Below, piece by piece: positions 1 through 33,031 of a stretch of 33,031 bases of DNA (positions are counted from its first letter, which is position 1; every line of letters starts with the position of its first letter). The DNA is from Halanaerobium saccharolyticum (GTDB taxonomy: Bacteria > Bacillota > Halanaerobiia > Halanaerobiales > Halanaerobiaceae), in contig NZ_QAXS01000036.1 in NCBI RefSeq assembly GCF_003053565.1, positions 1-33,031 on the forward strand, read 5' to 3'. The notes beneath the pieces were generated by a model that made no database searches, was not told where the DNA came from, and saw nothing but the letters and a program-made list of their open reading frames with translations. A program made the position numbers and the translations under genes.

Positions 1-81
1 TAAATATTCTTCAGTTTGAATTAAATCTGTTGCAACCAGGTCTGGTAAATTCATTAAATCTGTGATAAACTTATTATGCAT
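1..81 (-). CDS. N-terminal fragment of an unidentified gene, possibly an ISL3-type transposase
   Basis: An open frame starts at ATG 81 and runs off the left edge (27 codons, beginning MHNKFITDLMNLPDLVATDL). An AAGGAG ribosome binding site lies 8 bases upstream, and a good promoter lies at 213-241, so this is very likely a real gene start. The short hydrophobic-acidic N-terminus resembles the segment before the zinc ribbon in ISL3-family transposases. That is a weak recognition, because the diagnostic CxxC and DDE parts lie outside the window. It is convergent with nothing and reads away from trpP. Confidence 0.4.
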   Translation of the reverse strand, partial: MHNKFITDLMNLPDLVATDLIQTEEYL

Positions 82-212
82 TTGCTTGACTCCTTCATTG
101 AATTTTTGGTGTTGTAACTATTTAATTCAACGGAGCCAGGCAAATGCCTTTTTTATTTAGATATTTTTAGATTTACAGTTTTTTCTTCACAACATTAATT
201 ATACAACCAAAA

Positions 213-241
213 ATTATAACAGAATTTTGTTGCGATTGCAA
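213..241 (-). promoter_or_regulatory. Sigma-A promoter for the left-edge gene
   Basis: On the minus strand a -35 box TTGCAA (241-236) is followed by a 17-base spacer and a perfect -10 box TATAAT (218-213). Transcription would start near 206, giving a leader of about 125 bases before ATG 81. The -35 box sits in a small inverted repeat, GTTGC-GATT-GCAAC (229-242), which could be an operator but is short enough to be chance. Confidence 0.6.
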
Positions 242-269
242 CTAAATTAGATTAAAAAAAGATTAGAAT

Positions 270-303
270 TAAAAAAATAACCCCTCATTAAAAAATGAGA
301 GGC
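270..303 (-). terminator. Rho-independent terminator after trpP
   Basis: On the minus strand, 22 bases past the trpP stop, a hairpin pairs CTCATT with AATGAG around a four-base loop. Two outer G-C pairs continue the stem beyond one mismatch (about 281-302). A T-rich tract follows (complement of the A-run at 271-280). This is a standard intrinsic terminator and closes the trpP unit before the left-edge gene. Confidence 0.75.
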
Positions 304-324
304 CAATTAAAACTATAAATTTTA

Positions 325-858
325 CTATACCGCTTCGTTTTTAGCTCCCTTAACTTCTACATCCATTGCAAAATCAACTACACTAAAGACAATAACTGCT
401 GTGATGGTATTAACTGCCGCCGCTGGAATTACTACTGTAGAAAACAAAACAGTAAATGGACCAGGTAAACCAACAAGCAGAGCAGCTGTACCGAGGAAAA
501 TTCCTCCACTTAAAAGTGTACCAAAAGCAGTTATTAAACCGGTAGATAATTTTCTAGATGGCAGTTTAACAATAATCGGTATTAAAGGATAAACAATCAT
601 AAATGTAAATAATTTATCCACCATATTTGCCACCTGTCCTCCAGGGAAACCGGTAGTTAAAGCAGTAAAAATTCCTGTTGATACTGCTACCAGAAAACCC
701 AATTTAAAGTCCTGTTTAATGATCAATAAAATGAACATCATCGCCAGAGCAAAATCAGGTTTCATCCCCATAACTATTGGAGGAAAAAATGCATGTAAAA
801 TAAATCCAATCGCCACCAACAAAGCCGCCTGTGCTAAATCTTTTGTACTAATTCTCAT
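325..858 (-). CDS. trpP: Tryptophan transporter TrpP
   Basis: A 177-residue integral membrane protein of the TrpP (YhaG) family, a tryptophan uptake protein of Gram-positive bacteria; the usual length is about 170 residues. Family hallmarks visible are the N-terminal helix ending in a HAFFPP-type turn (about 22-27), GMKPDFALAMMF (31-42), ALTTGFPGGQ (66-75) and the C-terminal LPGPF...PAAAVNTITA stretch. About five to six hydrophobic segments span it. The ATG at 858 has an AGGAG 12 bases upstream, slightly far, and the stretch between is occupied by GAG triplets. It has its own promoter and terminator and is unrelated in function to the flagellar genes. Translation is probably controlled by TRAP (see the leader entry). 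Confidence 0.92.
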   Translation of the reverse strand: MRISTKDLAQAALLVAIGFILHAFFPPIVMGMKPDFALAMMFILLIIKQDFKLGFLVAVSTGIFTALTTGFPGGQVANMVDKLFTFMIVYPLIPIIVKLPSRKLSTGLITAFGTLLSGGIFLGTAALLVGLPGPFTVLFSTVVIPAAAVNTITAVIVFSVVDFAMDVEVKGAKNEAV

Positions 859-932
859 CTCAACTCATCTCTCCTTTTTTGTTTTTACTAATCTCAACTA
901 ATTTTTTAAGCTAATCTCTATTAGCTTTTCTA
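848..932 (-). promoter_or_regulatory. Candidate TRAP-binding site (GAG/UAG repeats) in the trpP leader
   Basis: Reading the minus strand as RNA, eleven non-overlapping GAG or UAG triplets occur: 932-930, 918-916, 913-911, 900-898, 895-893, 890-888, 871-869, 866-864, 861-859, 856-854 and 850-848. The last five are spaced 2, 2, 2 and 3 bases and cover the bases from the Shine-Dalgarno through the start codon. Three more (900-888) are spaced 2 and 2. TRAP (MtrB) is an eleven-subunit ring that binds such triplets, and in Bacillus subtilis it blocks trpP translation this way. The site is read directly; control by TRAP is inferred from the motif and the gene it precedes. Confidence 0.7.
908..927 (-). 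promoter_or_regulatory. Stem-loop in the trpP 5' leader
   Basis: A perfect 8-bp stem, AAGCTAAT/ATTAGCTT, around the loop AGAG lies about ten bases from the predicted 5' end of the trpP mRNA. Two of the GAG/UAG triplets lie in its loop and 3' arm, so pairing and protein binding there would compete. No T-run follows on the minus strand, so it is not a terminator in that direction. Confidence 0.5.
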
Positions 933-942
933 ATTATTTAAT

Positions 943-971
943 ATTATACATCAGCCAGAATAAATTGTCAA
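943..971 (-). promoter_or_regulatory. Consensus sigma-A promoter of trpP
   Basis: On the minus strand a perfect -35 box TTGACA (971-966), a 17-base spacer and a perfect -10 box TATAAT (948-943) give a start near 936. The -35 box overlaps one arm of an inverted repeat, AAATTGTC (962-969) and GACAATTT (985-992), 15 bases apart. The flgJ stop lies only 27 bases upstream of the -35 box and no clear terminator separates them, so some flagellar transcript may also run into trpP. Confidence 0.85.
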
Positions 972-997
972 AATATTAAAGCCGGACAATTTTGGTC

Positions 998-1324
998 TCA
1001 GGAACTTTTTAACTGTTCAACCAGAGCCTGATTGAGTTCGGCCAGCAGCCCCTGTTTTCCTGCCATCTGACTGTATTCCTTATATAACATATCAGAAAAT
1101 ACATCTTCGGCATAACCTCCATCGAAAAGCTTCTCCTCAGCCAGTGTTTTTTTCATTGAGGAAAACATTTTTTCGATAAAAATCGAACTAAACTCCTGAG
1201 CTGCCTTTTCCAGCTCTCCCTCTTCTTTATTTGAGGTATTAACCTTATTTTTAGACTTAATTTCCTGCTGATTATTAAGCTGATACTGAGCCAGCTGATG
1301 ATAATTATTATTTAATCCATTCAT
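998..1324 (-). CDS. flgJ: Rod-binding protein FlgJ (single-domain)
   Basis: A 108-residue protein matching the rod-binding N-terminal domain of FlgJ, the rod cap on which rod subunits assemble. The core AAQEFSSIFIEKMFSSMKK (about 41-59) and the following GGYAEDVFSDMLYKEYSQMA segment are typical. It ends right after this domain, so the peptidoglycan hydrolase domain of enterobacterial FlgJ is absent and another enzyme must open the wall. The ATG at 1324 has GAGGTG 6 bases upstream. It is the last gene of the flagellar run, directly after flgI. Confidence 0.9.
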   Translation of the reverse strand: MNGLNNNYHQLAQYQLNNQQEIKSKNKVNTSNKEEGELEKAAQEFSSIFIEKMFSSMKKTLAEEKLFDGGYAEDVFSDMLYKEYSQMAGKQGLLAELNQALVEQLKSS

Positions 1325-1367
1325 TTTTTACACCTCATTTAAAATAGCAGATATTCTCACTGAAAAT

Positions 1368-2498
1368 TTATTGGATCTCCAATTCTGCATGCAGTGCTCC
1401 CGCAGCATCAATTTTCTGGATAATTGAAATAATATCACGAGGAGTGGCACCAATAGCATTTAATGCTGTAACCAGATCCTCTATCGTGTTTTCCTGACTG
1501 ACAATCAGCATATTACCTTCCTGTCCTTCATCGACTTCAATCTCTACATCTTCAGTTACTCTTGTCTCTCCTTCACTAAAGGGCTCAGGCTGTGAGACTT
1601 CCTGCTGAGTCGAAATGCTAACTGATAAATTGCCGTGAGCTACAGCCACAGTAGATATATGAACATTATGACTGAAAACCACAGTACCAGTTCGCTCATC
1701 AATTACCACTCGGGCTTCCACAGCAGGAGTTACTTTTAAGCTGTTGACCTCTGCAATAAAATTAACCATGCCGTAATTAAAATTATCCGGTTTAGAGATA
1801 TTAATTGTTGAAGCATTTAAAGCTCTGGCTGTCCCCGGCCCGAATTTATTATTAATTGTTGAACTGATCTGACTGGCGGTTTTAAAACTGGGATTGGCAA
1901 GAATATAGGTCAGCTGTTCACCACTAAGAGAAGAGCCAATTTCCTTTTCCACCAGTGCTCCTCCCGGAATTCGACCAACAGTAGGATGATTTTGAACCTC
2001 AGAATTACCTCCATCACCAACACTGTAACCGCCAACTGAAAGTGGGCCCTGGGCTGAGGCATAAATTTCACCATTTGGTGCCTGGAGCGGAGTTAATAAC
2101 AGGGTCCCCCCCATCAGACTATCAGCATCTCCGATCGAGCTGACAGTAATATCTAACTGATCACCATTATGGGCTACCGGAGGCAGCTCAGCAGTCACCA
2201 TTACTGCAGCTATATTCTGACTTGCAACCTGGTTGTCGGTAACATTGACCCCAAAATTCTGCAGCATATTTGCCACACTCTGCAGTGTAGCCTGACTCCT
2301 GTTAGAATCTCCACTTCCATTTAAGCCGACTACAATACCATACCCGAGCAGCTGATTTATCCGCTGTCCTTTAAGTCTGGTAATATTTCCGATTTCAACC
2401 TCAGGATCATTAGCAGCAGATATAGTTGAACTTATTAATATAATAAAGATAGATAACAATACTAAAACTAAAATTCTTTCTTTCATAAATTTAAACAA
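1368..2498 (-). CDS. flgI: Flagellar P-ring protein FlgI
   Basis: A 376-residue secreted protein forming the P-ring, the bushing around the rod in the peptidoglycan layer. A signal peptide (about 1-28, ending SSTISAA) precedes the conserved start of the mature protein, ITRLKGQRINQLLGYGIVVG, with LNGSGDS next. DERTGTVVFSHNV and the C-terminal EDLVTALNAIGATPRDIISI are also typical. A TTG at 2498 is the likely start, with AAGAAGG 6 bases upstream; an ATG four codons later lies 16 bases from that site. P-rings normally accompany an outer membrane, so this marks a diderm envelope. Confidence 0.95.
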   Translation of the reverse strand: MFKFMKERILVLVLLSIFIILISSTISAANDPEVEIGNITRLKGQRINQLLGYGIVVGLNGSGDSNRSQATLQSVANMLQNFGVNVTDNQVASQNIAAVMVTAELPPVAHNGDQLDITVSSIGDADSLMGGTLLLTPLQAPNGEIYASAQGPLSVGGYSVGDGGNSEVQNHPTVGRIPGGALVEKEIGSSLSGEQLTYILANPSFKTASQISSTINNKFGPGTARALNASTINISKPDNFNYGMVNFIAEVNSLKVTPAVEARVVIDERTGTVVFSHNVHISTVAVAHGNLSVSISTQQEVSQPEPFSEGETRVTEDVEIEVDEGQEGNMLIVSQENTIEDLVTALNAIGATPRDIISIIQKIDAAGALHAELEIQ

Positions 2499-2519
2499 AC
2501 TATCCCTTCTTTCAAATAC

Positions 2520-3101
2520 TTAAAAAATAAAATTAAATAATTTTGTTAAAAGTCCAGGGTCCTGTTTGTCACCTACAACACCCTCACCTTCATATTCTAT
2601 GTTTGCATTACTGACCCTTTTAGAAGAAACCTCGTTATCAAAATTGATATCTTCTGGTCGAATTACTCCTTCTAAAATTATAGTCTGAATTTCACCATTA
2701 ATCTTTACTCGTTTTGTACCCTGAATTTTAAGATTTCCATTTTCCCGCAGCTCTACTACCTGAGTGGTAATATCTGCCTCCAGAGTACCACTGCGCTGAG
2801 TCTGACCATCTGCAGATTCAGAATCAGAATAACTGAAATCAAAAAATGGTATAAAATCCAACAGACCAGCTCCTTCAGCATTATAATCACTGCCCTGACT
2901 GGCATCAGAATTTGCACTTTGAATTGCACTTGCATCTTCTTCAATTACTACAGTAATAATATCTCCCTCTTCATAATCGGGATAGTCCTGATATAAGCCT
3001 TTTGAATTATCACTCCAGAGTGATTCAGCTGCTGCTGAAGAAGACAGCAAAAAAACAATAATAAGCAAAATACTGATTATTTTAAATTTATTTAAATACA
3101 T
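2520..3101 (-). CDS. flgH: Flagellar L-ring protein FlgH, without a lipoprotein cysteine
   Basis: A 193-residue FlgH, which forms the L-ring bushing in the outer membrane. Family features seen are SLWSDNSKGLYQD after the signal peptide, EGDIITVVIEEDASA (about 45-59), and the C-terminal VVELRENGNLKIQGTKRV and EGVIRPEDI stretches. FlgH is usually a lipoprotein, but here the signal peptide ends LLSSSAAAES with no cysteine, and there is no cysteine anywhere in the protein. It is also shorter than enterobacterial FlgH (about 230). The ATG at 3101 has GAGG 7 bases upstream. It lies between flgA and flgI. Confidence 0.94.
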   Translation of the reverse strand: MYLNKFKIISILLIIVFLLSSSAAAESLWSDNSKGLYQDYPDYEEGDIITVVIEEDASAIQSANSDASQGSDYNAEGAGLLDFIPFFDFSYSDSESADGQTQRSGTLEADITTQVVELRENGNLKIQGTKRVKINGEIQTIILEGVIRPEDINFDNEVSSKRVSNANIEYEGEGVVGDKQDPGLLTKLFNFIF

Positions 3102-3114
3102 TTTTGCACCTCTC

Positions 3115-4086
3115 TTAATCTGAGATCATTTTAACCTCAGTTGGCGAAACTACTTCTACCTGAAATTGATAACCACTGTTTAAGTTTTCAACAGTTATAA
3201 TTTCACCAATTTTTCCTCTTTCTTTAGCTTCTACAAAAGTAGAAAGATTTATATTATTAACATTTACTTTAAGATTTAATTTCTGTCCCCATTTTACTAC
3301 ATAAGGAATTTTAAGATTGTTTGACTTTAATATCTCACCTTTGTTTAAATTTCTTGCCAGCAAAACGTTACTGGCATTGATTTCTGACCAGTCCTGAACA
3401 ATCTTTTCTGGGGCACCAGAAATACTTTTTTCCTGAACTGTAAAATCTGATTTTTTAATTTTTGCACCGCTTTTTAAATCTTTAGCTGCAGTTAAAACTT
3501 CAAGCAGCAGCTCCACTTGGACTGGATAAAAAAGTCTACGCAGTTTTTTCCCGTCCTGCCAGACTTCCAGTTTGAGATTGATATCTGGAAGTGATAAGTT
3601 CTGATTTTCAGCAACCTTTAACTGATAATCACCGGCTGCTATTTTCAATTCTGGAGCAGAATTCCTGCTTTTGATTATTATTTTTTCGGCAGCAAAATCA
3701 AGCTTAGTTTTTAAATAGTCTTCTACCAGAGCTGAAATTTCTGCTTCAGAAATCTCGATGCTTCGGCGGCTGACAACTACAGTTGCCGGCATTTTTAAGT
3801 TGAATTGAGATTTTTTATAGCCCAAATTCTGAATACTTAAATCAACAAGCACCCGGGTCAATCTTTTTTGATAACCTGGATTGGGAGAAGATTTTAAAAC
3901 CAAATTTTCCAGCTCAGTTAAAGCAGACTCTGAGAGTCCTCCAGCTTTAATTTCTGCAATCTCTCCCAGATATATCTCAGCTGAATTAACTTCTGCCTCT
4001 TTCTTTATTTCAATCTCAAAAGCAGCAGCATTAAAAGTTATACTTATAGATATCAAAACTGTTAAAATAATAATTATTTTTTTCAT
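3115..4086 (-). CDS. flgA: P-ring assembly chaperone FlgA
   Basis: A 323-residue periplasmic protein that helps FlgI polymerise into the P-ring. It has a signal peptide (1 to about 22), an N-terminal region opening with EAEVNSAEIYLGEIAEI, a SAF-like segment (about 195-255, TAAKDLKSGAKIKKSDF), and the C-terminal beta domain with VKWGQKLNLKVN and KERGKIGEIITVEN that defines the family. The ATG at 4086 has AGAGGTG 7 bases upstream. It is immediately upstream of flgH and flgI, the expected partners. Confidence 0.9.
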   Translation of the reverse strand: MKKIIIILTVLISISITFNAAAFEIEIKKEAEVNSAEIYLGEIAEIKAGGLSESALTELENLVLKSSPNPGYQKRLTRVLVDLSIQNLGYKKSQFNLKMPATVVVSRRSIEISEAEISALVEDYLKTKLDFAAEKIIIKSRNSAPELKIAAGDYQLKVAENQNLSLPDINLKLEVWQDGKKLRRLFYPVQVELLLEVLTAAKDLKSGAKIKKSDFTVQEKSISGAPEKIVQDWSEINASNVLLARNLNKGEILKSNNLKIPYVVKWGQKLNLKVNVNNINLSTFVEAKERGKIGEIITVENLNSGYQFQVEVVSPTEVKMISD

Positions 4087-4124
4087 AATTAGACACCTCT
4101 TACTACTGCTTTAATCACAAAGCA

Positions 4125-4907
4125 CTATCTCTTAAGCTGATTGGCAGTCTGCAGCATTTCATCTGAGGCCTGAATAGCCTTAGAATTTGTTTCGTAGGCC
4201 CGCTGAGCTGCAATCATATTAACCATTTCTTCTACTACTTTAACATTTGACATCTCCAAAAAGCCCTGTGTGATTGTACCAAAGCCACCTTCACCTGGAA
4301 CTCCCTGCATAGCCTGCCCGGAAGCAACTGTCTGAGAATAGAGGTTTCTTCCTTCACTGGATAGTCCAGCTGGGTTGGCAAAACGATAGAGCTGAATCTG
4401 TCCCAACTGCTGATTTTCGCCATCTACTATAGCGTTAACTGTTCCATCAGAGGTAATTGCTATCTCAGTAGCATCCTGAGGGATCTGAAAACTGGGATCT
4501 ATCTGATAACCATCAGAAGTAACTATATTACCATTACTGTCCTGTTTAAAGGAACCATCTCTGGTATAAGCATAATTGCCATCAGGCAGCTGAATTCTAA
4601 AAAACCCATCTCCTTCAATCACCATATCCAGAGGGCTGTCAGTATTTTGAATATTACCCTGGGTAAATATTTTTTGAGTACTGTTGACTTTTGAACCATG
4701 TCCAATTTCTATCCCGGTAGGTATTTCTGCGCCCTGAGCATTTGGAGTCCCGGGCTCTCTCATATTTGTATAAATTAAATCTGCAAAATTAATCTTTGAT
4801 TTCTTAAATCCACTGGTATTCACATTTGCCAGGTTGTTAGATATAGTATCAATATTGGTCTGCTGTGAATTCATCCCTGTTGCTGATGTCCATAAAGCAC
4901 TTATCAT
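4125..4907 (-). CDS. flgG: Distal rod protein FlgG
   Basis: A 260-residue axial protein of the distal rod. The N-terminus MISALWTSATGMNSQQTNID with NNLANVNTSGFKK, the central LPDGNYAYTRDGSF, and the C-terminal MVNMIAAQRAYETNSKAIQ and SDEMLQTANQ pattern closely follow enterobacterial FlgG. The start is placed at ATG 4907, 8 bases after GAGG; an in-frame GTG at 4916 overlaps the ribosome site and would add three residues absent from FlgG. The next gene upstream is the FlgF paralogue, separated by a gap holding a hairpin. Confidence 0.95.
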   Translation of the reverse strand: MISALWTSATGMNSQQTNIDTISNNLANVNTSGFKKSKINFADLIYTNMREPGTPNAQGAEIPTGIEIGHGSKVNSTQKIFTQGNIQNTDSPLDMVIEGDGFFRIQLPDGNYAYTRDGSFKQDSNGNIVTSDGYQIDPSFQIPQDATEIAITSDGTVNAIVDGENQQLGQIQLYRFANPAGLSSEGRNLYSQTVASGQAMQGVPGEGGFGTITQGFLEMSNVKVVEEMVNMIAAQRAYETNSKAIQASDEMLQTANQLKR

Positions 4908-4966
4908 ATTTTCCACCTCAATTATTTTTTTTGAAGCAGACAGTCTAAAAATTTTATTAATTAAAA

Positions 4967-4994
4967 GCTGCTGTATCTTTCAGTCAACAGCAGC
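4967..4994 (-). repeat. Hairpin between flgF and flgG, terminator-like
   Basis: An 8-bp perfect inverted repeat GCTGCTGT/ACAGCAGC flanks a 12-base loop. On the minus strand it is followed by TTTTAATTAATAAAATTTTT. It lies 38 bases past the flgF stop and 59 bases before the flgG start, in one of the few real gaps of the operon (125 bases). It could reduce read-through into flgG or protect upstream mRNA. Confidence 0.5.
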
Positions 4995-5032
4995 AGGAGC
5001 TTCCTTTTCAGGTCCGGCTCTCAACTTAAAAT

Positions 5033-5785
5033 TTAAGCCTGTCCAACTTCGTTAATCACTTTAGATAATGTTTCATCAATACTGCTGATTACTTTCTGAT
5101 TTGATTCATAATGCCTGGTAGTCTTAATCATCTTTGCCATCTCTTCTACAATTTTAACATTAGAACTTTCTAAGTATCCCTGAGCAATTCCAGCTTCACT
5201 CTCCAAAACAGATGCACCTTCCTGAGCTGTATAAAGATTGTCTCCTTCCTGCAGCAGCTCTGACTGATCTTCAAAATTAACAAGAGCAATCTGTGATCCC
5301 TGCAGCCCGTTGTTAAAAGTTATCTGGCCATCTGCACTGACCCTAAAATCCTGATCAGGAATTAATTGAATTCTATTCCCTTCAGTATCCAGCACATGAT
5401 TTCCACTCTGGGTTACCAGCTCCGAATCAGCATTGATGGTAAAATTACCATCACGGCTGTATCTCTCACCAGCTTCTGTTTCGATTACAAAAAAGCCTTC
5501 GCCTTCAACGGCAAAATCAAGAGTATTATCAGTCCGCTGAAAAGCTCCCTGACTCATATCTTTAAAACTATGCTCCATATAAGCTCCAGTTGATAGTTCA
5601 CCAATCTCCTGATCAGCTTTACCGGCTTCAATTCGGCTCAACAGCATTTCTGGAAAGGAACCAGTCACACCCTCTGATTTTTTAAAACCATTTGTATTAA
5701 CATTGGCCAGATTATTGGAGCGGATATTTGATTTTTTCTCCAGCACATTCATCGAAGAAGCGGCGGTATATAAACCTTTAATCAT
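5033..5785 (-). CDS. flgF: Proximal rod protein FlgF (FlgF/FlgG family)
   Basis: A 250-residue axial rod protein. The N-terminal MIKGLYTAASSMNVLEKKSN with SNNLANVNTNGFKKSE, the central EGEGFFVIETEAGERYSRDG, and the C-terminal SSNVKIVEEMAKMIKTTRHYE are the flagellar rod/hook signatures. As the more divergent copy before flgG it is best called FlgF (FlhO in Bacillus subtilis). The ATG at 5785 is preceded by a strong AGGAGGTG 6 bases away. It follows fapA by 13 bases and starts the rod/ring block of the operon. Confidence 0.88.
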   Translation of the reverse strand: MIKGLYTAASSMNVLEKKSNIRSNNLANVNTNGFKKSEGVTGSFPEMLLSRIEAGKADQEIGELSTGAYMEHSFKDMSQGAFQRTDNTLDFAVEGEGFFVIETEAGERYSRDGNFTINADSELVTQSGNHVLDTEGNRIQLIPDQDFRVSADGQITFNNGLQGSQIALVNFEDQSELLQEGDNLYTAQEGASVLESEAGIAQGYLESSNVKIVEEMAKMIKTTRHYESNQKVISSIDETLSKVINEVGQA

Positions 5786-5798
5786 TTTAACACCTCCT

Positions 5799-7397
5799 TT
5801 ATTGATTAGTTTTCTGTCTTAATTCTTTATTAACCTCAGTAAAAGCACACTTTGCTATTCTATTGCGGATAATCATTTTATCCTTACTGCTTAAAAGCTG
5901 AACTCCAGGGAAAATACACTTATTAACCTTAATTACTGCTTCATCCGATGCAGTCAGCTGTTCTTCCAGTTCTTCAATCTCTAAATCAAGTTCTGCTTTT
6001 CTCTTTTCCAATTCATCGCGGGTAACTTTTAATTTAGAAAACATTTCTTTTTTATTGGCAGGTAATTTAATTCCCTTTTCTTTCATTGAGTTTAAAAGGT
6101 CAACACTTTTATTTACCTTATCCAGATTGTCCTCAACAGTCTCCAGCTCATCTTTAGCTGCTTTAAAATTCTTGCGCAGTTCAGGCTCCAGTCCAATTTC
6201 TATATATGTTTTTGTAGCCAGACTCGATCCTATCATATTTGCTTCAATCACATTTTGGGCCATAACCCTTCCACCAACAATTAAACCTTTGCCGCCACTT
6301 ACAACAACACTGTCTTTAGCAGTAACCTGGCTGTGCATTACTGCCTCGTGGACTCTAACATTATTGGCCTTAATTTCTGCATTTTCAACAAAACGGGCGT
6401 TGACATCACCTTTGGCAGTGATTTCACCCTTATTTCTGCCCAGAAACCCCTTCTTAATTAAAACACTGCCTCCACTTTCTATTTTAGCAGCTCCTACATT
6501 ACCTGCAACCTCTACATCACCGGAGGCCTTAACTATAAAACCTTCTCTAAGATCACCATTAATTTTAACACTGCCTACAAAATCAATATTCCCCTCTTCT
6601 AAATCAACATCACCATTAACCTGGTAAACAGGGTTAATCGATATCTTTTTTCCATCACGAACTATCTGCCCATCTTTGGCAGCATAAACACTCTTATCTT
6701 TTTTGACAGTGTTTTTAGCTCGAGGAAGTTTTACAGATTTAGGTGCTGGAGGCTTAATCTCTTCTCCAAATACATCTGTACCTGCCTCACCGGGTGTTGG
6801 ATCGACCACTGTGACAATTTTTTCTCCCCGGCGAACATTATTAATTAAATTTTTAGAATGAAAATCCATTGTTCCATCTTCTCGCAGAGTACCAATATTA
6901 TTCTCTTTTTCTTCAAATTGATAGATCAAATATCCATCTTCACCAGGAGTGGCTTTTTCTCCTTCAGCAATAATTTCTTTGCTGACCGGCTGCCTGTTTT
7001 TTAAGACTCTTTTTATTTTATCATCTTTAATTCCATAACTTATCTTCTTAGCTGCCAGCATTTTTTTAAGATCTTCAAAGTTAATTTCTTTACCATCCCG
7101 GCCGGGAGTAAAATCTAATAAAACCTTTAATTTATCATTAGAGACTTCAATTTCTACTTGATCATCTTCAGAAGGAAGATTGATATTTTCAGCAATCTTA
7201 AACCACTCTTTTGACTGGCCTTTGAGTTCATTTATTATTTTCTCATAATCAGCATCCATTATATTGTTTTTTTCAAGGAAGTTTTCAATTTCCATCAAAT
7301 CTGGATTACTATCTGGCCTGAACTTTAGAAGTACATCATCTTCTGTAAATTTAAGCAGACAATTTTTGTCTTTTCTATCAACCTGCTCTTCACTCAC
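5799..7397 (-). CDS. fapA: FapA family (DUF342) flagellar assembly protein A
   Basis: A 532-residue protein of the FapA/DUF342 family, usually near 500 residues and often found in flagellar or polar-growth loci; its biochemical role is not settled. After an N-terminal region, GEKATPGEDGYLIYQF and VVDPTPGEAGTDVFGEEI are family hallmarks. A run of short repeats at about 270-400 (SGDVEVAGNVG, SGGSVLIKKG, AKGDVNARF) indicates a beta-helix, followed by a coiled coil (about 410-485). The start is GTG 7397, with AGGTAGG 9 bases upstream. It follows fliA by 20 bases, and flgF follows it. Confidence 0.9.
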   Translation of the reverse strand: MSEEQVDRKDKNCLLKFTEDDVLLKFRPDSNPDLMEIENFLEKNNIMDADYEKIINELKGQSKEWFKIAENINLPSEDDQVEIEVSNDKLKVLLDFTPGRDGKEINFEDLKKMLAAKKISYGIKDDKIKRVLKNRQPVSKEIIAEGEKATPGEDGYLIYQFEEKENNIGTLREDGTMDFHSKNLINNVRRGEKIVTVVDPTPGEAGTDVFGEEIKPPAPKSVKLPRAKNTVKKDKSVYAAKDGQIVRDGKKISINPVYQVNGDVDLEEGNIDFVGSVKINGDLREGFIVKASGDVEVAGNVGAAKIESGGSVLIKKGFLGRNKGEITAKGDVNARFVENAEIKANNVRVHEAVMHSQVTAKDSVVVSGGKGLIVGGRVMAQNVIEANMIGSSLATKTYIEIGLEPELRKNFKAAKDELETVEDNLDKVNKSVDLLNSMKEKGIKLPANKKEMFSKLKVTRDELEKRKAELDLEIEELEEQLTASDEAVIKVNKCIFPGVQLLSSKDKMIIRNRIAKCAFTEVNKELRQKTNQ

Positions 7398-7417
7398 TTT
7401 TAATTACCTACCTCTCA

Positions 7418-8164
7418 TTAGAAAAAATATTCTTTTGATCTACTCAGCATTCCCCTTAAGCGCCGGACTGCCTGACTATGCAGCTGAGAAACTCTTGCCG
7501 CAGACAGCTCCATCACTTCTGCAATCTCAACCTGAGTTAGTTCTTCATAATAATATAAAGATAAAACCAGTTTTTCCTTTTTGGACAGCATTTCAATTTT
7601 CTCGGACAGTAAATTAACTGCTTCCTCATCTGAAAGTTTATCAACAGCCTGATCAAGATCAGCAGCAATTAGCTCTATCAACTCAGCACCATCAAAATCC
7701 TGGGATAATGAAATCCAGTTGGCCAGCTGACTGTGTCTTTCAATAGTATTTAATCTCTTTTTATTAATTCCTGTGAGTTCAGTTAGTTCTTCCTGTCCTG
7801 GCTCTCTACCGGTTTTTGCTTTAAAGCTTTCTCTCTGCTCTTCTACTCTTTTTAATTCTCTGCGCATATTATCCGGCAGCCAGTCCTTACTTCTTAAATA
7901 GTCATAAATTTCTCCCTTAATTCTCGGCAGGGCAAAAGTAGAAAATTCCACTCCTCTTTTAAAATCAAATTTTTCTACCGCCTCAATTAAACCTATTATG
8001 CCGTAACTTTCCAGATCTTCAGATTCAATCTGGTCGGGAAGCATGATTATAATTCTTCCCACAGCATATCTAACCAGGCCCAGATGTTTTAAAATAATTT
8101 CTTCTCTAGCCTGCTGATTATCATCCAGTCTGTATTTTTTCCAGAGTGCCTTATCTAAAGCCAT
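7418..8164 (-). CDS. fliA: Flagellar sigma factor sigma-28 (FliA/SigD)
   Basis: A 248-residue sigma-70 family protein of the FliA/SigD/WhiG group, which directs transcription of late flagellar and chemotaxis genes. Region 2 is seen in HLGLVRYAVGRI, DLESYGIIGLIEAVEKFD and FSTFALPRIKGEIYDYLRSK (about 27-92). Region 3 holds TGREPGQEELTELTGI, and region 4 ends with the helix-turn-helix LTQVEIAEVMELSAARVSQL (about 210-230). Length is normal for the family. The ATG at 8164 has AAGGA 8 bases upstream. No flgM anti-sigma gene is nearby. Confidence 0.95.
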   Translation of the reverse strand: MALDKALWKKYRLDDNQQAREEIILKHLGLVRYAVGRIIIMLPDQIESEDLESYGIIGLIEAVEKFDFKRGVEFSTFALPRIKGEIYDYLRSKDWLPDNMRRELKRVEEQRESFKAKTGREPGQEELTELTGINKKRLNTIERHSQLANWISLSQDFDGAELIELIAADLDQAVDKLSDEEAVNLLSEKIEMLSKKEKLVLSLYYYEELTQVEIAEVMELSAARVSQLHSQAVRRLRGMLSRSKEYFF

Positions 8165-8188
8165 AATAATCTTCCTTTAGCAAATTTA

Positions 8189-8563
8189 TTAGTTATTATT
8201 CTGCTGATAATCAAATTCTTCTGGATTAAATGCCGAAAAGTCTTCGCTCTCAAAATCATTTTCAACTGCAGATTCTGCAAAATCCTGCTCTGCCTCCACT
8301 TCTTCTCCAGTTTTATTCTGCTCCGCCTCAGAAACAGCCTCTTCTTTTTGAGTCTGGTCAGCTTCTGGCTCGAACTCAGCCTCTGAACCATAGTTTTTAA
8401 TTAGAAAATAACTGAGCTGAAGAAATAAAGTCATCAGCGTGGTATAAATCAAAAATTTAAGGCCGAGATAAAATACTACTTCCAGACTGCGGCGAATAGA
8501 TAGATTATAAATTACTGCAGCTGCATATGTAATTAGCCCGATGATAAGTGAATTTACCACCAT
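8189..8563 (-). CDS. Small membrane protein with a long acidic tail, function unknown
   Basis: A 124-residue protein I do not recognise. Two hydrophobic segments (about 4-21 and 30-55) are joined by the short basic loop NLSIRRS. From residue 58 on it is an Asp/Glu/Gln/Asn-rich, probably disordered tail (SEAEFEPEADQTQKEEAVSE and onward) with almost no basic residues. The positive-inside rule would put the loop in the cytoplasm and the tail outside. Its ATG directly abuts the stop of the PilZ gene (TAGATG) with AAAGG 10 bases upstream, so it is translationally coupled. fliA follows 24 bases later. The context suggests a flagellar accessory role, which remains inference. Confidence 0.75.
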   Translation of the reverse strand: MVVNSLIIGLITYAAAVIYNLSIRRSLEVVFYLGLKFLIYTTLMTLFLQLSYFLIKNYGSEAEFEPEADQTQKEEAVSEAEQNKTGEEVEAEQDFAESAVENDFESEDFSAFNPEEFDYQQNNN

Positions 8564-9205
8564 CTAACTCAAACCTTTTTTACGACTTTTCCGCTGATAG
8601 GCAAAAATCCACTGAATAATTGCTTCCCTCTGCTCGCGCTCAATTTCAATAAATTGAACACCATAATTATTGAGCTCATCATTTTCTCGCTGGCTTCTGA
8701 CAATTTTTGCTTTAATAAATTCTTTTGGAGCTAAAATATTTTTCAAACAGATTAAAATTTCTTCACCCTTGTCGAATTTCTTTTTCAGCTGCATCTGAAT
8801 ACCCCCACCACTTATATCAAGCAGCCGAGCTGCAGAAATTTTCTTTGGATATTTTTGATCATCAACCATCTGATAAACATCAACTGTAACGGTAACATCA
8901 AGCCTGAAATAATCACGCCTCTGAATTCTGGTAACCGAGTCAGATCTTTCGATTAAAAGTAATGGTATTGGTTTATTTGTTCTTTTTAAAATTTTAGATT
9001 TAAATTTATAGGCTGCCCGATCAGTAGTATAATAAACATTAACTGGCTGATTTAATCTGAGTGGAAGTGGTGCTCCCTCCCGATAAAGGCCGGTAATCAC
9101 TACTCCAGCTTTCAAAAAATCGGCAACCTTGCTTAAATAGTTTCCCTGATAGGAACCTGATAAAACTTCTATCTCAAGTTTTTGATTAACCTCTAACTCT
9201 TTCAT
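8564..9205 (-). CDS. YcgR-like PilZ-domain c-di-GMP receptor
   Basis: A 213-residue cytoplasmic protein with the two-domain layout of YcgR/DgrA (MotI) flagellar brakes. An N-terminal YcgR-type beta domain (about 1-92) is followed by a PilZ domain. The c-di-GMP-binding RxxxR is R97-R101 (RRDYFR) and the second motif is D130-x-S132-x-x-G135 (DISGGG), so ligand binding should be intact. In related bacteria such proteins slow or stop the motor by contacting MotA or the switch. It lies 17 bases after flhG and abuts the acidic-tailed membrane protein gene. Confidence 0.9.
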   Translation of the reverse strand: MKELEVNQKLEIEVLSGSYQGNYLSKVADFLKAGVVITGLYREGAPLPLRLNQPVNVYYTTDRAAYKFKSKILKRTNKPIPLLLIERSDSVTRIQRRDYFRLDVTVTVDVYQMVDDQKYPKKISAARLLDISGGGIQMQLKKKFDKGEEILICLKNILAPKEFIKAKIVRSQRENDELNNYGVQFIEIEREQREAIIQWIFAYQRKSRKKGLS

Positions 9206-9222
9206 ATTCTCAACTCCATCAA

Positions 9223-10116
9223 CTATTTAACATGTTTATTAAAAAAGCCTACCATTTTGTAGAAATAACTTTTTACTCCTTTTGCCTGCTGTTCTTTTTC
9301 CTCACCGGTTATTTTTCTGGCCAGCTTTTCAAAATCTCTGGCAGCTTTCCGATTCGAAAATATTTCAGCATAAGGTTTTTGTTTGCGCAGTGCGGCACTA
9401 ATCTTGCGATCATGAGCTATACTGCCAATTAAAGTTAAATCTAGATCCAGGTAATTTTTTACTGTTTTGATTATTCTTTTTGCTGTTTTTTGTGCATCTT
9501 TTTCGTCTTCAGTCTGATTAATAACCATTTTAATTGGTTTATTGTAATCGTGATTGGCCAAAATTTTGATTAAACTGTAGCTGTCCATAACTGAAGTAGG
9601 TTCGGTAGTTAAGAGGAGAACCAACTCTTCTGCAGCCAGAATTGTATTAACTATACTTTTAGCTGCTCCTGCTCCCAGGTCAATTAAAAGGTAATCATAA
9701 TTTTCTTCAATCTGATCACCAAGAGCTATCAACTTCTGCATGGCGTCATTTTGAATGTCAATAAAACTGTCGTCACCGGTAATTCCACTTAAAAGTTTAA
9801 TCCCGGCCGGCCCTTCGATCACAGCATCTTCCAGACTGCATTCTCCCCGCAGAAGGTGGCCCATGTCATAATTAGGCTGCACTCCCAGCATAATATCCAG
9901 ATTAGCCATCCCTATATCACTGTCAATGATCAGAACCTCTTTGTCCAATTGGCGGAGATTATAGGCAAAATTGACTGTAAAGGTTGATTTACCTACCCCA
10001 CCTTTACCACTGGCAACTGCAATAGTTCTGGTTGATGAGGTATTGAATTCAGTTAATTCAACATTTCCTTTTTTCTCCTGCATAATCTCTTTCAGTTTGG
10101 CTGCCTGACTACGCAT
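9223..10116 (-). CDS. flhG: Flagellar number regulator FlhG (MinD-like ATPase)
   Basis: A 297-residue MinD/ParA-type ATPase that works with FlhF to set flagellar number and position. The deviant Walker A GKGGVGKST is at 37-45, followed by DSDIGMANLDIMLG and the switch DLGAGAAKSIV. The N-terminal RSQAAKLKEIMQEKK segment resembles the peptide by which FlhG stimulates FlhF. The start is placed at ATG 10116, whose bases overlap the flhF stop (ATGCGTAG). A longer frame reaches 10191 but would overlap flhF by 83 bases and add an atypical N-terminus. Confidence 0.93.
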   Translation of the reverse strand: MRSQAAKLKEIMQEKKGNVELTEFNTSSTRTIAVASGKGGVGKSTFTVNFAYNLRQLDKEVLIIDSDIGMANLDIMLGVQPNYDMGHLLRGECSLEDAVIEGPAGIKLLSGITGDDSFIDIQNDAMQKLIALGDQIEENYDYLLIDLGAGAAKSIVNTILAAEELVLLLTTEPTSVMDSYSLIKILANHDYNKPIKMVINQTEDEKDAQKTAKRIIKTVKNYLDLDLTLIGSIAHDRKISAALRKQKPYAEIFSNRKAARDFEKLARKITGEEKEQQAKGVKSYFYKMVGFFNKHVK

Positions 10117-11434
10117 TGAAATCACCAAATAGGTAGCTGAAGATTTCATCCGCTCCTGCTGTATCCAGATCTTCCGGGACGTCCTGGCCACAGGTTAAAT
10201 AAGAAAGCGGTAAATCATAATTTGCTTTAATATTAATAATATCTCCATAACTACTTGTTTCATCAAGTTTTGTCAGCAGAGCCCTGTCAGGTTTAAGTAC
10301 AGAGAATTTAGAAACAATGCTGCGCAGATCACTGCTTTTCGTGTTCAGGCTTAAAAGCAGATGAACTTCATCAATCAGACTGTGGTCAGCAAAATCTTTT
10401 AATCTCCCCAGCTGTGATTCATCCTTCCAGCTGCTGCCAGGAGTATCTATCAAAATTAAGTCACAATTTCTAAACTGACCGGCTATCATTTCTTCCAGCT
10501 TAGAACTGCTGTAGCAGACTGCAAAAGGAATATCTATAATTTCACTGTAAGTCTGCAGCTGTTCAACAGCAGCTATCCGGTAGGTATCAGCTGTAATTAA
10601 ACCAACATTTTTATTTTTATCTACTGCAAAATGAGCAGCAATCTTGGCCATAGTAGTTGTTTTTCCTACTCCAGTTGGACCAATAAACGAAACAACCTTT
10701 TGTTCAGATTTTAATTTAATTTCTTCGTTCTCGGAAAAATAAATAGCTAAAAATTCTTTTAAACGGCTTTCAAAATTTTCTTCACTACTGGCAGAAGTTT
10801 TAATATCCATTTCTTTTAAAAAGAGATTAACATTTCTGCTCTCTACTCCCTGATCCAGAAGATAATTATATAATTGATTGCTGTTATTTAAGCTTTTATT
10901 ATTCTTTCGGGTATTTTTTTGATTAAATTTATTCTGCAGTTTTTGAGCAGCTGTCAGATTCTGCTGTTTTTCCAGCTCACCGGCAAAAGATTTTTGCTTT
11001 GGACTCTTTGTTTTATCTTCTTTACTTTTCGTTTTTTTCTTATCCCTGCTGTCTTTAGTTTTAATCTCTTCTGCAGCAGCGGAATCTGCAGCAGTTTTTA
11101 GATCGTCGATAAATTCTTTGATTGCATTTTTGTTTTCAGGATCTTCACTTGCCGTTTTAGGAATTTCAGCCCTGTCGACTTTTTTGCTCTTTCTGTTGTA
11201 ATTTGAAATTTGAACAACATCTTCAGCATCCTGTGCATTTTCTGCGGTCTCTGAAGCTGAACCTTTGCTTTCCAGAGCAGCAACAACCTCAAAGACTTCT
11301 CTGCCGAAAAAGCCAAAAAAACCGCCTTTTTTTGATTTTCTTTTATTTACAATCACAGCTTCCGGTCCAAGATCAGCTTTGACCTGAAAAATTACATCCT
11401 GCATTGTTTCGCCTGTATATTTTTTTACCTTCAT
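10109..11434 (-). CDS. flhF: Flagellar placement GTPase FlhF, with an altered G3 motif
   Basis: A 441-residue SRP-type GTPase that recruits early flagellar parts to the assembly site. The N-terminal B domain starts MKVKKYTGETMQDVIFQVK. A long Lys/Glu-rich linker (about 55-185) and an N domain precede the G domain: GPTGVGKTT (252-260), DTYRIAAVEQL (283-293) and TKLDE (388-392). The usual DTAGR of motif G3 reads DTPGSS (330-335), replacing the conserved Ala and Arg. The length is typical. It is followed by its regulator flhG with overlapping stop and start. Confidence 0.95.
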   Translation of the reverse strand: MKVKKYTGETMQDVIFQVKADLGPEAVIVNKRKSKKGGFFGFFGREVFEVVAALESKGSASETAENAQDAEDVVQISNYNRKSKKVDRAEIPKTASEDPENKNAIKEFIDDLKTAADSAAAEEIKTKDSRDKKKTKSKEDKTKSPKQKSFAGELEKQQNLTAAQKLQNKFNQKNTRKNNKSLNNSNQLYNYLLDQGVESRNVNLFLKEMDIKTSASSEENFESRLKEFLAIYFSENEEIKLKSEQKVVSFIGPTGVGKTTTMAKIAAHFAVDKNKNVGLITADTYRIAAVEQLQTYSEIIDIPFAVCYSSSKLEEMIAGQFRNCDLILIDTPGSSWKDESQLGRLKDFADHSLIDEVHLLLSLNTKSSDLRSIVSKFSVLKPDRALLTKLDETSSYGDIINIKANYDLPLSYLTCGQDVPEDLDTAGADEIFSYLFGDFNA

Positions 11435-11436
11435 AT

Positions 11437-13506
11437 TTAGTTAACAACCCCCTGAACCTGTAGTTCAACATCAGATTCCAGTTCATTAAAAGAGAGTACT
11501 GTCAGATCGGAAAAAGTTCGATGTACCATTTCTTTAATTGGCCTTCTGATCATTGGTGAGGTTAATAAAATTGGTTCCTTACCCTGTTCTAATAACTGTT
11601 TTGCCTGCTGAACTATACTGTTAATTAAGTTCTGAGCCTCAGCCGGCTGTAAGGATAAATAATTACCCTGATCAGACTGCTCTAAGGAATTTGCCAGTTT
11701 TTCTTCTTTCTGTGGATCTATAGTAAAGACATTTAAGTTGTTAGCCTGATCAGTAAACTGATTACTAATCTGTCTGGATAACCCCTGACGTACATATTCG
11801 GTTAAAATTGTTTGATCTTTGGTCCGACCAGCGTGATCGGCCAGGGTTTCTAAAATCAAGACTAGATTTTTAATCGGGATATTTTCCCAGAGTAAATTCT
11901 GTAATATTTTTTGAATTTCTCCCAGATTCATTAGATCCGGCATTAATTCATCAACTACAGCCTGATTATCCTCTTTTACATTATCAATTAATTTTTTAAC
12001 TTCTTCTCTACCCAGCAGCTCGTAGGCATGTGATTTAATAACCTCTGTTAAGTGAGTAGCCATAACCGATCCCGGATCTACAACAGTATAATTTGCCATT
12101 TCAGCTCTTTCCCGCTGCTCGGCTTCAATCCAGATTGCCGGAGTACCAAATGCTGGCTCTTCTGTATCTATACCCTCAATATCTTCAAAAGTATCTCCCG
12201 GGTCCATTGCCAGGTATTTATCAGCAAATAACTGATATTCACTTATTTCCACACCCTGCAGCTTTATTTTATAGGTATTTGGTTGCAGCTGCAGATTATC
12301 CACAATTCTAACTGGAGGTAGGATAATCCCTAAATCCATTGCAATCTGCTTTCTGATATTGGCAACTCGATCTAAAAAGTCTCCTCCCTGTTCAGGTAGA
12401 ACAAGTGAAATCAAATTATAACCAACTTCAATTTCAAGTTTATCAACTTTTATCAGCTGTTTAATCTCCTGTTCCTTCATCTCCTGTTTTTCTTCCGGGC
12501 TCAGCTCAGATCTTTCTTTTTTCTTTTCAGGAGGAGCTTCAACCTGAGCAGTTCTAATAATCAAATAGCCCATAGTAGCAATAAATACTGCCAGCACTAA
12601 AAATGGAATAGTCGGTAAACCAGGAACAAAACCCAGAATCATTAGAACTCCAGCCGCTATAAAAAGGGCTTTGGGCTGTTTTAAAAGCTGCTCTGTCATT
12701 TCATTACCCATATTATTATCTGAGGCAGCTCTGGTTACAACCATACCGGTGGCTGTAGAAATTAACAATGCAGGAATCTGTGAAACCAGACCATCACCAA
12801 CAGTTAAAAGAATATAAGTTTGAGAGACTTCTGCTACACCCATCCCCTGCTGCATCATTCCAATTACAAGTCCACCTATAATATTTATAAAAGTAATAAT
12901 AATACCTGCTATGGCATCACCTTTAACAAATTTACTGGCACCATCCATTGCTCCATAAAAGTCTGCTTCCTGTCTAATTTTTTCTCTTTCTCGTTTTGCT
13001 TCATGTTCATCTATGATACCGGCATTTAAGTCAGCATCAATACTCATCTGCTTACCGGGCATTGCATCCAGGGTAAATCGAGCCGCTACCTCGGCAACTC
13101 TTTCTGCACCCTTGGTGATTACTATAAATTGGATGACTACCAGGATTAAGAAGATAATCAAACCAACTACATAGTTTCCGCCGACAACAAAGTCACCAAA
13201 ACTCATAATGATTTCTCCAGCATAACCCTGGCCCAGAATTAATCTGGTTGTAGATACATTAAGACCCAGCCTGAATAAAGTTGCAAAAAGCAGCAGGGAA
13301 GGGAAAACTGAAAGATCGAGTGGCTCTGTTGTATAAATGCTTACCAGAATAACAACCATCGAGAAGGTTATATTTGCAGCCAGCAGCATATCTAAAAGCA
13401 TAGTTGGCAGAGGAATGATAAACATTACAATTATTCCAACAACCATTAGAGCAAAAATTATATCCGTATTTTTTGTTATATTTGTAAAAGCTGCAGTATT
13501 ATCCAC
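11437..13506 (-). CDS. flhA: Flagellar export gate protein FlhA
   Basis: A 689-residue protein, the ion-conducting and cargo-sorting platform of the flagellar type III export gate. The N-terminal half (to about 320) holds the transmembrane helices and the conserved loop AARFTLDAMPGKQMSIDADL with NAGIIDEHEA. After a charged linker (EAPPEKKKERSELSPEEKQE region) the cytoplasmic domain includes LQPNTYKIKLQGVEI and the HAYELLGREEVKKLID segment. The start is a GTG at 13506, with GGAGG 13 bases upstream, rather far. It has a possible promoter of its own in the preceding gap. Confidence 0.97.
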   Translation of the reverse strand: MDNTAAFTNITKNTDIIFALMVVGIIVMFIIPLPTMLLDMLLAANITFSMVVILVSIYTTEPLDLSVFPSLLLFATLFRLGLNVSTTRLILGQGYAGEIIMSFGDFVVGGNYVVGLIIFLILVVIQFIVITKGAERVAEVAARFTLDAMPGKQMSIDADLNAGIIDEHEAKREREKIRQEADFYGAMDGASKFVKGDAIAGIIITFINIIGGLVIGMMQQGMGVAEVSQTYILLTVGDGLVSQIPALLISTATGMVVTRAASDNNMGNEMTEQLLKQPKALFIAAGVLMILGFVPGLPTIPFLVLAVFIATMGYLIIRTAQVEAPPEKKKERSELSPEEKQEMKEQEIKQLIKVDKLEIEVGYNLISLVLPEQGGDFLDRVANIRKQIAMDLGIILPPVRIVDNLQLQPNTYKIKLQGVEISEYQLFADKYLAMDPGDTFEDIEGIDTEEPAFGTPAIWIEAEQRERAEMANYTVVDPGSVMATHLTEVIKSHAYELLGREEVKKLIDNVKEDNQAVVDELMPDLMNLGEIQKILQNLLWENIPIKNLVLILETLADHAGRTKDQTILTEYVRQGLSRQISNQFTDQANNLNVFTIDPQKEEKLANSLEQSDQGNYLSLQPAEAQNLINSIVQQAKQLLEQGKEPILLTSPMIRRPIKEMVHRTFSDLTVLSFNELESDVELQVQGVVN

Positions 13507-13526
13507 TAAAAAAATTAACCTCCATC

Positions 13527-13542
13527 AATTTATGCATAAATT
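13527..13542. repeat. Perfect 16-bp palindrome in front of flhA
   Basis: AATTTATGCATAAATT reads identically on both strands. It lies in the 113-base gap between flhB and flhA, about 20-35 bases downstream of the candidate -10 box at 13561-13566. The position suits a repressor operator or an mRNA hairpin, but its AT-richness makes chance possible. Confidence 0.35.
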
Positions 13543-13560
13543 TAAACATAAGTTATCATT

Positions 13561-13589
13561 ATTATATCAACTATCAGGGCAAATTAAAA
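13561..13589 (-). promoter_or_regulatory. Possible internal promoter with extended -10 before flhA
   Basis: On the minus strand TGATATAAT (13569-13561) is a perfect extended -10 element. The hexamer 17 bases further upstream (TTTTAA, 13589-13584) matches the -35 consensus at only three positions, which extended -10 promoters tolerate. It would start near 13554 and serve flhA and the downstream genes including fliA. Confidence 0.4.
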
Positions 13590-13619
13590 CAACAAATAGG
13601 AATTAATATATTAATCTCC

Positions 13620-14678
13620 TTAATTTCTATTTTGAAATATTTTTGCCAGAATTTCGGCTACCGCCTGATAAAGTTCAACCGGAACCTGATCCCCAATTTC
13701 TGTCATCTTATTCAGGGAGCGAGCGAGTGGTTTGTTTTCAATAATTTCCACTTCTGCTTCTCTGGCTTTTTCTTTTATTTTTTGTGCAACAAAATCTTCT
13801 CCCTTGGCAACAACTACCGGAGCTTCCATCTCATCTAAATCATATTCTAAAGCAACAGCTATATGGGTCGGGTTGGTAATTACTACATCAGCATCCTTAA
13901 CAGAAGACATCATCCGATTCATACTCATCTCCCGCTGCCTCTGCTTCCGCTGCTGCTGGATCATCGGATCTCCTTCCATCTCTTTTCTTTCCTGTTTAAC
14001 CTCATATTTGGACATTTTAAGATCCTTATTGTGCTGCCAGCGCTGATAAAGTAAATCCAAAACCCCAAGCATGATTAAGGCTGCAATAATTGCAAATCCC
14101 ATTTGAGAAATCAGCCCGGCAATGGCTGCCAGCGACTGATCTAGCCCCTGATCTATACTTTTTTCAAATACATCAAGATTATTCATTAAAAAGCGGTAGG
14201 CAATAGCAGCAATTACCGCCAGCTTAAATAGTGATTTTAGTAATTCCACAAAGCCCTTGAGAGAAAATATATTTTTAGCGCCCTTAATCGGATCCACTTT
14301 TTTTAAATCCGGAACTAAAGGCTTAGTTGTAAAGAGAGCTCCAACCTGTAAAAAATTAACCAGAATTCCGGCTGCAGCTGTAACTATCATAATTGGATAA
14401 ATTGTTTCTACTACTGAAAAAAAGGCATCATATAATATATTAAAAGCCATATTGATTGTAAAGGGTTCAATAATTAGATTTTTAAAATAATACTGAATCT
14501 GTTCCAGAACCCCAAAAAATATCTGCTGCATTAAAAAATAGAGAAACATAAAACTTGCCAGCAGGGTAAAAGCCTGACTGATCTCTTTTCCTTTGGCTAC
14601 ATTCCCTTCCTCCCTGGCATCCCGTTTCCGTTTGGGAGTGGCTTCTTCTGTTTTCTCTCCAGTTCCATTATCGGCCAT
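13620..14678 (-). CDS. flhB: Flagellar export substrate-specificity switch FlhB
   Basis: A 352-residue export gate protein. The N-terminus GEKTEEATPKRKRDAREEG is the family signature. Four hydrophobic segments follow (about 35-60, 80-112, 143-165, 185-210), then the cytoplasmic domain with the autocleavage motif NPTH at 269-272 within ADVVITNPTHIAVALEY. FlhB cleaves itself between the Asn and Pro, and with FliK switches export from rod/hook to filament proteins. The ATG at 14678 has AAGGAG 8 bases upstream. A gap of 80 bases separates it from fliR. Confidence 0.97.
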   Translation of the reverse strand: MADNGTGEKTEEATPKRKRDAREEGNVAKGKEISQAFTLLASFMFLYFLMQQIFFGVLEQIQYYFKNLIIEPFTINMAFNILYDAFFSVVETIYPIMIVTAAAGILVNFLQVGALFTTKPLVPDLKKVDPIKGAKNIFSLKGFVELLKSLFKLAVIAAIAYRFLMNNLDVFEKSIDQGLDQSLAAIAGLISQMGFAIIAALIMLGVLDLLYQRWQHNKDLKMSKYEVKQERKEMEGDPMIQQQRKQRQREMSMNRMMSSVKDADVVITNPTHIAVALEYDLDEMEAPVVVAKGEDFVAQKIKEKAREAEVEIIENKPLARSLNKMTEIGDQVPVELYQAVAEILAKIFQNRN

Positions 14679-14758
14679 AATATTAACTCCTTCTGCTCAG
14701 TACTAAAAAATCAGGACCACTATCAATTCTTGTTGATTCCAGTAAATAATCAGCCCCG

Positions 14759-15544
14759 CTAAGGAGCAATCAGTCTAAAAAGAGCTGGGATTTCATGAAT
14801 TACTTCCATAATAACCTCAGCATAATAGCTGTTTAAAACAGGCATCAAAACAAAGAGTAAAATTAAACCAGCCATAATTTTGATCGGAAGCCCCACTATA
14901 AATAAGTTCATCTGCGGTACAGATCTCGCCAGAAAGGCAAGTATGATATCAATAAAAAAGATAGCTCCAGCTATCGGCAGTGCAATCTTAACGGCAAGTA
15001 CAAACATATCAGCACTTCTTCTAAAAAAATACTGCCAGAGTTCTGAGCTGAAATTAACCCTTCCTGGGGGAATGATCTCAAATGACTGATATAAATGTCT
15101 GATTAATAACAGGTGGCCGTTTAAAGCCAGAAAAATTAAAGTTACAAAAATATTTTTCAGCTGACCTATAACGGGCGAATCAACACCACTAAAAGGGTCA
15201 ACTACATTGGCTATTCTAAAACCCATGCGCATATCAATTATCTGACCGGCTAGCTGAATTGCAGAAAAGACTAAAAAAACAGCAAAGCCCATAAATAAAC
15301 CAATGCTGAACTCGCTCATTATTTCAACGATTACTAAGAGATTACTGTCTGGATTAACTAAAGGATAACCGGCAGCTACAACCGGAAAAGTCAGCACTGT
15401 CAGTGCCAGTCCAATTAAGATTTTAACCTGATATAAAATTACCTGACTGCTGAATACTGGAGTTAAGAGCATCATCCCCAGATAGCGGCTTAAAATTAAA
15501 AAAAATAGATAAATATGTTCGTTAATCATTAACTCTTCTAGCAA
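14759..15544 (-). CDS. fliR: Flagellar export gate protein FliR
   Basis: A 261-residue integral membrane component of the FliPQR export channel. Seen are LILSRYLGMMLLTPVFSS near the N-terminus, IVEIMSEFSIGLFMGFAVFL (about 72-92), GQIIDMRMGFRIANVVDP (about 99-117) and GLPIKIMAGLILLFVLMP near the end. The likely start is TTG 15544, which gives the normal distance to the first helix and has AGGGG 10 bases upstream; an ATG five codons later is the alternative. It starts 13 bases after the fliQ stop. Confidence 0.95.
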   Translation of the reverse strand: MLEELMINEHIYLFFLILSRYLGMMLLTPVFSSQVILYQVKILIGLALTVLTFPVVAAGYPLVNPDSNLLVIVEIMSEFSIGLFMGFAVFLVFSAIQLAGQIIDMRMGFRIANVVDPFSGVDSPVIGQLKNIFVTLIFLALNGHLLLIRHLYQSFEIIPPGRVNFSSELWQYFFRRSADMFVLAVKIALPIAGAIFFIDIILAFLARSVPQMNLFIVGLPIKIMAGLILLFVLMPVLNSYYAEVIMEVIHEIPALFRLIAP

Positions 15545-15557
15545 TTATAATCAGCCC

Positions 15558-15827
15558 CTAACCGACATAGGTGGGGATTGTCTGCAGAAGTTCCTGCACA
15601 AATTCTACCACTGTTGTCATTATCCAGGGACCAAAAAAGGCAATTGAACCAAGAACTGCAAATATCTTGGGCACAAAGGCCAGAGTCTGTTCCTGAATCT
15701 GAGTTGTCGCCTGAAAAATGGCAACTAAAAGCCCTGTGATCAGACCCGCTCCCAGAACAGGCAGCACAACAATTATTACAATATACAGAGCCTGTCTTCC
15801 AATATCAAGAACTACTGCTTCTCCCAT
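15558..15827 (-). CDS. fliQ: Flagellar export gate protein FliQ
   Basis: An 89-residue protein with two transmembrane hairpin helices that wraps the FliPR core of the export channel. ARQALYIV-type first helix, GLLVAIFQATTQIQEQTLAF and VPKIFAVLGSIAFFGPWIM are characteristic. The start is ATG 15827, 9 bases after AGGAG. An upstream in-frame TTG at 15836 overlaps that ribosome site and would give 92 residues, longer than usual. It lies between fliP and fliR, as is standard. Confidence 0.95.
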   Translation of the reverse strand: MGEAVVLDIGRQALYIVIIVVLPVLGAGLITGLLVAIFQATTQIQEQTLAFVPKIFAVLGSIAFFGPWIMTTVVEFVQELLQTIPTYVG

Positions 15828-15884
15828 ATTCTTCAACTCCTAAATCATTTAAGATAATAATTAAAACAGGTCATTTATCATTTA

Positions 15885-16649
15885 TTAGAAAAAAGTTTCT
15901 ACTAAAGAACCAATTAAAAGATGCCAGCCATCAGCCAGAACAAATAGTAAGATTTTAAATGGTAATGAGATAATTACCGGTGGTAACATCATCATTCCCA
16001 TCGACATCAAAATACTGGCTACAATCATATCAATCATTAAAAATGGTATATATAATAAGAAGCCAATCTGAAAAGCAATTTTAATTTCATTGATTAAAAA
16101 AGCTGGTATCAAAACAAAAGTCGGTAAATCGTCCCTGGTCTCCGGCCGCTCAATCTCAGCTATATTAGTAAATAATGCCAGTGAGCGCTCATCAACCTGA
16201 TCAAACATAAATTCTCTAACTGGCGAAATTGTGTTTTGATAAGCTTCTTCTAAGCTTATTTCCTCTGCCAGATAGGGCTGTAAAGCATCCTGATTTACCC
16301 CCTGCCAGACAGGTGACATAATAAAAATTGTTAAAAAAATTGCGATTCCAATTAGAATCTGATTTGGGGGCATATTATTTAAAGCAAGTGCCCTTTTTAA
16401 GATTGAAAAAACAATTATAATTCTGGTAAAAGAAGTAAAAAGGATTATGATTGCTGGTGCAAGTGATAAAATTGTCAATAACAGTAAAATTTGAAGTGAT
16501 AAAACTAAATCATCACCCTGATCTTCAGCTTCTCCATCTCCGATTTCAAAAGAGATGTTTGGAATATTAAAATCCTGGGCTGAAACTGAAAGACTAAAAC
16601 TTAATAAAAATAAAACTATCAGAGCGAGTAAAAATAATTTCTTAATCAT
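15885..16649 (-). CDS. fliP: Flagellar export gate protein FliP
   Basis: A 254-residue membrane protein with a cleavable signal peptide (1 to about 25, ending SLSVSAQ), the core of the export channel. LAPAIIILFTSFTRIIIVFS, NNMPPNQILIGIAIFLTIF, the loop SPVREFMFDQ and IPAFLINEIKIAFQIGFLLY are family hallmarks, as is MGMMMLPPVIISLPFKILLF near the end. The start is uncertain: ATG 16649 overlaps the fliO stop by eight bases and gives a conventional signal peptide, while an in-frame ATG at 16676 would add nine residues with no well-spaced ribosome site. Confidence 0.95.
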   Translation of the reverse strand: MIKKLFLLALIVLFLLSFSLSVSAQDFNIPNISFEIGDGEAEDQGDDLVLSLQILLLLTILSLAPAIIILFTSFTRIIIVFSILKRALALNNMPPNQILIGIAIFLTIFIMSPVWQGVNQDALQPYLAEEISLEEAYQNTISPVREFMFDQVDERSLALFTNIAEIERPETRDDLPTFVLIPAFLINEIKIAFQIGFLLYIPFLMIDMIVASILMSMGMMMLPPVIISLPFKILLFVLADGWHLLIGSLVETFF

Positions 16650-17010
16650 CCCGATCACTGCTGTTAGATTTTTCATCCTTTGCCAGAATGCTTTTTAGTT
16701 TGTTTTTAAAATCTCCCTTGTTTCCTTTTTCTTTTTTTAGGTCTTTAAAATCTACATCTAACTGATCAATCGGCCAGCTTTTAAGATAATTCAACTCTTC
16801 TTTACTGCCGCCGAGCATTACTATCTCATCAAAAACTTTTACCAAATAAATAGTTTCTCCATTGGCCAGCCTCATTGTATCAATTATCTGCATCTGTCTG
16901 GAGTTAGTAAGATTAAATCTATTTTTCAAAAGGTAATAAATAGCTAAAATAAAGCCAATTACTAAGACAAGATAAAAAGTTATTTTAAATGTTTCCCAGA
17001 GGTAATTCAT
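16642..17010 (-). CDS. fliO: Flagellar export assembly protein FliO
   Basis: A 122-residue bitopic membrane protein of the FliO family, which assists assembly of the FliP channel core. One transmembrane helix (about 8-28) is followed by a small beta domain, QMQIIDTMRLANGETIYLVK and VFDEIVMLGGSKEE (about 39-73), and a Lys/Asp-rich tail. This arrangement and the position just before fliP identify it despite low sequence conservation in the family. The ATG at 17010 has GGTG 5 bases upstream, and the stop overlaps the fliP start. Confidence 0.88.
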   Translation of the reverse strand: MNYLWETFKITFYLVLVIGFILAIYYLLKNRFNLTNSRQMQIIDTMRLANGETIYLVKVFDEIVMLGGSKEELNYLKSWPIDQLDVDFKDLKKEKGNKGDFKNKLKSILAKDEKSNSSDRDD

Positions 17011-17022
17011 TATATCACCAGC

Positions 17023-18267
17023 CTATATCTTTGATAGTCGTTCAGCAGGACTAATTATGTCTTTAACTCTAAAACCAAAGTTTTCATCTATCACAACAAC
17101 TTCTCCCTTTGCCACCAGTTTACCATTTACCAGCAGATCTACAGGTTCTCCAGCCAGCTTATCCAGTTCTATAATCGAACCATCACCAAGATCAAGAATG
17201 TCTCTGATCTTCATCACCGTTTTTCCAAGTCTTACCGTTACTTCCAGGGGAACATCTTTGATTAATTCCATATTATTAGGTAGAGGTTGAGATGAAGCCT
17301 CATTAAATTCAGGGAACTGTGCTGACTGAACATCAACTTTTTCTTCCCGTTCAATATTTCTATTTTGAGCCTCTCGTCTGGGCTGAGCAGCCTGTCTCGC
17401 ACTGTTATTTCGCGGCTGAGCGGAAGCCTGTTCCCTGCCAGAACTTTGAGTAGTCTGAGAAGCTTCTGGCTCCTGAAATTCTTCTTTAACTGTTGGATCA
17501 ACTTCTTCCTTTACTTCTGCTTCAATTTCATCTTCATCAATTGTGTTATCCATTAAACCTGTATTTCCCTGAAGCAGTGATTCGGTCAAATTCTTAACAA
17601 AATTATAGGAAGAAATCTGTTTAAAACTGCTGTCAATTACATCCCCAACTTTTAATTTGAAAGAGGTAACAACAATTTTTTCATTGGGATCAAACCAGTC
17701 TCTGCCCTCTTCGATTACATCATCCAGATCAATAAATTCTGCTGTTGGCGGAGAAATATTTACCAGCTCATCTAAAATATTAGACATCGCTGTAGAAGCG
17801 GCTCCCATCATCTGGTTCATGGCTTCTCCAACCGCACTGAGCGAGATCTCGTTTAACATCTCCTGGTCCATACCTTCCAGGCCATCTCCTCCCATCATTA
17901 GATCCGCAATAACTGCTGCATCTTCGGTATCAATAACCAGCAGGCTTAAACCTTCTATCCCTTCAACATATTCAACTTTTACTAAAACACAAGGCCGATT
18001 ATACTCTTCAATCAGCTGCTTAAAAGTTTTAACATCAACTTCCGGAGTTGTAATATCAACTTTCTCATCCAGCAGTGTTGAGAGAGCTGTAGCAGAGGAG
18101 CCCATCGCAATATTATTAACTTCTCCAATAACATCAATTTCCTCTGAATTTAAGTTAAAATCATCTGAGCCAGCTGCTGAGTTTTCTGCTGCAGATTCTT
18201 CATCTTCCTGATCGTTCATTAGCGCATCTATTTCATCCTGTGATAAAAAGTTACCATCATTCGTCAT
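17023..18267 (-). CDS. fliY: Switch protein FliY (FliN with CheC phosphatase domain)
   Basis: A 414-residue C-ring protein. The N-terminal [10 protein letters not shown] (8-17) resembles the CheY-P-binding peptide of FliM. The CheC-like domain carries two phosphatase active sites of the D/S-x3-E-x2-N type: D45, E49, N52 and S144, E148, N151. A Gln/Glu-rich linker (about 240-330) leads to a C-terminal FliN/SpoA domain ([20 protein letters not shown] onward). It should both build the C-ring and dephosphorylate CheY-P. The ATG at 18267 is chosen, 10 bases after GAGGAG and overlapping the fliM end; an in-frame GTG at 18276 is too close to that site. Confidence 0.95.
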
Positions 18268-19264
18268 CGTCTTCACTCTCCTCTAACAAGTTTTCGGCTA
18301 CACCTATTATTTGTATTGCTTTATGATTATTTTTATTACCAACAACTGCCTCATATTTTCTTCTACTGCCGATCTTTAACTCTGCATTTTCTTCAACTTT
18401 TTTATCAAGACGAATAACATCTCCAGGCTGCAGATAGAGAAAATCCTCCACAGTAATTTCAGTACTTCCTAAGACTGCATCAACTTCAACCAGGGCTTCA
18501 TTTAAACGCTTGCGAAGTTTGGCTATATGTTCTGGAGTCTGTTTTTCTCTGGTGCTCGAAAACCAGTACTGGGCATTCAAATTACTTACTATCGGCTCCA
18601 GCATGATATAGGGCAGGCAGATGTTCATTAAACCCTCACTACCGCCAATCCTTGCTGAAAGTGTAACAATAATTGTCATATCACTATCCGGAACAATCTG
18701 GGTAAACTGTGGGTTTGATTCCAGTTCAAGCAGCTTTGGTTTTAAACTTGAAATATTTTCCCAGGCCTCACCAAAACCTTCTAGAAGCCAGTTCATAACC
18801 CTTTTTATTACTACCTGCTCAATGTCTGTAAATGACCGCACCTCATCGATGGGGTTGCCAAATCCTCCAAAAAGTCTATCAATAATTGCAAAACCAATTT
18901 CAGGGTTAATCTCAAAAATAAATTGACCGTCGAGAGGATCCAGATTATTAATTCCAATAATTGTAGGTTCGGGTAAAGAGTGAATAAACTCAGAATAAGA
19001 AAGCTGTTCAATTGATGCTACTTCAAAATTAACCATACTGCGAAGTTTAGTAGATAGGGTTGTTGTAAATACTCTGGATAGATTTTCGTGAATCATCTGT
19101 AGTGTCCGCATCTGCTCTTTAGAAAGCTTATCAGGTCGGCGAAAATCGTAGTCTTTGACCTCTTTTTCTTCTGATTGTTCTTTAGCTTCCTCTACATCAA
19201 GACTGCCATCACTAATTGCAGAGAGCAGAGAGTCTATTTCGTTTTGATTTAGTACATCAGCCAT
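18257..19264 (-). CDS. fliM: Flagellar motor switch protein FliM
   Basis: A 335-residue C-ring protein that binds CheY-P and sets rotation direction. The N-terminal [13 protein letters not shown] (5-17) is the CheY-P-binding peptide. The middle domain includes [29 protein letters not shown] and [19 protein letters not shown]. The C-terminal SpoA domain holds [20 protein letters not shown]. The ATG at 19264 has GGAGG 7 bases upstream. The end is a run of acidic residues whose codons overlap the fliY start. Confidence 0.96.
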
Positions 19265-19276
19265 CTTTTATCCTCC

Positions 19277-19729
19277 CTACTGTACAACCAGTTCTGTAAA
19301 CCAGACATTTGTGATTTCTCCTGAAATTAATAATTCATTAATCTTTTCTTTAACAATTCCTTTAATTGTATCTGAACCGGGTTCTTCTAATATTTCTTCA
19401 TTTTGAGCCCTTAAAGTAGAAATAACTCTGTCTCGAATCTGGGAGGATCTTTTATCAAGTTCCTCTGCCAGTTCGGCGTTTTCAAGCTCGAAGACAATTG
19501 TTGCCCTAACAAAACTAATCTGACTGTTATTAGAAATATTTACTGTATAATTACCGGCATTATATGTAGGGCGGATATCTTCTACACTTTGAATTTCATC
19601 TTTACTTTCTTCATCACTGGAAACTGAAAAATAAGTAAAAAAAGTAAAACTTGCCACCCCGGTTATAATAATTACTAAAACTATAATTAAGGCCAGCATT
19701 TTAAAGTTCATCTGTCCTTCTTCAGCCAT
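19277..19729 (-). CDS. fliL: Basal body-associated protein FliL
   Basis: A 150-residue single-pass membrane protein of the FliL family, which sits around the stator and supports torque. One transmembrane helix (about 10-32) is followed by an extracytoplasmic domain with TYNAGNYTVNISNNSQISFV, the KRSSQIRDRVISTL segment (about 100-113) and the end KEKINELLISGEITNVWFTE, all typical. The ATG at 19729 overlaps the motB stop and has GGAGG 8 bases upstream. It stands between the stator genes and fliM. Confidence 0.9.
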   Translation of the reverse strand: MAEEGQMNFKMLALIIVLVIIITGVASFTFFTYFSVSSDEESKDEIQSVEDIRPTYNAGNYTVNISNNSQISFVRATIVFELENAELAEELDKRSSQIRDRVISTLRAQNEEILEEPGSDTIKGIVKEKINELLISGEITNVWFTELVVQ

Positions 19730-20573
19730 CTATATTTCCTCCTTCCTCAGTACTGTCATTTTGATCATTATTTAGTGGATTATTTATATCTGCCTCAGCT
19801 GTTGAATTTTGAAGATTCCCTCCATTATTATTTTCAACTTCAGCTCCATTATTGACTGTATACTGAGAATTTAATACTACAACTTCAACCCTTCGATTTT
19901 CGGCTCGGCTTTCGGGAGAATTATTATCTGCCACAGGCCTGTATTCAGAATAACCAGCAGCTGAAAGCCTTGCTGGATCAAAGTCTCTCTCTTCTATTAA
20001 AAATTTAATTACATTTACAGCTCTGGCAGTTGATAATTCCCAGTTTGAAGGAAACTCATCAGTTCTAATTGGCAAATTATCAGTATGTCCTTCAATCATA
20101 ATATCATTTGGAATATCTTTTAAAATATCTGAGATCATAGCCAGAATTTCTCTACCCTGTTCCCTAATCTCAGCCCGACCCAGCTCATATAATATTTCTC
20201 CTGTCAGACTAATCACAAGACCTTTTCTTTTATTTTCTACATTAACTCTTTCGCCAAGGCCATTACTTTCAATATAATTATCTAATTCCCTCATTATCTG
20301 CTGAATATTCTGGGGAGCCTGAGCATAATCTTCTCCTAAAGTTCCGGCATCAATATTTGGATTGGGAGTTATTGTCTGGCCCCCGTCTAAAACTCCTAAC
20401 TGATTCTGCAGGGCAGAAATAAATCCCTTAAACTTTTCTACATCCATGGTAGAAAAAGAATAAAGCAGAACAAAAAAGACTAAAAGCAGAGTCATCATAT
20501 CACCAAAGGTTGTCATCCAGGCAGGTGAACCAGGTTCATTATCATTATTGTTGTTATTATTTTTACGAGGCAT
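19722..20573 (-). CDS. motB: Stator protein MotB
   Basis: A 283-residue stator subunit anchoring MotA to peptidoglycan. The single helix contains AWMTTFGDMMTLLLVFFVLL, with the ion-binding Asp at residue 25. The C-terminal OmpA-like domain shows EGHTDNLPIRTDEFPSNWEL, STARAVNVIKFL and the end SRAENRRVEVVVL. The start is taken as ATG 20573, overlapping the motA stop; an upstream ATG at 20603 would run across the likely ribosome site. Whether the ion is proton or sodium cannot be settled by eye. An Asn-rich N-terminus and tail flank the domains. Confidence 0.94.
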   Translation of the reverse strand: MPRKNNNNNNDNEPGSPAWMTTFGDMMTLLLVFFVLLYSFSTMDVEKFKGFISALQNQLGVLDGGQTITPNPNIDAGTLGEDYAQAPQNIQQIMRELDNYIESNGLGERVNVENKRKGLVISLTGEILYELGRAEIREQGREILAMISDILKDIPNDIMIEGHTDNLPIRTDEFPSNWELSTARAVNVIKFLIEERDFDPARLSAAGYSEYRPVADNNSPESRAENRRVEVVVLNSQYTVNNGAEVENNNGGNLQNSTAEADINNPLNNDQNDSTEEGGNIDG

Positions 20574-21372
20574 TTTCTGCGGCACCCACCTCTCCTGTTT
20601 CATTTATTCTGGCTTCAACCTCTTCTTTTTCACCTTCTGAGAGGAAAGCATGGAGCTTTTCTTTAACTATTCGTGGATTTTCTCCAGCCTGAATAGAAAG
20701 AATACCTTCGATAATAACTTCTTTTACATGAATTTCATGATTGCTCTGAGTTTCTAAATTTTTGGAAAGGGGAATAAAAATCCAGTTAGCAAGTAAAGCA
20801 CCATATAAAGTGGTGATCAAAGCTACAGCCATACCTGATCCCAGCTGATTTGGGTCATCAAGCTGACTTAACATCTGCACCAGGCCGATTAAAGTACCAA
20901 TCATCCCAAAAGCAGGTGCCAGCTGACCCATTGTAGCAAAGATACCTCTCCCTTTTGCATGTCTCTCCTGTAAAAAAGTAAGTTTTGTTTCCAGAATGTT
21001 TCTAACTAATTCAGGATCTGTACCATCAACTACCAGCTGAATTCCCTTCTGTAAAAATTCGTCATCCATTTCTGCTGCGTCATCTTCTAAGGCCAAAAGA
21101 CCTTCTCTTCTCGCTTTTTCTGCAAAATTAACTAAGTTTTCAATAACATGTTCGGATTCCATTTTGTCATCCTGAAAGGAAACCCTTAAAAGATTGGGTA
21201 TGTTCTTTAAATCTTGAAAAGTATAACTGATCATTACACCGGCCAGGGTACCACCGAGAACTACCAGGGCAGACTGCACACTAACAAAGATAACTACATT
21301 ACCACCCAGTACAGCTACCAGTGAAAATATTATTGCTCCTGCTACTAAACCAACTATTGTCGCTAAATCCAT
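20563..21372 (-). CDS. motA: Stator protein MotA
   Basis: A 269-residue stator subunit with four transmembrane helices forming the ion channel with MotB. Seen are FSLVAVLGGNVVIFVSVQSALVV-type first helices, the cytoplasmic loop with LVNFAEKARREGLLALED (about 86-103), and the third/fourth helices GQLAPAFGMIGTLIGLVQML and AVALITTLYGALLANWIFIP. The C-terminal cytoplasmic part holds VIIEGILSIQAGENPRIVKE. The ATG at 21372 follows the flbD stop directly (TAAATG). Confidence 0.95.
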   Translation of the reverse strand: MDLATIVGLVAGAIIFSLVAVLGGNVVIFVSVQSALVVLGGTLAGVMISYTFQDLKNIPNLLRVSFQDDKMESEHVIENLVNFAEKARREGLLALEDDAAEMDDEFLQKGIQLVVDGTDPELVRNILETKLTFLQERHAKGRGIFATMGQLAPAFGMIGTLIGLVQMLSQLDDPNQLGSGMAVALITTLYGALLANWIFIPLSKNLETQSNHEIHVKEVIIEGILSIQAGENPRIVKEKLHAFLSEGEKEEVEARINETGEVGAAENAS

Positions 21373-21582
21373 TTAAGATCTCTCCCCTGTTCTAGAAATT
21401 CCAGCCATTATTTTCTGACGGTAATTTACTACTTTTTTAATTATATCATCTGCTGAATCTATGACAAGCAGTTTCTTGCCATTAGTTAGAGTAATTACAG
21501 TATCTGGTGTTTCCTGTATTTCTAATATTAACTCAGCATTTAATACAAATTCTTTGCCGCTAGTCCTGGTCAATTTAATCAT
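21373..21582 (-). CDS. flbD: FlbD family flagellar protein
   Basis: A 69-residue cytoplasmic protein of the FlbD (SwrD in Bacillus subtilis) family, reported there to raise flagellar power. MIKLTRTSGKEFVLNAELIL, EIQETPDTVITLTNGKKLLV and the end EIIKKVVNYRQKI-like segment match the family. This Firmicutes FlbD is unrelated to the Caulobacter regulator of that name. ATG 21582 is chosen, 8 bases after AAGGA; the adjacent ATG at 21585 would add one Met. It stands directly before motA. Confidence 0.9.
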   Translation of the reverse strand: MIKLTRTSGKEFVLNAELILEIQETPDTVITLTNGKKLLVIDSADDIIKKVVNYRQKIMAGISRTGERS

Positions 21583-21611
21583 CATACACTTCCTTATTAA
21601 ATCATTATTAT

Positions 21612-21650
21612 CTATCAGGCCGAAACCTGGATAAGATTTCAGCCTGATAG
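21612..21650 (-). repeat. Strong hairpin between flgE and flbD
   Basis: Inverted repeat CTATCAGGC (21612-21620) and GCCTGATAG (21642-21650), continued inward by CGAAA with TTTCA, gives a stem of about 14 bp with one wobble around an 11-base loop. It starts 11 bases beyond the flgE stop. No T-run follows on the minus strand (ATAATAATG), so it looks more like an mRNA stability or processing element than a terminator. Confidence 0.6.
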
Positions 21651-21661
21651 GTTTGTTCTAA

Positions 21662-23296
21662 TTATCTTTTTAGATTCACTAATTCCTGCAGCATTTCATC
21701 TGAGGTTGTAATCAGTTTTGAACTCGCCTGAAAACCTCTCTGAGCTGTGATCATGTTGGTAAACTCCTGTGAAAGGTTGGCATTAGACATTTCAAGTGTA
21801 GCCGGAGCTAAAGAGCCAAAACCACCCTGAGCGGCAGGTCCTAATTCTGGATCTCCAGAGTTACTTGTAGTCTGGAAAACACCTTCCTGTCTGCTCAAGC
21901 CAGATGGATTAGAGAAGTTAGCCAGGCCAAGTTTAGCTAAGGTCTGAGTTAATCCATTGCTGTAAGAACCTACAACATCTCCTGTTTCTGTAAAGGAGAA
22001 GGATTCCAGGGCACCATCCTCATAACCATTTACATTGGAGAAGTTTGCAGTCATTGAACCTTCAAACTGTGTTACAGCATTAAAATCAAGTTCAACAGTC
22101 TGCTCTACACCCGGTCCAGCAGGTGTAAATGATAATTCAACAGTTTCTCCACCTTCAATATTTCCATTTTCATCAAAGCTAATAGTATGGTCTCCACCTA
22201 AACTTGCAGTTCCCGTAATACCATCTACAGAAAATTCTTCATCACTATCACTTATCTGCCACTCATTATTGGCTGTTTTTTCAAGTGGAAGCACAACAGT
22301 ATGTTTGCCCCCCTGACTGTCAAAAACATCAACAGCAATATTTCTTTTAGCTGTTTGTTCGAAAGCAAGATTGGCATTAATGGATGTATCACCATTTTCT
22401 GCAATCAAAAATCCTTCATTTATATTAGTAATAGAATTCCCTGCTGAATCTACAAGAGAATCCATATTAATTGCAGTTCCACCATTTAAAACAATATCAA
22501 AACCTGTAGTTAAATCAGTACCACCACTAGTCTCAAATAAAGAAACTTCTCCATTATTATTAGTGATTAATGTTCCAGAAATTTCATTAGAACCAGTACT
22601 AGCAATATTTGTAGTAGTTTCTGAAGCACTAAGAGTAAAATCCCAGGTATTATGCTGCCCATCAACAGGTGTTAATGATAATTGAAGATTATCAGTATTA
22701 CCTGCACCATCGGCTAACTCCAAATTTTGCTCCAGTATCTCTAAATTATTCATTGCTCCAGCATCGAGATTTTTTCCATATCTTACTTTATCTGTTGCCA
22801 CAGCATTTATCTCCTGCTTTAAGGTTACATCGCCAATATTCTGAGCGTTAAAATCTCCATAGTCTCCATTAGCATCTGCCATCCAACCCTGAACTAACAT
22901 GCCAGTACTGGAAGAATATAATCTCCCATTTTCATCAAAATTCAAGTTTCCTGCTCGAGAATAAACCTGATTGTTGCCATCTCTAAGGACAAAGAACCCA
23001 TCTCCCTGAATAGCAACATCAGAAGTTTTCCCTGTTGACTGCAGGTTACCGGAAGACATATCACTATCGATACTTCCCACACCAACACCAAGTCCAACCT
23101 GCTGTGGGTTAGTACCGGCACGGTTAGCCTGTGGTGCAGAAGCACCCTGAATTGTCTGACTTAACATTTCTTTAAAGGTAACCCGGCTGCTTTTAAAGCC
23201 GATTGTATTTACATTTGAAATATTATTACCTGTTACATCCATCATCTGCTGGTGTGAGTTCAATCCTGACACACCGGCATACATCGATCTTAACAT
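21662..23296 (-). CDS. flgE: Flagellar hook protein FlgE
   Basis: A 544-residue axial protein forming the hook. The N-terminal MLRSMYAGVSGLNSHQQMMD with GNNISNVNTIGFKSSRVTF and the C-terminal TLEMSNANLSQEFTNMITAQ plus RGFQASSKLITTSDEMLQEL are the conserved D0 parts. The middle (about 150-450) is the variable surface-exposed D1-D2 region, here long and rich in Asn, Asp, Thr and Ser. It is longer than enterobacterial FlgE (about 400). The ATG at 23296 has GGAGG 9 bases upstream, preceded by an unusually long untranslated gap. Confidence 0.96.
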   Translation of the reverse strand: MLRSMYAGVSGLNSHQQMMDVTGNNISNVNTIGFKSSRVTFKEMLSQTIQGASAPQANRAGTNPQQVGLGVGVGSIDSDMSSGNLQSTGKTSDVAIQGDGFFVLRDGNNQVYSRAGNLNFDENGRLYSSSTGMLVQGWMADANGDYGDFNAQNIGDVTLKQEINAVATDKVRYGKNLDAGAMNNLEILEQNLELADGAGNTDNLQLSLTPVDGQHNTWDFTLSASETTTNIASTGSNEISGTLITNNNGEVSLFETSGGTDLTTGFDIVLNGGTAINMDSLVDSAGNSITNINEGFLIAENGDTSINANLAFEQTAKRNIAVDVFDSQGGKHTVVLPLEKTANNEWQISDSDEEFSVDGITGTASLGGDHTISFDENGNIEGGETVELSFTPAGPGVEQTVELDFNAVTQFEGSMTANFSNVNGYEDGALESFSFTETGDVVGSYSNGLTQTLAKLGLANFSNPSGLSRQEGVFQTTSNSGDPELGPAAQGGFGSLAPATLEMSNANLSQEFTNMITAQRGFQASSKLITTSDEMLQELVNLKR

Positions 23297-23320
23297 ATAA
23301 TTTTTCCTCCTTCAGTATTT

Positions 23321-23419
23321 ATCGGAGTCCCACTGTTATCGACAGCAAGACAGAGCTTCCTGAAAAAGGTCCAGCTCATATCCGATTTTAAGCTGAATTT
23401 TATAATTTTTCAGCTTAAA
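23321..23419 (-). promoter_or_regulatory. Possible structured mRNA leader of flgE
   Basis: In the 178-base gap before flgE, reading the minus strand, an 11-bp perfect hairpin (arms 23419-23409 and 23397-23387) is followed at once by a potential three-way junction. Its closing stem is ATCGGA (23386-23381) with TCCGAT (23326-23321). It encloses hairpin GAGCT/AGCTC (23377-23373 with 23357-23353, plus an inner CCT/AGG) and hairpin CTGT/ACAG (23345-23342 with 23336-23333). The flgE ribosome site follows about ten bases later. Pairing was done by eye; no known riboswitch motif was recognised. Confidence 0.4.
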
Positions 23420-23474
23420 GTAATTCTATTTTTTCTTCTTTTTAATTTATTCTATTTTTGTTTTCTAATAATCT

Positions 23475-23870
23475 TTATTTCATAAACACAGCACTATCGA
23501 TATTGGTAAACACATTGTCTTCCATACTTTCCTCATCTACAGCTGTCACGACTGTGTTGTTTTCCACACTCACAATATAAGCCACCTTATTAACCATCAC
23601 CAGAGAATCTCTGGCACCCTTATCTCTAGCCTTTTCCACTCCACTATTAAGCTTATCAAGCTCAGCTTTTGAAACTGGAATAGAACGAGAGTTAATTCTC
23701 TTCTGTGCATGTTTGGAAAAAGACAGCTTTCCTTTTCCATTCATCTTTTCTCCCAGTATATCCTTAAAAGAAGGAGAATCAGATTTTTTCTGCTTTTTAA
23801 CTGACTTATTTTGCTGCTGTGTTTTCCGAAGAGGCTGTATTGGCTGATTGATTTGTAATCTATTATCCAT
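23475..23870 (-). CDS. Conserved flagellar operon protein (TIGR02530 type)
   Basis: A 131-residue protein matching the small family found between flgD and flgE in many Firmicutes; its exact role is not established. After a basic, Gln/Lys-rich N-terminus, the conserved part runs from FSKHAQKRINSRSIPVSKAE (about 51-70) through GARDSLVMVNKVAYIVSVEN to the end NVFTNIDSAVF. ATG 23870 is chosen, 6 bases after AGAGGTG; an upstream GTG at 23879 lies inside that ribosome site. The position after flgD and before flgE suggests a hook-related function. Confidence 0.88.
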   Translation of the reverse strand: MDNRLQINQPIQPLRKTQQQNKSVKKQKKSDSPSFKDILGEKMNGKGKLSFSKHAQKRINSRSIPVSKAELDKLNSGVEKARDKGARDSLVMVNKVAYIVSVENNTVVTAVDEESMEDNVFTNIDSAVFMK

Positions 23871-23884
23871 AATTAACACCTCTT

Positions 23885-24370
23885 TTAAACTTCAAATATC
23901 TCACTAAGATTGCTTTTTGATTCTGCCTCAGTCTCTGAGCTTGCTTCAATATTCTTAACCTGAGTTATACTGTTAATTTCAATTTCAGATCCATTTTCAA
24001 GTACTGCCAGTACCTTATCATCAGCTGATTTAACTGCATTTACAACACCTGATAATTCAACACCTTCCACATTTGCAGTGATTTCTTTACCAATTAGATT
24101 ACTGTTATCTATTACCTGATTTGAACTCAGCTTATTTTCCAGTAGAGAATAAAGCTTTTCAGTCTTTTCGAGAGAAGAAAATTCCGCCATCTGTGATATA
24201 AATTCACGATCTTCCATTGGATTAAGTGGATCCTGGTTCTGAAGCTGGGTGATTAAGAGCTTAAAAAAAGCATCCTGTCCCAGACCATTATTCCCAGTCA
24301 AACTCTCCCGCTGTGTTTCCTGTTCGTATTGAGTATTTTGAGCCGCTTTTACACCGGCAATATCAGACAT
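23885..24370 (-). CDS. flgD: Hook cap / hook assembly protein FlgD
   Basis: A 161-residue protein of the FlgD family, the scaffold on which hook subunits polymerise. The N-terminal GQDAFFKLLITQLQNQDPLN with PMEDREFISQMAEFSSLEK (about 31-69) is diagnostic. The C-terminal part is short compared with enterobacterial FlgD (about 230), with LIGKEITANVEGVELSGVV typical of Firmicutes versions, and ends in an acidic tail. The ATG at 24370 has GGAGG 7 bases upstream. It starts 13 bases after fliK. Confidence 0.94.
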   Translation of the reverse strand: MSDIAGVKAAQNTQYEQETQRESLTGNNGLGQDAFFKLLITQLQNQDPLNPMEDREFISQMAEFSSLEKTEKLYSLLENKLSSNQVIDNSNLIGKEITANVEGVELSGVVNAVKSADDKVLAVLENGSEIEINSITQVKNIEASSETEAESKSNLSEIFEV

Positions 24371-24383
24371 TTAACTACCTCCT

Positions 24384-25985
24384 TTAAGCAAGCAGATTAA
24401 TCTTTTCATTAGAAAAAGCTGCTCTATTAATTATTTCCTGCTGTCTCATTATTAAACCTTCACTGTCTAAGCCAGGACCACCAGAGTTGCGCTGAACATA
24501 ATACTGTCCCTGAAAAAACTGGCGCTGTTCATATTCCTGGTTCTGACCTGTTTCACCATCACTAAAAGCTGAATTTTGATCGTTAAAGACAAAATCATTC
24601 TGTTTTTCAACCTGCCGGGGAGCATTTTTAGCAGTTTCAATCTTAAACTGCTCGATATTGATTCCCTGTTTAAGCAGATCTGATTTTAATCCTTTTAGGC
24701 TGTTTTCAAGCTGAGCCCGCACAACTTCACTTTCAACCAGCATCTTACCTGTTAATTCCTCATTATCATAGGAAAGGCTGATATCAATTTTACCCAGTGA
24801 CTCCGGTTTCAGCTGAAGCTGCATCTCCTTTGTTTCGGGAGAATATTCGCCTCTAAACTGTTCAACTACCTGAGATCTTAAATCTGTACTCTCAGCAATC
24901 TGAGCACTCTCTTTACTTAAGCTGAACTGCTCTGAGCTAAAATCACCATTCAACTCCTGACTATTCTGTTCAAAATTAAAAAACAGATTTGAATTGTCAA
25001 GATCAAAAAAGCTATTTTGATTATTAGCTTCTACTTTTGTTCCTGAATCAAAACCTGGATCAGAATTTAAAGAAAAAATATCTGAATTAATTAGCTCAGT
25101 TTTAACTTCAGTTTGAGAAACAGCGGTTTTTGAATTTTCCTCTGTAAGCATCTCTTTTAATTGGGCACTGAGTTCTGTAAATAATGAATCAGCAGCTGGA
25201 GTATTGAAGTCATTATCTAAAGCAGAAAAATCAAGACTTTCTGAACCAGTTAATTGGCTTAATAAAGGCATATTTGCTTCTACCTGTTCTGAAATTTTAG
25301 CCAGTGCAGTCTCATCAAGTTCAGCTGATTTTAAAGTTGAAATTAAATCAGCCAGACTTTTATTTAATCCTTTGGCTTCTGATTTTTGATTCAACTTAAT
25401 TCCTGCCTTATCAGCAGCTCCATTAGCAAGCAATTCCTGCAGTCTGTTAACTTCTCCCAGAAGCTCTGCACTTTCTGCCTCAGATAAGCGAATCTCTTCC
25501 TTAGCTAAAAGCTGAGAAAATCTCTCTAAATCTTCAGGATTTAGAACTTCAAATTCAGTTCCTGCTTCAGACTGATTTTCTGCAAGCAGAGCAGTGCGAT
25601 TTTTTTCTAATAATGATTTGAGATCTGAAATATTTAGCTTATTGTTTTTTAAATTGAGCGTCAGCTTACCCAGCATTGCTTCCTGTTCTTTACTTAAACT
25701 GCCGCTCTGCAGCATTGAAAGCAGTTCCGCTGGAACATCTTTTTGATCTTTATTGAGAACTTCTTTTAATTTTTTTAAGAATTCCTCTCTGTCCAGAGTA
25801 GAGCTTTTCTCTCTCTCAGCCTCAGAACTTCTACTGGAATTATCCTTTGATTTCTGGGAGCGCTGATTAATTTCGCGCATTGTCTCAGAAAAACTTTTTA
25901 AATTACCAGATGGTGTGTTTTTCTTCTCTGGAAAATAATTCTGATTAGAAGTCTGAATCATATTATTTAATACCGCTTCTATCAT
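24384..25985 (-). CDS. fliK: Hook-length control protein FliK
   Basis: A 533-residue secreted ruler protein. Most of it (to about 370) is low-complexity, Ser, Glu, Asn and Leu-rich with no fixed fold evident. The conserved C-terminal hook-length control domain is at about 375-460: EMQLQLKPESLGKIDISLSY, then LTGKMLVESEVVRAQLENSL and LLKQGINIEQFKIE. The C-terminal tail is Gln and Asn-rich. FliK meets FlhB when the hook reaches its length and switches export. The ATG at 25985 has GGAGG 7 bases upstream. It is followed by its functional partner flgD. Confidence 0.92.
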   Translation of the reverse strand: MIEAVLNNMIQTSNQNYFPEKKNTPSGNLKSFSETMREINQRSQKSKDNSSRSSEAEREKSSTLDREEFLKKLKEVLNKDQKDVPAELLSMLQSGSLSKEQEAMLGKLTLNLKNNKLNISDLKSLLEKNRTALLAENQSEAGTEFEVLNPEDLERFSQLLAKEEIRLSEAESAELLGEVNRLQELLANGAADKAGIKLNQKSEAKGLNKSLADLISTLKSAELDETALAKISEQVEANMPLLSQLTGSESLDFSALDNDFNTPAADSLFTELSAQLKEMLTEENSKTAVSQTEVKTELINSDIFSLNSDPGFDSGTKVEANNQNSFFDLDNSNLFFNFEQNSQELNGDFSSEQFSLSKESAQIAESTDLRSQVVEQFRGEYSPETKEMQLQLKPESLGKIDISLSYDNEELTGKMLVESEVVRAQLENSLKGLKSDLLKQGINIEQFKIETAKNAPRQVEKQNDFVFNDQNSAFSDGETGQNQEYEQRQFFQGQYYVQRNSGGPGLDSEGLIMRQQEIINRAAFSNEKINLLA

Positions 25986-26052
25986 TTATTCACCTCCTTT
26001 TTAGGATAATTTTGAAATTTTCACTCGGGTCAAAAATATAAATCAGACCCAT

Positions 26053-26592
26053 TTATTCTAAACCCAGCTGGCTGATAAATTGTGCAGCCTGCTGCTGGGG
26101 CATAGACTCAAAAATCAAAGCTGCCTGATCTTCTTTTAATCGACTTAAAATCTCAACAGCCAGATTATCTTCCAGCTCCTGAATTACAGCTGCTGCAGCT
26201 TCTGGCTCCATTCTGCGATAGATATCTGCAATTTTTTCTAACCTTGTCTCGCGTTTATCTTCCTCAGTTCTTAAAGCCTGATATTCTGATTCTAAATCTG
26301 CAAAGTGCTCTTCTCTTTCAGCCAACTCCTGGTTTAAATCTTCTATCTGGACCTTCAATTCTGCAATTTGACCGTCCTTTTCGGAGACTGTACTTTTTAA
26401 TGAAGAGTTTTCTTCTTTCAAGGTGTCCAGTTCTTCCTGAGTAATTACATAATCTTTAACAACCGGTGTACTGTTAGCTATATTACTCACAGTTGCTTTA
26501 ATATCAATTATTCCCAGGGCATCAAAAGACCAGGACAGCATAGCAAATAATATTAAAAATAATCCTAAAAAAAATAAAATCTTTTTTATCAA
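26053..26592 (-). CDS. MotE-like coiled-coil membrane protein
   Basis: A 179-residue protein with one N-terminal membrane helix (about 4-24), a long coiled coil (about 50-120, beginning ITQEELDTLKEENSSLKSTV) and a C-terminal helical domain resembling the MgtE N-domain, IADIYRRMEPEAAAAVIQEL and IFESMPQQQAAQFIS. This matches the MotE/YlxF family found next to fliJ and fliK; a periplasmic chaperone role for the stator has been described for MotE proteins. The start is TTG 26592, with GGTGG 9 bases upstream and two bases after the fliJ stop. Confidence 0.85.
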   Translation of the reverse strand: MIKKILFFLGLFLILFAMLSWSFDALGIIDIKATVSNIANSTPVVKDYVITQEELDTLKEENSSLKSTVSEKDGQIAELKVQIEDLNQELAEREEHFADLESEYQALRTEEDKRETRLEKIADIYRRMEPEAAAAVIQELEDNLAVEILSRLKEDQAALIFESMPQQQAAQFISQLGLE

Positions 26593-26594
26593 AT

Positions 26595-27029
26595 TTATCT
26601 ACCACCCATAGAATAGTATCTTCCAAGCTCATCCAGCTCTTTCTGCTCATCTTCTAAAAATTCTTTAACAAATTTTTTGATTTCCTGCTCTTTTAATTTT
26701 TCCAGAGTCTTTCTTTCTTTTTTCTTTTCCATTAAAATCTCTAGCTGCTCGGATACTTCTTCTTTTTTTTCTGATTTCTCTTTTTGAGCCGCCTGTTCTT
26801 TAGCCTTCAGCTCTTTTAAATAACGCCTGAGGCTGATATTTAGAGCAAGATCGCTTTCCTGATCCCTTAAATGCTCAAAAACATTTTCTTTTTCCGATTT
26901 TAATGATTCAATCTTATTTTTAATATCATTCAGCTCTTTTTTTAAAAGCAAATATTTATCTTCTTCCTGTTCTTCCTGTCTGATTCTTAAATTTAAGATT
27001 TTTTCAAACTTAAATTTATATCCCTTCAT
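26595..27029 (-). CDS. fliJ: Flagellar export protein FliJ
   Basis: A 144-residue, almost wholly coiled-coil cytoplasmic protein, the stalk of the flagellar export ATPase. The start KGYKFKFEKILNLRIRQEEQ is the family signature and the rest is Lys/Glu-rich heptads (about 15-130). FliJ links the FliI hexamer to FlhA and escorts export chaperones. The ATG at 27029 has GAGGTGG 7 bases upstream. It sits directly after fliI. Confidence 0.92.
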   Translation of the reverse strand: MKGYKFKFEKILNLRIRQEEQEEDKYLLLKKELNDIKNKIESLKSEKENVFEHLRDQESDLALNISLRRYLKELKAKEQAAQKEKSEKKEEVSEQLEILMEKKKERKTLEKLKEQEIKKFVKEFLEDEQKELDELGRYYSMGGR

Positions 27030-27048
27030 CTTTCAGCCACCTCTATGA

Positions 27049-28356
27049 CTAATTGTTAGCTATTTTAATTAACTGATTTACAGTCTTTTCGTAGCTGGCT
27101 TCCTCATTAATACCCTGAGTTAAAAAATTATTAATCTCGTCAATTTTATCTATTGCCTTATCCACCTCAGGATTTGATCCTTTTTCGTAGGCGCCAATAT
27201 TAATTAAATCTTCAGACTGATTGTAGGTTGCAATTAACTTCTGCAGTCTGGCTGCTGCCTGGCTGTGCTCTTCACTCACTATATCCTCCATGATTCTACT
27301 GACACTACTTAAAACATCAACAGCAGGATAATGACTGGCTTCAGCCAGCTCTCTGGATAAGGAAATATGGCCATCTAAAATACCTCTAACCGTATCAGAA
27401 ACAGGCTCGTTAAAATCATCACCCTCAACCAGTACAGTATAAAGGGCAGTTATTGAACCCTGATCATTGGTTCCGGTTCTCTCAAGTAATTTTGGCAGTT
27501 CAGCAAAAACAGAAGGTGGATAACCTCTGGTTGCTGGCGGTTCCCCAATTGCCAGACCCACTTCGCGTAAAGCCATGGCGACTCGAGTAACTGAATCCAT
27601 CATCAGCAGCACATCTTCACCCTGATCTCTAAAATATTCTGCAATCGCAGTTGCAATATTTGCTGCCTTTACTCTTAATAGAGCAGGTTGATCTGAAGTA
27701 GCAACTACCACAATTGAACGCTCTAAACCTTCTTCCCCCAGGTCTTTTTCTATAAAATCTCTGACCTCACGGCCACGCTCACCTACCAGACCAATTACAT
27801 TTATGTCGGCATTCGTGTTCCTGGCTGCCATTCCAAGCAGAGTTGATTTACCAACACCACTACCGGCAAAAATTCCCATCCGCTGTCCTTTACCACAGGT
27901 TAAAAAACCATCAATACAGCGCACTCCCAGTGACAGTGGTTCTTTAATTCTTTCTCTGGTTAATGGGTTGGGCGGTTTGCGGTTAACCGGAACTTCATTT
28001 AAACCACTGAGCTCGGCATCATTGATTACATTTCCACTGCCGTCAATAATTTTACCGAGAAGTTCTCTGCCGACTTTAACTTTCAATTTCTCGTCAGTAG
28101 CAACTACTCTGGCCCCGGGCTTAATTCCTTCCATTTCTCCAATCGGCATCATTAAAACCTTGTTATCATCAAAGCCAACTACTTCAGCTTTAATATCACC
28201 CTGTTCACCTTTAATCAGGCAGAGTTCCCCTATTGAAGCCTGGGGACCAATAGATTCGATAACCAGACCAATCACCCGGTTGATATGACCAAAATTGCGG
28301 GTCATATTAATATCTTTAAGTTTGCTTTCCAATTTTGACATATCTAAATCAATCAT
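27049..28356 (-). CDS. fliI: Flagellar export ATPase FliI
   Basis: A 435-residue F1-beta-like ATPase that unfolds or delivers substrates to the export gate. Seen are Walker A GSGVGKST (165-172), VIGLVGERGREVRDFIEKDL (188-207), Walker B LLMMDSVTRVAMALREVGLA (250-269), EPPATRGYPPSVFAELPKLL and LYTVLVEGDDFNEPVSDTVR. Length is standard. The ATG at 28356 overlaps the fliH stop and has GAGG 9 bases upstream. FliH and FliJ, its stator and stalk, flank it. Confidence 0.97.
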   Translation of the reverse strand: MIDLDMSKLESKLKDINMTRNFGHINRVIGLVIESIGPQASIGELCLIKGEQGDIKAEVVGFDDNKVLMMPIGEMEGIKPGARVVATDEKLKVKVGRELLGKIIDGSGNVINDAELSGLNEVPVNRKPPNPLTRERIKEPLSLGVRCIDGFLTCGKGQRMGIFAGSGVGKSTLLGMAARNTNADINVIGLVGERGREVRDFIEKDLGEEGLERSIVVVATSDQPALLRVKAANIATAIAEYFRDQGEDVLLMMDSVTRVAMALREVGLAIGEPPATRGYPPSVFAELPKLLERTGTNDQGSITALYTVLVEGDDFNEPVSDTVRGILDGHISLSRELAEASHYPAVDVLSSVSRIMEDIVSEEHSQAAARLQKLIATYNQSEDLINIGAYEKGSNPEVDKAIDKIDEINNFLTQGINEEASYEKTVNQLIKIANN

Positions 28357-29110
28357 GCTGCTCTACCTCTTTTAATAATTCATTTTTAATTAAATCAAGT
28401 TTATGGTCCAGACTTCCTTCTTTCCCACCCAGATTAGTTTCAACCACACAATCACCTTTTCTAAGCTCCGGGTCTGAAACAAATTCAATATTTTTCTGGT
28501 TGATGTGCTGATAAAAACGATTTTCTTCAATATACGGCAGTAGCTGCGGGTGAACTCTAACCACAATATCGCGGTGATTATCATCTACTTTTCTCAGCAT
28601 ATCCGAAATAATATTATTAATCATATCATGCTCAGTTTCTAACTTAACATCTATTACTATACTGGCAATTTTTACAGCCAGTTCGATTACATCTTTTCTG
28701 ATTCTGCTTTTTTCTCGAGCAAATTCCTCTTCAAAACTGGAAATTAAATCGGTTAACTGTTTTTCCTTTTTTTCAATTTCGGCTTCTGCCTCGGCCAGGC
28801 CTTCTTTTCTGGCTTTACTTTTGGTCTGCTTATAAATTTCATCTTTTTCGGCAAGTATTTTTTCTTTTTCAGCTTCAGCTTCTTTGATAACTGCTTCTGC
28901 CTTTTTTTCTGCCTCTTTGATAATTTTTTGAGCATCTTTTTCTGCCTGACTTAAAATCTTTTTTTGCTTTTTAATAGCTCTGCTTTTTTTCTTTTCACTA
29001 TCTGATTGAGCTTCTTTTTGATCACTATTATTTTTAAAAGAAAGAGTCTTAGGATTTTGATTAATTTTAAATTTTCCTGTAACCTGAGATGCCTTAATAA
29101 CTTTAGACAA
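28349..29110 (-). CDS. fliH: Export ATPase regulator FliH
   Basis: A 253-residue cytoplasmic protein that holds FliI at the C-ring and restrains it. A Lys/Glu/Ala-rich coiled coil (about 35-125) leads to the FliH/V-ATPase E-like C-terminal domain, with VIELAVKIASIVIDVKLETE, VVRVHPQLLPYI and DCVVETNLGGKEGSLDHKLD. The likely start is TTG 29110, overlapping the fliG stop, 10 bases after GGGGAG; it gives the family-typical opening SKVIKASQV. The stop overlaps the fliI start. Confidence 0.92.
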   Translation of the reverse strand: MSKVIKASQVTGKFKINQNPKTLSFKNNSDQKEAQSDSEKKKSRAIKKQKKILSQAEKDAQKIIKEAEKKAEAVIKEAEAEKEKILAEKDEIYKQTKSKARKEGLAEAEAEIEKKEKQLTDLISSFEEEFAREKSRIRKDVIELAVKIASIVIDVKLETEHDMINNIISDMLRKVDDNHRDIVVRVHPQLLPYIEENRFYQHINQKNIEFVSDPELRKGDCVVETNLGGKEGSLDHKLDLIKNELLKEVEQHD

Positions 29111-30107
29111 TTACTTCACTCTCCCCACCTCTGGCTATGACAATTTCTCCACTTTCTTCTAACTCTCTAATTACATTAACAATTCGCTGCTGAGCATCTT
29201 CTACCTCACGGATTCTTACTGGTCCCATAAATTCCATGTCTTCTTCCAGCATTTCTGCTGCACGCTGGGACATATTTCCGGTTATGATATTTTCGACCTC
29301 ATCACTTGCTGTTTTTAAGGCAAGTGCAAGATCATGGGTTTCCACCTGACGCAGCACAAGCTGTACTGCTCTATCAGAAAGAAGTACAATATCCTCAAAG
29401 ACAAACATTCTCTTTTTAATTTCTTCAACCAGCTCCGGATCATCTTCTTCCAGCTTATCTAAAATATTCTTCTCTGTACCGCGGTCAACCTGATTTAAAA
29501 CATCTACAATCGACTGAACTCCTCCAGCGCTGGCATATTCGTTGGCAGCAACTGAGGAAAGTTTCTTTTCTAATACAGACTCAACTTCTTTGATGATTTC
29601 TGGAGAAGTTCTATCCATAACAGCTATTCGTTTGGCTACTTCACTCTGGATTTCTGGTGAAAGTGAGGATAAAACCTGAGAAGCCTGATCCGCATTGATA
29701 TAGGCAAGGATCAGAGCAATTGTTTGAGGGTGTTCTCCCTGAATGAAGTTTAAAAGCTGGGCTGGATCTGATTTGCGAATTGAATCAAAGGGTCGAACCT
29801 GAAGAGTTGCGGTTAAACGATTGATAATATTGCGAGTCTTATCCTTACCAAATGATTTTTCAAGTATTTTCTTGGCATAGTTTATTCCGCCGGAGTTAAT
29901 ATAGTCATTCGCCTTCTGCAGCTGCAGAAACTCTTCCTGAATCTTTTTTTTGGTTTCAGGATCAATTTTATTTTGATTGGCTATCTCTAATGTTAATTTT
30001 TCCACCTCTTCATCATCTAGGTGCTTAAAAATATCTGAAGACACATCTGGTCCCAGTGAGATCAACAAAATAGCCGCTTTTTCTTTTCCAGTTAACTCAT
30101 CTCTCAT
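29103..30107 (-). CDS. fliG: Flagellar motor switch protein FliG
   Basis: A 334-residue C-ring protein that contacts the stator. The opening LTGKEKAAILLISLGPDVSS, the EHPQ motif (125-128) in FIQGEHPQTIALILAYI, MFVF (234-237) in KKRMFVFEDIVLLSDRAVQL and the torque-helix region QVETHDLALALKTASDEV (about 254-271) are all present. Length is typical. The ATG at 30107 has AGGGG 8 bases upstream. The gene lies between fliF and fliH and its stop overlaps the fliH start. Confidence 0.97.
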   Translation of the reverse strand: MRDELTGKEKAAILLISLGPDVSSDIFKHLDDEEVEKLTLEIANQNKIDPETKKKIQEEFLQLQKANDYINSGGINYAKKILEKSFGKDKTRNIINRLTATLQVRPFDSIRKSDPAQLLNFIQGEHPQTIALILAYINADQASQVLSSLSPEIQSEVAKRIAVMDRTSPEIIKEVESVLEKKLSSVAANEYASAGGVQSIVDVLNQVDRGTEKNILDKLEEDDPELVEEIKKRMFVFEDIVLLSDRAVQLVLRQVETHDLALALKTASDEVENIITGNMSQRAAEMLEEDMEFMGPVRIREVEDAQQRIVNVIRELEESGEIVIARGGESEVIV

Positions 30108-30127
30108 AACAAAAACCCCTTTGACAT

Positions 30128-31666
30128 TTATTCATCAATTAACCAGCTGCGGATTAGTTTAGCTGCATTTTCTGGGTCGGAATGAATCATATTTTCGAGT
30201 TCATTTTTCACCTTAGCTCTTTTTCTCTGATCAGCATCTGGTTCAAATAAGTTAATTTCTTCTTCGTCTTCTTCAACTGAAAGATCAATTTTACTTCCTC
30301 TGTCTGCTGCCGGCTTTTTGCGGTATAAGTAAATTATTAAAGCAGATGTTAGTAATAAAACTAATAAGATAAGTCCACCATAAATATACATCTGTCTTCT
30401 GGCCGCTTCTTCCTCTGCCAGCATAGCTTCCTGAGCTGCCTGTTCTAAAGAATCATCAAAGGCCATTGAGCTGATATTTAAAACATCACCTCTCTGCTCA
30501 TCATAGCCAATTGCTGCACTAACAGCATTTCTGATCTGATTGATAGTTTCTTCTTCAGTCTCCTGGTCGATAATCACCGAGACTGATAAACGCTCTACCT
30601 CACCAGGAGCATAGACGTGCTGTTCTATTCTTTCGTTAATTTCATAATTTGTAATTGTGTTTTCTCTTTCATAACTGCTGTTTTCGCCGGTGCCTTCTCC
30701 CTGATATTGAGGTATATTTGCATCTGTACCAGGTGCACCTCCACTTACTCCATTTTCCTGGCTTTCAGTATTAATTTCTTCACTGCGAACAATTCCACTC
30801 TCATCAATTACAGGAGAATATGTCTTACTTTCTGCCTGCCGCTGATCAAAGTTTAAATTTGCATTTACCTGAACTGCAAAGTTATTCGGTCCTAAAACCT
30901 TAGTTAAAAGTGAATTTAAATCATTCTTAAGAGCAGATTCAAATTCCTGCTGCATTTCAAAATTCTGTGGGTCAGACCACTGATTATTATCTGAACCAGA
31001 AGGTTGAGATAATAGATTTCCATTTGTATCAACAATTGTTACTTCTGATAATGGTAAATCCTGAACCCCGCTTGCAACCAAATTTTGAACAGCATTTACC
31101 CGCTCTGCACTCATATTATAACCGGGCTCAAGTTTGACCATTACTGAAGCTGTGGCTGATTTTTCTTCCTCCAAAAACAAACTTTCTTCCGGAGGAGTAA
31201 TCTGAACTCGAGAAAATTCTATTCCAGAAATCGACTGAATAGAACGGCTCAGCTCTCCACCAAGTGCCCGATAATAATTAACTCTTCTTTCAAATTCTGT
31301 TGTGCCAAATTCACTGTTATCAAAAATTTCAAAGCCAACAACTCCCTGATCTGGAAGTCCCGCCGCTGCCATATCAAGCCTAAGTCGGTAAATCTCACTT
31401 TCTGGAACTAAAACTGTATTGCCATTCCCTCCCAGCTGATAATCTACATTGTTTTCATCCAGCCGTTCTACAATTGCAGCTGTATCATCTGTAGAAAGAT
31501 TAGTAAAAAGAGGTTGATAGTTGGTTGAAGCTCCTCTGAAAATAAGATAGCCAAAGGCGCCTGCCATTAGTACTGTGAGAACAATGATTAGAATTTGAAT
31601 GTTTTTATTTAATTTTTGCCATGTATTCTGAATCTCTTCTTTATATTTTGCTAAAAATTCGGCCAT
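30128..31666 (-). CDS. fliF: MS-ring protein FliF
   Basis: A 512-residue inner-membrane protein forming the MS-ring, the first structure of the basal body. One membrane helix lies at about 26-46 and a second at about 430-450. Between them are the ring-building motifs YQPLFTNLSTDDTAAIVERL, GVVGFEIFDNSEFGTTEFE and RALGGELSRSIQSISGIEFS. The C-terminal tail (AAKLIRSWLIDE) is the FliG-binding segment. Two adjacent ATGs exist; 31666 is 7 bases and 31669 is 4 bases after GAGG, so 31666 is preferred. Confidence 0.96.
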   Translation of the reverse strand: MAEFLAKYKEEIQNTWQKLNKNIQILIIVLTVLMAGAFGYLIFRGASTNYQPLFTNLSTDDTAAIVERLDENNVDYQLGGNGNTVLVPESEIYRLRLDMAAAGLPDQGVVGFEIFDNSEFGTTEFERRVNYYRALGGELSRSIQSISGIEFSRVQITPPEESLFLEEEKSATASVMVKLEPGYNMSAERVNAVQNLVASGVQDLPLSEVTIVDTNGNLLSQPSGSDNNQWSDPQNFEMQQEFESALKNDLNSLLTKVLGPNNFAVQVNANLNFDQRQAESKTYSPVIDESGIVRSEEINTESQENGVSGGAPGTDANIPQYQGEGTGENSSYERENTITNYEINERIEQHVYAPGEVERLSVSVIIDQETEEETINQIRNAVSAAIGYDEQRGDVLNISSMAFDDSLEQAAQEAMLAEEEAARRQMYIYGGLILLVLLLTSALIIYLYRKKPAADRGSKIDLSVEEDEEEINLFEPDADQRKRAKVKNELENMIHSDPENAAKLIRSWLIDE

Positions 31667-31713
31667 CATTATACCTCTTCCATAAATAATCTTTGTTCTG
31701 TCATTTTAGCAGC

Positions 31714-32010
31714 TTAAACCTGCAGACGCATAATTTCATTATATGCATCAATTACCTTGGTCTGAACTGCAGTTGTCAAATTAACTGCTACTTTTGCTTT
31801 TTCTGCTGCAATCATCACATCATGTACATTATCAGTCTCTCCAGCGGCAAAGCTGGCTGTCACTGCCTGCGAATCTTTCTGCAGCTGATTAACTTCGTTC
31901 AATTTTTCTCTAAACAGATCAGAAAAAGCTGCCGCATCATTATTTCTGTTTTCTTTTTGAATTGAGAAATTTTCAAATCCACTCTGAAACTTAACAGGAT
32001 TAATTTCCAT
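31714..32010 (-). CDS. fliE: Hook-basal body complex protein FliE
   Basis: A 98-residue protein joining the MS-ring and export gate to the rod. FSDLFREKLNEVNQLQKDSQ and the C-terminal NVHDVMIAAEKAKVAVNLTT with TKVIDAYNEIMRLQV are the family signature. ATG 32010 is chosen, 8 bases after AAGGAG; an upstream in-frame GTG at 32019 is too close to that site. It sits between flgC and fliF. Confidence 0.94.
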   Translation of the reverse strand: MEINPVKFQSGFENFSIQKENRNNDAAAFSDLFREKLNEVNQLQKDSQAVTASFAAGETDNVHDVMIAAEKAKVAVNLTTAVQTKVIDAYNEIMRLQV

Positions 32011-32026
32011 CTTTTCCACTCCTTAA

Positions 32027-32461
32027 TTAAGTGCTGATGTTTAAAGCACTGTTTGCCATACTTTTATAATTAGAAATCGCCTGAATATTTGCTTCATATG
32101 CCCTGCTGGCATCTATCATATTAACCATTTCGGTCATCACACTAACATTGGGAAGTTCAACATAACCTTCTTCATTTGCATCGGGATGCTCAGGTCGATA
32201 TTCAAGCCGAAAAGGAGACTGATCTTCTGCAATTTCACTAATTTCCACTCCTGCAGATTTAGAACTACCGGCAGCAGCAGAACCGAGACCCGAACCCATC
32301 TGATTTTCCAGCTTTTCTTTAAAAACAGGAATTTTCCGCCTGTATGTATTACCGTCCTCATCTCTGGTTGTTTCAGCATTAGAAATATTTGCAGAGATTG
32401 TATCCATTCTCAACCTCTGAGCTGTTAAACCAGAAGCGCTGATATCTATTCCTTTAAACAT
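32027..32461 (-). CDS. flgC: Proximal rod protein FlgC
   Basis: A 144-residue rod protein. GIDISASGLTAQRLRMDTIS with ANISNAETT at the N-terminus, the central DQSPFRLEYRPEHPDANEEG and the end VNMIDASRAYEANIQAISNY are diagnostic. Length is normal. The ATG at 32461 has GGAGG 9 bases upstream, and only two bases separate it from the flgB stop. Confidence 0.96.
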   Translation of the reverse strand: MFKGIDISASGLTAQRLRMDTISANISNAETTRDEDGNTYRRKIPVFKEKLENQMGSGLGSAAAGSSKSAGVEISEIAEDQSPFRLEYRPEHPDANEEGYVELPNVSVMTEMVNMIDASRAYEANIQAISNYKSMANSALNIST

Positions 32462-32463
32462 AA

Positions 32464-32850
32464 TTATTTACCTCCCTGCTGAATAACCTGATTTAAAGTA
32501 GAAAAATGTCCGGCTGCCCGATTTGTCATCACATTATAATAAATGCTGTTTTTAGCCAGCTCAGCCATTTCCACCTCAATATCCACACTATTGCCGTCAT
32601 TTCTACTAATTCGGCTGTTCTCAGAATTTTGAACAGCAGAATACTGGCGGCTGAAAGCTAAATGATTGTTTTGAGTAGTCTTAAGCTCAACAGAGCTAGC
32701 TGAATCCATTTCTTTTTTTAAAGCTGACTTAAAATCAATATCCTGTCTTTTATAACCAGGGGTGCTTACATTTGCTAAATTATTAGCAATTAATTCACCT
32801 CTCCGGGCAGAGCCAGCAAGGGCGCTGGTTATAATTTCTATATTATCCAT
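32464..32850 (-). CDS. flgB: Proximal rod protein FlgB
   Basis: A 128-residue rod protein and the first gene of the flagellar cluster. The N-terminal ALAGSARRGELIANNLANVS with TPGYKRQDIDFKSALKKEM and the C-terminal IEVEMAELAKNSIYYNVMTN are typical. The ATG at 32850 has AAGGGGG 8 bases upstream. Immediately ahead lies a terminator-like hairpin (32872-32903), leaving no room for a promoter between it and the gene. Confidence 0.96.
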   Translation of the reverse strand: MDNIEIITSALAGSARRGELIANNLANVSTPGYKRQDIDFKSALKKEMDSASSVELKTTQNNHLAFSRQYSAVQNSENSRISRNDGNSVDIEVEMAELAKNSIYYNVMTNRAAGHFSTLNQVIQQGGK

Positions 32851-32871
32851 ATTTTATACCCCCTTAGAATG

Positions 32872-32903
32872 AAAAAAATCTACAGCTTTGACTATAGATT
32901 TTT
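32872..32903 (-). terminator. Terminator-like hairpin 21 bases upstream of flgB
   Basis: Arms ATCTACAG and CTATAGAT pair with one mismatch around the loop CTTTGA. A-runs and T-runs flank both sides, so it can act in either direction. On the minus strand it would end transcription of the right-edge gene. Because only 21 bases separate it from the flgB ATG, flagellar transcripts starting further upstream would have to pass through it. Confidence 0.55.
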
Positions 32904-32945
32904 AAATGTGCAGTCTGGCAGTCATAATAAAAATATGGCTCTTCG

Positions 32946-33029
32946 CTATTTAGTGTGGGTAATACAAATGGCATATATTAACATTAATGGTAATGCAAAA
33001 TTAAAAATTAGCATGAATGCAGTTTGAAA
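32946..33029 (-). CDS. C-terminal fragment of an unidentified gene at the right edge
   Basis: A minus-strand frame enters from the right edge and runs 27 codons (FQTAFMLIFNFALPLMLIYA and seven more residues) to TAG at 32946. It is hydrophobic and too short to identify. A terminator-like hairpin follows 43 bases later, which supports a real gene end. The bases just after the stop (GAAGAGCC, minus strand) could be an insertion-sequence end, but this is uncertain. A short chance frame in AT-rich DNA is a real alternative. Confidence 0.3.
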   Translation of the reverse strand, partial: FQTAFMLIFNFALPLMLIYAICITHTK

Positions 33030-33031
33030 TT

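What the first reader, a model, noticed from the sequence alone, without database searches (positions are those of the whole stretch)
848..932. Tryptophan transporter mRNA with a TRAP-type GAG/UAG repeat site in a diderm Firmicute
Eleven GAG/UAG triplets occur between the predicted trpP mRNA start and codon 4. Five of them (871-848) are spaced 2, 2, 2, 3 bases and hide both the Shine-Dalgarno and the start codon; three more are spaced 2, 2. TRAP is an eleven-subunit ring known to bind such repeats and to block trpP translation in Bacillus subtilis. Seeing the same logic upstream of a trpP homologue in an outer-membrane Firmicute would extend or independently recreate this control. The rather long 12-base Shine-Dalgarno spacing is explained if it is shaped by the repeats.
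Basis: partly seen in the sequence, partly recalled or inferred. Interest (0 to 1): 0.75.

Follow-up and report, generated by a model that had tools for sequence, protein, structure and literature searches.

The report
TRAP-type tryptophan switch on trpP mRNA
The start of this salt-loving bacterium's tryptophan-transporter message carries a landing strip for TRAP, the ring protein that Bacillus uses to shut off tryptophan genes; the protein's gene is present, the strip is conserved in most relatives that have the protein and is lost in those that lack it, so a textbook Bacillus control very probably also operates in a whole order of outer-membrane Firmicutes.

Summary
The window is from a Halanaerobium. 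ORF 858-325(-) is TrpP. Its leader carries two runs of in-phase (G/U)AG triplets: three at 900-888, and five at 871-848 that cover the Shine-Dalgarno and the AUG. Together they span 53 nt. The genome encodes an mtrB (TRAP) orthologue with all RNA- and Trp-contact residues that I checked. TRAP is in 28 of 29 good Halanaerobiales genomes. A five-triplet pattern occurs exactly twice in the 3.2-Mb genome, before trpP and in the trpE leader. Across Bacillota, presence or absence of an array at trpP predicted mtrB correctly in 28 of 29 genomes. So trpP translation is very probably repressed by Trp-TRAP, as in B. subtilis: a known mechanism in a new and large lineage. Bonus: a sister family without mtrB lacks the array; its trpP instead sits behind a Trp T-box and a Trp-Trp leader peptide whose 3' end pairs with the trpP Shine-Dalgarno. 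No anti-TRAP was found in the order. Binding, ring size and repression are inferred, not measured.

The parts
943..971 (-). trpP promoter TTGACA-17-TATAAT; transcription start inferred near 936
   Evidence: consensus scan, 12 of 12 matches
908..927 (-).
   Evidence: MFE and centroid fold; stem kept in 6 Halanaerobium leaders, with one C-G to U-G change and a varying loop
888..900 (-). block I of the TRAP site: UAG-UU-GAG-AU-UAG
   Evidence: sequence; 3-5 triplets at the same place in most Halanaerobium leaders
872..887 (-). A-rich spacer of 16 nt between the blocks (10-17 nt in most relatives; 4 and 28 nt in two)
848..871 (-). block II of the TRAP site: GAG-AU-GAG-UU-GAG-AU-GAG-AAU-UAG, covering the start codon and abutting the Shine-Dalgarno
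871..874 (-). Shine-Dalgarno GGAG, overlapped by GAG 873-871 and GAG 871-869
   Evidence: sequence
325..858 (-). trpP, tryptophan transporter, 177 aa
   Evidence: PF17099 E 1.7e-44
278..305 (-). intrinsic terminator after trpP
   Evidence: 12-bp stem followed by T7

Best explanation
The trpP mRNA leader is a TRAP-binding site that controls translation. With tryptophan plentiful, Trp-loaded TRAP wraps the RNA 900-848, contacting block I (three triplets) and block II (five triplets), with the A-rich spacer between them skipped. The site spans 53 nt, the length expected for eleven 5-nt steps round the ring. The Shine-Dalgarno and AUG are then covered and ribosomes cannot load. With tryptophan scarce, TRAP is empty and the transporter is made. 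Shown by sequence: promoter, triplets, spacing, overlap with SD/AUG, conservation, presence of mtrB with intact contact residues, mtrB/array co-occurrence, absence of a terminator between promoter and AUG. Inferred: binding, tryptophan dependence, ring size, repression.
For: mtrB orthologue in the genome. RNA contacts K37, K56, R58 and Trp-pocket residues G23, T25, T30, Q47, T49, S53 are invariant in 27 Halanaerobiales and 17 other TRAPs. mtrB is in 28 of 29 good genomes of the order. Block II is present in every genus member, and its few substitutions are mostly G-to-U at the first base of a triplet, which TRAP tolerates (L041b, L042a, L042b). Over all trp leaders of TRAP-bearing species, NAG trinucleotides 5 nt after a KAG have G 218, U 71, A 17, C 18, against A-rich at distances 3 and 8. 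Of 354 other gene starts, 6 have a chain of 4 or more: trpB twice, trpE, one that reads as a DAHP synthase beside mtrB, and two unassigned genes in the trpP loci L152 and L157. Array-to-mtrB prediction: 19 of 20 predicted positive found, 0 of 9 predicted negative. Second-cistron trpP copies (L048a, L041a, L042b) keep the array in intergenic DNA, which fits translational action. The trpE leader of the same genome has about eleven in-phase triplets, counting one CAG, followed by a hairpin-T-run terminator.
Against: No binding or expression data. H. congolense (G010/L044), G005 and some other f3 species keep only block II upstream of codon 2; some f3 species instead have further triplets in early codons, and G007 has only two in phase. 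Own TRAP has N51 and V52 where Bacillus has H51 and T52, although the same residues occur in other species that have arrays. One array-bearing draft genome (G125) gave no mtrB match. The gap between the blocks is not strictly a multiple of the 5-nt register.
Confidence: 0.93

Rival explanations
1. The triplets are a by-product of a purine-rich ribosome-binding site and of N-terminal codon use, without a regulator.
For: GGAG and ATG supply part of two triplets; dinucleotide shuffles of the leader reach a chain of 5 in 0.13% of cases.
Against: Only trp and aromatic genes and two unassigned trpP neighbours show such chains among hundreds of starts. The two genome-wide hits are trpP and trpE. mtrB-less relatives keep a GGGAG Shine-Dalgarno and ATG but lose the array.
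Confidence: 0.03
2. trpP is controlled by charged tRNA-Trp through a T-box or leader peptide, and the triplets are incidental.
For: This is what the sister family f7 does at the same gene.
Against: No Rfam match in the window, no T-box at L050 even at E up to 1, and no short Trp-Trp ORF upstream of trpP in L050.
Confidence: 0.01
3. TRAP binds but acts mainly by transcription termination, or through the 5' hairpin and RNA stability, rather than by blocking ribosomes.
For: A 5' hairpin (927-908) is conserved in promoter-proximal leaders.
Against: No terminator between promoter and AUG; the array lies on SD/AUG; intergenic second-cistron copies have the array without the hairpin.
Confidence: 0.05

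Closest known systems
TRAP (MtrB) repression of trpP (yhaG) translation in Bacillus subtilis (Yakhnin et al. 2004, cited in PMC11255114; also PMC13170310)
   Same: Same gene family, orthologous regulator, (G/U)AG triplets spaced 2-3 nt over the ribosome-binding site and start codon, no attenuator
   Different: Two-block site with an A-rich spacer in Halanaerobium; a 5' hairpin after the start site; no anti-TRAP found in the order; host is an outer-membrane Firmicute. B. subtilis trpP has nine triplets (from memory, paper not read)
TRAP-mediated attenuation of the trpEDCFBA operon
   Same: The trpE leader of the same genome has about eleven triplets directly after the promoter, then a terminator
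   Different: A second terminator-like hairpin just before trpE is conserved in families f1 and f4; its role is unknown
B. subtilis rtpA (anti-TRAP) leader: T-box plus Trp-codon leader peptide (Chen & Yanofsky 2003, 2004, cited in PMC11255114)
   Same: Same tandem logic as the f7 trpP leader: UGG-specifier T-box, then a short ORF with consecutive Trp codons
   Different: In f7 it controls the transporter itself, in genomes where neither mtrB nor trpE was found

Membership tests
TRAP-regulated mRNA (translational type, as trpP/trpG of B. subtilis) | mtrB (TRAP) encoded in the same genome | tested here: met
   G000:C53:3334-3537(-), PF02081 130 bits, NF009724 over cut-off
TRAP-regulated mRNA (translational type, as trpP/trpG of B. 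subtilis) | Conserved RNA-contact (K37, K56, R58) and Trp-pocket residues | tested here: met
   All present in the window's genome and invariant in 44 TRAPs aligned
TRAP-regulated mRNA (translational type, as trpP/trpG of B. subtilis) | Multiple GAG/UAG triplets separated by 2-3 nt | tested here: met
   3 + 5 in-phase triplets, 53-nt span
TRAP-regulated mRNA (translational type, as trpP/trpG of B. subtilis) | Site overlaps Shine-Dalgarno and/or start codon | tested here: met
   Triplets at 873, 871 and 856 overlap GGAG and AUG
TRAP-regulated mRNA (translational type, as trpP/trpG of B. subtilis) | Triplets conserved in orthologues and absent without TRAP | tested here: met
   in the 24 genomes not seen before, mtrB in 15 of 16 with an array and 0 of 8 without
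TRAP-regulated mRNA (translational type, as trpP/trpG of B. subtilis) | Trp-dependent binding by an 11-subunit ring and repression of translation | not testable with these tools
   Needs gel shift, crystal or EM structure, and reporter fusions
Anti-TRAP branch of the B. subtilis circuit (ancillary, not defining) | rtpA/yczA homologue | tested here: not met
   Only weak matches inside frames of about 390 aa, taken to be the DnaJ zinc-finger segment, and none in Halanaerobium
T-box leader (RF00230) | Covariance-model match upstream of trpP | tested here: not met
   No match in the window; present at trpP in mtrB-less f7

The most novel reading that the evidence does not exclude
Within one bacterial order the tryptophan sensor on the same transporter gene has been swapped. 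Most families read free tryptophan through TRAP on trpP mRNA. The mtrB-less family f7 reads tRNA-Trp charging twice, with a UGG-specifier T-box followed by a Trp-Trp leader peptide whose 3' end pairs with the trpP Shine-Dalgarno. The same TRAP-to-T-box exchange is seen at a second locus, an aldehyde:ferredoxin oxidoreductase operon found, as full-length relatives, only in order members where no trpE was found.
Probability: 0.8. Interest if true: 0.6.

Novelty: new member of a known kind. Interest (0 to 1): 0.47.

Why it matters
A 2012 paper describes TRAP as 'present in several Bacilli' (PMC3435397, abstract). Here the protein and its whole target logic (trpP, trpE, trpD, trpB) run through an order of diderm, halophilic anaerobes, without a detectable anti-TRAP. 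A triplet array at trpP predicts mtrB almost perfectly, so TRAP regulons can be read from genomes. The mtrB-less sister family is a natural control, and shows how one sensing system replaces another on the same gene.

Tried and rejected
Strict five-triplet NN-spaced pattern: no hit in the own genome because the site has one 3-nt spacer; solved with a variable gap. Anti-TRAP search: only weak matches inside long frames, taken to be DnaJ. Rfam: no family in the window. Considered that all eleven triplets form one site: rejected, because three lie in a hairpin whose loop varies among species. Considered that the gap between blocks is strictly in register (2+5n): only roughly so, not claimed. Considered a T-box behind the conserved second hairpin before trpE: no match in the seven trpE loci scanned; left unexplained. 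Literature: no paper on TRAP in Halanaerobiales surfaced in the held library; most subscription papers are not held. No tree of TRAP was built, so vertical inheritance versus transfer was not tested.

Full report
WHAT IS THERE. The window is contig 36 of a 3.2-Mb Halanaerobium genome (closest named relatives H. kushneri and H. saccharolyticum, 95-98% identical TrpP). The ORF 858-325 on the minus strand is TrpP (PF17099, E 1.7e-44). A perfect sigma-A-type promoter (971-943) and a downstream terminator (305-278) make trpP its own transcription unit.

THE OBSERVATION. All stated triplets exist with the stated spacings. Thirteen GAG/UAG are present, eleven if they must be at least 2 nt apart. In 20,000 dinucleotide shuffles, 26 reached a chain of five and 2 reached eleven separated triplets; no other chain of four or more exists in the window. 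In the entire genome the five-triplet pattern with optional extra bases has two hits: this site and the trpE leader. The reversed control also had two hits, so the number is not remarkable; that both real hits are trp genes is. The hairpin 927-908 holds three of the eleven triplets, and its stem is kept in six leaders while the loop drifts, so I count the site as 3 + 5 triplets.

IS THERE TRAP? Yes: one mtrB, 130 bits, over both curated cut-offs, about 104 bits to a TRAP of solved structure (1c9s). Residues that contact RNA (K37, K56, R58) and tryptophan are invariant in 44 aligned homologues (residue roles from established knowledge of TRAP structures). mtrB occurs in 28 of 29 well-assembled genomes of the order and in none of five genomes of family f7, one of which is the 29th. 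In two f4 genomes mtrB sits just upstream of trpE, and in two others just upstream of trpB, in each case with an array between or over the start.

CONSERVATION. Every trpP leader in the genus has GGAGA(G)AUKAGYUKAGAUGA or close to it over SD and start; upstream block I has 3-5 triplets in most, with an A-rich spacer usually of 10-17 nt and a span of 47-59 nt, 53 in the window. Changes inside triplets of block II are mostly G-to-U. In species with tandem trpP copies the second copy has its own array in the intergenic spacer. In f3 genomes with little upstream of the start, further triplets appear in early codons (for example L045). Across trp leaders, in-phase NAG is G 218, U 71, A 17, C 18, the order of preference known for TRAP.

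PREDICTIVE TEST. From trpP leaders of 29 Bacillota genomes I wrote down which should have mtrB (note), then searched: 19 of 20 predicted positive and 0 of 9 predicted negative (Fisher p about 1e-6). Five of these genomes (G244, G123, G317, G293, G039) had been seen before; without them it is 15 of 16 and 0 of 8, p about 1e-5 by hand. Related genomes are not independent trials. A smaller earlier check agreed.

REGULON. In-phase arrays precede trpE, trpD, trpB and trpP in the order. The own trpE leader has GAG.UAG.GAG.CAG.UAG.GAG.GAG.GAG.GAG.UAG.GAG directly after the promoter; with this stretch held single-stranded, a strong hairpin plus T-run forms, while free RNA folds the array into pairing with it. 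This matches TRAP attenuation of trp. Anti-TRAP is not detected.

THE NATURAL CONTROL. Family f7 lacks mtrB and no trpE was found there. Its trpP starts (GGGAGAUGAAUUUAAUG) lack the array. Instead, three genomes have a T-box with UGG specifier (RF00230, 106-119 bits), then a short ORF (MKILHKNYFNMDTWWQISL*...MDTWWRFSLSKIDGESS*...MYINKDIWWQLKK*), and immediately after the Trp-Trp codons a segment complementary to the trpP Shine-Dalgarno region (UCUCCCUUU/AAAGGGAGA; UCUCUCUUU/AAAGGGAGA; CAACUC/GAGUUG; folds). I infer that a ribosome waiting for Trp-tRNA frees the trpP Shine-Dalgarno, as proposed for B. subtilis rtpA. One of the three trpP genes has in-frame stops and may be dead. A second swap: an operon of a 4Fe-4S subunit plus aldehyde:ferredoxin oxidoreductase has an eight-triplet chain in TRAP-bearing G021 and a UGG T-box in f7.

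MECHANISM AND CONFIDENCE. Trp-TRAP covers 900-848 and blocks ribosome loading on trpP. I put 0.93 on TRAP control of trpP in this genome and somewhat less on translation being the only level. What is not shown: binding, stoichiometry, tryptophan response.

NOVELTY. The mechanism is known in B. subtilis (PMC11255114, PMC13170310). I found no report for Halanaerobiales in the held library, which misses most subscription journals. I file it as a new member of a known kind, in a lineage well outside Bacilli, with an unusual two-block site and an informative rewired sister family.

Noticed in passing
L032:1060-1520 (+), L034:1058-1510 (+), L054:2215-1780 (-) (family f7, no mtrB): trpP behind a UGG-specifier T-box and a short Trp-Trp leader ORF whose 3' end pairs with the trpP Shine-Dalgarno, with differing but matching sequences in three genomes: tandem tRNA-Trp sensing as in B. 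subtilis rtpA, but on the transporter.
   Followed up: partly
L202 (G021), L204:2556-2289 (-), L205:1146-1413 (+): Operon of a 4Fe-4S subunit and aldehyde:ferredoxin oxidoreductase, full-length relatives only in order members where no trpE was found: eight-triplet TRAP-like array plus terminator in TRAP-bearing G021, UGG T-box at the same place in mtrB-less G033 and G037. Possibly a tryptophan salvage route.
   Followed up: partly
L192 and L193, about 30-80 nt before the second nadA (G011, G013): About seven GAG/UAG triplets in the spacer before the second nadA copy, kept in two species while the rest of the spacer diverged: candidate new TRAP target.
   Followed up: partly
L078:1495-1560 (G005; second copy at C1:2450793-2450820): Nine in-phase triplets over the start of a 233-aa ORF with no Pfam match, the array being present twice in the genome: candidate TRAP target of unknown function.
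   Followed up: no
L098 (G036, a 62%-complete genome with no mtrB found): Five-triplet chain upstream of an NSS-family (SNF) transporter although mtrB was not found; chance, relic or incomplete assembly.
   Followed up: no
trpE leaders L110, L112-L116, L119-L125: A second terminator-like hairpin (CGGUCAGGCU...AGCUCUGGCCGUUUUUU) just before trpE, conserved in f1 and f4, matches no Rfam family in the loci scanned; role unknown.
   Followed up: partly
L188 (G159, locus of mtrB): A gene that reads as a DAHP synthase beside mtrB has a six-triplet chain at its start, suggesting that TRAP may also control the entry to aromatic synthesis there.
   Followed up: no
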